The translations under genes and the position numbers were made by a program. The notes below the pieces were generated by a model. It was not told where the DNA came from. It ran no database searches and saw only the letters and a program-made list of their open reading frames with translations. A stretch of DNA of 64,000 nucleotides from Nitzschia sp. pyKryTriq1. Taxonomy: Eukaryota > Bacillariophyta > Bacillariophyceae > Bacillariales > Bacillariaceae. Within the stretch, counting starts at the first letter, position 1. Each line of letters opens with the position of its first letter. The stretch lies in assembly GCA_956465555.1 (NCBI GenBank), contig OY101131.1, forward strand, positions 323,469 to 387,468, in the 5' to 3' direction. This document shows positions 1 through 64,000 of this stretch, piece by piece.

Positions 1-88
1 TCGATATGTCTATCCTCTTTCACAGAGATGACATATCGAAACACCCAATCCATGCGCAACATCGTCAAGAAGACTGCCTTAGGTGAAA

Positions 89-907
89 ATGGTGGTAACG
101 ACAAGTAGTAGGCAAACCAGGCGAAGAACGAAGAATGCTGGTGCTGCAATAAAGACGGCAGTCGTCGGCACGGCCGCCGTCGCCATGGCCTCCGCGTCCT
201 CTGCGGATTTTAGTGCCTTTGTGGCGTTTCCAGTGCCGAGTACGCCCACTCTTCCCTCCATCTCCAGAAGTACCGGCAAACCTTATAAATTCACATCGGA
301 ACTGCGCTATGGTCAAGACCACATTCTCCCCACCTACACCGAACAATTACATGCCTTGACGACCAAAGGATTTGCCCTCTGGGATATTGTGCAGTCGTGT
401 CATCGTTCGTCGGGTTCTTTGGACAGCGACATTCGACACGATCGGCCCAATCCCATTCGTGACTTTTGCCAAGAGCATCCCAGCGTGCGACGAATCGTTT
501 TGGCCAATGGTAGTAGTGGACTCTCCTTTTTCAAAAAGCATTTTGGTGAATGGATTGAAGAAAGTGGGGAATTACAAATAGTCGAGGGCGACGATATGGA
601 GAAATTGACAGCAGTAGTCGAGGGATACGACGAGACCACCAGCAGCACCACAAACCACAACAGCGACGGGTCTACTTCTTCTACTACTAGTTCACCATCG
701 GAAACCGACGACGAGGCTGAAGCCGCAACAAGAACAACAACAACAACAACAACAACAACAAGAGCCCCAATTTTGGTCATTCCCGCTCTGGCCGTGAGTC
801 CAGCGGCAGCGGCCTACAGCTACGCAGAGAAACGAGACTTTTGGGACCAGCATGTGTATCAAACCGGTCTGAGAGACTACTACAACAATCGGGCAAGCGA
901 ATCATAA
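89..907 (+). CDS. Uracil/hypoxanthine-DNA glycosylase-like protein
   Basis: This single-exon gene encodes about 272 aa from the ATG at 89, with an in-frame stop upstream at 29-31. The core reads like the hypoxanthine/mismatch-specific branch of the uracil-DNA glycosylase superfamily. That branch has a GIALWDV..SC.R.GSLDS.I block, seen here as GFALWDIVQSCHRSSGSLDS near residues 94-115. An NG....FF block follows near 140-150, and a C-terminal P....SPA..AYSY..K..FW block near 231-255. Family members flip out and excise deaminated or damaged bases. The usual N-terminal GS.PS...G.YY..P.N.FW motif is only weakly recognisable near residues 47-70, so the catalytic front end is divergent. A Glu/Thr/Ser-rich insert including a run of nine or more Thr separates the two halves. 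The first 40 residues are basic and Ala/Ser-rich and could be an organellar leader. Family call is fair; substrate is unknown. Confidence 0.65.
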   Translation: MVVTTSSRQTRRRTKNAGAAIKTAVVGTAAVAMASASSADFSAFVAFPVPSTPTLPSISRSTGKPYKFTSELRYGQDHILPTYTEQLHALTTKGFALWDIVQSCHRSSGSLDSDIRHDRPNPIRDFCQEHPSVRRIVLANGSSGLSFFKKHFGEWIEESGELQIVEGDDMEKLTAVVEGYDETTSSTTNHNSDGSTSSTTSSPSETDDEAEAATRTTTTTTTTTRAPILVIPALAVSPAAAAYSYAEKRDFWDQHVYQTGLRDYYNNRASES

Positions 908-1033
908 TAATACTAGTAGTAGTCTCGAAGATTATATATATTAATATTATAGGCTTCCTCTTTATCCCATAAACAAAGAAATTCTTCCTGCCTGGTGTGC
1001 TCGTGTCATATTATACCGGTCCTATTATGAAGT

Positions 1034-2728
1034 TCAAACTGTATAATGCTGCTCAGGCGAAAACACCAATGGCGGCGACGACGGAGCACTGGTGGGCGAA
1101 GCTGCTGCTGATGCTGCTACTACTACTGCGGGTAGTGCTGACGCGGAATACCTGAAATGGTCTGCCACCGGCCTTGGGAACATGATGTACGCTGTGGCTC
1201 TCATAACGTTGACGTAGCTTGGATGAGGATGATGATTCGTTGTAGCCACATGAATACTACTACTACTTGTCGAGTGTTGCTCTTGCTGTTGCTGGTGGTG
1301 GTGGTGCTGTTGTTGCCTATACTGCTGTCTTTGCTGCTGTAATTGTTGTTGGAATTGCTGTTGCTGCTGCTGCTGCTGCTGCTCTTGTTGTCGTAGTCGC
1401 TGCTGATGTTGCTCTTGTCGTTGTTGCTCATGCCAGAATTGCAACAAGGGTCGCAACTGCTCATTCCACATTGGCAACAAATTCCTCTGCATGTTCCTTA
1501 ACAATGGCTCCAAATACAAGTCATCATCGTCGTGGTCACCGGCGGATGATGTTGGTGATATTTGAACCAATCGTTCAATTTGAGAATACCATTCGGCCAG
1601 TACTGGCAAGAATTGAGCGGCTTCTCTTCGAATGTCGGCCCTTAGTCGAGCTCGTGGTGACTGCTGCCGCTGCCGCCGTCGTTGTTGTACTTCGGCTAGT
1701 CGGGCTTCGAGGGCACGTTCGATTTCGGCTGCAATGAGGGTACTTAATCGGTTTTCGTTGCTTTCGGCCGAGGTACCACTCGCAGAAGAAGTATCATGCT
1801 GCGGTCTACCAACACTATCAGGGATGCTCCTGCTGGGCACTAGTCCTGGTGGTACTTGTACTGCCGGTGCCGGTTGTGCTGGTGTTGGAGCTGGTGGATA
1901 ATACTCCAAAGAAACCGCAGGTGGCGGAGGCGACTGAGACGGAGGCCGACGATCATGATGAGCGTCCAACACCACACCACGTCCTGGTGGTGGTGCTCCT
2001 CCTCGAGCAGGATAGTTTTGGTGGACCATCATCATCATCGTTGGATAGGGGTGATATTGACGTTGCCTGCGTTCACGGGCTTGAGCTCCCAATCGTCGTG
2101 CACGAAGTATGGCTACTTGTAGCGTTGGGGAATGAAGGGCTGCTGTTTGTTGTACCGAGGGAGGAGCGGGGAGGTCGTGGGGGACTTCTCTTGTTCTTCC
2201 TGTAGGATGGTACCGGAGGGGGCCCTCTCGTGGTGAAGATGCCGACGGTGATACTGATGCACCGGTACGCTGACTTGGATTGGCACCTTCTGGAAGTGGT
2301 GAAAGATGAACGTAATTGATGACACCATCATCCGATCGCATCTTCAGTCCCTTATCATTCTCGGCGTCTCCCAGTGCTTGATCATTGTCTACCAACATTC
2401 TTCCAAAATAGATCAATCGTTGCCTCTCGACCGGAATATTATCAAATTCCTGCAAACTGGCTATTTGACGCTTCAAGTCTCCCACAGATGACGTAGGCTC
2501 CATTTCGAGAATAGTAGAACTACTGCTGCTTTGTTGTTCTCCCTTGTTCACTTGCTTGACACCGATTTGAAGAATCATCCTCTTGAGCTCCGTCCTGCTC
2601 TCGGCGGGAGGTGAAGTTGCCTGCTGCCAGGCAGCAGCAGCTACTGCCGTAGTAGTAGTAGTTGTTGTTGTGATGAGACCGGCACCGTCCTTCTCATCAT
2701 CACAATGAGCAAGAACAACACCATCCAT
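1034..2728 (-). CDS. Ubiquitin-like domain protein with polyQ tail
   Basis: The 564-aa product has a ubiquitin-like fold near residues 51-144. It begins with the strand MILQIGVKQV, has the helix block VGDLKRQIA, and then IPVERQRLIYFGRMLVD, which corresponds to the IP...QRLI..GK.L.D stretch of ubiquitin. An inserted acidic loop (DNDQALGDAENDKG) follows. Downstream, residues about 150-330 are Pro/Ser-rich and disordered, a basic Gln/Arg segment surrounds residue 340, and residues about 430-490 are almost pure Gln with His. The architecture (N-terminal UBL plus long disordered body) recalls BAG6/scythe or ubiquilin-type shuttle proteins, but no UBA, STI1 or BAG domain is visible. There is no diglycine at the end of the UBL, so it is not a modifier precursor. 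A role in proteasome or chaperone traffic is inference from the fold alone. Confidence 0.72.
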   Translation of the reverse strand: MDGVVLAHCDDEKDGAGLITTTTTTTTAVAAAAWQQATSPPAESRTELKRMILQIGVKQVNKGEQQSSSSSTILEMEPTSSVGDLKRQIASLQEFDNIPVERQRLIYFGRMLVDNDQALGDAENDKGLKMRSDDGVINYVHLSPLPEGANPSQRTGASVSPSASSPREGPLRYHPTGRTREVPHDLPAPPSVQQTAALHSPTLQVAILRARRLGAQARERRQRQYHPYPTMMMMVHQNYPARGGAPPPGRGVVLDAHHDRRPPSQSPPPPAVSLEYYPPAPTPAQPAPAVQVPPGLVPSRSIPDSVGRPQHDTSSASGTSAESNENRLSTLIAAEIERALEARLAEVQQRRRQRQQSPRARLRADIRREAAQFLPVLAEWYSQIERLVQISPTSSAGDHDDDDLYLEPLLRNMQRNLLPMWNEQLRPLLQFWHEQQRQEQHQQRLRQQEQQQQQQQQQFQQQLQQQRQQYRQQQHHHHQQQQEQHSTSSSSIHVATTNHHPHPSYVNVMRATAYIMFPRPVADHFRYSASALPAVVVAASAAASPTSAPSSPPLVFSPEQHYTV

Positions 2729-3747
2729 TATGATGTTGCTGTTGTTCTCCTTGCCCGCTTCGTTCTTTTCGCTGATGTTCCTTGCAAGAACTTCCTCCAG
2801 CGTTCTATTACTCCTGTCCTACAATAATGGCCCTACAAGTAGAATTTTGAGGATTGTTGCAAGGATAAGAATGCAATGGTGGTAATACAAGAGACCTACT
2901 ACTAGTAGATAGAGCAACTGTACCAGTATGATGATAATGGATGATTGCCAGCGAGAGTGAAGCGAGAAGGTTCGGAACAATGCTCGTATTCGCAGCAGAG
3001 CGTGTGTCATTTAAACCAGCATGCGCCTCGTACCAGGTACCGGCACTGTACGTACCATCGGCGGTATTATTTTGATCTACCGGTACCAGGTTTGCATAAT
3101 TAAAGTAGCACCAGAAGGTCGCGTCGATCCTTAAGTCTGAAATTGCTAGAAATAAATACAGAATGGTACAGAACTGTTGAACCACGTCTCGATTGTACCG
3201 GTATCAGTGACTTATGCGCACTGTACAATTAATAGTCAAAAGCACACAATAGCACAGTACATGGCACTAACTGTGCGGGTAGGTACGCATGCCACAGCAC
3301 GTACGTGCTTCTGGTGGTTTTCGCGGGCTTTTTTGGCCTTCTCCGTCGAACGAAGGCACGCGCCATCGCACATCGCATGTGCGCCCCCCACCCCCACCCC
3401 TAAATTGAGACCCCCCCAAAACGAACAAAGGACAGACAGACTACATATATTTTAGTGGCACATGATGATGATCTTGATAGCTGAATTTCATAGATTAGTA
3501 GTCAAAAAGACTATTATTAATCAAAGTCCTGTCGGAAGCGACGCGTATTTTTGTCGGGAGAGAGGATCAAAATCCCGTGGGATTTCGATTTCGTGGATTC
3601 TTCAAACTAATATTCCGCGGGATTTGGAATTTCGCGGGATTGTCGTAACAGCATTGATTTTCAACATATTATTATGATACAGTAATAAAATTGATCTGGA
3701 TGGGTATGTCACACAAGTAGTCACGACAATAATAAAGCGCAACAACA
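2729..3747. other. Intergenic, divergent promoter region
   Basis: No convincing gene lies between the divergently transcribed UBL and AT-hook genes. Short open frames here have no recognisable protein features. The stretch holds GTACCGGTA-type palindromes (around 3035-3095 and 3190), a C-rich run around 3385-3420, and the CGCGGGATT cluster annotated separately. Confidence 0.6.
3570..3641. promoter_or_regulatory. Cluster of three GGGATT(T) boxes upstream of the AT-hook gene
   Basis: Three related sites lie 107-178 bp before the ATG at 3748. They read CCCGTGGGATTT (GGGATT at 3579-3584), CCGCGGGATTT (3619-3624) and TCGCGGGATTG (3636-3641). The first is a palindrome with 7-nt arms (AAATCCC, GGGATTT) around GT. 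The TTCGCGGGA core resembles an E2F-type site, but that is inference from resemblance only. Confidence 0.3.
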
Positions 3748-6700
3748 ATGACGACGAGTCCTCTACTACTATTGGACGAAGAAGAAGAAGAAGAAAAAGG
3801 AAAAGAAGATGATGATGAAAAAGAAGAAGAATCATCATCATCAGCAACAGCAGCATTGTCGTTTCTCCAGAGTTGTCGCCACGATCCCCGCCGGGCCGCC
3901 GTGATTTTGGCGCAGCACGCCCGTCGCGAAGACGAGTCGTCACCATCGGTATCTGTATCGGTATCTGTATCCGTATCATCGGTATCAGCTTTTTCGTCTC
4001 GCGAAGCTTTGAAAGAAATGGCCATTCAGCTCCTTCAAGAATTGCAAGTCGTAACAATACGAGTAGACAAAGACGACGAGGCAGCAGCGGCGGCAGCAGC
4101 AGCAGCAACAGTACCAACAGTATCTACTGCACTCCAAAATTTTCAAATGCCGTATTCGAATTCATTCAATGCGGAAGACCACGAAAACCTTTTTCATGTC
4201 TGGCGGGCTCTCTTTTGTGGCAGCAAGAATGAACAAAAATATGCCAGTGGGAATGCGCGTTGTCTATTCCCGGGTCATCCTTACCATGCCGATCGTCTCT
4301 TGTGGGCCGGACAAGCGTTGTTGGAGAGAGAAGAAGACTCGTCGCACTGTGTTTTGGCAGCAAGGACTACGACGACGACGACGGCGACATCAGGATCATC
4401 GAGAACAACAGCAACAACAACAACAACTTGTTCCAGCAACAGCAACAATAACCAGCAGCCTCATCAAGAAGAAGCTTCTCAAAACGCTAATGCCGCAACG
4501 GTCACCAGTCAATCATCATCATCATCACCACCATCCGCGCAGCGGCATAAGGTACCGGGAATGTCATCCTCTTCTTCTTCTTTGACGAGTTGGATTCAAA
4601 CATGGTGTGAGTCCTACGACATTCCGATGGAGGAATGGATCCTTCTTCCGCCGTGCCGACTATTTCTATTGTTCGACGACGAGCCGCCACCACCAGCAGG
4701 AGAATCGGAATCCACTTCCTCGGCTTCTACTACTACTGTTGCTGCGACTACTACTACATCTGCAACTGCAACTGCGGTTGTTCTTCCGCCGCTATTAAAA
4801 ATACTCCAAGACGAGAATTATCATTACTGGCAGCGTTTGATTTCCATTGTTTCGACTGCCTTGAGAGAATGGCGTCTCAGTGTCATGTTTCCCGCTCTTA
4901 TTGTGTGGCTTCACGAGCAACAGCAACAGCAACAGCAGAGCAACAGTAACAACCGTCCGCCGGGGCGGCCACAACAACAACAACAACAACATCATCAATT
5001 GGTGGCACTTCAATGTCTCGTGTTTTTGGCACGGGTTCATTGTGCTATGAAACTCTTGCAACGTCGAGCTTTGGAAAGTCCCACCTTGTTGGCCAAAATC
5101 TTGCGATGTGCCCATTTGCTACAACATTACTACGTTGACGTTGTTCTTGTTGTTGGAGGAGGAGGAGGAGGAGGAAGAGAAGGAGAACAAGCTACTACTG
5201 CTACTGCTACTACTTCTTCTTCTTCTTCTTCTTCTTGGCCATCTTCACGTGTTGCTCTCTTAGAGCAAGCGCTTCGTGTACCACCACCAGCAGCAGTAGC
5301 GGCCGCACCACAAGATTCGTCCATCAGGCGCCCTACAGAGAAGAAGAAAAGAGGTCGACCCCGAAAAGAGGAGAACCGTGGTCGTCCAACAACAACAACG
5401 GCAACGACAACAACAACAAAGGACGACTCCTCCGCCACGCCAAAGAGGAATCAGGCGAAAGAGAAGAGGAAACGGGGTAGACCCAGAAAAGACGATACCA
5501 CTGCCACAAAAAGTACTACGACTACGACTACTACTGCGTTCACGGCGGGTCACGACAAGAACGATGAACAACGACAACAAGAAATGGAGGATGATTCTAT
5601 CCCCGAGACGACGTCGCCACCCCTCAAGAAACGAAAGCGAGGACGGCCCCGCAAACAACAACCGCAAGAACATGATGATGAGGCGAATGCTACTGCTACT
5701 GCTACTGGTACTGGTACTACTAGTGTCAGTAGCTGTACTAGTCATCCACTAGCACCAGTGGTGGCGAGGGAAAAGGCGCCTTTGATGATGGGTAATGATG
5801 ATAGGCCTCGAAAACAGGCAAAGAAACAACAGCCGTTTGGTACTACTACTACTACTGCTACTACTACTACAACGTGGAGGCAGATGACATTGCTGGACGA
5901 ACGAATCATCATCAGCAGTCGTACTGGCAGTGATAAGACCACCACGCCAGCAGCGGCATCCACGAGTCCTCCTTTCGCCGGTTCTTCCCCCACCACCACA
6001 GCTCAAGAAGAAGATGATGATGATGATGATCCGTATGGTGCCGAAATCGGGGTTGACTTTTTGACCTTTGATGAAATTCTCGAACTTCCCGTCGAACAAC
6101 TCGATCTACAATCCGGGAAAGTCCTACAAGAGTTTGCCGATGGCAATACGGCTCGTCAAGTCGCCAGCAGGGTTGTACTACCAACATCATCGTCATCATC
6201 GTCGTCGTCATCATCATCATCGCCCCTCGTCGACAAGAGTGCCTTTTGTTTTTGTCTCTTGGGTCGTCAACCGTGTCAATATTCAGATTGGGGAGGACAG
6301 TTTGATCGGCACGTATTCCAGGGGAAATTTTGGAGATTGAAAGGCTCTCAAGCCGTACGTAAAAGAAGTAGTCGTATGACGAGCCGCCGTCCTTTTATGG
6401 TACAAGAAGATCATCGTAAACAACAACAGCAACAAAAACAAGGCGATGATGATGGTGATTCATCTTCTTCAGAGTCCATTATGGAAAATTTTGCGCCTTC
6501 TCCTAATACCAATGAGTATGGTAGTACGGCAAGATCGGTTTCTGTGGAACCTCCCGTCGCAGCGCCGCCACCGCCACCACCAACCAAGGAAAATCCTCTC
6601 TCAGAAGAAGCATTGGCGGATGTGCTCCAAAGAATCGACACCATCACGTTGCCGGCGGCCATTTTGGAGTTACCAGTGGAGCAATTGGATCCCACTGATG

Positions 6701-7629
6701 GGCGCCTGTTGCAATCGTTTTCAAGTGGAACCGCGGCCCTGGAAAGCTTACCAAGAGGCCATTTGTATACTCTCTTTTTAGCGCTCGTTGGAATACGAGT
6801 CGTCAGAGGCCGGGATCCTCATCTCTACCGAGGGTTCTATTGGAGAATCAGAGGCAACCACCACTGCCAGCGCGTTCCACTGGAATCCCTCTCCCCGCCG
6901 GAATTATTGGAGCTTCCCGTCGAACGATTGGATATTGAAACAGGCCATGTGGTCCAGACTTTTGCCAACGGCTACAAGGCACATGGCTTCATGAGTGATT
7001 TGAAACATCACTATCCGTTTTATCGAGTCCTCATGGGACTGACACTGAACCCCAAATTGAAACAAAAGCCTCGCATATACAAGGGCTCCTTCTGGCGCGT
7101 CAAGGGGACGGACCACTCACCAGTAGCAGTACTAGGGGAGGACCCTACTACTCTTGCTACTTGTACTGCTACTGGTGGTACCAAGCGTCCTTGTTTATCA
7201 TCCCGTTGCGCTAGTCCAACCCGTGTTGCTGGCCGCGGTACTTCGGCGGCTACAACTACTGCTCGGGAAGAAGAATCGTGCCCCGGCAATCAAGATTTGG
7301 CTTCAAGTCGTGGTTCCAGCGACGAACAAGACGGCGATGAGGAGGATTCTATCGTGGTATCATCTCCAGCCCCGAAGAAACTAGGAATGCAGCATCCCCC
7401 ATCTTTGCAGGACTCTTCTCCCTCGTCAGCGTCATCATCCGAGCTTTCATCGTCGCCTGACAACAACATGACAGCAAAGACGAACGACCCAAAAGGACGG
7501 GGGGGCTCGTCGCCCAAGGTCATTTATAAGAAGGATAATTTTGACGATCCCCTCTCATCATCGTCCGACGAAGAATCGGAAGCATATGTTTCTGGCGAAG
7601 AAGAATATTCGTCTATGGATGAGGAGTAA
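3748..7629 (+). CDS. AT-hook protein with three NUMOD-like repeat modules
   Basis: This 1293-aa single-exon protein has three parts. The N-terminal 500 residues contain conserved-looking islands (about 130-195, with FHVWRALFCG and FPGHPYHADRLLWAGQALLER; and about 280-310) between Thr/Ser/Gln runs. Three AT-hooks of the KKRGRPRK type follow near residues 531-547, 571-582 and 626-637, so minor-groove DNA binding is likely. The C-terminal part has three copies of one module, near 773-867, 969-1038 and 1050-1121. Each begins LELPVE(Q/R)LD...G.(V/L)(L/V)Q.F..G and ends (F/Y)(R/K)G.(F/Y)WR(L/I/V)(K/R)G. That layout, a VxQxDxxTGxxxxxF start and a GGxxWR-like end, is what I know from NUMOD-type DNA-binding modules of homing endonucleases. 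No nuclease motif is visible. The tail is acidic and Ser-rich. A nuclear chromatin or transcription role is inferred. Confidence 0.75.
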   Translation: MTTSPLLLLDEEEEEEKGKEDDDEKEEESSSSATAALSFLQSCRHDPRRAAVILAQHARREDESSPSVSVSVSVSVSSVSAFSSREALKEMAIQLLQELQVVTIRVDKDDEAAAAAAAAATVPTVSTALQNFQMPYSNSFNAEDHENLFHVWRALFCGSKNEQKYASGNARCLFPGHPYHADRLLWAGQALLEREEDSSHCVLAARTTTTTTATSGSSRTTATTTTTCSSNSNNNQQPHQEEASQNANAATVTSQSSSSSPPSAQRHKVPGMSSSSSSLTSWIQTWCESYDIPMEEWILLPPCRLFLLFDDEPPPPAGESESTSSASTTTVAATTTTSATATAVVLPPLLKILQDENYHYWQRLISIVSTALREWRLSVMFPALIVWLHEQQQQQQQSNSNNRPPGRPQQQQQQHHQLVALQCLVFLARVHCAMKLLQRRALESPTLLAKILRCAHLLQHYYVDVVLVVGGGGGGGREGEQATTATATTSSSSSSSWPSSRVALLEQALRVPPPAAVAAAPQDSSIRRPTEKKKRGRPRKEENRGRPTTTTATTTTTKDDSSATPKRNQAKEKRKRGRPRKDDTTATKSTTTTTTTAFTAGHDKNDEQRQQEMEDDSIPETTSPPLKKRKRGRPRKQQPQEHDDEANATATATGTGTTSVSSCTSHPLAPVVAREKAPLMMGNDDRPRKQAKKQQPFGTTTTTATTTTTWRQMTLLDERIIISSRTGSDKTTTPAAASTSPPFAGSSPTTTAQEEDDDDDDPYGAEIGVDFLTFDEILELPVEQLDLQSGKVLQEFADGNTARQVASRVVLPTSSSSSSSSSSSSPLVDKSAFCFCLLGRQPCQYSDWGGQFDRHVFQGKFWRLKGSQAVRKRSSRMTSRRPFMVQEDHRKQQQQQKQGDDDGDSSSSESIMENFAPSPNTNEYGSTARSVSVEPPVAAPPPPPPTKENPLSEEALADVLQRIDTITLPAAILELPVEQLDPTDGRLLQSFSSGTAALESLPRGHLYTLFLALVGIRVVRGRDPHLYRGFYWRIRGNHHCQRVPLESLSPPELLELPVERLDIETGHVVQTFANGYKAHGFMSDLKHHYPFYRVLMGLTLNPKLKQKPRIYKGSFWRVKGTDHSPVAVLGEDPTTLATCTATGGTKRPCLSSRCASPTRVAGRGTSAATTTAREEESCPGNQDLASSRGSSDEQDGDEEDSIVVSSPAPKKLGMQHPPSLQDSSPSSASSSELSSSPDNNMTAKTNDPKGRGGSSPKVIYKKDNFDDPLSSSSDEESEAYVSGEEEYSSMDEE

Positions 7630-7807
7630 CTATTGTTTGCGACGACGACTATTTCTTGTAGTTCGCTGTTTAGGGGATGATTGTATTTGGACAAAGACGA
7701 GAGACTAGTAGATATGAGTTCCATACCCTCTAGTATTAGGTGCTAAAAGGCAACGAAACAATGTTCCGACTGGTAGAAAGTGAGAGTGTTAACTACTGCT
7801 CCTACTA

Positions 7808-8506
7808 CTATGCCGCCCCAGCACAATGCAAAAAGCTGCCTGGCAGGCCAAGTGAAATATTTCCGAAAAATACCTCCATTTCTGCTGGATTGACGCCTCT
7901 GTTTTGTGTCAGATAGAGTAAAGTTGATAGCAATTGTCGGAAGCACTTTTCTGATCGGTCGATATCCTCAACGAGGCGATGGACTGATCCCAAGTTGTTC
8001 AGTATCGATACCAGGAATAGAGGCGACACGAACAATGAGCAGCCTCGGATTCGTTCCAAACTGAAACAGTGCTCGTACAACCGCGCAGCAACTTTCAACG
8101 CTTCATTGTTTTTCGTTTCAAGTCCTCTCAGGTGGTTTGTCAGAGCGAGGTTGAACGTTATCGCTGTAGATACTAGACCACTTGACGAATCGATCCAAGC
8201 AGTATTCGATTCGAGATTTTCAGGGATTCGAATAGGATGCTGGTAGATAAGGACGACTGTGTTGTCTTCACTGTATGGCATCGTTTTCATCCATTCATCC
8301 ATATTGGGGGGATTTGACACGGCCCCTTGCCTTTCTATTTGTGACAGATGCACGCGGCATCGTTTGTTGTGGTGGTGCGTCTTCTTGAAACTGTGAAAGG
8401 CAATTGTTAGCGCCTTGAGAGCCGACTTGACGTCTCCGCGCTCTAGGTGTTTCGCTCCAGCATTATTGGACGTGATTGCTTTCCCGAACGATCTTGAATT
8501 GTCCAT
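7808..8506 (-). CDS. Diatom-type tetratricopeptide-like protein
   Basis: The product is 232 aa. Its start at 8506 follows a normal intergenic stretch. It has the order of blocks I associate with a large diatom paralogue family. An N-terminal TPR-like helix pair (NNAGAKHLERGDVKSALKAL) comes first. A variable stretch is followed by FNLALTNHLRGLETKN and LKVAARLYEHCFSLE, then by ILNNLGSVHRLVEDIDRSEKCFRQLLSTLLYL, and the protein ends at a short CAGAA terminus. The helical repeats imply protein-protein interaction; no catalytic motif is visible and the family has no function known to me. The full block order is present, so the gene appears intact. It is read from the strand opposite both neighbours. 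Confidence 0.75.
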   Translation of the reverse strand: MDNSRSFGKAITSNNAGAKHLERGDVKSALKALTIAFHSFKKTHHHNKRCRVHLSQIERQGAVSNPPNMDEWMKTMPYSEDNTVVLIYQHPIRIPENLESNTAWIDSSSGLVSTAITFNLALTNHLRGLETKNNEALKVAARLYEHCFSLERIRGCSLFVSPLFLVSILNNLGSVHRLVEDIDRSEKCFRQLLSTLLYLTQNRGVNPAEMEVFFGNISLGLPGSFLHCAGAA

Positions 8507-9154
8507 GGTATTGCGTATCGTTTACTTTATCGATATTGGATCGATGTACAGATTGATAGATTTGTGTGTTGTGTGAGGTGTGTGAGAGAGAGACAAGAAA
8601 GTCGGAAAGACTCTATGTTGTTTTCAATTTTGTGCTCTTCGCACTAACTCAACAAGCAAAAGATTGATAGAGAACCAATTTTGCAAATAAATTGAAAGTG
8701 CCGAACCTTGCCGCGGTACTGAGCAATTTCAGACTTATTAGATCGAGCTGCTGATAGAAAACTTCTCAATCCGTATACTTATTGTACCCGCCGGCGGAAG
8801 AAACTGCCACAAGTCTCATCGCAAAAAAATGTTCTCAATTTCTCATCGTACACGCCTTCACCCTTCACGTTGACGACGACCGCCCGCACGGCGTCCGTGC
8901 GTCCGTTGATTTCTGGCGTCTGGCCTTCTATACATCGCCCCCAAAATTGCCGTATTCTTGACAATGATAATGATGATGATATAGCCTATGCGCGGTTCAA
9001 GTAGTGATGATGATTCATCCATTCATGGGAACAGAGTACGAGTGCTGATTATAATACTGTAATAGTCCATCATCAACCCAACTCAGTATGTCCAGCAGCA
9101 ACAGCAAGAGCAAGAAGGAATGCAAGGAGATCATCAGCCACGGCCATCACAATA
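8507..9154. other. Intergenic, divergent promoter region
   Basis: No gene is visible. A GT- and GA-rich tract (about 8560-8600) sits just upstream of the TPR-like gene. The short reverse-strand frame at 8779-8964 has no protein-like features. Confidence 0.5.
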
Positions 9155-11272
9155 ATGAAGAATCATGACCCTCTTCTTCGTACCGGTATATATACTCCAG
9201 TCACGGAAGATGACACCCATCACCACGTCGCCGCGACGAACGGCAACACATTTAGCGACGAAACATCTCTTTCACAAAATGATCATGATCGATCGGGCCC
9301 TGACTCCTCGCATACCGGTAGTATTAGGTCTAGTGATAATAATGTTTTGTCACTGGAAGAAGCCATGGATCGGATCGGTCACGGCCCCTTTCAACGGCGT
9401 TTGTTGGTGGCGGCTGGTTTGTGTTCGGCCAGTGATGCCATGGAAATTTTGGTGCTCAGCTTTTTGAGTCTGAGCGTTCAAGAAGAATGGAATTTGTCCA
9501 CGGGACAAACCTCGACGTTGATTTCCAGTGTCTTTGTGGGTGCCTTGGGCGGGACCCTGCTGTTGGGCCGGCTAGGGGACGTACGAGGCCGCCGGCCTAC
9601 CTTTATCGTCACGGCCGCTCTCGTGGCCGTCTTTGGACTCTTGTCGGCAACATGTCGCTCGTATCGGCAACTAGTGTTTACAAGAGCTATGGTAGGAGTT
9701 GGAATTGGAGGTGTGACGGTTCCCTTTGATACCTATGGAGAATGTTTGCCTCCTTCCTGTCGAGGCAAAGGATTGGTCTATCCTTCCTATTTTTGGACCG
9801 CGGGTACCCTTTTAGTGGTACTGGGAGCGCAACTTACCTTACAAGAGGATGGTAGTGGCGGTGGGTGGAGGTATTTGTGTCTCTGGTGTGCGGTGCCTTG
9901 CATAGTTGCCACGTTAGTAGGATACCTGGTGGTTCCCGAGTCTCCGCAGTGGTTGCTGGCGCATTCGCAAACCTACCAAGCGACGACGACAGTCGAGAAC
10001 GGCGGACAGCCAACATCAGCATCATCATTAGGTCTACGACGAACCATCCTGTCCATGGAACAAGAGCAAGCCTTGACGATCCTAAGGCGTGCTGCTGTAC
10101 AAAATGGAAAAGATCCGGATCACATCTTACCCCTGGGTACCTTGCTGGTGCTAGTAGCCAACTACTCTGTCGGAACTGCTGACGACGACGACGAAAACGA
10201 CAAGAATTCGTGCGATGGTGTCGCTTCGGCCAAAGTAGAAAGTCAGCAGCTTGATTCCTTTCATAATGATTATTCCAGGAACCACCAAACCACGATGAAA
10301 GAAGATTGCTCCGAAACTAACATGATCGTTCAGGCTTCTTCTTCTTCGGTTTGGGACTTGCTGTCGCCCCATCGTCTAAAGAGCTCTCTTGCGATTTTAT
10401 CGATTTGGTTTGGCTCTGCTCTGCTCTTCTATGGGACAATACTGGCGATTACGGCGGTGTTTACGTCTAGCACCACCACTACGTCATCAGCATCATCAGC
10501 ATCAGCATCATCACAGGAAGACCAGCAACAATACCATGGTGCTGGCGGCCATTCGTTTGATTATGGGGCCATTTTGTTTTCTTCCCTGGCCGAACTAGCA
10601 GCAACTACCTTTTTGATTCTGACGATTGATCGGTGGGGACGACGGATCCTACACGCACTGTCGTTTGGATTAGGTGGCATCCTTGTTTGTGGTTTATGCT
10701 GGGTGGCTGCGGCATCATCATCGTCCTCTTCGCTGTCGTCCAGCAGCAGCAACGATACGAACGACGAGCAGGACCACTACTACCACCAGCAGCAGCAGCA
10801 GCAGCAGCAGCATCGATTGTGGTCGATGGCCTTGGCCTTTGGAGCACGCTTTTGGGTGTTTAGTGGTAGTGTCATTACTTGGATTTGGACAGCCGAAGTC
10901 TTGGAAACCAAGCATCGAACTACCGGACATGGTATGGCCAACGCTGGAGGTCGTGTGGGGGGATTCTTGTCACCCTATTTAGTGTCAGGGACAACCTCCT
11001 ATTTCACCATCGGACTCGTTTTGTGGATTACTAGTTGGACGTGGGTAACCATTGCCTGGTCTTATCTTCCCGAGACTTTGGGGGCACCCATGGGAGGAGT
11101 AATATTACTACGAGATGGGAATTACGAGTATGGGCATAGGCAGAACGAGACCCAGCAGAAGCGTTCGTTGGAGCTGACACCACGATCGCTGATATCCCAA
11201 AACTTGAAAGGTGATCGTCACGGGAAAAAAGAATATCGACCAGTGTCCTCATCTTCATCGCAAGTTGTGTAG
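9155..11272 (+). CDS. MFS transporter, SVOP/SV2-like
   Basis: The 705-aa protein is a major facilitator superfamily member of the SV2/SVOP and organic-ion transporter type. After a 70-residue hydrophilic N-terminus, the first transmembrane helix follows FQRRLLVAAGLCSASDAMEILVL. The MFS signature between TM2 and TM3 is GRLGDVRGRRP at about 138-148. Next comes FTRAMVGVGIGG (TM4), a motif shared by SVOP relatives, and PESPQWLLA after TM6. The central loop is expanded with Asp/Asn/Ser-rich sequence. A matching TM10-11 loop carries Ser and Gln runs (nine or more Gln near 10785-10812). A second-half WGRR motif follows TM8. The protein should have 12 membrane spans; substrate and membrane are not predictable. 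The insertions fall in predicted loops, so the protein is probably functional. Confidence 0.85.
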   Translation: MKNHDPLLRTGIYTPVTEDDTHHHVAATNGNTFSDETSLSQNDHDRSGPDSSHTGSIRSSDNNVLSLEEAMDRIGHGPFQRRLLVAAGLCSASDAMEILVLSFLSLSVQEEWNLSTGQTSTLISSVFVGALGGTLLLGRLGDVRGRRPTFIVTAALVAVFGLLSATCRSYRQLVFTRAMVGVGIGGVTVPFDTYGECLPPSCRGKGLVYPSYFWTAGTLLVVLGAQLTLQEDGSGGGWRYLCLWCAVPCIVATLVGYLVVPESPQWLLAHSQTYQATTTVENGGQPTSASSLGLRRTILSMEQEQALTILRRAAVQNGKDPDHILPLGTLLVLVANYSVGTADDDDENDKNSCDGVASAKVESQQLDSFHNDYSRNHQTTMKEDCSETNMIVQASSSSVWDLLSPHRLKSSLAILSIWFGSALLFYGTILAITAVFTSSTTTTSSASSASASSQEDQQQYHGAGGHSFDYGAILFSSLAELAATTFLILTIDRWGRRILHALSFGLGGILVCGLCWVAAASSSSSSLSSSSSNDTNDEQDHYYHQQQQQQQQHRLWSMALAFGARFWVFSGSVITWIWTAEVLETKHRTTGHGMANAGGRVGGFLSPYLVSGTTSYFTIGLVLWITSWTWVTIAWSYLPETLGAPMGGVILLRDGNYEYGHRQNETQQKRSLELTPRSLISQNLKGDRHGKKEYRPVSSSSSQVV

Positions 11273-11494
11273 TAGACTATCACCACTACCGTTTTCTAAC
11301 GTACAATTACAATCAACGAGCCTATTTTTTGAAGTAGTAGTGACAGGTGCTCCTGTGGTCAGAACCAAAAAGCGCATTGTTGGAGCAAAAGCATCTAATT
11401 GCAGCTACAGTAGTCGTATTAGTCTCTCTACTAGCTCTCTAATTACGTAGTACTAGTTGACACTCTCTAGCTAGTAGAGTAGAGTATACTAATA

Positions 11495-12832
11495 TCACGT
11501 CGATCTCGATGATGATCTGGCGACACCCATGTGCCGCGTTGCCCCCGGCTTGATCCACCAGTCCACGAGTTGCCACCCAATCGAAGCCAAGTAGTTGGAT
11601 GCCACATTTCGCGATGCCTCCAAGTCATTGCCCGACGACTCCTCTTGCATGTCTCTGATCCTATCGACAAAGATCCACGATGCATTGGAACCAAATTTGT
11701 CCATGCACAGCTGTAGAATCTTGGTTGGGACTCCTTTGTCCAAATACATGAGGACGGCTTCCGTCACTATAATTGTATGAGTCTTTGTCCCTCTGCTGTG
11801 TTGTTCTTGTTCTTGAGCAATTTGCGACAGTACCGATTCCAGTAGGTCCAGATCATTCAAATCGATCGCTTGAAATCGCAAATAAGCAGAATTATCATGG
11901 TGATCACCGCCATCTCCATCAGTCGTTGACGTCGACGGCGACGGCTTCAATAAGTACTGAGGCAGCTCACGATACAAAGATTGTAAGAGCTTTTGTTTCG
12001 ATTCGACCACTGCCTTGAAATCCAATTCCCACACTCGATTCACATGAGGATAAAAACGAAGTAAGGTACGTATGGATCGTGTATCATAACCACCTCCCAA
12101 AATGACAAGCTCGATCCGCGGCGACGGCGACGACGAAGACTCTTCTTGGTCATTATTAGTATTATTATTGTTCTTCGTCTCACCACCATCCTCACCACCA
12201 AGGATGTGCTCGATTTCAGCTTGAATGGCTTGATTCAAATACACGGTGCGTAGCTCAATATTGGCATGTAGCCATCGAGGATACATCCGCACGGGAATCG
12301 CACGAAAGAGGATCCATCGTGATATACGTGGGAGTAGATGATACGTAGGATAACCCTCGTGTTTTTCGTAGGCCGGAGATTTCGGATCGACCGAAGTCAA
12401 GGCCTTGTTCCAAAGGATGCGCAGATTGACAAAGACGTCCGGTGGACATGACGAACGATCTTGACCGAAATGCAACAACGGCAGCAATCGACTGTGACAC
12501 TTCCATGACCACATTTTCCAACGTGGAAAGGGACATGAGCCAGGTGGCTGCACGTGTAAGATTTCGTAAATACTGTCGTCGGCACTGCTGGTTGTACTAG
12601 TAGTGATTGTTGTGCTACTGTTGTTGTTCCGATGAACAACCCCACCAACCATCAAGGGAAGACAACATGACAGTGCCAATACTAGAATCAACAATGCCGG
12701 AGACTTGGTTTCCCACCATGATGATGGTGATGATGATGGTGATACACTCATTGGACGAATGATGAATGCCATGGTCGTACCGGTATTCAAGACAACAGAC
12801 AACAAGGAGAGAGAAGAATATTCATCATCCAT
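11495..12832 (-). CDS. Leucine carboxyl methyltransferase-family (LCM/PPM) enzyme
   Basis: The 445-aa product belongs to the SAM-dependent LCM/PPM family. It has the arginine-rich lead-in (RMYPRWLHANIELRTVYLNQAI) and the SAM-binding glycine motif VILGGGYDTRSIR at about 243-255. An acidic strand follows in VWELDF (E and D binding SAM ribose), then RFQAIDLND and the catalytic-fold block IIVTEAVLMYLDKG. Known members methylate PP2A catalytic subunit or tRNA wybutosine, but small-molecule and bacterial paralogues exist. A hydrophobic segment near residues 46-65 suggests a signal anchor or secretory leader, which is unusual for cytosolic LCMT1. An alternative start is the Met at residue 21. Two Asn/Ser-rich inserts lie within the fold. 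The substrate is not assignable. Confidence 0.8.
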   Translation of the reverse strand: MDDEYSSLSLLSVVLNTGTTMAFIIRPMSVSPSSSPSSWWETKSPALLILVLALSCCLPLMVGGVVHRNNNSSTTITTSTTSSADDSIYEILHVQPPGSCPFPRWKMWSWKCHSRLLPLLHFGQDRSSCPPDVFVNLRILWNKALTSVDPKSPAYEKHEGYPTYHLLPRISRWILFRAIPVRMYPRWLHANIELRTVYLNQAIQAEIEHILGGEDGGETKNNNNTNNDQEESSSSPSPRIELVILGGGYDTRSIRTLLRFYPHVNRVWELDFKAVVESKQKLLQSLYRELPQYLLKPSPSTSTTDGDGGDHHDNSAYLRFQAIDLNDLDLLESVLSQIAQEQEQHSRGTKTHTIIVTEAVLMYLDKGVPTKILQLCMDKFGSNASWIFVDRIRDMQEESSGNDLEASRNVASNYLASIGWQLVDWWIKPGATRHMGVARSSSRST

Positions 12833-13120
12833 GCATCCTTATTCCTCGTCGCGATCCTCGATCCTCGATCCTGCCTCTCTCGCGATCTTGAATCATCTAT
12901 GCGGTTGCGATCTCCTACGGAGGCACCCCTGCGCGCAGCGGAAATCAGCAACCCACGCAATCTACGAGCCTCGGCAATATCGACCGGCCACGGGGGTGAC
13001 CGATTACTGAAGATTCAAACAGGGTTCGGAGCGAAGCGTCGTCTCATGTACCGGTACCACTAACTACCGGTTGTTTGGTGTTTCTCGTCGAGACCAACTA
13101 TTCCCGGTATACTACGTAGC

Positions 13121-14761
13121 ATGGTGATAAGACACGATGCTGATGCAAATATCATATTAGGCCGTCCCTATATATTGCCGGTAATATTCATGTGGATAAT
13201 GGATACTTGTTCAACTACGTGTACGAGAAAAGTTCGGCACCGAGTTGTCGCCTGGCGCTGTTGGATGTTCGGAATTGGGATCTTTCTGGGATGTGCCTAC
13301 ATTTTGTATGTCGACGTCAACGTCTTGGCACCTATCAAACTTGAATTTGTCAACATGAACGGTCGACTGGGCCCGATGAGCACTTCCCAATACGAATACA
13401 AGCCTGCACCAACATCAACATCAACGCCACCACCTCCCCCAAATGCCACTGAAACTGCCAAGACTCCGAGCTTCAGCGATAGGACTACTCGCACCAGTAT
13501 CCCAGGCTGCTCATTTAGCAAACACGCCGAACTTATTGCCATCGCCAATATCTCATACCCCAAAGCGGATGCTTCCCTTCCTCCATCATTATTGCCGTTG
13601 CTGCTGGGGGGAGTCGACAACAGCAACAGCAACAACACTGTCGACATGCTGGCACTTTGCCTTTTAGATAATGACAATACACAACGATATTGGTTCGGCC
13701 ATTTTCCCCATGCGGCCCAATCCATTTTTCCTTGTTGGTCATTTTTTCAACGCGTTCGAGACCAGTATCCCCACGCCCAACTCGGATTTTGGATCAATGA
13801 TGATACTATCACAAGCCCTCCACGGATTCGATTTCGAGGTTCGTGGTTGTTAAGTGTCGTGCCACAAACTGGAGCCTGTACGTATCAACGCAATATCCCC
13901 CTCCACAACAGTAGCTTGAGCTCTTCAAACAATCCAAATCATACCTTGGGGTATATGCTGGATACTGGTATTACCCCCGACGGCCAGCAGCAGCAGGCCT
14001 TGGTGTATCGCTTATCGAATAATGTCAAGTCGAACTGGCGTGCGCCGGAATGGTTCTCTCGGCCCGAAGATGCGGAATCACTAAAACGGGCCGTCTTGGG
14101 TGCAAATACAAAACAACAACAAGAAGAAGAAGAAGAAGAACAACACCAGCAACAGCAAAAGCAGCAACCGCCACTTCGGATTGGCTTGATTCAACGGACC
14201 AAGGATCGGCGGATCATCAATCTACACCAGATCCGACACGCTATTCAAAAAGAATACCCCCACTCTACGATCGATCAAGTCTCTATGGACACAATGGATT
14301 TCTTTCAACAAGCGACGTGGTTCGCAGAACAACATGTGATTCTGAGTATGCATGGAGCCGCGTTAACGAATATTGCCTTCATGATGTCAGGAGGACGTCA
14401 TGGCGATGCTGCATCGTTGATTGAAATCTTTCCACGCCCCTTTTATGAATTGCACTATTTTAGGCGACTGGCGCAATCCATAGGAATGACTACTACCGCC
14501 ACATCCACAGCCACATCGAACAACACAAACAAAAACACAGCACAACAACAATCTCAACGCTATTTCCAGTGGATTGATTCCAATGTCACTGATCCAGAAG
14601 CAGAATACCAAGCCTCGATTTCTTCAAACCAAGAGATGAAGCACAACGATGCCGCACCGCCCATTGATGAAATCATTGCGTTGGTACACAAAGCCGTGGC
14701 TTCTATCACCATCACGCACCACCATCATCATCATATGCAGGATCATCCATCCAGCCAGTGA
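13121..14761 (+). CDS. Family 61-type (DUF563) glycosyltransferase, type II membrane protein
   Basis: The 546-aa protein has a short basic N-terminus and a single hydrophobic span near residues 44-66 (WRCWMFGIGIFLGCAYILYV). A Pro/Thr-rich stem follows, the classic layout of a Golgi glycosyltransferase. The catalytic half contains RIGLIQRTKDRRIINLHQI, then the hallmark ILSMHGAALTNIAFM at about 406-421 and IEIFPRPFYELHYFRRLAQSIGM. These match the GT61 family, which transfers xylose, GlcNAc or arabinose in plants and animals. Donor and acceptor are unknown here; cell-wall or frustule-associated glycans are plausible. A Gln/Glu run (about residues 328-350) and a His-rich C-terminus are low-complexity additions. 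The start ATG is preceded by a spaced intergenic region. Confidence 0.85.
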   Translation: MVIRHDADANIILGRPYILPVIFMWIMDTCSTTCTRKVRHRVVAWRCWMFGIGIFLGCAYILYVDVNVLAPIKLEFVNMNGRLGPMSTSQYEYKPAPTSTSTPPPPPNATETAKTPSFSDRTTRTSIPGCSFSKHAELIAIANISYPKADASLPPSLLPLLLGGVDNSNSNNTVDMLALCLLDNDNTQRYWFGHFPHAAQSIFPCWSFFQRVRDQYPHAQLGFWINDDTITSPPRIRFRGSWLLSVVPQTGACTYQRNIPLHNSSLSSSNNPNHTLGYMLDTGITPDGQQQQALVYRLSNNVKSNWRAPEWFSRPEDAESLKRAVLGANTKQQQEEEEEEQHQQQQKQQPPLRIGLIQRTKDRRIINLHQIRHAIQKEYPHSTIDQVSMDTMDFFQQATWFAEQHVILSMHGAALTNIAFMMSGGRHGDAASLIEIFPRPFYELHYFRRLAQSIGMTTTATSTATSNNTNKNTAQQQSQRYFQWIDSNVTDPEAEYQASISSNQEMKHNDAAPPIDEIIALVHKAVASITITHHHHHHMQDHPSSQ

Positions 14762-16148
14762 ATAAATAAATAATTAGTTTTTAATAGGAAAGGGTGAGTC
14801 ATCTCACAACGAAGCCTGGTGCAATATAATTTTGAAAGTGTCTGATCTTCAGGTTAAAGGCCTAACATACCTGATAGAATCCGATAGAGTACTAGTAGAG
14901 ATAGTCAAAGAGAGTAAACAAAGATTATATCATACCAGTACATCATGGTCATGATCACATCATCGGAGATGTTGTGATATCCTACAATGTCCATACGTCA
15001 CCCGCTATGGCGACGTCATACCCATGACTTATTCCTTCCCAATCCCACAGGATTTAAACGGTCCCCGCGATCTAGTATTCCAAAGATAGATCGTCCCATT
15101 TACACAAATGTACAAAGGTATACGGTCGGTAGGCAAGGCCCTACCAGAGGTGGGTCGTCGACCTGCTGCTGTTTTACCACCCCTTCCCTGGGTCGCAGGA
15201 GGTCCTGAGTAGGACCTAGGTCTCCATTAATACAACATCCGCGAAAAGATCGCTTCCCTACACGGTGCTGCCATGGTCTTCGTCAGGCTCCGACTTTATT
15301 TAGGGTGTTCGCCCCTCTCTACATATTATTGTCACTGTAGTTACTTATTGATACGGATGACAGACAAACGGTACAAGAAGTCTTGTAATTTCCCGCAGGC
15401 TCACTCATACCGGTACGTACCGGTATGTACTGGGTACAACGTAGCGGTCCAGTTCAGTCGGATCGGTCTGGAATAATATCCAAGGGTGCGGTCTACCGCG
15501 AACTAACGCGGAACTCACTTTAATTGCACCCTCGACAATTGTATTCGCGCTTTCCACGCTCCGTGGCCACGAAACTTGGCCACGCTCCCAAGTAGTTACC
15601 GCGTGTTTCGATTTACGCGCTTCTGATGATTATTCTACATTCCACGAAGGAAGAGCGCGCTTCTTTGGATGTTCCTCCCTTGCTCGCCGCTCGGCTGACG
15701 ACTTCTTGGAGAGAACCAAGGGCGTTCGTACCGCTAGCGGTACATAAGTACCTTGAAGAATTCCAATTCTTCATTCGTCAAGCAAGCATCATGACGTGGC
15801 AAAACCAATTCCTACCTAACTCTACGTTTCGTCTACGTGAAACACACTCAAGCACGTAAAAAGACGTCGATATTTATCTTTCAATCACATAACGGTAGAA
15901 TAACTGATTCGAAAAACTTACCCCGTGAGAGTGGCCTGTTGGTGTCGCCAGCCGACACCGTTCATCCAGATCCAAGACTGCTCTCCTTTTTTGAAGGGAA
16001 AAAATGAACGGAGAACGGGAGCTCATCTCTAGATCGGCGTCGCACCAAAAAATCCGCATCATTGATCCATTTCAGAAATTGGAAAGGAGACATTATCGCG
16101 TTTATTGTCTCTAGCTAGATCCACAAAGCAACCACTACATGTCACAAT
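14762..16148. other. Intergenic, gene-poor 1.4 kb
   Basis: No gene is supported. The stretch contains a GTACCGGTA cluster around 15405-15440 and GC-balanced sequence from about 14970 to 15890 that looks different from the AT/CTA-rich spacers elsewhere. It may be a decayed repeat, but I found no matching end repeats or coding remnants. Confidence 0.4.
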
Positions 16149-17788
16149 ATGACAGCACTGGGTGATGTCCGATCTTCGGCACCAAAGTTACACGAAACAC
16201 AGAATTGTATGCCTGTAAAGGGGGATGCAACGGAGATGCCAGAGGGTTTTGCTCCTTCGGAGTTTGATGTACTCGTAGGTTGGGCCAGGCAAAACTTTCA
16301 TCATGGTAAGGACATCATAACGCCAATGATCGGAAGCATGGTTCAACTTGTGTTGCTATTGTGTCATGCCATGTGTATTATGCCTTGTGTGCTCTTGTGC
16401 CATGTCCTCACGCAACATTTTGAACTTGTTATTGCCTCTATCACTCCACACCAGCTGGGAACCGACGCTTTCGTGATCTCATCTCCGAAAACGTGCCACG
16501 GTACGTCGAGGCGGATTCCAAGGTCGCTCGGGGACACATTATCGCCGAGATTGTGAGTGAAATGCAACGCAGCTCTCCTTCAGGAACTGGCTTTCTCAAG
16601 ATGAACCCGTACAGTGCGAGATGGACCTTCATCGGTATTGATAAAGCAAAAGACAAGGTCGGGCATGCTCTCCGAAAGGCTTTGATGAGCTCTGAAGCAG
16701 AGGAGCTTCGTGAAAGCGACGACTCGATGAAGCAAAGCAGGGGCGGAAATGAATCCAAGACAATGGGAAGGGATCCGGCGGGATCTCCAATTGTTTCCAA
16801 AAAGCGCAAGGCAACAGCACGAGGACATTGCTCTGCCAATAGCAGCGTTTCTTCAAGCATCCTATCAAAGTCACCAAAGTACACGGGCTACCAAGGGCCC
16901 CTTTTGGTAGACGCTGTATCCTCGACTCCTGCCAACGAAGCAGATCTCACGTCGCTATCAAGATTTTTCACCACTCCTGATGGTCAACACCTGTCGCGGC
17001 AGCTGCCCCCTTCCTCGGGTGAGAACAACAATCCAAACTATGATCCCCCTTTCCTCGGGCTTTCTCCGGTAGCACGCGATATGTTTGATGAAAAACACGC
17101 GGACAGCTCAGAAGGACCAAGCCGTCGATCAAGGACCAAAGTCGTCTCATCAGATACGTCCAACATTTCACTCCAGCGTGACCTGGACCAAGAACATCAT
17201 GATCATCAAGACCGCAGCAGGAGAGGCCGCGTTGCATATCCAGAACAGCGAGCGGCTGCAGCTGGTGGTGCTGGTACCACCATCGTCCCTCCACCAACAC
17301 CATTCCCTGCTCCTGGAGCTGTGGCGCCACACCATTCAATGTATGCGCCGCCGCCGCCGCCACCACCCGGTAGCGCACCCTACTACTACCATCCTTCCTC
17401 CATGGAGCATTCACCAGCAGTCCCACCAATGCGATTTCCACCGTCGCGTGGTGCTCCTCTGTCACCAGCAGGAGGAGGAGCGACGTCAAGAATGCCACCC
17501 CCGCACCAAATGATGCCCCCCGGTGCTGCCGCACAGATTCCACCGCCACCGGGAATGTACTACCATGCTCCTGGATATTACTACTATCATCCTGGTTACA
17601 TGCCACCGCCACCTCCTGGTGCCGGTGCAAACTCAGCTCCGCCATTTTACCCTCCTCCTCCTCCCTACTACCCTCCACCACCACCACATCACCACCACCA
17701 CCACCATCAGCTCGAGGAACAAGGGGAGGACGACGAATTGAACTCTCCTCGTCCGAATGATCCCCTCCCATCGCCTGTTGCCTTGTAA
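16149..17788 (+). CDS. DUF6824-domain protein with Pro/His-rich tail (2 exons)
   Basis: The gene is split. Exon 1 is 16149-16305 and exon 2 is 16455-17788, with a 149-nt GT-AG intron (donor GTAAGG, acceptor CCAG). The split codon restores a continuous FDVLVGWARQNFHHAGNRRF block, giving about 496 aa. Residues about 38-125 form a diatom-expanded domain. It runs DVL.G...N...GN..FR, then Y..A....K..IA..IV, then GTGFLKMNP..ARW, then A.DKVGHALR. I know this as DUF6824. The usual DVLCGRG is altered to DVLVGWA. A regulatory or DNA-related role is often supposed for the family, but none is established to my knowledge. The second half (residues about 300-480) is extremely rich in Pro, Tyr and His (YYHPGYMPPPPPGAG), like an adhesive or phase-separating tail. 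Reading exon 2 alone would truncate the domain. Confidence 0.82.
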
Positions 17789-18994
17789 TATAGCTACTAC
17801 CTAATATTACTACAAAAACCTACAACTAGTAGGCTAGACGAAGAACTCTTGGTGATTACTATTAGTAAGAATACTACTCCTGCTGCTGATGATATTAATA
17901 CTACTACTAAATGCTGACTGCGGCGGCGGTCGATAACCTAATAGTAGTACTACTACTAGTATCTGCTGCTGTCTGCTGTTCTTCTTGCACATTGTTCATT
18001 AGTTCTTAGTCTACGTAGTACACACACACCAGAAAGGTTGTCGCGGCAAAGGAATCGTTGGTAGTAGACTGGTTGTCATTCGGCTACTCTCTACCCTACT
18101 AAAGTGGGAGAAACGGTGGAGCAAAACGCACACAAAGCTCCTTTTTTTCTTGTTGTACTATGAGTACGCAGTGCGCGTAGACTATGCGATACCGGTGGAT
18201 CGTAGCCGTTTGATTTTTTGCTGCAGGAGGGAACAGTATGTGGAAGTTGTCGTTCCACCGACCGGTACTGTACAAGGTATGTGGAGAAGAAAATCCATTG
18301 GGCGCGAAAGAACTCTGCAGAAATAAGGGATGGCATTATGTAATACTTCACAGCAGCATAGCTACAGTAGTTGTTAGTAGCCGTCGTTTGTCGCTGGCTT
18401 CAAGTTGAGCTTTAGTGGTGGTCCCGCAACCTCTTATCTTTGTTGATAATATGCATGCTTGACGAACCTACCGGTACATCTCATTCAGTACGAGTACCGT
18501 ACCTGGTACTGTACTGATCTTTACAGTACCGTACCAGGTACTCTACTGTACGTACCGAAAGCCCGCCTCAGATAGAGCAGAGAGTGGCTCAATTATTTGT
18601 TTGACTTCTCCCGCCCGACTCTGTTGCCATCGGCTGACGGACAGATCTAGGTAGTGGCTCCCTTCTTGGGGGATTTTTGTACCGGTACACATACCGTGTA
18701 CGTATGTGCGGGGGCCTCTGAACTCGGAAATCCTCTACCGCGGCGGGGTAGAGAAGTGAATTGTTTGAATTTTGACCATGGCAGCGATATACGACCGCGG
18801 TGAAGATGCAATATACAATCCGTCGTATGGATAATTCTGCTACTTCAGATACGAGTCGACTACTATAGACTACTACAAGCACAATATCGGGCGAGATCGC
18901 GATTTCCATCAAATCGTCGTCGTCGTCGTCACGCAAAAAGATCGCATCATCACGAAAGAAGACTAATCAAAGACTATTATAGCGGTAGGAGGAT
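17789..18994. other. Intergenic, CTA/TAG- and GTAC-rich
   Basis: No gene is visible. The first 200 nt are dense in CTACTA/TAGTAG repeats. The second half carries many GTAC palindromes (18470-18560 and 18675-18705), including the hairpin listed separately. Confidence 0.5.
18500..18540. repeat. Imperfect hairpin built of GTAC units
   Basis: The left arm TACCTGGTACTGTA (18500-18513) is the reverse complement of the right arm at 18522-18540, apart from a 5-nt insertion (GTACC). The loop is about 8 nt. It lies about 450 bp upstream of the hydrolase start and is part of the GTAC-rich intergenic pattern. Confidence 0.5.
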
Positions 18995-20254
18995 ATGGTG
19001 GTTCTTCTCTGCTGCGCTGCTGCTGCCCGTCGATGTTATTCTTCCTCCTCTCTTTTTTCTTCCAACACGACCACCAAGATTGGAGCCATTGTTTTGGGTC
19101 CCAATCGTCGACGTAGAACGACTGCCACATCCACATCTTTGTGTCCACATGATGTGGAGGATAATTCTTCTTCTTCGACAAGGAGCCGACAACCAAAACG
19201 GTTATTTTCAAGTAATAGTACGAGCCGAACAGGCAGTATTAGTCACATTCCTGCTGCTGCTATTACCGGTATGACCCTGCATGTGGAAACGATTATTCCA
19301 GCATCCAACAACAAAGACGCTCCTGACACTGGCACTACTAGCTGCGGCGATGAAATTGTATTTTTACATGGACTCTTGGGACATGGCCGCAATTTGAAAA
19401 CCTTTGCCAAGCAAGTATGTGAGATCCAACAAAAGAAATGCATTGGGCATTTGATGGATCTACGAGGACACGGTCAGTCGCGACTGGTTGTGAAAGAACC
19501 ATCATCATCACCATCATCCCCATCATCGATCAGTGAAAGTCGCAGGAGTCCTTCCCATCATTCTTTTGCGGCATGTGTAGAAGATATTGCTCATACGGTT
19601 TCGGCACGAAATCTCTCTCCGACTACTTGGGTCGGACATTCCTGGGGTGGCCGTATGGCGTTGCAATATGTCTATGAACAAGTCGTCACGAAGAAGAATA
19701 GCAGCAGCAGCAACAAAAATATCAACAAGATCGATCGTTTGTGGTTGTTGGATGTCGTTCCGGGACAAGCCAATGAAAGTGTGGAGCGCGTGGTCGGAGT
19801 TGTTGCGAAATTGCAAAGTAGTAGTGACGAAAGCATTGGATCCAAAAAGGAATTGGTAGAACGATTGACGGTACGAGAAGGATTTGACATGGCGACGGCT
19901 CAGTGGTTGGCATCCTCGTACAACCCAACAAAGTTAGGAGGAGATTTTGGATTTGATTTGCAGGTGGTCCAGGATATTTTACCGGAATTTGGAACGCAAG
20001 ATTTCGACGGCATGTTAGTTGCGTTATTGGAACATGGGGTTCGTGTGGATTTGGTGCGGGGTGGCAAGAATACCGCGTGGCAAGTTCCGATCTTGAATCG
20101 ATTGGAATCTCTTTCCAAACAAGACTTTCCACAGTTGTTTGGTCTCCACGTGCTGCCCAAGGCAGGACATTGGGTTCACGTCGATGATTTGAAAGGATTG
20201 GTGTCGCTCTTTGCATCATCCTCACCCTCATCATCAGCTGGTCGGTACAGGTAG
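18995..20254 (+). CDS. Alpha/beta hydrolase, ABHD11-like
   Basis: The 419-aa protein starts at the ATG at 18995 with an Arg/Ser-rich, probably mitochondrial, leader of about 100 residues. The fold begins with the oxyanion motif VFLHGLLGHGRNLKTFA near residue 122, then MDLRGHGQSR. The nucleophile elbow is VGHSWGGRMAL at about 212-222 (Ser in GHSWG), and the C-terminal catalytic His lies in AGHWVHVDD at about 389-397. An LDVVPG block after the elbow and a cap with RL..REGF..A..QWL match the ABHD11 (abhydrolase 11) lineage. Members are mitochondrial esterases, or guard lipoylated 2-oxoacid dehydrogenase in animals. Biochemical activity here is inferred. The leader is rich in Ser/Thr and Arg; no in-frame interruption is seen. 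Confidence 0.85.
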   Translation: MVVLLCCAAAARRCYSSSSLFSSNTTTKIGAIVLGPNRRRRTTATSTSLCPHDVEDNSSSSTRSRQPKRLFSSNSTSRTGSISHIPAAAITGMTLHVETIIPASNNKDAPDTGTTSCGDEIVFLHGLLGHGRNLKTFAKQVCEIQQKKCIGHLMDLRGHGQSRLVVKEPSSSPSSPSSISESRRSPSHHSFAACVEDIAHTVSARNLSPTTWVGHSWGGRMALQYVYEQVVTKKNSSSSNKNINKIDRLWLLDVVPGQANESVERVVGVVAKLQSSSDESIGSKKELVERLTVREGFDMATAQWLASSYNPTKLGGDFGFDLQVVQDILPEFGTQDFDGMLVALLEHGVRVDLVRGGKNTAWQVPILNRLESLSKQDFPQLFGLHVLPKAGHWVHVDDLKGLVSLFASSSPSSSAGRYR

Positions 20255-20468
20255 TATCAATGTTTTAGATGGTACTGGTACTGTGCAACGACTACCACTA
20301 GTAATTCTATAAGGACTTCCGTTTCCATTTGATTGACATTTGTTACTACTACTACTACTACGTAATATTCTTGCCGAGTGGGTGTTGGTAACAAAAGAAT
20401 GCCGGTACCTACCGGTACCGTACGTGTACAGAAAGTAGAAGTAGTCTTCTAAAAAATCAGCACTCTAG

Positions 20469-21980
20469 CTAGTAGCAGCAGTATTCTTGAGACAACTGCG
20501 ATACTTCAATAGTCGACTCGCTGCGATGAGTTCGACTTTCCTCCAAGCTTCGTAGTCGGAGTCGACGTTTGTTGACGAGCGAGGAGGACGACGAGGATTC
20601 TTCTCGTTGTTCCAGCAATCGACGTCGTTGTTTGACTTGTGCCGGTGGGCACATACGATCCAACGTGTCTCGGAGTTCCATAGAAACTTGGGTCATGGTA
20701 GGTCTCAATACTATCTTCTCGGACCAGCATCGGTTCAGAAGGGCCACGACGGGGCGGGGCCACGAGACGGGGCAGGGGGGGCGCTCGCCCTCGTGAAAGA
20801 CGCGGGTGTCCAACATTTTGGAGGGAATGTCGCTAAAGGGTTTCTTGAGAGACAAAATTTCGTACGCCAACAATCCAAACGAGTACACGTCTGCCTTGGC
20901 ATTGTATTCTTCTCCTCGGGCAATTTCGGGAGCCATATAGCGAGGCGATCCGACATGTCGGGTGAACTGAAACGTTTGAAAGTCACTGATAAGAGATTCG
21001 GGAGGCAGTATCCGACATACATCCAAGTCAAACACTTTGAGTGTCAGTGTCCCAGTATCCGGATGAAGTACCACACCCAAGTTGTCTGGTTTCAAGTCCC
21101 GGTGCATGATTCGATTCGAATGCAAGTAACGAATCGCTTGAGAGAGTTCACAGATGAGATCAGTGCGTGCCATGAGTGAGTGTTGCATGCGGCGGTGTTT
21201 GCCACCACTCAACAAGAACAAGACATGGTCGGCAATGGATTTCTTCTTTGTATTTCTGTTCTTGCTCTTGTTTCTTTGGGTGCTTGTAGTATCAGTGATG
21301 GTGCTGGGATCCAACGATTGGGCTTGCTGTCGCCACTCTTCTAGCTTTTCCTTGAGAGTGCTATCCAATCTCTCCAAGACCAAAAAGAAGGCATCGTGTC
21401 GGCCACTTCCAAACGCTTGTATACTATGTCCTCCTAACGCATGACACCGCAAGACATTGACATGATTGAGTTTGGACAAGAGAATCCCTTCTCTCACTAG
21501 ATCCGCAGCACATCCCGCAAAGAGAGCCGGTTTCTCAATCAACTTGGGTTGCAACACTTTGATCACCAACGGTCTGGTATGTTGACATCGTTCATCCTGT
21601 TGCCGCGTGATGCTGCTACTGTTGCTGTTGGACTTTGAGGAGGAGGATTGTTCTTCTTCTTCTTCTTCATCTGCTGATGTCTCATCATCACCGAAACTCG
21701 TGATTTCATAAGCAAAACTAAAGCTTCCCTGCCCCAAGAGACGCCCCACTTGCAATCGCTCCGGTCGAATCGTTTCGGGTACAACCAGTGGGGTTGGTGA
21801 TAGACTAGTATGACTGGTGGCAGAGGTGCAGGAGGATGTGACGTTGTTGGTAGGATGTTGGTAGATTTGAAGTGAGTTGACACTGTATTTTTTCAGCCGT
21901 TTTTCTCCATAATCTACAATCCGCTTGGCGGTATGCTCGGGGAGTCGAGGAGCATCAGGAAAGAGGTTTTCGAGTAACAT
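20469..21980 (-). CDS. Protein kinase with DLD in place of DFG
   Basis: The 503-aa product has a complete kinase domain from about residue 76 to 455. The Gly loop is GRLLGQGSFSFAYE (79-92), the ATP-binding Lys is in LVIKVLQ (K141), and the catalytic loop is HRDLKPDN (293-300). The APE motif is YMAPE (348-352), and ADVYSFG and RPT..Q complete the C lobe. The magnesium motif reads KVFDLD (315-320), so the Phe and Gly of DFG are replaced by Leu and Asp; the metal-binding Asp is kept. An acidic/Ser insert sits between the Gly loop and the Lys, and a basic insert lies in the C-lobe linker. The tail is Arg-rich. It most resembles tyrosine-kinase-like (TKL) Ser/Thr kinases. It is probably active, since the K, HRD Asp and metal Asp are all present. 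Confidence 0.88.
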   Translation of the reverse strand: MLLENLFPDAPRLPEHTAKRIVDYGEKRLKKYSVNSLQIYQHPTNNVTSSCTSATSHTSLSPTPLVVPETIRPERLQVGRLLGQGSFSFAYEITSFGDDETSADEEEEEEQSSSSKSNSNSSSITRQQDERCQHTRPLVIKVLQPKLIEKPALFAGCAADLVREGILLSKLNHVNVLRCHALGGHSIQAFGSGRHDAFFLVLERLDSTLKEKLEEWRQQAQSLDPSTITDTTSTQRNKSKNRNTKKKSIADHVLFLLSGGKHRRMQHSLMARTDLICELSQAIRYLHSNRIMHRDLKPDNLGVVLHPDTGTLTLKVFDLDVCRILPPESLISDFQTFQFTRHVGSPRYMAPEIARGEEYNAKADVYSFGLLAYEILSLKKPFSDIPSKMLDTRVFHEGERPPCPVSWPRPVVALLNRCWSEKIVLRPTMTQVSMELRDTLDRMCPPAQVKQRRRLLEQREESSSSSSLVNKRRLRLRSLEESRTHRSESTIEVSQLSQEYCCY

Positions 21981-23333
21981 GATGGTGATGATGATTAATT
22001 GATAACAATCATAGAGGAGGATCGTCGTTGCAACAACTTATTCTTGCGGATGTGATGATGTGATGTATGATATTATGTGATGTTGTGATCGCGAATCGCG
22101 ATCGAGATCGAGATGCGGAGTAAATTTTTACGTTGCCCGCTTGTGTGACCCGGTGTGATCTACCGTGCGTATAGCGGTACAATATCCACTACCCAGGTAT
22201 TGTGGTATTGCCACCAGTTTTGTTGTTTGATCGATCGTTGCGTCTGTTTTTGGCGGCGTTGATCGATCATCGAGAGGATGATGATCGATGGATGGAACAT
22301 GTTCTGGGGGCGAAGAACCGGCAGTTCTCGTTTATTCATGTGAATATGCCCAACCAAGAAGAAGTCAATAAAATAAGAATAGGAGTACCGGTAGGTACAG
22401 TAGGGTTCTGGTTTCTAGGATTCATTGGCTCGCCAATTTATTTAAGGAGCAAGAACACCGATTGATACAGGGAAGAATAAAACCTCATTGAGTGCATTGT
22501 TGTGCCCTTTGTTTATTCTCCACGTGGAATGTTCTGAAGCAGGGGCACCAAACCCCATCCCAGATAGTACTCGTACTGGTACCGGTACAAGCAGCGAGGA
22601 CCAGCGAGCACGCAAGCTGTTTTTGGCCGGGCGGCAGTTAGCGGCAGTTACAGGTACATAAATAATAAAAGCAACAAGGCGGTTCGCCAATATTATTATT
22701 TATGGTAGCTTCACAATAATAAATGTCGTTTACGGGATGAAGAATTATTTCGCACGTCATCGCTACGTTCGTCAACCCGCCGGTGTCAACGAGAAGACCA
22801 ATAAGCGAAGACCTCTCACCTTCCGTACAATTGTACAGTAGGAAAAGCAATTATCATCATCGTCGTACAGTACCTGGTACACACAGTTCGTACCAGGTAC
22901 TCGTATCGCAGGTAGCGCCGGTAAGAGTTCGTACTACCCGTACCGTACGAGAAAAGAAGCAGTGTGCACGCGCAATAACATCATGCTACGCCCGCCATCA
23001 CCATCATCAGCTCTACGGGTACTTGCTATGACTGTAAGGTAGTCTACAGTGTCTGGATTCTTCAGTAAGAAGCGAAGAAGCATCTCATCCATCTATTCTA
23101 TCTCATCATCGCTTTCTGGCGGGGAAGACGAGAAGGTAGCTACGGTAGCAGTCTTGCAGCGAGTACAAGACTAAGAGTACAAGCAAGAACTTGTAGGTTT
23201 GTCTTCTTCAACTCTGCTTGTTGCTTCCTGATTCGGCAATACTCGTACATCATTTCATTCATTACGAGTAATATTGGGCGACTGCTGTTGATTGCTTGCT
23301 ACATCCTCCTCGCTCGTGTTGGTTCCTCTCCAC
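21981..23333. other. Intergenic, 1.35 kb, GTAC-rich
   Basis: No gene is supported between the divergent kinase and receiver-like genes. There are GATC/CGCGAT-rich stretches near 22085-22110 and 22225-22290, and GTAC palindrome clusters near 22385, 22565-22590 and 22865-22955. Confidence 0.5.
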
Positions 23334-25253
23334 ATGCCAAACACCGTTGCCCAACAGGAGACTACAGCAGCAGCAACAACTACCATGCCCCCTTGTGCTC
23401 CAACACAATATCGTCCGACGATCGGTGATCATCCTCAACCACAAAGTCGGCGGGTGATCTTTCCCACGTTGTATAAAAAAGCACCCGCAGTAGCAGTAGT
23501 AAACGAAGAATCAACGGGGGAAGGTAGCAGTGATCCAGAACTCAAGATGGATACCATTGCTCGAGTGGAAGGCAAAACACCACCAGCAGTCGCAGCAGTA
23601 GTCAAGAAGAAGAAGAAAGAAGAGCATCAGCAGGCACCCGTCAAGGCGTTGCAGCGGCCTCCCCTAAACGCACTCGAAATTCCAGAGGGAGCCACACCGC
23701 CCCGAACTAGCATCTTCCACAATACTGTGGGCTTAACAAACACTGCTTGCAGTAGGAGATCCATACTCAGTCGGTATCAACTTCCGGTTCCTGTCAATTT
23801 CTTTCCCCTACCGAGCAGCAGCAGCAGCAACGAGGAGGCACATCCACAAGCAGTGTCTACCCCACCACCACCAGCACGGGAACTAGTTTCGATTCTTCGA
23901 CATCGTTCCTTCGGTGGTGGAAGCCCCAATTCTTCTTCTCCTGCAAGTACAACAACTACTGACACTTCCACTTCCACTCCTACCAGCAAGAACCCTTGTG
24001 CAAGTAGTGTTCCTTCCTTGCAATCTCTACAGGAAAGTGAGGACAGTCAATCTTCTTTGGAAACAGCGGCGTCGAGTAGCAGCAGGACGACGACGAAGAT
24101 TCCTCGACCTACCAATGTTATACGCCGTAGTAGCTCGGAACCCGGCAAACGAACGTCTCCCTCGTCGCAACAACATCGGATGAGCAGGATTCAATTCGAT
24201 CCTCGCATTTGGATTCGAGAATTTGAACGATCCCCCGAAGAGCAAGATTGTACTTGGTACAATGATGAGGATATGGAACGATTCAAGAGACATGCTCTGG
24301 CATTGATCATGGCTCGCGATCATTTGTTGCAGACACAAGCCTCCCAACAAATTATGTCCACTGGCACAACCCGGACGATCCTAACAACAACCACGCCATC
24401 ATCCTCATCGTCATTCAAACGAGGAGTTGCAGGAAGAGCCAAGGCGGCTGCCTTTTATACTCATGCCGCACTCACCTTGGATGGAGAAAAACCATCATCC
24501 AGTACTAATAACAGCAGCAGCAATGATGATGATGATGATGTGGATCATCGTCATCTTCTTTCTCAAGCCCTTCAGAAGGATCCATATCGAACCGTCGTGG
24601 CTCAACAAGAAATTCGTCGCATCCTACTGGTGGATCCTCACGATATTTGCATTACTCTCTTTCGCAAAGCCTTTACCACACTTCTTCCCAAGGTGGAAAT
24701 TGTCGCTGCCTCGAATGCGACCCAAGCTTTGGAACTGATTGCCGCAGCAACAGCAGCAGCACGCTCCTCCAACAGCAAGCAAGCACCATTTGATATACTG
24801 GTAGTCGAAGAAAGACTACAACCCTTGTTTCATGACAAGAATCGCCAAGACAACAAGAACAACAACAAGATGGCATCATTATCCTCTGGATCCAATCTAT
24901 TCATGTCTCTGGCAAGCATTAGTAGGAATCATAGTCATCAGCGTCCATCTCAAAAGGAAAACAACAAGACAACAGATACTACGAATAACAAGAAATCAGC
25001 CGCTCTTTGGATTGGTGTGAGTGCTCATTTGAACAAAGATCTTCCCAGCTTGGAAGCGGCGGGAGCTGATCTTTGTTGGGGAAAACCACCTCCCAAAATG
25101 AGTAATGATTTGAGAAATCAATTGCTCAAAGCATTGTTGCTCAAACGGGGACAAATGGAAATGGTCCAAGAATTGTTTGGTGATGCTGGAAACGACAACA
25201 GCAACAACAACAATAAGACTACTGATGCGACTACCACCAGCATCTTCTTATAA
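23334..25253 (+). CDS. Protein with degenerate response-regulator receiver domain
   Basis: From the ATG at 23334 (a longer frame would need a TTG start) the protein has about 639 aa. Most of it is disordered, with Pro, Ser and Thr. A conserved island near residues 290-340 includes RIQFDPRIWIREFERS..E...WY...D..RFK. The C-terminal third, from about 427, resembles a CheY-type receiver. The first strand is RILLVDPHD, with one acidic residue where two are usual. The helix FRKAFTTLLPKVEIVAA.NATQALELI follows. The phosphoacceptor strand is FDILVVEERL, with Glu where the acceptor Asp is expected. The switch strand is WIGVSAH (Ser), and the conserved Lys-Pro is in WGKPPP. A Glu at the acceptor site could mimic the phosphorylated state, so this may be a phosphorylation-independent pseudo-receiver. 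The assignment rests on motif order only. Confidence 0.6.
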   Translation: MPNTVAQQETTAAATTTMPPCAPTQYRPTIGDHPQPQSRRVIFPTLYKKAPAVAVVNEESTGEGSSDPELKMDTIARVEGKTPPAVAAVVKKKKKEEHQQAPVKALQRPPLNALEIPEGATPPRTSIFHNTVGLTNTACSRRSILSRYQLPVPVNFFPLPSSSSSNEEAHPQAVSTPPPPARELVSILRHRSFGGGSPNSSSPASTTTTDTSTSTPTSKNPCASSVPSLQSLQESEDSQSSLETAASSSSRTTTKIPRPTNVIRRSSSEPGKRTSPSSQQHRMSRIQFDPRIWIREFERSPEEQDCTWYNDEDMERFKRHALALIMARDHLLQTQASQQIMSTGTTRTILTTTTPSSSSSFKRGVAGRAKAAAFYTHAALTLDGEKPSSSTNNSSSNDDDDDVDHRHLLSQALQKDPYRTVVAQQEIRRILLVDPHDICITLFRKAFTTLLPKVEIVAASNATQALELIAAATAAARSSNSKQAPFDILVVEERLQPLFHDKNRQDNKNNNKMASLSSGSNLFMSLASISRNHSHQRPSQKENNKTTDTTNNKKSAALWIGVSAHLNKDLPSLEAAGADLCWGKPPPKMSNDLRNQLLKALLLKRGQMEMVQELFGDAGNDNSNNNNKTTDATTTSIFL

Positions 25254-25921
25254 TCTCTATCTTTTTACAGAAGGCAAGATGATGGTACAGTAATGGCGAC
25301 CTGTGAGCGTGTGCTTAGGTAGCGACCGGACCTGCTACACATCAAGAACCGCACGACTTGACAGACAACAAAACGACTTTTTACTTTTGATGGATTGACC
25401 CTCTTCCCTCTACGAATACACACTGTATTTGCATTGGAACATTATTTTATTTACAGCTCCTACTAGAGTATTGTACAATGGATATTAACTAAACATGAAA
25501 CTTTATCATATTATACTAGTATCTATCACGCCCGACCCATGGAATGCCAAAGGTACAGTAGTACGTACGATGAGTAGTATGTTGCCTGGCAACGTACTGT
25601 GCCAGACAAACCCGATGGCTATCGCTCTAGCTCTAGTAGAGGAGTAATAATATATTACCCTAGCTAGGAGTAGTCTAGTAGAGGGAGTAGAAGATGCTTG
25701 GTTTTTAAGAGAGCTATACGGCTGGCTTTAATAGTACGGTAGTACAGTTGTTACAAATAGTACTGGTAGTAGAGGAACTGCTAGCTATTTCATGGCTAAG
25801 CGGTAGCCACGCTGTGTCCCGCAATATTGGGTCTTCGCCAGGGTAGTACGTATTATGGATGTATCTCTGCGATGATAATCATGATGATGATAATTCTCCT
25901 TCATCTTCAGTCTGTCCTTTT
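25254..25921. other. Intergenic, convergent genes
   Basis: The stretch separates the convergent receiver-like and DMT-transporter genes and should hold their 3' ends. No gene is visible; TAGTA/CTAG-rich spacer dominates from 25600 to 25780. Confidence 0.5.
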
Positions 25922-27271
25922 TCAATCTTCTTCTACTACGGTAGATGATGATGATGATGATGTCGTGGCGGCCAAAAAGAGAGCTGCCAAAAAGGCCGAC
26001 CCACCGACCATTCCTTGTACACCAATGGTTTCTCCCAAAAAGACAAAACTCATCATGGCCGCCCATAACGGTTGGGACGCATAAATGGTTTGACAACGAG
26101 TCGGTCCGACCGCTTGTTGGCCACCGACTTGTAAAAAGGGTGCGACAGCATTGACTGCGACGCCCGACCAGACAACGACGGGAAGCAAGGCACTCCACGT
26201 CTCAAAGCCGCCGTTCCCATTGCTAAAGCTGCTGTTCATTCTTGTCACATATTCCAACGCTTCGGGACCGCTGACTGCCGCTAATAATAAGACGGACAGA
26301 ATGGCTTGCGTCCCAATCTTGCTGGTAATAAGGTTGCGGGCGGCCACTCGTTTGCCCCAGGCAAACAATCGCAAATCATATGTGGCGTAAAATACGGCCG
26401 CCAACACACAGAGTGCATCGCCCGTGGCCGATGGCGTTCCCGTAGGATCTTGGGTAAAACACACCACCCCGGCCAAGGCCAGGACGATGGACGCTTGGAT
26501 CCTTTGGGGAATCGGGACGCCTTGGATTCCCTGCACCAGGGGAACAATAAGTGTGGTCAATTGGATCAAGAGAGCGCCATGGCCGGCTGTGGTGAGTGCC
26601 AAGCCGTACAAATTGGCGGTGGTTCCCAAGAATTTCCACAATCCCAATTCACAGCCACCCTGCAGCGTCAATCGATCTTGTTCTTCCTGGGATATTATTT
26701 GTTGTTCCAGCAGAGATGATGGAAGGGGCGTATTGGATTCCAAACTTTTACCTCCGACCAAGAGACCTACGAGGGCCACCACGCTGACTGCCGCATTCAA
26801 GAGCAAGACGGGAGGAGCGTTCTCTCCCGATGAAAAGGCGGCGTGCAAGACTGGAGAATTGGAGGCAAATAGAAGAGTAATGGCACCGATAGTAATCAAT
26901 CCCCGTTGATGCTCATCGGCCGCCGACCTCTTTTGATTCTGATTGTAGGTAATGCTGCTGCTGCTGCTGCTGCTGACCATCATGAACGAGGAGTCGTCTG
27001 TGGAGTTTAGAAATCGAGGCCGGGTGGTCGCCATGCGTGACGATGAAGAGGATACATCGGACGACATGAACATGGTGGTCACCAGCTTTGACGGTGATGA
27101 TGCTGATGCTGATGCTGATGGGCGTGCTGCTGTTCGTCCAACTGCTGATGGGGAAAACCCATGGACCAAGCAAGGACAACTACTTCTTTGATCGACCACC
27201 AGAAAAAGAAGAAGAGGGGTCATCGCCAATAAGGCTACCACTGGTGATCGTATTATTAAAGAGGAAACCAT
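25922..27271 (-). CDS. DMT-superfamily (EamA-type) transporter, possibly plastid
   Basis: The 449-aa protein starts with a strong hydrophobic leader (SPVVALLAMTPLLLFLVV). The junction CLVHGFSPSAVGR and a Ser/Ala-rich, basic segment follow. This resembles the signal-plus-transit layout of diatom plastid proteins, although the junction is G-F rather than A-F. After about residue 125 there are eight to ten hydrophobic spans in two halves. Each half has EamA-like features: GLWKFLGTTANLYGLALTTAGHGALLIQLTTLIVPLVQGI in the first and QTIYASQPLWAAMMSFVFLGETIG near the end of the second. The LGE motif before the last helix is typical of EamA drug/metabolite transporters. Substrate unknown. An acidic tail follows an Ala/Ser stretch. 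Confidence 0.78.
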   Translation of the reverse strand: MVSSLIIRSPVVALLAMTPLLLFLVVDQRSSCPCLVHGFSPSAVGRTAARPSASASASSPSKLVTTMFMSSDVSSSSSRMATTRPRFLNSTDDSSFMMVSSSSSSSITYNQNQKRSAADEHQRGLITIGAITLLFASNSPVLHAAFSSGENAPPVLLLNAAVSVVALVGLLVGGKSLESNTPLPSSLLEQQIISQEEQDRLTLQGGCELGLWKFLGTTANLYGLALTTAGHGALLIQLTTLIVPLVQGIQGVPIPQRIQASIVLALAGVVCFTQDPTGTPSATGDALCVLAAVFYATYDLRLFAWGKRVAARNLITSKIGTQAILSVLLLAAVSGPEALEYVTRMNSSFSNGNGGFETWSALLPVVVWSGVAVNAVAPFLQVGGQQAVGPTRCQTIYASQPLWAAMMSFVFLGETIGVQGMVGGSAFLAALFLAATTSSSSSSTVVEED

Positions 27272-27663
27272 TCTTGCCTCTTGAGTTTGATCGATGATGA
27301 TTCGTTTATTACAGTCGATATCTTTTTATGATACTCAACACAATCATCAACCGACTTGCAAATTATGGTACCAGTACCGTACTTGAATGCTCGGAATAAT
27401 GATACCGGTAGTTGTTTACTATGAATAGAGAGGAAGCTGGGGAGTTCCGTCGTTTTCTTTTCTCAGATATAAATATGCCGGCCGTGCAGCAAGTAAGTTC
27501 TTGAAGTTCGTCTTTCTCGCTCCGGCAGATGGAAATCTTTTCAGACGTGGATATTTTCGAATTGGAACCAATCAGACGGATCTATCTTTGACATCACAAA
27601 ACGTGGCAGCGCAGACACGTGGTGGCCACGTGCGCGTGTTTGTGTGTGGTTTTGTTCTTTGTT

Positions 27664-28118
27664 CTACTTTTGAGTGAGTCCCGAGCGTGACGCAATGATG
27701 TTCCACCGCATCGAGTCAGTCGTCATCCAAACGCGCGGACATATGGATGATGATGGCATCTTTGTTGCTGCAACAATAAGGCTATTTCTTCCCCTGACCG
27801 GAAACGGCGAACGGGATGACGAAATCCCGTTTCCCACCCCAATTCGCCAGTTTTGTGTTTCTTCCCGAACCATCCAGTTGCGGGATCTATCATGGTTACG
27901 CACCATAATATAAGGTCTTTGTTGCCTTTGCGGCGAATTTGGTAGGGTCCAATCATGTCTACACATAATTTTTCCCAAGGGTAGCTTTCGGCTTCCTTTT
28001 CGGGCAGATGACCGTATTTCTTTTTAGTCTTCTTGGTCAATTGACATGTGTGGCATGTCGCGCAGGATTCTACGACGTCTGCGCGCGTTTTGGGCCACGT
28101 GAAATTGAGTCTTTGCAA
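27664..28118 (-). mobile_element. Fossil Ty3/gypsy-type LTR retrotransposon fragment (integrase)
   Basis: A reverse-strand stretch encodes part of a retroelement integrase. It has the end of the zinc-binding H2C2 region (CATCHTCQLTKK) followed by the start of the catalytic core (WEKLCVDMIGPY). This order is typical of Ty3/gypsy-like integrases. Only this part of the element is present. No gag, protease, reverse transcriptase or flanking LTRs were recognised, so it is a broken remnant. Related sequence may extend toward 28230. Age cannot be judged beyond saying that it is well decayed. Confidence 0.7.
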
Positions 28119-28333
28119 CGGACGGGGGCCAGTCGTACGTCGCGCGTCTCACACGCACACGAGTCATTACGGGCCGACCACGTCATCGACTGGTCGTGGC
28201 TAGGGCGTCTGCGCATGCACGGCGCGCACTAGCGTGGAAGATCCTTCAGGACATTATCTACCGACGACGGGCAGACTATGGTCGTACGAGTCGCGTAGAC
28301 CGTGTGTATTGCAGTATCGTGTAAAATGTCACC

Positions 28334-28716
28334 TAGTCGATCCGCATTCGGTTAATTCTTCGAAACAGCGAAGCGAGGCATTACCTTCGGCGCAACCAAA
28401 GGAGAGAACGCAGGAGAGCCGGTGCGAACCAAATCTTCGCATCCCTCCTGTTCTTTTTCTTTTTCCGGAACAATTGACCTCCCTCCTTCATCAAACTGTG
28501 CAACGCTGCTGTACGATCCTCCTTTAATCTTTTGGAAGAAGAAGAACACGAATGCGCTGGGTCGTACATAGTCGATCCCCATTCGGTTAATTCTTCGAAA
28601 CAGCGAAGCGAGGCATTGCCTTCGGCGCAACCAAAGGAGAGAACGCAGGAGAGCCGGTGCGAACCAAACCTTCGCATCCCTCCTGTTCTTTTTCTTTTTC
28701 CGGAACAATTGACCTC
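28334..28716. repeat. Direct duplication, two 148-bp copies
   Basis: Copies at 28334-28481 and 28569-28716 are offset by 235 bp and differ at about three positions, so the duplication is fairly recent. Each begins TAGTCGATCC and ends ACAATTGACCTC. The 87 bp between them are not repeated. The second copy ends 137 bp before the COX-like start codon, so both may sit in its upstream region. Open frames through the copies look like by-products of the duplication. Confidence 0.85.
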
Positions 28717-28853
28717 TGTGGAATCATACATCCCGACCCTCGATTTTGTGTGATACATCCTGATGAAAGTCTCATAAAACGACTATCGGCCAAGCAGCAA
28801 ACGAGTAACCGCCAACAAACAATTGACTGCTTCATAGACTAGTAGCTTTCATC

Positions 28854-30767
28854 ATGATCCTGTCGGCGTTATCCCTTACCTTCCTTTTGACCCGGATCAA
28901 TGCAGAGTTGACATCCCAAGAAACAAATGCACTATCTATCGGCGCGACATCAATGCTAGGACTAACCAGACCTGACCAGTTTTCCACCGGAATGGCTTAT
29001 ACCAGCTGGGAAAGCCTTACCGATCGGTCCTACTACGATCGTCAAATCAAGGCTGCACCCCAAGATTGGGTGGATAGCCTACCTTCACTTGACGATGTCT
29101 CTGAACTCTTTGTCAACCCCCAAGACGGCGTGAGAAAGTACTCATTGTACAGTACCATGCTTCTTCCTATTTTTGCCGACTATCTTACAGAGGGATTCAT
29201 TTATCCCGACAACTATCAAAACTCGGATATGCCATTCAACTATGGAAAGGTAGGACCGTTCAGGCTGATGTCCACATCAGATGCAGCACCACAATACTCC
29301 AGAGCATGCGGCGAAGATTGTGTTTCTGGTATATTGTCTCTCACATTGGCATACCCTACACGCGTTTTTTTCTTTTCATAGACCTTGACCAACCATAACA
29401 TTGACATGTTTCCTTTGTATGGACGCACAATCGACCAGACGCATGCCCTCCGTACAATGGTGGAAACAGATGGAATGAAGGGCCGTTTGAAGTCCCAGAT
29501 CGTTGAAAACGGGGAAGAGTATCCCCCCTTTCTGTATGATTCCAATGGTGAGATCTATCCAGAGTTCCAAGTCCTCGACCAACCTACAGTTCGTAATATT
29601 GGTGAAGAAGAAAACGCTACATCTACTTCTACCGTAGGCTGCCCCCTCATGAGCAACCTGGAGAACAAAGACGATTTCCTGGCAGTTGGACATCCTGGCA
29701 TCAATTTGCTTCCAACACTTGTTGCCATGGATACTTTGTTCCTTCGGGAGCACAACCGCATAGCGGGAGAGCTTGAAAAAGAATACCCTGATTGGGACGA
29801 TGAGCGAGTCTTCCAAACCACCCGGAACATCGTTATTGCTATCTACTGCAAGATTGTCATTGAAGAATACATTGCTCATCTTGGTCATACCACCTGCCCT
29901 AAAGTAGATCCCACACCGTCTCTGTGGGATGCGCCATGGTACAAGACGAATTGGATCAATGCTGAATTTGCAGTTATGTACCGGTGGCATACACTTCAGC
30001 CAAGTTACATGAAGCTTGGGGATAACAACATGACAATTCTGGAATCTCTTTTCAGAACCGATTTGCTCCTCGACGGAAATGTTTCCCTGAAACAACTGTT
30101 CCTTGACGTTAGCAGTCAACCGGCTGCCTCCTTTGAAGCCTTCAATACTGATCCATATTTAGTTGCCCGTGATCAGCAATCGGTGAAGATCTCTCGTGCA
30201 CTTCAGCTTGCTCCCTTTGCTGATTACATGGAATTCTATGGCGAATCTCGGCCTCAAACGTTTCAGGACATCACTACTAACCCAGTGGTCCTTGCAAAGC
30301 TCAAGGAATTGTACCGTACTGTTGATGATGTTGAGTTTTTCGTTGGGCTTATGATTCAAGACAAGAAGGGTCCATCATCGATCTTTTCTCCGACGATGAA
30401 TATGGCTGTGGCGAGGGATGCCTTCAGCCAGGCTTTGACCAACCCTCTTTTCAGCCAGCATGTCTGGAATGAAGAAACGTTCAGCTCGCATGGGTGGAGC
30501 TTGGTGAATCAGCCCCAAAGTATGCAAGGTGTTGTCGATCGTAACACCGGGACAGGCGAAATGGGTTATGTTGGTTTCTACATGGACCCTCCCACACAAG
30601 ATAAGTGCCCATTGGTGGCAGGTGATGACTACCCGTTCCCAGCATCTTCTCCTCAGACAGCACCAAAATCAAGTACTACTTCGGATAGAAACTCAAAGAC
30701 ATCCATCATGCTGAGTTCATTGATAGCATTACTATCCATGAGCTGGAGAATCTTCTCTACCAACTGA
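28854..30767 (+). CDS. Cyclooxygenase-like (prostaglandin G/H synthase family) haem dioxygenase, 2 exons
   Basis: Exon 1 is 28854-29249 and exon 2 is 29382-30767. The 132-nt intron has donor AAG|GTAGGA and a pyrimidine-rich CATAG acceptor, phase 0, giving about 593 aa. A signal peptide (MILSALSLTFLLTRINA) leads. Hand alignment to animal COX matches SWESLTDRSYYDR (51-63), NHNIDMFPLYGRTIDQTHALR, DTLFLREHNRIAGELEKEYP, FQTTRNIVIAIYCKIVIEEYI and EFAVMYRWHTLQP. Tyr332 and His335 align with the catalytic Tyr385 and haem ligand His388, and Ser512 with the aspirin-site Ser530. The distal peroxidase residues Gln203 and His207 align with Asp109 and Glu113. The EGF and membrane-binding domains of animal COX are absent. 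Instead the protein ends in a Ser/Thr stretch and a hydrophobic tail (about 572-587), which could be a tail or GPI anchor. Fatty-acid dioxygenase activity is inferred; diatoms are known to make prostaglandins. Other members of the peroxidase-COX superfamily (diol-synthase or alpha-dioxygenase type) are the alternative. Confidence 0.85.
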
Positions 30768-31126
30768 TGAAGAAATCAGACAAGCTCGTTTATTAACCAT
30801 TGTAATCATCATCATCTGAATTGTTTGTTTGCCCAGCTCCTGCAATTAGTAGATCCGTTGATAAAAGATCTCTTCAATTTCGAGCGAGAGAATAAAGAAC
30901 AGGAGAGAGACGAGTGCTTTCATTCTTGTCGTTCTCATCCTCATCGCCATCAGAGCAAGATCCCTCCTGCACTACCGGTACTGTATGACTGCGCTGCTGT
31001 ACTCGTACGATGCTAAAAAGTAAGACAGCAATAATCTCTCGTCGAGAGCTGTTGGATGAAGAAATTCCGCATCCTAGTCCTATTAATCAAAAGAGTCATT
31101 ATGACTTTCCTCCTTCGAGAAGTACA

Positions 31127-32383
31127 CACGACAAAATGAATGTGCGCGAACCCCCCCCCCATTTGCCGCCCGCATTCGCGCCCTTCTACTTAACGAAACA
31201 TTTCAAATCTTCTTTCACCGGGCGGAACCCTCCGCGGACCACCCCGTGTCGCAAAAAATGTCTCAACGGTACTCAAATTCCAAACTTTACTAGTCATTCG
31301 CGCACTTTTGCACAAATCCCCCCCCCCATTCGCGCCCCCATACGACACGAAGAGGACAACATGCACTTAACACCACTTTAGAATGAAATCCAACTTCTCG
31401 CACCGCATTCGCGCCCCCGCATTCGTTCACCAGAGACGCTACCTCGAAGCTCGCACCTCACTCTCAACCATCATTCTCTCCTCACATACGGCGGCGGGGA
31501 TGACGTTCGTTGTGATTTGGATTGTCGACGTGTCATCCTGATGGTCCGTACGTGGTGTGGTCCCACGATAAGCCTTATCTCCAACAGCAACATCATGTTT
31601 GAGGATACAAATAGGACAGAGGGCGGAACATCGGGTGGATGGAGGATGAGGTCGGAGGGAACCCTGGAAGCAAATGCGCGCGAAATGAGAAGAAAAAACG
31701 ATCTTTGAGGCAGGGTCGTACCACTCGCTCGCGCGACGCGCCTTATTCTCGCTCTTCCCCTCCACGCCTGCCCGCTCCCGAGTCGGCACCGCTCCTGTCC
31801 CACGATTACCCCAGTCACTAATAATACGCCATCTTCAATCCCAGATTTAACTGTTTTCAAACAACAGGAGCGCTCCATTGTTGTCAGTCGTGTCCGACTT
31901 AATCGAATAAATAATGATGTCGGACGTGTCCGACATCTCAACTCCGATCGCATATAAATTGTAACGGTAAATGTTGCGTTACTGATAAGATATCGAAGCG
32001 GTGTATATATTATGCGGTACGCGTAAAAAAGAAACGGTTGTGTATATTAATATGCAATGAAACGTATATGATCATCATGTTTGAGAGGATATGGGGCGCG
32101 GATGAATGGCGAGAATGAGTGTGAAAAGGGCGAGAATGGGATGACATTCGCGTACTTTTGTGGGGGGCGCGGATGTGAGGCGAGAATGGTGGAGGATTCG
32201 CGACCGGGCGCGAAAGGTTGGCGAGAATGGGGGGGTTTCGCGCCGTCTCAGAAGGGACGCGAATGAATATTAAAAAGTGCGAGAATGAAGTGAGAGAATG
32301 GGGGGGCATTTGCGCAAGTGCGCGAATGCGGGCCAAAAAAGGGCGAGAATGGGGGGGTTTTCGCGCACATTCATTTTGTCGTG
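31127..32383. mobile_element. Candidate non-autonomous element with 24-bp terminal inverted repeats
   Basis: The left end at 31127-31150 (starting CACGACAAAATG) is a perfect 24-nt inverted match to 32360-32383. Inside each end are 250-300 nt arms made of degenerate units. They read CATTCGCGCCC or ATTCTCGCCC with poly-C on the left (31150-31430), and the reverse complement GGGCGCGAATG or GGGCGAGAATG with poly-G on the right (32080-32360). The middle 650 nt are unrelated and contain no transposase. Foldback-like or MITE-like architecture is the best reading. I saw no clear target-site duplication, so transposition is inferred rather than shown. Confidence 0.6.
31916..31937. repeat. Near-perfect palindrome with GTCCGAC arms
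   Basis: Ten-nt arms GATGTCGGAC and GTCCGACATC flank a GT spacer. A further GTCCGAC half-site lies about 25 nt upstream (31892-31898). It sits in the unique middle part of the inverted-repeat element. It could be a dimeric factor-binding site or a DNA hairpin. Confidence 0.55.
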
Positions 32384-32703
32384 CATAGTTTCCAAAATCA
32401 ACAAACAATGACCATGAAGACGTGGCCGGAGGGTTGCCGAGAAATCCCCCCTGGTTTGTCTCCTCTTTCTGATGGGAACTCGATCGGTCGACGAGGGGGA
32501 TGTCGATCGCGAAGCTCTGGTTGGGAGGACAGAACTGGCTGTAATTCTTATTCAACCAGTTTTGACACGGAGACACATGCTTTGCTTTAATGGGCATGTA
32601 AAACAAATCATAAAGTACTGCTCCTCATTTGAGTGAGTAGAGCCGGGGTAAACAAGTTAGGACGGCAAACCACCAACTACAAGGTGGATCAACAGGGATG
32701 CCA

Positions 32704-32830
32704 GGATGGCACGACATCAAAACAGGCGATTGGATGGCACCAGTACTTCACAACAACAGGCGGATGACGGATGGCCCGACATCAAAACAGGCGACTGGAC
32801 GGAACCACTATTTTAACAGGCGGTTGAGAG
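32704..32830. repeat. Short imperfect tandem repeat, period about 65 bp
   Basis: Units starting GGATGGCACGACATC (32704) and GGATGGCCCGACATC (32769) continue as AAAACAGGCGA(T/C)TGGA(T/C)GG. A partial third unit with AACAGGCGGTTG follows near 32815. No gene overlaps it. Confidence 0.6.
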
Positions 32831-33050
32831 GACTCAACATTGTATTACGACCCTAGTCGAAGGTGGACGCTGCGCAAACAGCTCCTAGGCCAAAACATTC
32901 AACCTGCCATTGGGTAGTAGGTGTGGCTCAGAATCAGTTGACCTTGCCTCCGGTATGGCGATTAGATAGACCACGTAAAAAAAGATATAGATATTGCTAT
33001 TGCTACTATAGAGGAGTCGTCGTCTGCCGCGGCCGGTGGTAGGCTAATAT

Positions 33051-34487
33051 CTATGTCATGGGCGGCGGAGGAGGGCCTCCTCCTCCTCCACTACTACTAT
33101 CACCACCATCCTCATCCGAAGGCGACGACCAATCCCAAAAAATCACTTTTCTCATCAGTTCCAAGGTTCGATCCCTGGTTTTGGGAAATTCTTGAACAAT
33201 TTTGTGCATGGCTTCCCAGGTACGATTGGTAAAATCTTCTTGAGTCGCTTGATACAATAAATGCGCATTGATTTGCATGTGTTTCCAGACCGATTGCCCA
33301 CTATTCCAAAAGCGTGCTGGAAATCCTAAATGTTGCTGTTGTTGTTGTTGTTCCTCACCGTCATCGCTAATGTCGCCACTCCTTGTCTTTTTTCGTCTTG
33401 TCTTCCGTGTCTTTGGCTTATCATCGGTGGCGGAGTCCTTGCTGGTATTGCTATCATCCGCTTTGGTGGATGATGATGCAGTCACTTCTTCGATTTCTTC
33501 TTCTTCTTGTTCGTCCTCATCGTCTTCTTCCATGGACGTTTGATACAAAATCTCCACGACGCCCAATCGAATAGTCGATGTTCGATCCTTGAGAGTATTA
33601 GTATTGCTGCTGTCAGGCAATGTCACATCTCGAATGGTCATGCCGGGAGAACAATAGGGAGAGACGGCAGCAATCGTTTCTTCTTTGGATTTCAAAGGTC
33701 GCAACACTAACAAATCCACCTCGGTCGTCCCATAGCACGACCATTCTTCTTCTTGTGACGGTGGTGAGGGTGTGGACTGGGAGGGAGTTGATGATGTTTT
33801 TGTTGTTGTTGGATAGACCAATACATTGGAAACATGGACTGTTTGTAAAGCATGTGCTTCGGCGGCTGATGCTCCACCACTATCATCTGGCGAAGACGAC
33901 GACGCCGCTGCCGCTTGGGCTGCCCCATCATTCCATGCCGCTTTATGTTGAAACCATTGAATGGCTTCGTCTTGTGTGGTGGTACGCCAATGATCGACAT
34001 GTTCCAATTGGGATTGAATCCCATGGCATATTCCCGCATGATGAGGCTTTCGACGTGAGCTCAAGGTCAAGCGTCCTCGACAAGTGTAGCGAAAAATACT
34101 GGGATGAAATAAAATAGGCGAAGAAGAAGAAGTAGTAGAATTGTTCTTCTTGTCGCCGTCGTTGTCCGATGATGATGATGATGATGATGATGATGGCGGG
34201 TAAGATGGAGAGCTACTGTCGCTAGGAAGTGTGGGATGATGTGTAGGATTTTGGGCCGTAGTATTGTTAGCATCATCACTCGTAATATTATTGTCGTTTT
34301 GGTGGTGGTGGTTGTTGCCGCTACTTCCGGCGCTCATAGCGGCAGCAGCGGTGGCTGCACTGCGGCGGGCCAAGGACATGGGAAAGGGTGGTGTGGGTGG
34401 CATGGTGACTATGATGATTATGATGATGATGATAGTACTAATAATACAATAAGTCAGTGCGTGTTTTGTGTGAAGCAGCGAAATCAT
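33051..34487 (-). CDS. Protein of unknown function with conserved N- and C-terminal islands
   Basis: I do not recognise a family. The frame encodes 478 aa from 34487. An internal Met (MPPTPPFPMSLARRSAAT, at about 34403) gives a more leader-like start, since the first 27 residues form an Ile run encoded by ATT/ATC repeats. An island near residues 120-165 (FRYTCRGRLTLSSRRKPHHAGICHGIQSQ) is followed by the helical stretch DEAIQWFQHKAAW. A beta-rich block comes next (HVSNVLVYP, then EVDLLVLRPL and IRLGVVEILYQTSM). The C-terminal helix region is WKHMQINAHLLYQATQEDFTNRTWEAMHKIVQEFPKT. Asn/Ser, Asp/Glu and Lys/Arg low-complexity segments separate them. The Ala/Arg/Ser-rich start is compatible with an organelle leader. 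No catalytic motif is seen. Confidence 0.6.
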   Translation of the reverse strand: MISLLHTKHALTYCIISTIIIIIIIIVTMPPTPPFPMSLARRSAATAAAAMSAGSSGNNHHHQNDNNITSDDANNTTAQNPTHHPTLPSDSSSPSYPPSSSSSSSSSDNDGDKKNNSTTSSSSPILFHPSIFRYTCRGRLTLSSRRKPHHAGICHGIQSQLEHVDHWRTTTQDEAIQWFQHKAAWNDGAAQAAAASSSSPDDSGGASAAEAHALQTVHVSNVLVYPTTTKTSSTPSQSTPSPPSQEEEWSCYGTTEVDLLVLRPLKSKEETIAAVSPYCSPGMTIRDVTLPDSSNTNTLKDRTSTIRLGVVEILYQTSMEEDDEDEQEEEEIEEVTASSSTKADDSNTSKDSATDDKPKTRKTRRKKTRSGDISDDGEEQQQQQQHLGFPARFWNSGQSVWKHMQINAHLLYQATQEDFTNRTWEAMHKIVQEFPKTRDRTLELMRKVIFWDWSSPSDEDGGDSSSGGGGGPPPPPMT

Positions 34488-35149
34488 CCATCGTCATCGT
34501 CGCATCGTCGCATCGTCTCGTCAATGGAGATCGACATCGATTTCGCAGTTTGCGCAGTTGGCCTCCGATGCGATGATGCGAGTGCGCGCTCATCTGCGGC
34601 CGCAAAGTAAGGCAGGAAAACAGCGAACGTTCTGATCGCTTTCCGTGCCGTGTCGTGTTTCTTCTCTTCGCGCTCTCAACAAAGGGGAACATCGCGACCT
34701 CGCAGATACCCGGAGATTGGTTTGTGGCAGTGCTCGCGTGCGCTGCTGTATCGATTACTGTAGTTCCAAGATCGGAATCATCTTGGAGATAGATAGATTG
34801 ATATAGGTAGAACAACACTATAATCTAAAGCTCAAAAATTCAGAAAAGGATAAACAGACGTGTGATATATTGATTTGTACCTCTAGAGTAGCGAACCGAT
34901 CATTCGTTCTAGAAGATGAGAATGAAGAATCGTCAGCTACTACGGCTCTGTCTGTGCTCCTAGAGTACGTATTACTACGTATACAGTGTTCGAAGTACTA
35001 CTCGGCATAGTTCGACATGTTGATTTCATGGGCACTCAGTCCCACATGATGTTTCTTGCCAAGGCAGTTCTGTGGCCTCTGGCATTAACAACAACAACTA
35101 CTACTAACGTTCTTGCCTCAATGTTGTCGATTTTGGTTCCTCTTCTTGC
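34488..35149. other. Intergenic, 660 bp
   Basis: No gene is supported. The stretch contains the presumed promoter of the unknown protein (left) and the 3' end of the MHS-type transporter (right). Short frames on either strand show no family features. Confidence 0.5.
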
Positions 35150-36712
35150 TCATTCAAATCCTGCTACCGGCAACGTTGTTTCTTCCTCGTTCTTTCTAAG
35201 TGGGGGAGCTGGGGCGACAACCCATAAGCCGGTCAATCCGATGAGACTCACTATTCCAAACAAATATCCCGGAGATTGGTATCCCCAGGCGTCCACACAG
35301 TATGTTGCCGCAGCTGGAGCGATACCTGAAAATATCCCCACTCCCAAATTGTAGCCTACTGCCGCCGAAGTGAGTCGGATGTGGGGTTCGAAGGATTCCG
35401 CCAACCATGCCGCCATGGGAGCACCCCACAGGGACAAGGCCGTTCCCATTCCCATCTGAGCCAAAAGTGCCCATAGTGGGTTTCCTGTTGAAATGATTCT
35501 CAATCCGATGGGGGCTCCTAATCCAAAGACGACTCCTCCAGTGGTCATGACACGGCGCCTCCCCCAAATATCGGACCAATGTCCCGCAATTGGGAAGAAC
35601 ATAATGATACTTCCAAAGATGGCCCAGGCATTAATGGCAAAGGCTGAAGATATCGGATGAGGACTGAGCGTGTACATGTAGAGGGCCATCCATACAAAGG
35701 ACAAGTAGAACCCGGCGGATCCCAGGACAGGTACCATACACGCAGCCAGAAGCGACCGTCGATTGGCGGCGGCAAATGCCAAATGCAAAGGATTTGCTTT
35801 GATGGTAGTATTGGGTTTCGGTGTTGTTAGAGGCATCGTCGTAGAGGAGTCTTCTTGTGGTGTTGCTTCTTTTGATGTCAGCTCCTCTACAAGAACTTCA
35901 TCTTCCTGAGGTGGTCTATATCGTTTCAGCAAACATCCCAACACTAGTAGAGCGATCCCGGCGAGAAAATTGGGTAGCCGCCAGCCCCACCTTTCCAATG
36001 GATGTGCCGCAACATGTCCACGAAGGACCGAGACGCTCGCTCCGGCAAGAAGGGTTCCCAAATTGGCTCCTGCCACCACAAAGGCACCATAGAAGCCCCA
36101 CTGATGGGCTGGCCGACTCTCTACCCCCACCACTAAGCTACTCATCAGTTGCCCCCCTGCACTGATCCCCTGTAAGAGTCTCATGGCTGTCAATCCAATG
36201 TACGCCCAGTGTCCGATCTGGTGATAGGTGGGCAAACACGCCATCCCCAACGTCGCCACGCCCATAAGCCAGATGCTTGCCAACAAGGCCAAGTGGCGAT
36301 CGTATACATCTCCTAGATATCCAAAGAGCAACCCCCCCAAGGGTCGCACCAAAAAGGCGCCACCAAAGACCGCAAAACTCTCAATCAGTTCAGTATTAGC
36401 AGAAGTAGGATGTCCATCGATATCAAAGGCAGGAAAGAAGACGGCGCCCAAGACATCACTCAAATACCCAAACACTGCAAAGGCATACCATTCCAGAACG
36501 TTGGTGCTGATATTGAGGAGGGTCTGAATGTGTTGAGAAAAATCCTCACCGGTGAAGTACTTTGCCAGTAGGCCGCCCCCAAAGAATTGTCGGTGCTGGT
36601 GACGCTGGTGATGTTGATGATCAGAGTTGGAATGAGAATGCGATTCTTCCTCGGCATCCAGCGACGAACCAGTCGTCGGGAGAGTTCCATACTCGAAATT
36701 GCGTCTATTCAT
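35150..36712 (-). CDS. MFS transporter, metabolite:H+ symporter (ProP-like) type
   Basis: The 520-aa protein resembles the MHS branch of the MFS, which includes bacterial ProP, KgtP and ShiA. TM1 contains NVLEWYAFAVFGYLSDVLGAVFFP. The motif ESFAVFGGAFLVRPLGGLLFGYLGD spans TM2 and the TM2-3 loop. SIWLMGVATLGMACLPTYHQIG and RLLQGISAGGQLMSSLVVGVES follow in TM3-TM4 order. The TM2-3 loop reads GDVYDRH where GDRxGRK is usual, so the charged motif is partly altered. TM5 and TM6 are followed by an acidic central loop (about 268-300) and six further spans; a second-half motif GHWSDIWGRRRVM lies near 375-388. Substrates of relatives are carboxylates, proline or betaine. Start is the ATG at 36712; no introns. 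Likely proton symport, substrate unknown. Confidence 0.85.
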   Translation of the reverse strand: MNRRNFEYGTLPTTGSSLDAEEESHSHSNSDHQHHQRHQHRQFFGGGLLAKYFTGEDFSQHIQTLLNISTNVLEWYAFAVFGYLSDVLGAVFFPAFDIDGHPTSANTELIESFAVFGGAFLVRPLGGLLFGYLGDVYDRHLALLASIWLMGVATLGMACLPTYHQIGHWAYIGLTAMRLLQGISAGGQLMSSLVVGVESRPAHQWGFYGAFVVAGANLGTLLAGASVSVLRGHVAAHPLERWGWRLPNFLAGIALLVLGCLLKRYRPPQEDEVLVEELTSKEATPQEDSSTTMPLTTPKPNTTIKANPLHLAFAAANRRSLLAACMVPVLGSAGFYLSFVWMALYMYTLSPHPISSAFAINAWAIFGSIIMFFPIAGHWSDIWGRRRVMTTGGVVFGLGAPIGLRIISTGNPLWALLAQMGMGTALSLWGAPMAAWLAESFEPHIRLTSAAVGYNLGVGIFSGIAPAAATYCVDAWGYQSPGYLFGIVSLIGLTGLWVVAPAPPLRKNEEETTLPVAGFE

Positions 36713-37575
36713 GATGGTGGGTGGGCAAATTTATATGTGGCCGCGACGCACTTCATGATGATGATGATGATGATAAACGATGGGAATGCTGCGAAATGGG
36801 AGGTGTCATTGTGTGAAGTCAATACGAGTGAGTACATAGTCAAGGATGGTACAGTGTGTCACAGAACAAGAACGAGATCGCTACAAGACTCATGCGACTC
36901 TTCCGTCTGTCATCGACCGATTTAGCGCGCCCGTTTCATGCGGACGTTTCTGACCGTTACGAGGAAGAACAAAATCAAAATCAAGATCTTCTTGATCGAT
37001 CTCTTCTTCCAACATCGTACAGCAGCATTGGCTCCTAGATAGCTTTTCTCACAATTCAGCAAATAGAAACATTCTATCAACATTGTCATCACTACTTTAG
37101 TTTCACTATCGCAATTCTATTCGATCTCGATCTAATCAGACTACATCTCTGATAGCATCGTGACACAGTGATGTCTGCGATTGATGCGTACCGGTACGGG
37201 AGACTTGATTGCAAAACGTGCTGCGCGCTTGCTCCCGCTCCTCCGGCGTAGGTCCACGACATGAGGGCTCTGCACGCACGCACGCGTTTGATGCACCGTA
37301 CTGTACGTACCGTGCTGTCGTGATGACGTCATCGAATCTTTGACCACGTCATACTCGAAGGTTTCCGATGCCGAGAACAATGACGAAAGAATACAGCAAC
37401 AAAAATGATGGGCCGCGAGAGCGAGCGATGAGGCGAGACGAGAAGCAAGCAACAACTTGTCAGGAAACAAAACGTCCCCATCGATCGTCGATCGCCGACG
37501 TTCGTCTCTGTCGTCACAACAACAAAAGGAGATACCGGTACTTTCTCATCGTTGACTTGTTCGTTTGCAATCAAG
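36713..37575. other. Intergenic, divergent promoter region
   Basis: No gene is visible between the MHS transporter and phosphoglycerate kinase. GTACCGGTAC occurs at about 37190, and a further GTAC cluster lies at 37295-37315, 260-280 bp before the kinase start. Open frames crossing the kinase 5' region are in the wrong frame. Confidence 0.5.
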
Positions 37576-39116
37576 ATGTTCTCTTCCCTCATCTCCTCTG
37601 CGATCGCGCGAAGCGCCGTTTCGTCGTCGTCCTCCGTCCCGCATCGCTGTTTCCATGCCTCGCCCCTCGCTTGGGCCAAGCTGAATGTCGAAGGATTGGC
37701 AAAGAAAGTCGACTTGGCAGGCAAAAATGTCCTTGTTCGTGTCGATCTCAACGTCCCCCTCGCCAAGGTAAATCATCCCTCACTGCTTTAGATTGAAATA
37801 TCGGTATATTCGAAGTGAAGGATCTTCCAACTTTTATTATATGAGTCGTTTGTTTCTCATTTTTGTCCTCTTTTTTATACCTTTGCGATTATGCTGGTAG
37901 GATGATGTAACGGTCACCGATGACACCCGCCTCCGATCGATCGTCCCAACGGCCAAATTCTTGCTGGACAAGGGCGCAAATGTCATTTTGTGTAGTCATT
38001 TTGGACGACCCAAGGGAGAAATCATTGAGACTGGTAAGAATGGACGTTTGAATCCTGTCGTCAAGCCTCTCGAGGCCCTTTTGGGAACTTCTATTACCAA
38101 GGTCGATGACTGCATGGGTCCCGAAGTGGAAGCTGCCGCTGCCAAATTGACCAAGGGAAATGTTATGCTGTTGGAGAATACTCGATTTTACAAGGGTGAA
38201 ACTAAGAACGACGAAGAATTGAGCGCTGGGTTGGGAAAGCTCGCTGATTACTTTGTCATGGATGCCTTTGGAACGGCCCACCGAGCTCACTCGAGTACGG
38301 CGGGTGTGACCTCTCACATGAAATTAAGTGCGGCTGGATTTTTGCTCGACAAGGAATTGGAATACTTGCAAGGCGCCGTTGAAAACCCCAAGCGTCCCAT
38401 GATGGCGATTGTTGGTGGAGCCAAGGTTTCGACCAAGATTCCCGTCATTGAGAGTTTGTTGGATAAGTGCGACACAATTCTTGTTGGTGGCGGTATGATC
38501 TTCACCTTTTACAAGGCTTTGGGCTACAATATTGGTGCTAGTTTGGTCGAGGACGATATTGTGGATTTGGCCAAAAGTTTGATGGAGAAGGCGAAAGCCA
38601 AGGGTGTAAAGTTGATTCTACCAACCGATGTCGTGTTGGCGGACAAATTTGACAACGATGCCAACACGGCTATCGCCAAAGTTTCGGAGATTTCGGGAGA
38701 CTGGATGGGATTGGATATCGGCCCGGAGACAATCGCGGAATTCAAAAACGAAATCGACGCCTGCCAGACTATTGTTTGGAATGGACCCATGTGAGTGGCA
38801 CGTTCTTCTTGGTTCATTCACATTGATACGTAAACAACCAGTACATACTGACACTACCTTCTGATTATATTGTCGCAGGGGCGTTTTTGAAATGTCCAAT
38901 TTCTCGGAAGGAACCTTCAAGATTGCCGAAATGTTGGCAGACGCCACGGCAACTCGAGGAGCCATCACCATTGTCGGGGGAGGAGATTCGGTCGCAGCCA
39001 TCAACAAGGCAGGATTGGGTGACAAGGTTTCCCACGTCTCAACGGGTGGAGGTGCCAGTTTGGAATTGTTGGAAGGAAAGGTGTTGCCTGGTGTCGCTGC
39101 ATTGACGGAAGTTTAG
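37576..39116 (+). CDS. PGK: Phosphoglycerate kinase, mitochondrial form (3 exons)
   Basis: Exons are 37576-37767, 37901-38790 and 38879-39116, with introns of 133 and 88 nt, both GT-AG. Joined, they encode about 439 aa. The enzyme transfers phosphate from 1,3-bisphosphoglycerate to ADP. Hallmarks in order are VRVDLNVPL (residues about 55-63), [53 protein letters not shown] (rebuilt across intron 2) and the nucleotide-binding GGGDSVAA. The first 35 residues ([20 protein letters not shown]..., then [11 protein letters not shown]) are basic, lack acidic residues and have no plastid signal peptide, so mitochondrial import is predicted. That fits the known lower-glycolysis enzymes in diatom mitochondria. 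The ATG at 37576 is preferred over an upstream in-frame frame because the leader then starts cleanly. No missing active-site residue. Confidence 0.95.
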
Positions 39117-39873
39117 TTGTGAGTAGCCTGCCTGCACCAAAATAGGTACCTATGATTTGATTTGTTTAGAGTTACCAGTAGTCTACCAGGAGTCGTCGTC
39201 GTACAGGATGTTGTAGTCGTACGAATCATTCTCATTTTTTCGACGACTGCCTCCTCGCAGCAGATTGGGGATGGCTACCCCCAACGAACGAGTCGAGATG
39301 AGGCTGGATTTCTAGTTCAATGGCCGCCCGCCATCCCTTTACACCTTGACGAGAACGAGGCAAGGAGATGTACCCAAGGGTATCACCGAGAGAGGACGAT
39401 CTTGCTACGCAAATCGAAATCGATCAGGGGCATAGATAGGCCAACGAATTATTTCACTACCAGTACTATACCATCGGTCTACAGTGTCCGAGAGAGTTGA
39501 GGGTTTGTTGGCGCAGTCCACCAAAGCTAAGCTACCGGGGTCGAACTAATCGTCAGGAAACGACACAAGCGACCTTCGTGGTGTTTGGTTGGATCCTGTT
39601 TGGAAACGTTCTTCCCCTTCTGAACTTTGGTGTGCGACATGAGGTAGACTACTGGGTACAAGTAGCTCGAAGTACCGGCATGTATTTATCGCGGTCTTTT
39701 CTCATCCGATTGATGACCGACACAACTACGAAGTAGATAATGCTACTTGTACTGCAACCAGTGCGCAGCACCAGGTGTCGCAATAAAATAGGTACTACAA
39801 GTACAAGACGAGACACCACAACGACCACAAAGAATACACAATACGAGTACACAACAAGCGACCAATAATAGAC
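39117..39873. other. Intergenic, 757 bp
   Basis: No gene is supported. Short forward frames at 39162-39736 show no family features and start in the PGK 3' region. Confidence 0.5.
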
Positions 39874-41022
39874 ATGTTAAGAAGAAGAAGATCACGACGA
39901 GATGAGCGACAACCAGCTGCTGCTCCTATTCCAAGCAATCATGTGAGCAGCAATGATGAGAATGGCGATGATCATTCCATGGATGAATCGATGGATTCAG
40001 CGGCAGGAGGCGGTGGTGAGCAGCAGCAGAATCGCAACAACAATGGCGCCATCACCCCATCACCACCACCCGCCCCGAATGCTAGGTCTACTACTCCCAC
40101 CACAAGCGGAAGCGCGGCATCCGCCGGCCGGCGAGAAAAGCGTCGACTTTTTCGGCTGCATCGAAACGATCCTCGGTCGACCACCACGGCAAATGCAATA
40201 CCAACACCTGGTTCTTCTTCTGCTTCTGCTTCTGCGACGAGGACAACCAGTGGGGCAAGCGGCGGCGGCTGGGGTGAGCAGGTAGGCCAGTATGGTAATT
40301 GCGACGTGAGTACAGACGGTGGAGATTCGGATACCCTTGGGTCGTTGCCGGGCGAGCCTGTCACCATGCGGCAGCTCAATACTAGTGATGATGCCGACCA
40401 AAACCATACTCATATGCAGCAGCAATCAGCTTCTCCTCCACGAGGAGTTGTCGCTCCTGATTATGTCCCGCCACCTACCGTACCGGGTGCGGTGTACACG
40501 CAAGGCCGAGCGTTGGGAGAGATGCCAGATTGGATACGACGAAATAACAACATTGAAAACAACGATCTTGGCACGATCCTGCCAATGCCTACGAGGACAG
40601 GCAATGTTCTTCTTTCTCAGAGATCAGTGAGCGATTCCACTCAGCATCAAATCAATGAGGATAGCTACTCTCCTCGCAGCTTTCGACCGTCAGAATCAAT
40701 GGGCAGTCTTGGAGGTTCCAGCCACCATCGGCGTCGCCACCACCCCTCCACATTTCGTGGTCTTGGTTCCTCGCGACGAAGTATCTTGACTGGAAGTGTA
40801 CGGAACTTGTTTACGACTTTTCGCTCCGGTTCCATTTTACCAGAAGCGGAAGCCATAGATTCGGAAAGGGTAGTCTATGCCGAAATCATGAATGGCGACG
40901 ACGACGGTGACGATTCTTTTTGTTCCTTGGAACTAGTTCTGTACTCCTTGGTTTTGCTGTTGGTAGGAATTTGGATTGGACGGGTGACAGCAGTTACCGC
41001 CGCCGCAACACCACCATCCTAG
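39874..41022 (+). CDS. Low-complexity protein with C-terminal membrane anchor
   Basis: The 382-aa product is unrecognised. The N-terminus is basic (MLRRRRSRRDERQ), then rich in Ser, Asn, Gly and Pro. Moderately ordered patches occur near residues 197-235 (PDYVPPPTVPGAVYTQGRALGEMPDWIRR) and 285-320 (HHPSTFRGLGSSRRSILTGSVRNLFTTFRSG). The end carries one hydrophobic span, LELVLYSLVLLLVGIWIGRVTAVTA, near 350-374, with only a short tail. This is a tail-anchored or C-terminal type I layout with no signal peptide, so a cytosol-facing membrane protein is likely. The ATG at 39874 follows a normal spacer. Function cannot be inferred. Confidence 0.6.
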   Translation: MLRRRRSRRDERQPAAAPIPSNHVSSNDENGDDHSMDESMDSAAGGGGEQQQNRNNNGAITPSPPPAPNARSTTPTTSGSAASAGRREKRRLFRLHRNDPRSTTTANAIPTPGSSSASASATRTTSGASGGGWGEQVGQYGNCDVSTDGGDSDTLGSLPGEPVTMRQLNTSDDADQNHTHMQQQSASPPRGVVAPDYVPPPTVPGAVYTQGRALGEMPDWIRRNNNIENNDLGTILPMPTRTGNVLLSQRSVSDSTQHQINEDSYSPRSFRPSESMGSLGGSSHHRRRHHPSTFRGLGSSRRSILTGSVRNLFTTFRSGSILPEAEAIDSERVVYAEIMNGDDDGDDSFCSLELVLYSLVLLLVGIWIGRVTAVTAAATPPS

Positions 41023-42709
41023 CCCAGTAGCCATGCTGAGACTGTCCAGCAGAGAACATACAGTACAGCAGGAGCACTGTATCGGCCGACGATCGACCGA
41101 ATTACTATTTCGTGCTGCTGAGCATGCCACATCAGGACAAGCATCCTCTTGTGACTGTAGTAGTACTCGTACTGCAACAAGTTGTACTACTACTCTCGAG
41201 CGAGGTAAGAGCAGGTAATACATTCTCTTTTTCCACCCTGCTTTTGATTTGCTGAGTACAAGTACTGCTTGTAGGCTCCCATTGTTCTACTCTAGTCCTA
41301 AAGAAACTAAAACCCATAGTACTATCATGGCTGTCTATCTATTGTTCTCTCTAGGACGGCTAGAGATAGACTACTACTATTACTATTACTGACACGAACA
41401 GTGTTGTGCTGTAAGATGCACATTACCAGCACGTACAGTGAGGCATGGCGAATCGTGGTGGCACGGCGGGATTTTTTTTTCACTGCGCGCGGGGTCAGTT
41501 TTGTTGTGCCGATTCTGCGCCTCTGATGACCGAACAATTATTTTTATTTTCTCACGACGATTCGTCCTCTTACCGTACTTTCACTGTACTACGAGCCTTC
41601 GCTGGACTTTATGGAGTAACTGTTGTGTTTACTAGCAACTCGTAGTCTACTAGCAGTCAATCTCTGTGGAAATGAGACGGGAATCCATGTCAGAGAAAAG
41701 ACAATCCAAGGGGAGGACTTTGGTCGCAAACCTCACGCATGAAATGCTTGTGAGGTGTTGGGATCGTGCTCGTGTGTCGTGTTACCTTGGAGCGTCTGTT
41801 CTTTGTAGGGTAGAAAAAAGTTGTCACAAAAGTCGACGAAACGAGCGATGCAGGCGGCACCGGTAGTTCGTATTCTATTGGTACGAGTACTGTACTCGTA
41901 GAGCTACAGTACTGAGTACTGGTACAGGTACAAGTACCTGTGCTTTGCTACCTGGTAACCGGTACGAACAGTACCGGTAGTTAGTAGCGGAAGGTCGGGA
42001 CTGCTTCAATGATAATACTCCACGTGCAACAAAAGAGAACTATTGTTTCCCCACCAGAAAAGGGCGGGAGCTAATGTATGATAGTCTGCGATAGAATTTT
42101 GCCACATGGAAGGCTCGTGCATTCGCCACTTGCCAGTATCATGCCGGTACATCATTATTTTTTCACGATTGCCAATCTGCAGGAAGGCTGGCTTTCCGTT
42201 CGAACGCCAGGCCAGAGCGTTGCCGGCGGCAAGTTCAAAGTGTGACTTTTTTCAAACTTGAATGAAGGAGGGAAAAGGAGAACAAGAAATTTGAAAGCCT
42301 GAAGCGAAGCCAAGCTCGAATAAATGCTCGTATGTACAGTACCAGTTACGGTAATAGCAAAGATCAGTGTTTACCACTCAGATTGTGCCGTTCTAGTCGG
42401 AAGGCAGGCCACATCTGGGCGCACCTCTCCTCTCCGATCACAACCGGGCGGGCGACTTGATGTCGGCGGCAGGTTTCCGTTCATGGTTTGAAAGGGAGCA
42501 AGCCGCGATAGTAATCCGATTTACTTAGAGGCTCATTTTGGTTACTTAGACAATCTCAAATCCGGCGAAGTTGATTCGTACCGATTTCGCGCCCAAACGA
42601 GGTGCACCCCGCGCTCACTTTTTCAATCGTCGGCATCCATGGCCTTTGTCTCTCCCTCAATTGTCCGTCATAAATTTCCTCTTGGACAACTTAACAGCTA
42701 TCAACCAAG
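41023..42709. other. Intergenic 1.7 kb with GTAC palindromes
   Basis: No gene is supported. A dense GTAC cluster spans about 41880-41985. It includes a palindrome with 9-nt arms TACGAGTAC/GTACTCGTA at 41882-41900 and CAGGTAC-AA-GTACCTG at 41925-41940. The right end is the presumed promoter of the silaffin-like gene. Confidence 0.5.
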
Positions 42710-43765
42710 ATGATCAAGTCTGCCGTAACTACCCTTCTCCTCCTTACTCTCCCGCACGTTGTCACGTCGAACGTTCGGGGGGGAGTCGTCTCGTCGACCG
42801 AAGAGACTGCCGTCGCAACGCAAGAGCTCCTCTACGCAGATGTGTTCGATGCCGAAGACAACAAAGCCCGCCGAGAACTTTACGCCAAGGTCGAAGGAGG
42901 CGATAGTTCTTACGGCGACTCCTCTGGCTCGGGCAAGGGCGGCAAGAAAGGAGGCTACGACTCTGGCAAGTACGTGAAGAAGACACCCGACTCCGGCAAG
43001 GGCTCCAAGGGCGGCTCGTCTGGAGACTACAAGATGGAGAAGGGATCCAAGGGATCTGGAAGCGGCAAGGGATCCAAGTCAGGCGACAGCAAAGGATCCA
43101 AGTCAGGAAGCGGCAAAGGAGGAAGCAGCAAGGGATCCAAGTCCGGAAGCGGCAAGGGATCCAAGTCCGGAAGCGGCAAGGGAGGAAGCAGCAAGGGATC
43201 CAAGTCCGGAAGCGGCAAGGGAGGAAGCAGCAAGGGATCCAAGTCAGGAAGTGGCAAGGGAGGAAACAGCAAGGGATCCAAGTCTTCGGGCGGATCTGGT
43301 GACGACAAGTACGTTAAGAAGACCCCTGATTACGGCGGTGGATCTGGTGACGACAAGTACGTTAAGAAGACCCCTGATTACGGCGGTGGCTATTCAGGAG
43401 ACTACAAGATGGACAAGGGATCCGGAAGCAGCAAGGGATCCAAGTCAGGAGGCAGCAAAGGATCCAAGTCAGGAAGCGGCAAAGGAGGAAGCAGCAAGGG
43501 ATCCAAGTCAGGAAGCGGCAAGGGATCTAAGGGAGGAAGCAGCAAGGGATCCAAAGGATCATCAGGTAAAGGAGGAAGCAGCAAGGGATCCAAAGGATCA
43601 TCAGGTAAAGGAGGAAGCAGCAAGGGATCTAAGGGATCATCAGGTAAAGGAGGAAGCGGCAAGGGATCCAAGGGATCTTCCGGCAAAGGAGGAAGTGGAG
43701 GTGGAGGTGGCGGAGACAAGGAGGTCAAAGGATACGGCTACCGTGAACGGCTGAGAGTGCTCTAA
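42710..43765 (+). CDS. Secreted Lys/Gly/Ser-repeat protein, silaffin-like
   Basis: The 351-aa protein has a clear signal peptide (MIKSAVTTLLLLTLPHVVTS), a short acidic propeptide-like segment, and RREL at residues 54-57. That last feature contains the R-x-L pattern reported as a processing site in diatom silaffins. From about residue 62 to the end it is built of SGSGKGGSSKGSK units, in which Lys residues are spaced as K-G-S-K amid Ser and Gly. Two other modules are interspersed: (D/G)KYVKKTPD, present three times, and GDYKM(E/D)KG, present twice. The C-terminus is RERLRVL, another R-x-L. Silaffins are Lys/Ser-rich, phosphorylated and polyamine-modified proteins of the silica wall; the resemblance here is in composition and layout. 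Very high GGATCC content at DNA level reflects the repeats. Other secreted matrix proteins of similar composition are the alternative. Confidence 0.7.
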   Translation: MIKSAVTTLLLLTLPHVVTSNVRGGVVSSTEETAVATQELLYADVFDAEDNKARRELYAKVEGGDSSYGDSSGSGKGGKKGGYDSGKYVKKTPDSGKGSKGGSSGDYKMEKGSKGSGSGKGSKSGDSKGSKSGSGKGGSSKGSKSGSGKGSKSGSGKGGSSKGSKSGSGKGGSSKGSKSGSGKGGNSKGSKSSGGSGDDKYVKKTPDYGGGSGDDKYVKKTPDYGGGYSGDYKMDKGSGSSKGSKSGGSKGSKSGSGKGGSSKGSKSGSGKGSKGGSSKGSKGSSGKGGSSKGSKGSSGKGGSSKGSKGSSGKGGSGKGSKGSSGKGGSGGGGGGDKEVKGYGYRERLRVL

Positions 43766-44503
43766 GCTATGCTTGTACTCAACCCGTAACACAACACATA
43801 AACGCATAAGCAGACTTACTGGTAGCACTTCAACTTATCAACACTCCTCGTTCAAAGCAAAATAGATTACAATTGGTGCCAGTGGGGTCCCCACCGGTAC
43901 AGTAGAGTTGAGGAGTACTCGTACTGGTAGGTACGAAAGGTGCGGTACTGTAGCATTATCGGTAGAGAGGGGGGCCATACTGCCGCAACGACAGTTCAAG
44001 TAGACTACGAGTACAGTTTCAGTACAAGCGATTACCACCTTGTCTACACAGTACCAGTACAGTACCGGTACATGTACTGTGCCAGGCAGGGTACCGGTAC
44101 CGGTACAACTTCTCCCGGTACCAGGTACGGTAGCAGTTGTATCAATTCTCATCGAATTGCCGTCGAAGTAGACCCACTACGTCACAGTGCAAGTCGCAAT
44201 ACAGCAGCACGGGATTCCATTACCACAGTAGTCTCTCTCTACTACTAATAGAGTCGAGATACAGATTCGTCTCTCATATAATCGTCGCGAGCGCACTTGT
44301 AGTCTAGAGAGCTCAAGAGAAGCACACAAAGTCACCATATCAATGTTTGATCCTATTTCTAGTATGTATACGGTGATTTTAATGGATGCAAGGTTAGGCT
44401 TGACTATATTGTTGGATATGGAGAGCGCCCAAGAACTTATGGAGTCAACACAATACGTATGGTACTCCTAGTATTGACGACGACGAGGCAGCATCACCAT
44501 TAT
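43766..44503. other. Intergenic, strongest GTACCGGTAC cluster
   Basis: No gene is visible between the convergent silaffin-like and oxidoreductase genes. Around 43895-44135 there are many GTAC units, including the perfect 16-nt palindrome GTACCGGTACCGGTAC at 44091-44106 and a partner GTACCAGGTAC-type site just after it. Confidence 0.55.
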
Positions 44504-45842
44504 TTAACCCAGGAGTTGCTTTTGCATGGTAGGAGTCAAGTACTCCGCAACACGCAAAGTCTCCACGGCAATATCAATGGTGGCAATTCCTTCGGGAGCG
44601 CTGCCGTTGGCGCAAAAGTCCGCGACCTTTTCCTTGACGGTAATGTAGTCGGGATCTTGGGAGAAGAAATAAGGCATGGCTCCAGGGTATTCCGCTTGCA
44701 AGACTTCCACGTTGGCCTTGTCTTCCTCGTCGGGCATTGAATGACGGAAGACTTCCTTGCCACCAATATCGACTTGAGCCCACGAGACATCTCCTCCGCA
44801 ACGATCCGCTTGAACACTGACCGAGTTTCCACTTTTCGTCGTGATGGTGAATTTGATTTTGTCGAAATCGGTGAAATCGTCCCCACTGGGGCCCTTGAGT
44901 GTTTGGCAACTTGAGAATTCCTTGTCGGCTTCGCACTTTTCAATGGTTTCCACCTTGACATCAAAGAAGGAAACCAGCAGAGCCAATTCGTGGATGGCCA
45001 TGTTCTTCAACATACCCTCTCGGTTTCGTTCAAAGCACTCTCCCAAGGATTCGGGGGTATTTTCGTAGGCATTGTTGGAGACAAAGGTGACATGGCTGCC
45101 GTCGTTGGCCCCAGCAAATTCCCGGGCCTTGCTGACATATTTGCACACATTCTTGTTGTATCCCATTAGCACGCTCACGCCAGCGGCACTGGCTTCATCT
45201 CGCATGGCTTCGAGTTCGGCAACTGTGGGAGCACCGGGCTTTTCTAGGTAAATGGTGGAACAATTTCCGGCGCCGATACTCTCTGTTAGCAATCTTGGAT
45301 TATCGGCAGTACGTCCAGAAATCAAAGCCAGACGCTTCTTTCCGTCGGCGGGGGGAGGAAGGTCTGCGAGGGACTTGAAGAACTGGATTCCTTCAGAAGC
45401 CTCCACCTCCTTTTGCCATTCGACAAATTCGGGGCCACCGGGACCAGTGGATCCTTTTGGAGGAGAGGGAAAAGAAATTAAAAAATGCGAGAATCCGTGA
45501 GCACTGAGGCCAATAGTCCAAAAATAAATTTGCGAATACAGACAGTACGACAGCTTCGCATCGAAATCACAAGTGCCGGTCTCCAAGCAGTCCTCGGTGC
45601 CAGCAAGACCTTAGCATTATACCGACCAGTCCAGTTCACTTCAGTCCAGTTCAGACGACAGAACCACACAGTTGCAACATACCTGCTCCCAGGAACCAAG
45701 GTTCGACAACAAAGCAGAGCTTCGCGGAAGGGCACTTTCCCTTGATCATTTGAACGGCGTGGTACCATCCCATACCACGCTTGGGGGCTCCACAGCCCAC
45801 GAGGACAACTTCGCATTGGTTTTCTCCGGCAGCAGCGACCAT
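44504..45842 (-). CDS. Gfo/Idh/MocA-family oxidoreductase (2 exons)
   Basis: On the reverse strand exon 1 is 45683-45842 and exon 2 is 44504-45453. The 229-nt intron (donor GTATGT, acceptor AAAAG) joins in phase 1, giving about 369 aa. The N-terminus CEVVLVGCGAPKRGMGWYHAVQMI is a Rossmann dinucleotide-binding start, with GxGxxxxGxxH instead of a fully canonical GxGxxG. LALISGRTADN corresponds to the second nucleotide-binding strand region, IYLEKPGAPTVAE is the EKP motif of the family, and GYNKNVCKYV follows it. Members use NAD(P) to oxidise sugars, inositols or related polyols. The C-terminal half has a beta-sheet dimer region (IKFTITTKSGNSVSVQADRC). No N-terminal targeting signal is obvious if translation begins at 45842; an upstream in-frame Met would add a longer leader. 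Substrate unknown. Confidence 0.78.
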
Positions 45843-46882
45843 GATTGATGTCTTTTGTAGAATTCGAAAATAATAACGTACGTATCCGAAGGACTTATGA
45901 CCGTCAAATGAATTTTGTGATGCATCGTTGTCGACGCCTTGAAATCTGAAAGATGAGAAGGGGTCGGGCATCATCTGCGTGATGCGGGCATCATCGGATC
46001 TTTCTCTTCATTCCGCCAACCCTTTGGAGCTTCGCGTCGCCACGCGGACGGTGATTGGCCGGAGTTATGGTCGACGAACGGAGGACAAACCCATTGAATC
46101 CGAATAGGGGGGAATTCATTGGCCAAAATGTGTCGCATAAATGTCGCAAGGAAGGGACCCGAATGCAAAGGCAGGAATTTTGACAACCACCTCATCGCGC
46201 GATGGTACGTGTATCCTTTTTTGCTTCCGGACGACTCTACCGGTACCGTATCTGCTGGACACTACAGTAGCTAATTGCTTGAACGGGCTGGCGGGCACAT
46301 TCCCTAGTCATTCACTAGTGACACCCGCGACGATGCCATCAACAAAAAAAAATGAAACAAACCTCCATAGTAATAAGCCCTCAAGTTCTCTATCTACCAA
46401 ACTAACTAGCGAAAAAATGTCATTTGCTGCAATAATTGTTCATTTAATGATTTGAATTGGAGAAGAACACCCATCTGTCGGGTCGGTGTCAGCCCGACTG
46501 ACTCGCGCGCACGGCCGGCAGAGGGTGGTACCAGTTTTTCGTAGAATTGGATGGAGGCGGAACACTCGTTCGTTGTTTCCGCCTCCTGTTTAGGCATTTC
46601 GGAATGTCGTACCGGTACAACGTATCGATACGTAAAAGCAGCAGCATGCAGCTGCCGATGGAAACAGACACGCCACAGCGAACCAACCAAAACGCCCGCA
46701 CCTTCTGCTCGTACAGTACACCATTATCTCGCTCGTGCTACCGATAGACCGCGGACTGCAGAGAGAGAGTAGAACAGCCACATCCGTCATCAACCACGGC
46801 GACAGGTGCAGAAAATCTCCCTCCATCATTCACAATCGTTACAAAAGATTCTAAGAAGGCTCCGTGGAATCATTTTCAGCGC

Positions 46883-46936
<54 letters not shown>

Positions 46937-47232
46937 GCAACTGGTAGGTAAAGGTGAGAGAAAGTAGACAGCAATCGAGCTTTCTGTAGGCCAACATCAA
47001 TGGTTTGCGGTGGAGAAAATGGAGATCGATGATCTGATGTCGGCCATTTTTTTTGACATTCTCGATTGAAGAATGCGTTTTGTGCATCTCCAAGTTCTCA
47101 AAAAATGTGCGCGTGTTTTTTAATGTTTTCCTCTGTTAATGCTCACTTCTATTTCTTTGTACGAATACTCCCCAGAAGCCAACGCAGCGCTTTGAGGACG
47201 AAAGATTCAGGTATTGTTTTGCCCATTCGAGC
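45843..47232. other. Intergenic 1.4 kb
   Basis: No gene is supported. The stretch contains the oxidoreductase promoter, GTACCGGTAC motifs near 46245 and 46612, and the CAA microsatellite annotated separately. Small frames are composition-driven. Confidence 0.5.
46883..46935. repeat. (CAA)n microsatellite
   Basis: About 17 uninterrupted ACA/CAA units lie in non-coding sequence. The same triplet encodes Gln or Asn runs in several coding regions here. Confidence 0.95.
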
Positions 47233-49497
47233 ATGCAGGACAATCCATACTATTCCTCGTCGCAACCCCACCTGGGCAGCCCTGATGATCGAATGCAACC
47301 TCCTGCCAGCCGCGAAAAGAAGCCCACAGTAACAACACCCCCAACCCAAGATCAGAAACACAAACCACCACTCAGTTTTGTGTTGGTGCGAGAAACAACG
47401 CCGATCTGCGCAGCATCGGTGTCGCAATCGGTATGTTCCATGGAGTCGTCTGGAGCGTTTCAGCGTACCTCTATGATGAGTAGCCCCCGGGCGAGCATAC
47501 CGAGCGCCCCCAGTTGTGGTGGCTCATTTCGATTGCAGCCAAGAGGTAGGTCGGCGTTATCCCCGTTCAGTTCTGCTTCCAGTAGAGGGCGGAAGAGAAA
47601 TGCGCAGTGTCTGAGCCCATGCTCCGCCACTCTCCAAGCTGGTGGGGCAGAATCTACGAGCTCCGTGGACTCGCCACATACACAAGAAGGCGAAGTTCAA
47701 ACACACCCAGCAGTTGAGTTTGCTATGGAGTCATTATCAATCAGGTCACCACTGGTAAACCGACTTCCCATGGACTTTGCTCCTGCTACGAGTAGTCCTT
47801 TGATGGTTCGTCCTCGAGTGCCTTCCAGATCCTTCATGGGCTCCTCGTTCATCTCCTACTCGTCTTCGCCCGTTGGCGCTTCGGCATACCTTCATCCTAC
47901 CGGTAGGGGAGATAGCACTGGATCGGGCTCATCGAGATTCCACTCAATGTCACCTGCATCAAGTGCCAAGTCCTCCCCGCGCTTTGCTCCTCTGACAGTT
48001 TTGCAACAACCAGGAGTCGGCAGCACGGAGACTCCAACGAAACGTCCACCACGCCACGGGGGTCCTTCCTCTATGATGTTTTCTCTAGATGGAAGTCATC
48101 ACCGCGATGACGACTACAAGGTCGAAGCACCGGTTACACCGCCACTTCCTCCGACCGCGGTTGCCTGCTCCCCACCCGTGTCCACCACGAGTAGCATAAC
48201 CAAGGACTTCACTCCTTCTCGCACAAGCCGAAATGCGCATCCCTCAACTCCGGAGCGCACGCTGACCATGGAATCTCCAGGGCGGATGAGATTGACCCCT
48301 CACATGTCGTCGCCCTCGACTCCTGCTGGTCAAAGTGTTCGGTCCGCTCATGATACGCCCTTGCCAAGCATCAAGCTGACTCCACGGAGGACTCCGAGGA
48401 GCGCAATGTCCAACCACAATGGATCAATGCAGACAACTCCTCACTCGGCCCAAGAATTGGGTCTACTTCCGGTTGATTTTGTTTTGGACAGGTCATCTGA
48501 AAGGACATTTCCTGGCCTCTACAGTAGTAGGCATGGGGGTGAAGATGGAATATCCGCCCATCTTGTTCCACCTCCTCCCAACCCGACCAGGATTTTACCG
48601 CGAACCCGTCCCTCTTATCTGCCCATTCCAGATTGGTGCGACACCGAAGACACTAGTCCAGCGCAAACTTACTCTTATTCCCCCCCGCGCGATCATATGC
48701 GGTCAGAACGACTCTTTCTCGACGAGAACATGGGGGGCGAACGCGTTCCTCATATGCAGGGAACATCACTTCTTGCACCATTGGGGAATGGAGGTTTCAT
48801 GGATGCTATGATCAGTGACCAAGAGCGTGCAGCTGCAATGGACGCTGATGGCTCCCTATCAGATCCCGACGAAGACGAACCATTTATTTTGACGAACCCC
48901 GCAGTCTTGGCGGGAGAAGGATGTCAATCCTTTGGGCCAGCAAGGCAAAGACAGCGCCTCTCATACAACTCTTTGGATCAGACCAGTCCGCGTGCGTCTT
49001 CCATGTCGCTTACTTCGGCGTATGCGTCAAACACCAGCTTGCTTGGTGTGGACTTTATCCGAGGCGACTCCATGGCTTCGCTGTCAAGACATCCGGGCAA
49101 TGTATCAAGAAACCACTCGTTCAAGCTAGATACTCCTGGGAGGACAGAAGAGGAGCAAAATGGTCCTATGCTTGGCTTTCCAAGTAGCCGCCGTCAATCG
49201 GACAATAGCCTTTCGTCCATCGGGCTGCCTCTGGAACCAGCATCTGAAGCTCAGAGGGATGATGGAGGCCGAGATCTCATCACTCCTCCGCCAGACAGGC
49301 ATGATTTCGCCATGTACGCACCAGAAGAGCCACCACCACGTGTAGAAAGGTGCGGACCAGCCAGTCATACCCCACCGCCTCGCAGTGTACGTTTTTCGAG
49401 CTCTAATCGAGAGGCTGTCAACGAAACCATTGCAATGATGGCCTACCAATCCGGCCACAACCACAAATTATCCCCACAGATGGAATGCCCCAGTTGA
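47233..49497 (+). CDS. Large Ser/Pro-rich protein with many SP/TP sites
   Basis: The 754-aa product is not recognised. It is Ser-, Pro- and Thr-rich throughout, without long homopolymers, unlike most neighbours. SP and TP dipeptides, the minimal proline-directed kinase sites, recur in tight clusters near residues 330-400, where it reads FTPSRTSRNAHPSTPERTL and SIKLTPRRTPRSAMS. More ordered islands include ELGLLPVDFVLDRSSERTFPGLYSSRHGGE (about 410-440), RILPRTRPSYLPIPDWCDTED (about 455-475) and a C-terminal block RSVRFSSSNREAVNETIAMMAYQ. This suggests a disordered scaffold or regulator controlled by CDK/MAPK-type phosphorylation, which is inference from composition only. The Met at 47233 is the first of the frame. 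Upstream exons cannot be excluded. Confidence 0.6.
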   Translation: MQDNPYYSSSQPHLGSPDDRMQPPASREKKPTVTTPPTQDQKHKPPLSFVLVRETTPICAASVSQSVCSMESSGAFQRTSMMSSPRASIPSAPSCGGSFRLQPRGRSALSPFSSASSRGRKRNAQCLSPCSATLQAGGAESTSSVDSPHTQEGEVQTHPAVEFAMESLSIRSPLVNRLPMDFAPATSSPLMVRPRVPSRSFMGSSFISYSSSPVGASAYLHPTGRGDSTGSGSSRFHSMSPASSAKSSPRFAPLTVLQQPGVGSTETPTKRPPRHGGPSSMMFSLDGSHHRDDDYKVEAPVTPPLPPTAVACSPPVSTTSSITKDFTPSRTSRNAHPSTPERTLTMESPGRMRLTPHMSSPSTPAGQSVRSAHDTPLPSIKLTPRRTPRSAMSNHNGSMQTTPHSAQELGLLPVDFVLDRSSERTFPGLYSSRHGGEDGISAHLVPPPPNPTRILPRTRPSYLPIPDWCDTEDTSPAQTYSYSPPRDHMRSERLFLDENMGGERVPHMQGTSLLAPLGNGGFMDAMISDQERAAAMDADGSLSDPDEDEPFILTNPAVLAGEGCQSFGPARQRQRLSYNSLDQTSPRASSMSLTSAYASNTSLLGVDFIRGDSMASLSRHPGNVSRNHSFKLDTPGRTEEEQNGPMLGFPSSRRQSDNSLSSIGLPLEPASEAQRDDGGRDLITPPPDRHDFAMYAPEEPPPRVERCGPASHTPPPRSVRFSSSNREAVNETIAMMAYQSGHNHKLSPQMECPS

Positions 49498-49784
49498 TAA
49501 TCGCTACACTACGAATGGCAAAACATCGCAAGCTCTACACCCCCCTTCGCTATATATTCATTAACCACTGCACAAATGCTACAGCGCAGTTGTCTGTTTG
49601 ACACACCTACGATTGGTGTCAAGCATTACGTATCCACTTCATTTTTACAGCTAAACACTATATAATCGCAAACGCAAGATGCCTAATGCAAGATACCATT
49701 ATGATAGTCAGTGGTAGAAGTGCAGGTAGAAGGGCACACATGTAGTAGCAGCGTTGGCATCAACAGCATCATAATCCGAATCCT

Positions 49785-50506
49785 CTAAGGAGCAAAGGCA
49801 AGGAAATCGTTAAAGGCGCATTGAAGCTTGTCCAATTTGGCGTTCATGTTGCCGACGCGTCGCTCGCTGCGCTCGATGTCCTCCTTTTGTTCATTGGCCT
49901 TTTCCAGTTCCGTCAGATCTTGCATGATACCACGGATCAAACGATCGGTACCTCGCTGAGTTTCTTCATCAAATGCACTATTCAATGTATTGAGGTCCGC
50001 TCGAAGCTTGCCAAAGTCGAATTGCTTCCGAAGGACTGGACCAAGATTAACTTGACTGTTGCTACTCAGACTAGATTTCATTTCTCCAACCAAAGCAGAG
50101 TAATCCTTCACTGCCTTGAAGGCATTCTGGACAGCAGACGACTTGAACACTTCGTCGTCTACAATGGCATCCTTTGGATCCAAAACACCAGGAGGAGCGG
50201 ATCCGATGGCTCCGTATTTGGCAGCCTGGGCGGCACCGGGGAAGACGGTTGAAACGGCTACAATCCCGGCCAGTTGTGCAAAAAACTCCCCACGAGTAGA
50301 AGAACCCTCAGCTTGGAGAGAAGTGGCTGCAATAGGAAAAAGAAAAGAACAGCCGGGAGGACCAACTTTAGAGTGAGAACACTTTCGAGATCACACCTCC
50401 ATCGACACAGATACGTACAACTTCGAACAAAGGCAGTCGGGGCCGGAGCAAAAGCAGCGGCAGAACCGATCAAAAACGCAGTAACAGTGGAGGAAAGAAA
50501 CTTCAT
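49785..50506 (-). CDS. Thylakoid-lumen PSII extrinsic protein, Psb31-like (2 exons)
   Basis: On the reverse strand exon 1 is 50419-50506 and exon 2 is 49785-50326. The 92-nt intron has donor GTACGT and acceptor TGCAG, phase 1, giving about 209 aa. The leader is tripartite: signal peptide MKFLSSTVTAFLIGSAAAFAPAP with the A-F junction of diatom plastid proteins, a Ser-rich transit segment, then a hydrophobic lumen signal (FFAQLAGIVAVSTVFPGAAQA) with an AQA cleavage site. The mature part is an all-helical protein. It contains VLRKQFDFGKLRADLNTLNSAFDE, TQRGTDRLIRGIMQDLTELEKANEQK and KLDKLQCAFNDFLAFAP. Both the helix pattern and the location suggest a four-helix extrinsic photosystem II subunit. 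I lean to Psb31, which stabilises oxygen evolution in diatoms. PsbQ'-like lumen proteins are the alternative. The name is less sure than the location. Confidence 0.72.
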
Positions 50507-51208
50507 GGTGACTTGGGATAACTATCCGATTTATGAATGAAATGGTCAGTCTGGACACAAGCGCTTGACCACATCAAGGATGATTCGACAATCAACAGCT
50601 GCCGTTTGCTGCGTCATGGCGACACAACAACGCTTCGCTGATTTACCGATTATCGAGGTCGTCTGCCGAAGATACTGGTATAATAGCCGATGATTGTGAT
50701 ATGATGGCTTCACGTGCTGGCGGGAAAAGATGACGTACGCGTCGAAATCGACCGTTTGGACTGCAAAATCGCGATCGGGGCGAGACATATGCGAGACATG
50801 CGAGATCCCGCCGCCGGCCGGGCGCGTACCGTACGTACTGTAATGGTACCAGGTTCTGTAGACTGGATGTACCGGTACCTCCTGGTAGATCGATCCCGCC
50901 CGACCGCGAGCCGCCTCCTCCTTTTGACTTGCGTCATCAGCGCCGTGACGATGAGACGATAATACGAGTACGAAAATACCGCGGTATGATACAATAAATA
51001 ATATAATACAAATTGAAAATAGAAGATGACGATTTGGATTTTGAAGATCCCATTCTCGATAATACGAGAGGTTATTACTTCTTGTACAACATTACAAGTA
51101 CACTGTATTAAAACCAAGCATCACCGTCGAAACAGTTGAGTTAGGTGGTGTGGTGTTTGTAGTGGCCAGTATTGCGGTAGCATGCAGCAGCGAGATTGAT
51201 TCGACGAG
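50507..51208. other. Bidirectional promoter region between two plastid-protein genes
   Basis: No gene is visible. The Psb31-like gene and the CRTISO-like gene diverge from this 702-bp spacer. GTACCGGTAC lies at 50869-50878, with GTACGTAC and TGGTACC elements just upstream (50829-50850). A shared promoter for two plastid-directed products is possible but not shown. Confidence 0.5.
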
Positions 51209-53251
51209 ATGATAACGAGTTCTTTCCAGACACGAAGAAAGGCCATAGGAAGCGGCAGCGGCAGTAGCTGCAGCAGCGGCGGCAGCAGCAGAAGCAGCAT
51301 TCGCTTATTATTGGTGTGCTCCGTTATCCACTCCTTTTCCGTTGTTGCTTTCACCAACACTCAACTCCGCAAGTGGGGAGCAAAAGATCGCCATGGATCT
51401 TTCACATCGAATATATTATGTGTATCTGCTAGTGCGTTGGATGAAGAAGAAACAGGGGACGCCAAAGCTGCGGTGCAAGAAATTCCACTCGAGGTGGACG
51501 TTGCCATTGTAGGGGCCGGGTTGGGCGGGCTTTGCGCGGGTGCAATACTGAACACTCTCTATAACAAAAGAGTAGCTATTTTTGAGTCGCACTACCTTGC
51601 TGGGGGTTGCGCTCATGCCTTTGACCGTAAGGCGAGCAACGGTGAAACGTTCACTTTTGATTCGGGGCCGACGATTGTACTGGGGTGCTCTGAAAAGCCG
51701 TTCAGTGCCTTGAGACAAGTACTAGATGCTGTGGGCCAGTCGGTGGACTGGATCCGATATGACGGGTGGGGAATGATTGAAAATCCAACCAAAGGGGCCA
51801 AGGAAATAAGATGGAAGTGTGAACTGGGCCCCAATTTGTTCCAAAGTGGACCTTTGACAAAATTTGGAGGACCCGGCGCTGTCGAAGAGTTTGAAGCCTT
51901 GAGAAGTGCTTGTCGGGGCTTGATAGTAGGAGCTACGATTCCAGCTATGGCGATGCGACCAGGAGCGACCGCACTAGTACCTCTATTGCGTTATTTCTCA
52001 ACTCTCGTCGATCTGGTAAGGCAAGGATCTCAGCTCACGGGGACTTTTGCGTCATACATGAACGGGCCCAATTTTGTGGTGAAAGACCAATGGCTTCGTG
52101 ATTGGTTGGACGCCCTAGCATTTTCGCTCAGTGGGCTACCCGCCTCGCGGACATCAGCTGCAGCGATGGCTTTCGTACTGGAGGATATGCACCGAGAGGG
52201 GGCTGCCTTGGACTATCCAAAAGGAGGTTTAGGAGAGGTTGTCGATGCGTTAGTGAGAGGGTTGGAACAGGGCGACCGAAGGTCCAAGCTGTATCTTCGG
52301 CAGACCGTCGAATCGATCGATTTTGATGAAAAGGCAGAAAAGGCCACGGGAGTGACTTTGCAGAACGGGATGCGAGTTCAGGCTAGGGATGGTGTCATCT
52401 GTAACGCCCCTATTTGGTCTTTGAAGAGCTTACTTAAAGGTAATGAGAACGCGATCGAGAAGCTCGATAGTGTTCTGCCGCAACCTCCCAGAGTGTCAAG
52501 AGAACCCAAGCAAACGTGGATGTCGACTTTTGAAGGACCTGCCATCAAAATGGAGCGCGTCGCAGAGGACAACTACGCGGGGAAGGAAACTCTACTTTAT
52601 AGATGTGATACAGCAGAAATGACCGGATCCTTCCTTCACCTGCATGTCGCCATTGATGCCACTGGACTTGACCTTGACCAAATGGAAGCCCATTACACAG
52701 TGATGGACCGTGGACTGAGTGGCGACAAGGGCTCTTCAGCCGGTGGAGTTCCAGATGGACCATGTGGGGAACTGAACATGATCGCTGTGTCGAATCCATG
52801 CGTGATTGACCGTGACCTAGCCCCCGCGGGCTATATTATTTTGCACGCATACGGCGCAGGAAACGAACCCTACTTTGTCTGGGAGGGAATGAAAAGAAAC
52901 GATCCAAAGTATGTCGCGCTAAAGGAAGAACGGTCGCAGGTTCTGTGGAGAGCACTAGAAAGTGTAGTCCCTGACATCAGGGATAGGGTAGTTCTAGATC
53001 TTCTCGGATCTCCCCTGACGCATGAGAGGTTCTTGAGGCGACCTCGCGGAACATATGGTGCTGCCACAGAAGACTACCTGGCTGATGGGTCAACTCCGAT
53101 CTCAAACTTCGTGCTAGCGGGCGATTCGATATTCCCCGGTATCGGTGTGCCAGCAGTCGCGATATCGGGAGCTAGTGCAGCAAATGCTTTCGTGAGCCCG
53201 TTTGATCAGTGGCGCTGCCTCGACCGGCTTAAAGACAACGGAGTTATTTGA
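51209..53251 (+). CDS. Carotenoid isomerase-like FAD oxidoreductase, plastid-targeted
   Basis: The 680-aa protein belongs to the phytoene desaturase/carotenoid isomerase (CRTISO) amine-oxidoreductase group. The FAD dinucleotide motif is VDVAIVGAGLGGLCAGAIL near residues 95-113, followed by VAIFESHYLAGGCAHAF with the family's GG.A..F signature. TFDSGPTIVLG, DYPKGGLGEVVDALVRG and the terminal FVLAGDSIFPGIGVPAVAISGASAANAF (the second FAD-binding block) complete the core. The N-terminus has a signal peptide (IRLLLVCSVIHSFSVVAFTN) with an A-F junction, then a basic stretch, giving a plastid route. CRTISO isomerises poly-cis carotenes to the all-trans form on the way to lycopene; diatoms have several such paralogues. 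A retinol-saturase or CRTISO-like desaturase of other specificity cannot be excluded. Confidence 0.85.
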   Translation: MITSSFQTRRKAIGSGSGSSCSSGGSSRSSIRLLLVCSVIHSFSVVAFTNTQLRKWGAKDRHGSFTSNILCVSASALDEEETGDAKAAVQEIPLEVDVAIVGAGLGGLCAGAILNTLYNKRVAIFESHYLAGGCAHAFDRKASNGETFTFDSGPTIVLGCSEKPFSALRQVLDAVGQSVDWIRYDGWGMIENPTKGAKEIRWKCELGPNLFQSGPLTKFGGPGAVEEFEALRSACRGLIVGATIPAMAMRPGATALVPLLRYFSTLVDLVRQGSQLTGTFASYMNGPNFVVKDQWLRDWLDALAFSLSGLPASRTSAAAMAFVLEDMHREGAALDYPKGGLGEVVDALVRGLEQGDRRSKLYLRQTVESIDFDEKAEKATGVTLQNGMRVQARDGVICNAPIWSLKSLLKGNENAIEKLDSVLPQPPRVSREPKQTWMSTFEGPAIKMERVAEDNYAGKETLLYRCDTAEMTGSFLHLHVAIDATGLDLDQMEAHYTVMDRGLSGDKGSSAGGVPDGPCGELNMIAVSNPCVIDRDLAPAGYIILHAYGAGNEPYFVWEGMKRNDPKYVALKEERSQVLWRALESVVPDIRDRVVLDLLGSPLTHERFLRRPRGTYGAATEDYLADGSTPISNFVLAGDSIFPGIGVPAVAISGASAANAFVSPFDQWRCLDRLKDNGVI

Positions 53252-53515
53252 TACACCGCGGGTAGGCCGGCCGTATCGTGCTGCATGGCAAGCGAAGCGT
53301 ATAATGAGAGCCCGCTGCCGTGGCGACGACTAATCTTCTTGAATATGGTGTAGGCTCCCAACTAGAAAAAAATAAATGTGCCATTTTGCCCAACTCGTGA
53401 CTAGTAACGTTGTATACGGAAGCAGCGAAAAAGTGCACTGTCTAATGAAGCAACTACCTTTATGGTCCAAAAAATCTTGTGGGATCAAGATTTAGAATCG
53501 CGGAAGAAATTCATA

Positions 53516-53657
53516 CTTGAATCTGTTAGTTCCAAGATTGATCGGAGATAGCAAAGATCCGCGTCGATTGGAAGCCGGAGAAAACCCAGGAGACCGATAT
53601 CGGCAAACCCTTCTTGAATCTGTCAGTTCCAAGATTGATCGGCGATAGCAAAGATCC
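53516..53657. repeat. 45-bp direct repeat pair
   Basis: Copies at 53516-53560 and 53613-53657 begin CTTGAATCTGT and end AGCAAAGATCC, with two mismatches. The offset is 97 bp. Confidence 0.85.
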
Positions 53658-54038
53658 CATGCCAACAAGCAAGTCATCAAAAGTAGAATAACAATTGTCA
53701 TAATCTCGAGTTTGAGATGGAAGTTTACTTTACTTGAGATAGGTTCGTGCCTCGGAAGGGCAGACGAACTTTAGCTAGTAACATCAACACTACAGGACGC
53801 GGGGCTGAGGAAGTGGTCCCACTAGTCGAAGCGACAGCTGACAGCGTACAGACTACGGAGATTTCAACAGGGATCTCTTTCCTGCTACTGTACCTGGTAC
53901 CGGTACCGGTAGCTGCTTTCTATTTTTAGAAGGTAAAAGAAGACCTACAACAGTACTTGAACGTCGAATACGGCGCACGTGTCCTCTCCAACCAATGGCG
54001 AATTTATACTACAGTAACTAAATAATAGGGCTTTTGTC

Positions 54039-54443
54039 AGTCAACAATTCTCTCTGCAGAAAGGCTTCTCCGCCAGCGGGCGGGAATCAGAAGCAGCACA
54101 ATGCTTTTCATTAATTCTAAAAGCAGCGTTTCCGTACCGGTACCACCATTGGCACCTGGCGAAAGAGCATCTTACGCTTGCTTGCAGTAGGTGGTGTTTC
54201 GCCGGAGTGTCCCAGTGACTTCGCAAGGTACAAGTTAGTATCTCTTTCCTGTTTTTAACTCGAATACGTACTTGTACGGATGCACGTGCGTGGGTCTTGT
54301 CGAATGGCGTACTCGTATTGATGATTCTCAATTCTAAGTAGTACAGAGTAGTCAACAATTCGCGCCGCAGAGAGTTCTCCGGGAATCAGAAGCAGCACAA
54401 TGCTTATCCGTTCTATGCAGTGTTTTCGTACCGGTACCACCAG
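54039..54443. repeat. Duplicated 95-110 bp segment containing GTACCGGTACCACCA
   Basis: Copies span 54039-54148 and 54350-54443. Shared blocks in order are AGTCAACAATTC, GGGAATCAGAAGCAGCACAA (within TCTCCG...TGCTT) and CGTACCGGTACCACCA. Internal insertions and substitutions make the pair older than the 148-bp and 160-bp duplications. Confidence 0.75.
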
Positions 54444-55115
54444 TGTCGCAACGGTTGAGATTTATAATTATGAGTGGTGGAAGCATACTGCCAACACCGA
54501 TGTTTCGTTAAGTAAAAACAGAACAAAATAAGGAAGGCGCAGGAGAATCATCAACCATCATCATCTATCAACCTTCAAAATTATTCTTCGCGATCGCAGA
54601 ATGAGGCGAACTCCCCACCTTAGTCCCCCAGAACACGAACACTACCGACAACGTTCTCTACGGGTACAGTTCAAGTACAAGTCCAAATGATGGTTCCATT
54701 GCGAGCAGTGCTACTACGTGTAATGCACACATCATCATGATGTTGTATGGGATGCAGTGGCGCTACCACAAACAGTACGAATAGTATTAAGCAAGGATAG
54801 CGAAGTTCTTCTTGCATTGTTTTGCTACGCCACGCACGAGCGAGTAATGTTGAGACGAGCGATAGTGCACTTAGCGCACAAACTCCCCGACCCATCTATT
54901 CGAAATAAAAGCGAGGGGAACAACGCGAACAACGAAACGACAACGACCACGACCACGACAACAATATCAACACACTCTAACAGGACATCCAGTAAGTCAA
55001 TTACAATTCTTATTATTCTCCTGTAAACAAGAAACCTCGGTCTATTAAGTGTCGGCTCTCAATCGTCGAGCCATCCCATCCATCGTCATTTTAAAACAAA
55101 GACGAAATTCTGAGC

Positions 55116-56701
55116 ATGAACGTAGCCCAATCACTCCAACGAGAGAGACCTCTTTTATCAGAAGTCGGGCCGCGTGATGTCCTGCTGGGACGAGGTAAGA
55201 ACTGCACAATCGTTTCGCCTTACACCGAGAAAATAGCTAATAGATCTTCTGCTTCTAATCGCTCGATTGTAATTGCTTCCTCGCTCGCTCAGGAACTGGC
55301 CCCAATGAGAACCAAGGCAATAAGCTATTCCGTGACGTTTTGAAGAAGCACAAAGAAGAATACCACAATGCAGCATCGAGAAAGGAGAAGAGAGAGGTTG
55401 TTTCAAAAGCGCTCGAAGAATTTAAGGAAAAGGGTGGACGCTTTGTTGAAAAGGTAGTGCTTTCATCGAAACTAGACCAAGTAGCGGACCATCGCTATGT
55501 GGTTGTTGAAGGTGCGGCGGTATTTATGAAAGCTCGCCAGGCATTTCGATACCTTCTTCGAGGTTACGAGTCCAAGAAACAAAGCGCCCGGTCCCACAAT
55601 GAAGAAGAACCCAACAACACAAGTACAACCGCTTCATCGACAGCAAGCGAGAGAAAATCATCCTCTCAAGGTGGCACGCCCAGCGAACATGCCCACCCCG
55701 GAAGTCTTCGATCCGTTGCGCCGGTTGCTCGAGAGGTACAGCGGCTAGGCGGCGTTCGCGAGGCGACCTCTAGCGAGCTTGGCCTGGAGCACCTTGCCTC
55801 GCTGACAGAGTCGCCCCTGCTTGCCGGGCTTCGAGGAGCTTACCTCCCACATTCGTGGAGACTTCAACAATCTCCCATTGCGGGGATATCAGGAAATATG
55901 TTCGCCTCCACCGCCGATCTAATCAGGAATTCGAGAAATTCCGTATTGAACTCGCCATTTGCTCATGGTGGCAATACAGTGTTATCGCGAAGGCCCAATA
56001 TCAATGATACAAGAATAGGCGCAGACATTGGACGAGTACCATTGCTTTCAAGCATCTCACCATTTTCACCCCGAGACTCGCTGCTTGAAACTTCTCTGGG
56101 GAGATTGTCGAGCTCGAGTTCTCCGCTGGTAAGAAATCGTCACCCAGTGGACAATGTTCTATTCGAGAACATCGATAATCTCATTCCACAATCCCTTGCC
56201 GCCGAAACTCGTTCCTTCCAGCGACTAGGACTCCCGTCACAAAACACGGCATCAGACACGATATCGCGTGCAGCCCACATCGTGGAACAAGTTGCAATCG
56301 AACATGCCATTGAGAAGCATCGGCATGAGAAGATTCAAAACCATATCTCTGCGATTCTTGCTGCTCCAAACCTTGAAGCTCTAGGCAGTGGCGCAGCCGC
56401 AGGATTTCCACAACTCCAGCAGCAAGGTGACCTAGAAAAGACACAAATGCTACGGTCTCAGCTTTGTGCTTCAAGATTTCATGCTTTGGGTGCTGCCACA
56501 GCGCCGCAAATTCTAGATGATATCGAAAAGTCACAACGAGCACTCGAGGAGCGCCGTCGGCAGGCAACTCTTCATCAGCTCTTTGCCGCTTTTCCTGGTG
56601 GCAGAAACCCTTTCTCGACCGGCAGCAGAGGATCTTCTGGTGCTGAACACCCAACGCACTTCGTGCAGGAAAGTTTTGAAAGGTCGGGTTTGTATTATTG
56701 A
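55116..56701 (+). CDS. DUF6824-domain protein, second copy (2 exons)
   Basis: Exon 1 is 55116-55194 and exon 2 is 55293-56701, with a 98-nt GT-AG intron (donor GTAAGA, acceptor TCAG), phase 1. The joined codon gives RDVLLGRGTGPNENQGNKLF, the canonical family start. Then come KEEYHNAASRKEKREVVSKALEEFK, KGGRFVEKV and, after YVVVEG, AVFMKARQAFRYLLR. The product is about 495 aa with the DUF6824 domain at roughly 19-120. The rest is a long region of Ser, Leu and charged residues with amphipathic stretches (about 320-450, including HIVEQVAIEHAIEKHRHEKIQ), possibly coiled. Compared with the copy at 16149-17788, the DVLxGRG motif is intact and the Pro/His tail is absent. A nuclear regulatory role is a guess. 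Confidence 0.82.
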
Positions 56702-57572
56702 ACATAGAAAGGTATGCCATCCACATCTGGTATCCACCGAAAGAATGCACCATCATCGTTTTCATGTCACTGGATAATAAATATTAGTACTTGAGAGTCC
56801 ATGGATTTCTACCCTATTCTTCTCAACATCAAACGCGTTATCAAGGTGGAACGATGGTTCCAAGCCCTTAGATAGTATGGTCACTTCGTGAGTGTATCCA
56901 GCAAGCAAAGAGGCAAGGAGGAGTCGTCAAAAAGAAGCATCGCCCTGCGCGGGGTTTCGTCCCACTAGCAAGGTGCTTTCTATTCGATCATCGTTCCTTT
57001 GCAGCTTCCAGCACAGCACCGCCGTTTCTGCCTGAGCAATACCCACAGTTGAAGAGCGAAACCTTTATAATATATAATATAGGGAGTTAGAGATTATTAT
57101 GGTGCCATCATCAACCATACCGTAGTAGTAGATTATACAGTATATGGTGCCATCATCAACCATACCAGTACCGTATCGTGTATCGCACACAACAAATTAT
57201 TTTTGTGTCGCAAGGCGCAGGGTCAAGACGAGGAAAGAAGGTGTGCCGTACAGACGACTTTGGTTCCTTGACCCCCGAGGAGAATTTGGAGAAAACAATC
57301 GAATTTTGAAACAATGTTTTGAGTTTTTAACAAGTCTTCCTGAAGGGGTTAAAATGTCGACTGACGACTGAGGAGTCACGATTTATTGCTCGGTCATCAT
57401 CAACAAAAAGGTCGTCATCCCACATGCATATGCGCATCTCCATGATCCGACATCCGACCTGACTGACGATGCATCTTTTCTCGTACAAGTAATGTGTTGT
57501 TGCTGTTGTTGCCCTCTCGAACAAACCATTCCATTCTTTCACCAAGAAAGTTGAAAAGTTGAATACTAGAAA
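56702..57572. other. Intergenic with a 23-bp direct repeat
   Basis: No gene is visible. A 23-bp element beginning ATGGTGCCATCATC recurs exactly at 57099-57121 and 57144-57166, about 410-470 bp before the small thylakoid-protein gene. A frame at 57144-57371 starts in the repeat and has no family features. Confidence 0.6.
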
Positions 57573-57902
57573 ATGAAGCTCTACCCTCTTTCCGTTCTCT
57601 GCGTTCTTGCCGCCAGTTCTGATGCGTTGTCTCAACCCAGCACTGCCGGTCGAAGAGCATTCTTGGCCAAGGCTGCCACCGCCGCCGCTTCGGTAGCTGT
57701 GGCCTCCCCCGCCTTCGCCGCGGTGGACAAGTATGCGTTGGACGTGGGCGAGGAATACAAGAAAGAAGCTCCCGAGAAGAAAAGTTCAGAGGGTGGAAAT
57801 CTCGTGGGAGGAGCCTTCGCGGGAGGCCTTCTCCTCAGCTTGCCATTTTTTGCTCCCAATTTGGCACGGATGGCCGGAATCAAGAACGCCAAGTTGAAAT
57901 AA
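57573..57902 (+). CDS. Small thylakoid protein with Tat-type lumen signal
   Basis: The 109-aa product has a signal peptide (MKLYPLSVLCVLAASSDAL) and a short transit segment (SQPSTAG). A twin-arginine lumen signal follows: RRAFLAKAATAAASVAVASPAFA, cleaved after AFA. The mature protein is about 59 residues: a charged N-terminal part (AVDKYALDVGEEYKKEAPEKKSSE) and one Gly/Ala/Leu/Phe span (GGNLVGGAFAGGLLLSLPFFAPNLARMAG). This is the size and layout of small single-span photosystem subunits. I cannot match it to a named subunit; a low-molecular-mass PSII or PSI polypeptide peculiar to red-lineage plastids is the best guess. The start ATG lies 11 bp after TTGAAAAGTTGAATAC. No intron. Confidence 0.75.
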   Translation: MKLYPLSVLCVLAASSDALSQPSTAGRRAFLAKAATAAASVAVASPAFAAVDKYALDVGEEYKKEAPEKKSSEGGNLVGGAFAGGLLLSLPFFAPNLARMAGIKNAKLK

Positions 57903-58207
57903 ACAAGCAAAACATCGGTTTTATTCCAAACAAAAAGGAAGAAGCAGAAGACGCAACTTTTCCTACTTCGATACTGGGGGCAAAACGCGAAAGAAATCCA
58001 TCATCCTCACACAGCTATTCATGAGCAGGGCAGTATTGTAGTGTAAAACTATAGAAACGCGTTGCAAGCGGACGTATTTTGTCGAGTTACAGTGCTATCG
58101 AAACCATAGAGACTGAAGGTAGCACAAGTAAGGATCAATCCTTGGTAGTCTCTTCTTATGACTATTTGATGGCGCATGGAACGGAACAAGATACCCGCCA
58201 GTCGGCA
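57903..58207. other. Intergenic, convergent 3' ends
   Basis: This 305-bp spacer separates the convergent small thylakoid-protein gene and the next gene. No gene or notable repeat is seen. Confidence 0.5.
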
Positions 58208-59416
58208 CTAGTCCTCGTCAACTTCCTCATCGTAGCCCTCGCTCAAGTCGGTCTCGAGATCCTCATCTCCTTGTCCTTCATACCCCTCTTCCGACTCACT
58301 TTCGAAGCTCTCACCCCCTTCATCGTCGTCATCCGACAATTTCATCCGGCGTCTCGCCACAAACGTCCCAACAGGCTGGGTAAACAGATATTTTCCTTGA
58401 GATTTCCCGAATCGCTGCTTTTTCACTTGGTAGATCTTTCCCACTAGCTTGATGACGCGTTTGTCGGCTAGTTTGCGTTGCCAAGTCCCTCGATATCCAT
58501 ACATGCGTGGTGTGTCGCCGACAAGAAAGGCGGGCGCGACAAACTCAGTTTGGAAGCTACCCAATCGCGTCTTTTGAAAAGAAAACGGCTCTACGACCGT
58601 CTTTCCGTTCGGCAGCTTCAAAGTTACCAGTCGTTGTCGGGGATCCAATTCGACCGTCGCCACGCTGGCCATATCTCGTCCATTGGATACAATTTGCTGA
58701 TCCAGCCGCCATATGCCGATCAACTCTCGCGCTTCGACGTGTCTGGGTTTCACGAGCTGATATGCCACCTTGCCAGTTTGTTGGACGGCTCCCCATGCTA
58801 GTTGGCTTCCCATTTTAAAGCTTTGCGATGCCAATCGTTGGCTCCAGTGCTTTGTGCGCTTCGCTCGTCTGGCAGGCTGTGGAGGACCACGGCGTCGTGG
58901 TCGTCGGTTAATGTTGTCGTCGGGTGCAGCACCGGTACGACGTGATGATGATGATGATGACGAGCCTCCTAGTTTCATAGGTTCTTGTTCATCCGTCGGT
59001 GGATCTATAAGAGAGTGGTCGTACCCTTCAGTCGGTGGATTTTCTTCATCTTCGTGCAAGCCGTCAATGAGATCATCTTCCTCGCCGTCGCCGTCCTCGT
59101 CCTCGTAATCATCAATATCATCCGATTGTTCGCCATCCTCAAAGGAGGATCCCCCTCTCCATGATGTTACGACCAAAATGATATCTTTTCGCGCGGATGT
59201 GATGGTCGGCCCAGAGAAGCCATACAAGTTATGGTGGGAGACAGGAAGAGTGGAAAACGTTGGATGGTGACGATGATTCGAATTCACAAGGCCGAAACAA
59301 GATATTGTCGAAAGGAGGAATAGCAAGAATCTTGAGCTTTGTTCCATCCTCATGTGTGGGCGTCGTTGACGGAAACTTCGTGGGAAGTGAGGATGTGGAG
59401 AGAATGGAGTCACCAT
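58208..59416 (-). CDS. Secretory-pathway protein with acidic linkers, function unknown
   Basis: The open frame is 402 aa from 59416. A more typical start is the Met at about 59353 (MRMEQSSRFLLFLLSTISCFGLVNS), which gives a clean signal peptide. An acidic segment follows (about 115-170, with DDIDDYEDEDGDGEEDDL). The conserved part runs from about 225 to 370. It includes RELIGIWRLDQQIVSNGRDMASVATVELDP, LVTLKLPNGKTVVEPFSFQKTRLGSFQTEFVAPAFLVGDTPRMYGYRGTW and KRVIKLVGKIYQVKKQRFG. Alternating hydrophobic strands suggest a small beta-barrel or lipocalin-like fold, which is inference only. The C-terminus is again acidic. It is not a family I recognise. The WRLDQQ and YGYRGTW blocks would be good search seeds. 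Plastid routing is possible if the leader is bipartite. Confidence 0.65.
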   Translation of the reverse strand: MVTPFSPHPHFPRSFRQRRPHMRMEQSSRFLLFLLSTISCFGLVNSNHRHHPTFSTLPVSHHNLYGFSGPTITSARKDIILVVTSWRGGSSFEDGEQSDDIDDYEDEDGDGEEDDLIDGLHEDEENPPTEGYDHSLIDPPTDEQEPMKLGGSSSSSSSRRTGAAPDDNINRRPRRRGPPQPARRAKRTKHWSQRLASQSFKMGSQLAWGAVQQTGKVAYQLVKPRHVEARELIGIWRLDQQIVSNGRDMASVATVELDPRQRLVTLKLPNGKTVVEPFSFQKTRLGSFQTEFVAPAFLVGDTPRMYGYRGTWQRKLADKRVIKLVGKIYQVKKQRFGKSQGKYLFTQPVGTFVARRRMKLSDDDDEGGESFESESEEGYEGQGDEDLETDLSEGYDEEVDED

Positions 59417-59641
59417 TTGCTGAAACTTGAAAGGAGTTCAAAGAGGACAGATGATAGAGGACGCATATGGTGAAAATATAAAATATATAATCAGCATCTT
59501 TTCTCGAAACGTCTCGTCGCAACGCAACAGGACGAGGAGGAGCGGCAATTGTTTTACGTGTGTGGCCAAACATCTTTGATTAACCCGAGCGCAGCGAGGG
59601 TCGCCATACTTTGAGCTCATAACCTGATCGCTATTATCTCG

Positions 59642-60254
59642 CTGACTACTACTAGTAGTAGATTGTCAACAATGAGGTAGTAACTGCTCTACCAGTACCG
59701 TAGTAGACTGTTGACGAACTCTACCCTACCTTGTGCATAGAATGCGATTATTATGTTCTGAAATACTACTGTAGCATGGAAAAGCACATGGTGATAGAAT
59801 GCAACATCTGAGGCGCAGAATCTCCAGGATGGCGGATCCTCTGTTCTCCAAGTTGTTGGGGTCGTAACCTGTCGTGGTCCTTTCAGTACCGATACAATAC
59901 AATAGTAAAGTAGAGGTGCGGTGAAAAGAGTGAGCTATTTTAGATTGTTGTTGTTGTCGTTGCTGTTGCTGTTGTTGTTGCAAAAGCTTCTCATTCCTTT
60001 TGAATGTTCGTCGGATGATGACTCGCGCATGATTCAATTTGTGAGTCGTCTGTCTGTGGTGCGTAGATTCGGTTGACAGGTCTTTGCGGTGTTCCTGACT
60101 ACTACTAGTAGATTGTCAACAATGAGGTAGTAACTGCTCTACCAGTACCGTAGTAGACTGTTGACGAACTCTACCCTACCTTGTGCATAGAATGCGATTA
60201 TTATGTTCTGAAATACTACTGTAGCATGGAAAAGCACATGGTGATAGAATGCAA
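59642..60254. repeat. Direct duplication, two copies of about 160 bp, near-identical
   Basis: Copies at 59642-59804 (163 bp) and 60095-60254 (160 bp) begin CTGACTACTACTAGTAG and end GATAGAATGCAA. The only difference I see is one TAG triplet, so the duplication is very recent or homogenised. The 290 bp between the copies are not repeated and hold no gene. Confidence 0.9.
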
Positions 60255-60287
60255 GTATTGTGTTCTGAAATAGCACGGAAAGCAGCC

Positions 60288-60334
60288 AGGGGTCCATAGC
60301 GCGCGAAGAGCTCATTCGCGCACTATGGACCCCT
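60288..60334. repeat. 47-nt hairpin with 20-bp stem
   Basis: The left arm (AGGGGTCCATAGCGCGCGAA) and the right arm at 60315-60334 pair over 20 bp with one mismatch, around the 7-nt loop GAGCTCA. It starts 33 bp after the second 160-bp copy. It could be a structured RNA, a cruciform, or the centre of a decayed inverted-repeat element. Confidence 0.85.
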
Positions 60335-61044
60335 GACGGAAAGGCATTATGTTCTGAAATAGCAGCACGGAAAAGGGCACGTTTCATTGGGCCATTTTGG
60401 GGGGTCACGAACTGGTTTGGGGCAACAAACCAGTTTTACAGTGATCACAATCAGCAACGGGCGGAACGCACGTGCACAAGAAGTAGCCGTTGAGAACTCA
60501 GGAAAAAATTGCCATAATTAAAACACGTCAGTACAGGGCCAAAGACGGAACATCAGGAAGGCAGATAGAGTTGGCCAGTTCTTCGTCCGTGCCTGTCATG
60601 TGGTACGTACGGCAGTTAAAAACAGGTAGCTACCAATGATCCAATCGGTGGTCTTTGCGGTGTCCACGCGCGGGCGGGTCATCGACCTAATCGTGGAGTA
60701 TGGAATTTGAGGCAGGCACGCGCGTTCGGAACCCTCCAATGCTGTTCAAAATCCTGTCGGCCTTTATTTTGCCTCAACATGCACGTACCGTACGGTACCG
60801 GTAGTCAGGAAAAAGCACGTGCCATAATAAAGGACCGGTACTGTACGATGAGTGGTCGAACCCAATGGTCCGCACAAGAGTTCTCCGAGCGTCGGCGCCT
60901 TCCTCACCGCCAATCCACACAGATCGATCCTCTGGACTATTTTTTTTTCTCCACCACAATTTTGGTTTTGCACTCCGAGAGTTACGAGTACTGCACGAGT
61001 AGACTACAGTTGTTTCTCCCCCACACAATTCAAATACTTTCACC

Positions 61045-61641
61045 ATGGACCTTTCCTTCCACATGTCGACACCCGGCAGTTGTGCTCCGCAACAAAGCCC
61101 TCTTGTGGAGGTCCAAATACTCGACCAGGTGTCTCAAATGACTCTCGACGAGCCAGCGCCGTCTCCTCGGTTTCAAACTCCGCAGGTCCGCAAGCGCCGA
61201 CCTTCCATTGTGGTGACCCCTCCGCGACTGCCTGTTATTCAATCCTCCATGGATGCATCCACGTTTTGCGCTTGGCGGGGTCTTCCGCCGATGCTTCCCG
61301 ATTCCAACGAGCTCGACGCCTCTGACGATGATCACAATCCTTTTGAAAGACACCGCCCCATGCATTCGCCTTTTGCGGGAGTCAGCCATATAAATGCTAC
61401 CTTTCTTTCATCCTTGGAAGCCGCACAATATCCTCAAAGCAGGAGAATCCCAAGACTAGCTCGCCGACAACATACTGCTTCTACTACCACCAGTAGTTGC
61501 TTTCAAACGGAGTTCCCCGACTTGGAAGACGAGTACGAGCAGCAGTCACAGTCTATGGCTGTGAGTGCGGCACGAGCGTTGAAAATGCGTCGCCGAAGCC
61601 AAGACGAGTACCCTGTCTTTGAAGGCTGCAATCTGAAATGA
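61045..61641 (+). CDS. Small Pro/Ser-rich protein, function unknown
   Basis: The 198-aa frame starts at an ATG in good context (TTCACCATGG). I do not recognise a family. It carries PTP/SP-type sites near residues 35-60 (APSPRFQTPQVRKRRPSIVVTPPRLP), then STFCAWRGLPPMLPDSNEL, and a compact region HSPFAGVSHINATFLSSLEAAQYPQSRRIPRLARR. An acidic patch, FPDLEDEYEQQ, precedes a basic MRRRSQDEYPVFEG end. It has no signal peptide or membrane span. Its composition resembles the large SP/TP-rich protein at 47233-49497 but I see no alignable repeat. It may be real, being longer than neighbouring frames with non-random composition, but the evidence is limited. Confidence 0.45.
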   Translation: MDLSFHMSTPGSCAPQQSPLVEVQILDQVSQMTLDEPAPSPRFQTPQVRKRRPSIVVTPPRLPVIQSSMDASTFCAWRGLPPMLPDSNELDASDDDHNPFERHRPMHSPFAGVSHINATFLSSLEAAQYPQSRRIPRLARRQHTASTTTSSCFQTEFPDLEDEYEQQSQSMAVSAARALKMRRRSQDEYPVFEGCNLK

Positions 61642-63093
61642 ATCGAATTGAATCGGGGATCGCAGAGCGGCAATTTGAAACTGCTGGTACTCATCACCGC
61701 CGCCACTCGCTATTTGTGCTAGCTAATGCTACAACTTCACAATTTTGATAGCATACAGCATTAATATTTGTACAAAACAAGACAACTACGTAACTACTCA
61801 TACTGTTTAGTAGCAACCACTTGCTATCATTGCTGAGTTTCTCTAGACAAGGGGATGGATGGCGAGGTACCTCTTTTGGTACCGATGAAAACCTCAACTA
61901 CAGTACTAGAGCAAGACTCACTCACTCATCATCGCTGGCACACAAGAGATGAGGCATGCTTGCTTTGGGCTGCGGCTCTCCGCTCTTTGCTTCTAGATTA
62001 TTATCGGCCAACACCGGTCACTGAAGGTTGTCACTAATCGTACTGCTTTAGCTAATTCTAGCTACTATAGTAGTAGCTACTCATGGAGAGAGGGGCAAGG
62101 CACTCTACTACTACTTCGTCTTTACTAGAGTATGACAAGTACCGGTAGTTTTATTCTTAATCTTCGCACAGTAGAGCGAAAAAGTCCTGAGCTTTTTGAT
62201 GACATGCCTGATGATCTGTCAGTCAAAGTTCAAGCGAACGAGGAGAAAAACGCGTAGTCGTGTCAAAAGCAACAAGCATTCGTAACGCAATTGGCAAACG
62301 CAACGTCACGGACAAGAAGACATACGAACTAAGGTACTGTACAAAGAAGTTAATCAAAAGTCAAGAAGAATTATTACCTGTACTGTAGTAGTACGGTAGT
62401 ACTTGTAGTTGTTTAGATTGTGACGACTCCTCTCTTCTCTACTCACTCTACAGTATGTTGAGTATCACACCGGTACCTAGCTGGTTACTCTCTCTCTCTC
62501 TGAAATCGTGCCGGACGGAAGGCCAGACGTAACCAGTCAGATGTGTCGAGTGATCGGGTTACTCCGAACGCTCGCTCCCCTCTGCTCTCCACCCCGCCCC
62601 CCCCCCCCCGCCTGCCTCCGCCGCCCCCCCTCTTCTCTCCCCCCCCGACGGGGTACAAGTACTGTACGCGGTACCGGTACATGCTACTGTTCGCCCCCGG
62701 AACCAGAAGAGTTCACCATCGCAATGAAGCGCCGCGTTGCAAAATATCGCGGTTCGCGGCGACTTTGACGGCGATGATGATGTTTGTGCGTGTCATCGTG
62801 ATGATGATTCTTCAGTCATTATTCTCTTGTTGTAATGTACTGATCACCTTCCCCGGGATTGCATTGCATTTGCAACATAGAGTGCTCCCCCTCCTCATCA
62901 CTGCACTACTGTATCATACACCACGGAACTCTCATGCATTCTTGAAGCTAATAAAGGCTCATCGATCGATCATCGTCATCGTCAAAAAGAACCTTAGTAC
63001 CACCCCTCATCAGTAGTTCCTTCGTCGAAAGAACAGAACAGAACTGTCCAATAATTTCATTCAGTTCAGTTCAGTTCAATTCAGTTCAATTCA
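61642..63093. other. Intergenic 1.45 kb
   Basis: No gene is supported. Notable content is a poly-C/CT-rich tract at about 62575-62650, GTACCGGTAC at about 62670, and the pentanucleotide array before the last gene. Frames over the C-rich tract are composition artefacts. Confidence 0.5.
63057..63093. repeat. TTCAG/TTCAA pentanucleotide array
   Basis: About seven tandem TTCAG or TTCAA units run right up to the start codon at 63094. Because the array lies immediately upstream, it would be in the 5' UTR. Confidence 0.85.
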
Positions 63094-64000
63094 ATGATAA
63101 TGGCCACCGCTACCATTGGAGAGGTCTGGGAGCCATCGCGACAACGACGACGTCGACGTAGACGTCTCCTATGTCGTCTCTCGATCTTTCTTCTGTGGAT
63201 CTCTGTGACGGTTGTGTGGGTGCCTGTTCGAGTGGCGAGAGCGGAGCAGGAGGATCCAACAGCAATAATCATAGAAGAAGAAGTAGTAGTAAAAGAAGAA
63301 GAACCACCCATCCTCCTGGACGATGAGGCCGACAGCAACAGCGACAGCCGACCCAGGGCTACCAGCAGCAGCAGCAGTAACAACAACAATTGCCACAGTA
63401 AAAACGACCCGTTTTTCATCGTGTCGACGGTCGATGGATCGATTGGGGTTTTGAAGGCGTTGGATGGAAGCTTGGTAGGAGGCTTTCGGTCCGGAACACC
63501 ACTGGTGGGGCCCTCCGAGATTCTGAGCGGTGGACGACGGATTGTTCCTGGTCTGGATGGCAGGCTCTACATCAGTCTGGAACACCAAGAGGGACTCTTG
63601 CAACCCTTGGAAATTACTGTCGTGGATGTCTTGCAGACGCCCGTCAAAACTTGTAGTGGCGGCGGCTCGAGCTGTGGCATTGTCACTGCCACCAAATCGA
63701 CCTCCCTCTTTGCCATTGATGCCCACACAGGGCGACTCGTCTGGAAACAGTCGCCCAACGGCACAACTATAGTCGAAGATACCAGCAGTGGCGGCGACGA
63801 CGACGACGACAATGCAGTCACCTCGACCGTTCTACTTCAAAGAGAGGATGTATTGGTGCAACAGCTTTCGACAGATTCGGGTAAAAGTGTCTGGAATGTT
63901 ACTCTGGGCACGGTCCAGGCTTTGGAATTCGGAGAAGGGAGTGGAGGGTCTGATGGCTCGTCGCTCCCAAGCCATCACCATCGAGGCGGAGGGCCTTACC
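63094..64000 (+). CDS. ER-lumen stress-sensor-like protein, 5' part (runs off window)
   Basis: From the ATG at 63094 one frame stays open to the window end (302 codons, partial). A basic Arg cluster is followed by a hydrophobic signal or anchor (LLCRLSIFLLWISVTVVWVPVRVARA). An acidic stretch follows, then a beta-rich domain that resembles the lumenal PQQ-like propeller of PERK/IRE1-type sensors. It has FIVSTVDGSIGVLKALDGSLVGGF (strand-turn-strand around DG), IVPGLDGRLYISLE, then ATKSTSLFAIDAHTGRLVWKQSP. Such sensors bind unfolded proteins in the ER and signal through a cytosolic kinase. No membrane span or kinase is reached before 64000, so the kinase is inferred only. An alternative is an unrelated propeller protein of the secretory route. 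Confidence 0.65.
   Translation, partial: MIMATATIGEVWEPSRQRRRRRRRLLCRLSIFLLWISVTVVWVPVRVARAEQEDPTAIIIEEEVVVKEEEPPILLDDEADSNSDSRPRATSSSSSNNNNCHSKNDPFFIVSTVDGSIGVLKALDGSLVGGFRSGTPLVGPSEILSGGRRIVPGLDGRLYISLEHQEGLLQPLEITVVDVLQTPVKTCSGGGSSCGIVTATKSTSLFAIDAHTGRLVWKQSPNGTTIVEDTSSGGDDDDDNAVTSTVLLQREDVLVQQLSTDSGKSVWNVTLGTVQALEFGEGSGGSDGSSLPSHHHRGGGPY

Follow-up and report, generated by a model that had tools for sequence, protein, structure and literature searches.

A probable linoleate-10S-dioxygenase-like protein of bacterial type in a diatom, with carboxylates at the distal haem positions

I analysed a 64,000-nucleotide stretch of genomic DNA from the diatom Nitzschia sp. pyKryTriq1 (hereafter the window), and identified at positions 28854–30767 a gene that probably represents a diatom member of the bacterial linoleate-10S-dioxygenase (10S-DOX)-like branch of the peroxidase-cyclooxygenase superfamily; as judged from its sequence, its product would be hydroperoxide-making and primed by an outside peroxide. 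By scores and, with the reservation of the AU tests below, by trees, this bacterial family is closer to the window protein than any other group searched. A distal carboxylate instead of histidine is present, as Glu113 (counting Glu here is a judgement), and the distal Gln and Arg of the bacterial family are absent, with Asp109 and Gly238 in their places. Also absent are several features of animal cyclooxygenase (COX), namely the distal His207 and Gln203, Ser530, the EGF domain and a full membrane-binding domain. The literature already contains reports of COX-like genes of bacterial type in diatoms (PMC7096440), and the remaining novelty lies in a single eukaryotic copy whose distal set reads as all-carboxylate.

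The gene is encoded by two exons on the plus strand, with a spliced product of 593 residues. Exon 1 (28854..29249, residues 1–132) is an open frame starting from ATG, which aligns to the bacterial relatives and is found by the family profile with an E-value of 2.5e-26. Exon 2 (29382..30767, residues 133–593 and the stop) matches the family profile with an E-value of 6e-145, and the Pfam domain An_peroxidase (PF03098) spans residues 137–523 of the spliced protein (E 1.4e-42, 146.5 bits for a cut-off of 25). NCBIfam returned no family for exon 2, nor for its bacterial relative L012. The intron between these exons (29250..29381, 132 nt) is of the spliceosomal type, GT..AG with a pyrimidine-rich 3' end, and is in frame, ending in TAG. 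It had been proposed in the initial annotation, and is supported by the alignment: both flanks of the junction (NYGK/TLTNHNID) align to intron-less bacterial proteins, and no counterpart to the intron translation aligned in the bacterial relatives. In an AlphaFold2 model with the intron read through (model residues 133–176), the three ten-residue blocks fully inside the intron have pLDDT values of 35–36, which lends the splice weak backing, the exon-1 block directly before the intron being also low (pLDDT 43). The gene model appears well supported.

The N-terminal region is short, and opens with a hydrophobic leader (residues 1–17, 28854..28904) that has the highest 15-residue hydropathy in the protein. 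This is likely a signal peptide, with a putative cleavage site after INA. At the other end, the hydrophobic tail described previously is also seen in the hydropathy profile, and corresponds to a helix predicted at low confidence (residues 571–591, 30696..30758), possibly a GPI signal or anchor. The protein indeed lacks an EGF domain, with no Pfam EGF match up to an E-value of 1. The membrane-binding domain, in contrast, had been called absent but is shortened instead, as a stretch that aligns to the end of the N-terminal region in the bacterial proteins is kept. A six-frame search of the window with the family profile (pieces of at least 30 residues) found no further family member at E-values up to 1.

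The AlphaFold2 model shows pLDDT values of 85–98 across most core blocks, and the protein is predicted to have a cyclooxygenase fold. In a Foldseek search against the PDB, ranks 1–35 are all COX-1 or COX-2 (best E 6.8e-30, TM ∼0.78 by target), and below these are found a Dictyostelium peroxidase, alpha-dioxygenase and myeloperoxidase. The plant alpha-dioxygenases possess the superfamily fold (TM ∼0.56 by target), but their fold score is more distant than that of COX. The best sequence match in the PDB is also a COX-1 chain (5u6x, in sheep COX-1 numbering; E 2.2e-53).

The closest sequences found are nevertheless bacterial. Among the phmmer matches listed, two from Nitrosospira multiformis (L012 and L022) score highest, with 384 bits versus 185 bits for sheep COX-1, and the closest bacterial sequences, "peroxidase family" proteins, share ∼42% identity with the window protein. 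When the exon 2 protein was searched against 72,556 plasmid records, 29 of them had a match, the nine best being alphaproteobacterial and Acaryochloris proteins with 34–39% identity. A scan of one genome per species across 84,980 prokaryote species gave 439 relatives, and the best 80 of these 439 were taken; one of the two patterns employed spanned the distal helix and allowed only Q/D and D/E there, and this sample is therefore biased. I also used profile searches that are free of this pattern, with a profile that was itself built from rows having that helix. Of the 1374 genomes drawn, 59 had any match at 1e-20, and 27 ORFs scored at least 400 bits, five of which had already been recovered in the first sample. 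Genomes matching at 1e-20 were 22/386 for the phylum of G001, 7/398 for that of G005, 6/296 for that of G006 and 24/294 for that of G007, many of the matches being low-scoring other peroxidases. No relative was found in two viral-contig scans (with exon 2 and with alignment A1), or in a search of phage records with the exon-2 protein; these scans thus gave no hint that viruses carry the gene.

Three trees were computed, the first with 101 rows kept (23 near-duplicates and fragments left out), the second with 63 rows (COX-1, eight outgroup rows, L074, L086, L094, L002 and 25 more for thinning being dropped) and the third with 48 rows, including COX-1. The window protein is found among the bacterial rows in all three. 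In the 63-row tree it is nested in a group consisting mostly of Pseudomonadota (support 98/98), on a long end branch (∼2.1), and the cyanobacterial 10S-DOX-like rows belong to a different group; its placement in the 48-row tree is the same, and COX-1 is located elsewhere, weakly. In the 101-row tree, four bacterial outgroup rows, taken as alpha-DOX-like, fall outside the family. AU tests are more permissive: in the tree including COX-1 and outgroups, pairing the window protein with COX-1 is not rejected (p 0.519, the constrained tree being slightly better), and neither is a constraint that excludes it from the Pseudomonadota-rich group of 43 rows (p 0.26). Animal-type COX parentage, as initially suggested, is thus at odds with the bit scores and with the bacterial placement in three trees, although the AU tests still allow the COX-1 pairing. 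On similarity the bacterial kinship is clear, with PDB entries only as the eukaryotic comparison.

I compared the active site with that of COX-1 and of the full set of 90 bacterial rows, which retains close relatives. The assignment of Tyr332 (29979..29981) to the radical Tyr385 of COX, and of His335 (29988..29990) to the proximal haem ligand His388, is confirmed by this alignment, and Tyr295 (29868..29870) corresponds to Tyr348; all three are found in 90/90 bacterial rows. The equivalent of COX Trp387 is also kept, and invariant in the 90 rows, such that the window sequence Y332-R-W-H335 is the family YRWH motif. Three further sequence blocks had been listed as kept; REHNR is present, SWESF is found as SWESL, and the YG block exists as PLYG and not as IYG.

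The substrate channel differs from that of animal COX. Ser512 (30519..30521), earlier taken as the Ser530 of COX, aligns with a later COX-1 Thr, and the Ser530 equivalence is wrong: Ser530 pairs with Ala479 (30420..30422) and Phe529 with Asp478. Both residues are invariant in the bacterial rows (A and D in 90/90), and the published 10S-DOX of Nostoc has Ala487 opposite Ser530 and Ile483 opposite Gly526 (PMC13049297). At the position of Gly526 the window protein has Val475 (V in 83 and I in 7 of the 90 rows), and Gly533, Tyr355, Leu534 and Leu384 are replaced by Gln482, Thr302, Ala483 and Met331, respectively. The resulting motif, D478-A479-F480-S-Q482-A483, is largely that of the bacteria (D 90, A 90, F 86, Q 86 and A 84 of 90), and DAFxQA is common to the window protein, the bacteria and the published Nostoc 10S-DOX motif, but not to COX. 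Replacement of COX Gly526, Ser530, Leu534 or Leu384 is reported to be able to raise HPETE by-products; the window residues at these positions are Val475, Ala479, Ala483 and Met331.

On the distal side, in a helix spanning residues 103–115 of the AlphaFold2 model, the alignment places Asp109 (29178..29180) at the position of COX Gln203 and Glu113 (29190..29192) at that of the distal His207, as the initial annotation had it. The bacterial rows have Q (89/90) or M (1/90) at the former, and D in 90/90 at the latter. The description of a lost distal Gln/His is therefore correct for the positions, but needs rewording as regards His, whose column is Asp in all bacterial rows. The possibility that misalignment masks a distal-helix His was considered and rejected: the protein possesses no His before residue 137, and none can therefore sit on this helix. 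As Asp occupies this column in the 90 bacterial rows and in Nostoc 10S-DOX (F143-tds-F opposite F205-thq-F in COX; PMC13049297), this lineage probably never had a distal His, the lack of which would be a family trait, mostly inherited. Since Nostoc 10S-DOX also has Asp there, the absence of His is in itself no pointer to an unusual activity. More broadly, the distal motif of the superfamily is reported to usually contain His, except in families 4 and 7 (PMC4420034). What looks peculiar to the window copy is the change of Gln to Asp, of Asp to Glu and of Arg to Gly, the latter at Gly238 (29697..29699, the position of COX Val291), where 85/90 bacterial rows have R; this loss was absent from the earlier description.

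The window protein departs at 10 of the 77 positions conserved in at least 95% of the bacterial rows, keeping 67; in a leave-one-out count over the 90 rows the mean is 1.6 departures, and just three rows exceed the 10 of the window protein (18, 15 and 12). In the distal helix region, residues 104, 109, 113 and 117 differ from near-invariant bacterial letters, corresponding to 4/11 conserved positions changed versus 6/66 elsewhere (Fisher one-sided p 0.031, looked for after seeing the changes), which suggests, weakly, an excess of changes in the distal helix. In the profile-found ORF set, 26/27 hold the distal helix, with D in 26/26, Q in 25/26 and R in 22/26, and single bacterial rows without Gln (M or A) or without Arg occur. 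Three of the loci (L131, L132 and L133, from the phylum of G006) have Thr at the Arg position, and L132 also has Ala at the Gln position; these are natural losses within the distal set.

From the gene, its family, its residues and its predicted fold, I infer a reaction, its priming, a product and a location. Haem would be bound via His335, and oxidised by an external hydroperoxide, with Glu113, perhaps together with Asp109, as the acid-base group replacing histidine. The oxidised haem would turn Tyr332 into a radical able to remove a hydrogen from its substrate, a polyunsaturated fatty acid, and addition of O2 at one position would then yield the corresponding hydroperoxide. As the distal side has neither Gln nor Arg, little peroxidase turnover is expected, in which case the hydroperoxide would be the released product, to be processed by other enzymes. 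The product is thus most likely a hydroperoxide rather than a prostaglandin, and the likely signal peptide and the hydrophobic tail at the C-terminus point to secretion or membrane anchoring. Outside-peroxide priming and a different oxylipin, both proposed in the initial annotation, remain reasonable, as they fit a distal side that has lost Gln and Arg and a substrate channel in which Ser530, Gly526 and Gly533 are replaced. 10S-DOX is active with a distal Asp, and a carboxylate at this position is therefore compatible with activity; on the other hand, the long branch and the 10/77 conserved positions changed indicate that the function may have changed.

The nearest characterized system is the linoleate 10S-dioxygenase of Nostoc punctiforme (B2J5P4), which oxidises oleate and linoleate, with a simple hydroperoxide as its reported product (PMC13049297). 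Five of the bacterial loci (L101, L102, L103, L104 and L107) match the printed 10S-DOX numbering when read as 542 residues, and are taken as its close orthologues. The window protein shares with this enzyme and its bacterial kin the family, by score and motifs, the distal carboxylate, the Tyr385, Tyr348 and His388 equivalents, the Ala at the Ser530 position and the DAFxQA motif. In contrast, it has distal Glu for Asp, Asp for Gln and Gly for Arg; its N-terminal region is shorter, it has a likely signal peptide as well as a tail at the C-terminus, and it falls in another part of the tree.

An alternative is that the protein is a working cyclooxygenase that converts arachidonate or EPA to prostaglandins, the role claimed for the COX of Thalassiosira rotula (TrotCOX), and it shares with animal COX-1 and COX-2 the fold and the Tyr385, Tyr348, Trp387 and His388 equivalents. 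T. rotula cultures make prostaglandins, and TrotCOX, which is expressed and credited with them, has been described with 28% identity to sheep COX-1 (PMC7096440). I take TrotCOX to belong to the family of the window protein. Its R371-x-H373 corresponds to R333-W-H335, and the host is also a diatom. However, unlike animal COX, the window protein lacks the EGF domain and the distal His and Gln, and has Ser530, Gly526, Gly533 and Tyr355 replaced by Ala479, Val475, Gln482 and Thr302; its relatives resemble 10S-DOX, reported as a maker of simple hydroperoxides. The T. rotula case itself appears to be built on expression and culture metabolites, not on a purified enzyme (PMC7096440). I therefore regard this alternative as unlikely.

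Nor is TrotCOX identical to the window protein on the distal side. Its distal residues are named as Q, R and D, with residue conservation reported across its diatom clade (PMC7096440), for D, G and E in the window protein; the TrotCOX set is known by published description only. Its R275 would be the Arg of the bacterial distal set, given a spacing of 98 to the proximal His versus 97 in 73/90 and 98 in 3/90 bacterial rows. The same study places diatom COX-like proteins in several clades, one of which is common to Nostoc and actinobacteria, names a diatom/bacterial clade "5a", and describes a Glu to Leu replacement in all diatoms examined (PMC7096440). The matching column is Ser, Ala, Val or Thr in at least 82/90 bacterial rows, and this replacement may thus be a family trait. 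COX has also been reported in two dinoflagellates, in an account without active-site detail (PMC7073720). Searches of the literature on diatom COX, 10S-DOX and diatom haem dioxygenases, covering the opening lines of abstracts, revealed no D/E/G distal set.

It is also conceivable, but distinctly unlikely, that the distal side is too altered for compound I to form, leaving a relic, whether haem-binding or structural, or a protein with a non-catalytic role. The bacterial distal Gln, Asp and Arg are all changed, and the branch is long, which counts for a relic; yet the 593-residue frame is open, the radical Tyr, the proximal His and 67/77 near-invariant positions are kept, and single bacterial rows have also dispensed with Gln or Arg. 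Finally, it is very unlikely that Glu113 makes the protein a peroxygenase or hydroperoxide isomerase, splitting a fatty-acid hydroperoxide and giving the oxygen back to the substrate: while Asp/Glu/Gly stand in place of Gln/Asp/Arg, and the distal acid-base residue of chloroperoxidase and of the unspecific (fungal) peroxygenases is a Glu, which counts for such a role, these enzymes have a proximal Cys, whereas the proximal ligand in the window protein is His, which favours one-electron chemistry.

For a hydroperoxide-making dioxygenase primed from outside, a more specific proposal is that Asp109 and Glu113 activate peroxide without distal His, Gln or Arg, which would constitute a third distal-pocket solution in the superfamily, besides His/Gln in COX and Asp/Gln/Arg in the bacterial dioxygenases. 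This is tentative, and I consider it doubtful on present sequence comparisons. If true, radical formation in a two-carboxylate pocket would no longer be coupled to peroxidase turnover, and unreduced hydroperoxide would be released at the cell surface. The natural series formed by His/Gln (COX), Asp/Gln/Arg (bacteria) and Glu/Asp/Gly (window protein) offers a direct test of the extent to which the distal pocket is required for the tyrosyl radical versus for peroxide reduction. There are also implications for diatom "COX" genes, which serve the argument for an animal-like prostaglandin pathway in microalgae: if these are bacterial-type dioxygenases, this argument needs enzyme assays, not homology.

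The gene neighbourhoods of 106 bacterial loci (near-duplicates included) were also analysed for possible partners. In 26/106 loci, a member of one catalase-related gene group (grouped by BLAST) is encoded no more than 2.5 kb from the dioxygenase; 19 of these share its strand and 7 are on the opposite one. When 17 of its 27 ORFs were scanned, 10 reached the Pfam catalase cut-off (one exactly), two were below it and five had no match. An upstream P450-type ORF with an H-x-C-x-G haem motif, the motif named for fungal P450 partners (PMC13049297), is found in 8/106 loci (L001, L006, L008, L052, L082, L085, L087 and L089); seven pass the Pfam p450 cut-off, and that of L001 is just under but annotated as P450. 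Catalase- and P450-type partners are reported to process fatty-acid hydroperoxides (PMC13049297), and the bacterial neighbours would fit a sequence of fatty acid release, dioxygenation, then hydroperoxide processing. However, partner genes occur in a minority of the bacterial loci only, which counts against the hydroperoxide reading. In the window, no P450 or catalase was identified by Pfam in the 18 ORFs scanned, out of 38 ORFs of at least 180 residues.

Several of the bacterial arrangements can be described in their own right. The pairs of dioxygenase and H-x-C-x-G P450 genes are an unfused counterpart to the fungal dioxygenase-P450 fusions. A catalase-related domain is fused to the dioxygenase in two of four long frames scanned (L033:1526-4312 and L056:3774-6434), and in L109:262-3114 a phospholipase-like domain is fused to the dioxygenase in a single open frame. 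L107:385-4374 holds three adjacent genes, namely a phospholipase-like gene upstream, the 10S-DOX orthologue and a catalase-related gene, whose stop-bounded frames are separated by 64 and 4 nt.

Elsewhere in the window, an alpha/beta hydrolase is encoded at 18989-20254, to which I draw no link from the dioxygenase gene, and two separate genes at 16424-17788 and 55259-56701 possess the uncharacterised DUF6824 domain by Pfam. An EamA transporter with a plastid-leader-like N-terminus is located at 25922-27325. DUF6824 and such a leader are both linked to diatoms, and along with the spliceosomal-type intron they suggest that the host is a diatom or closely related. The transporter is followed on the minus strand by an ORF (27723-28148) that, by eye, resembles a retrotransposon integrase fragment. 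Directly upstream of the dioxygenase gene is a 151-nt direct repeat (28331-28481 and 28566-28716), the copies of which are 97% identical and start 235 nt apart.
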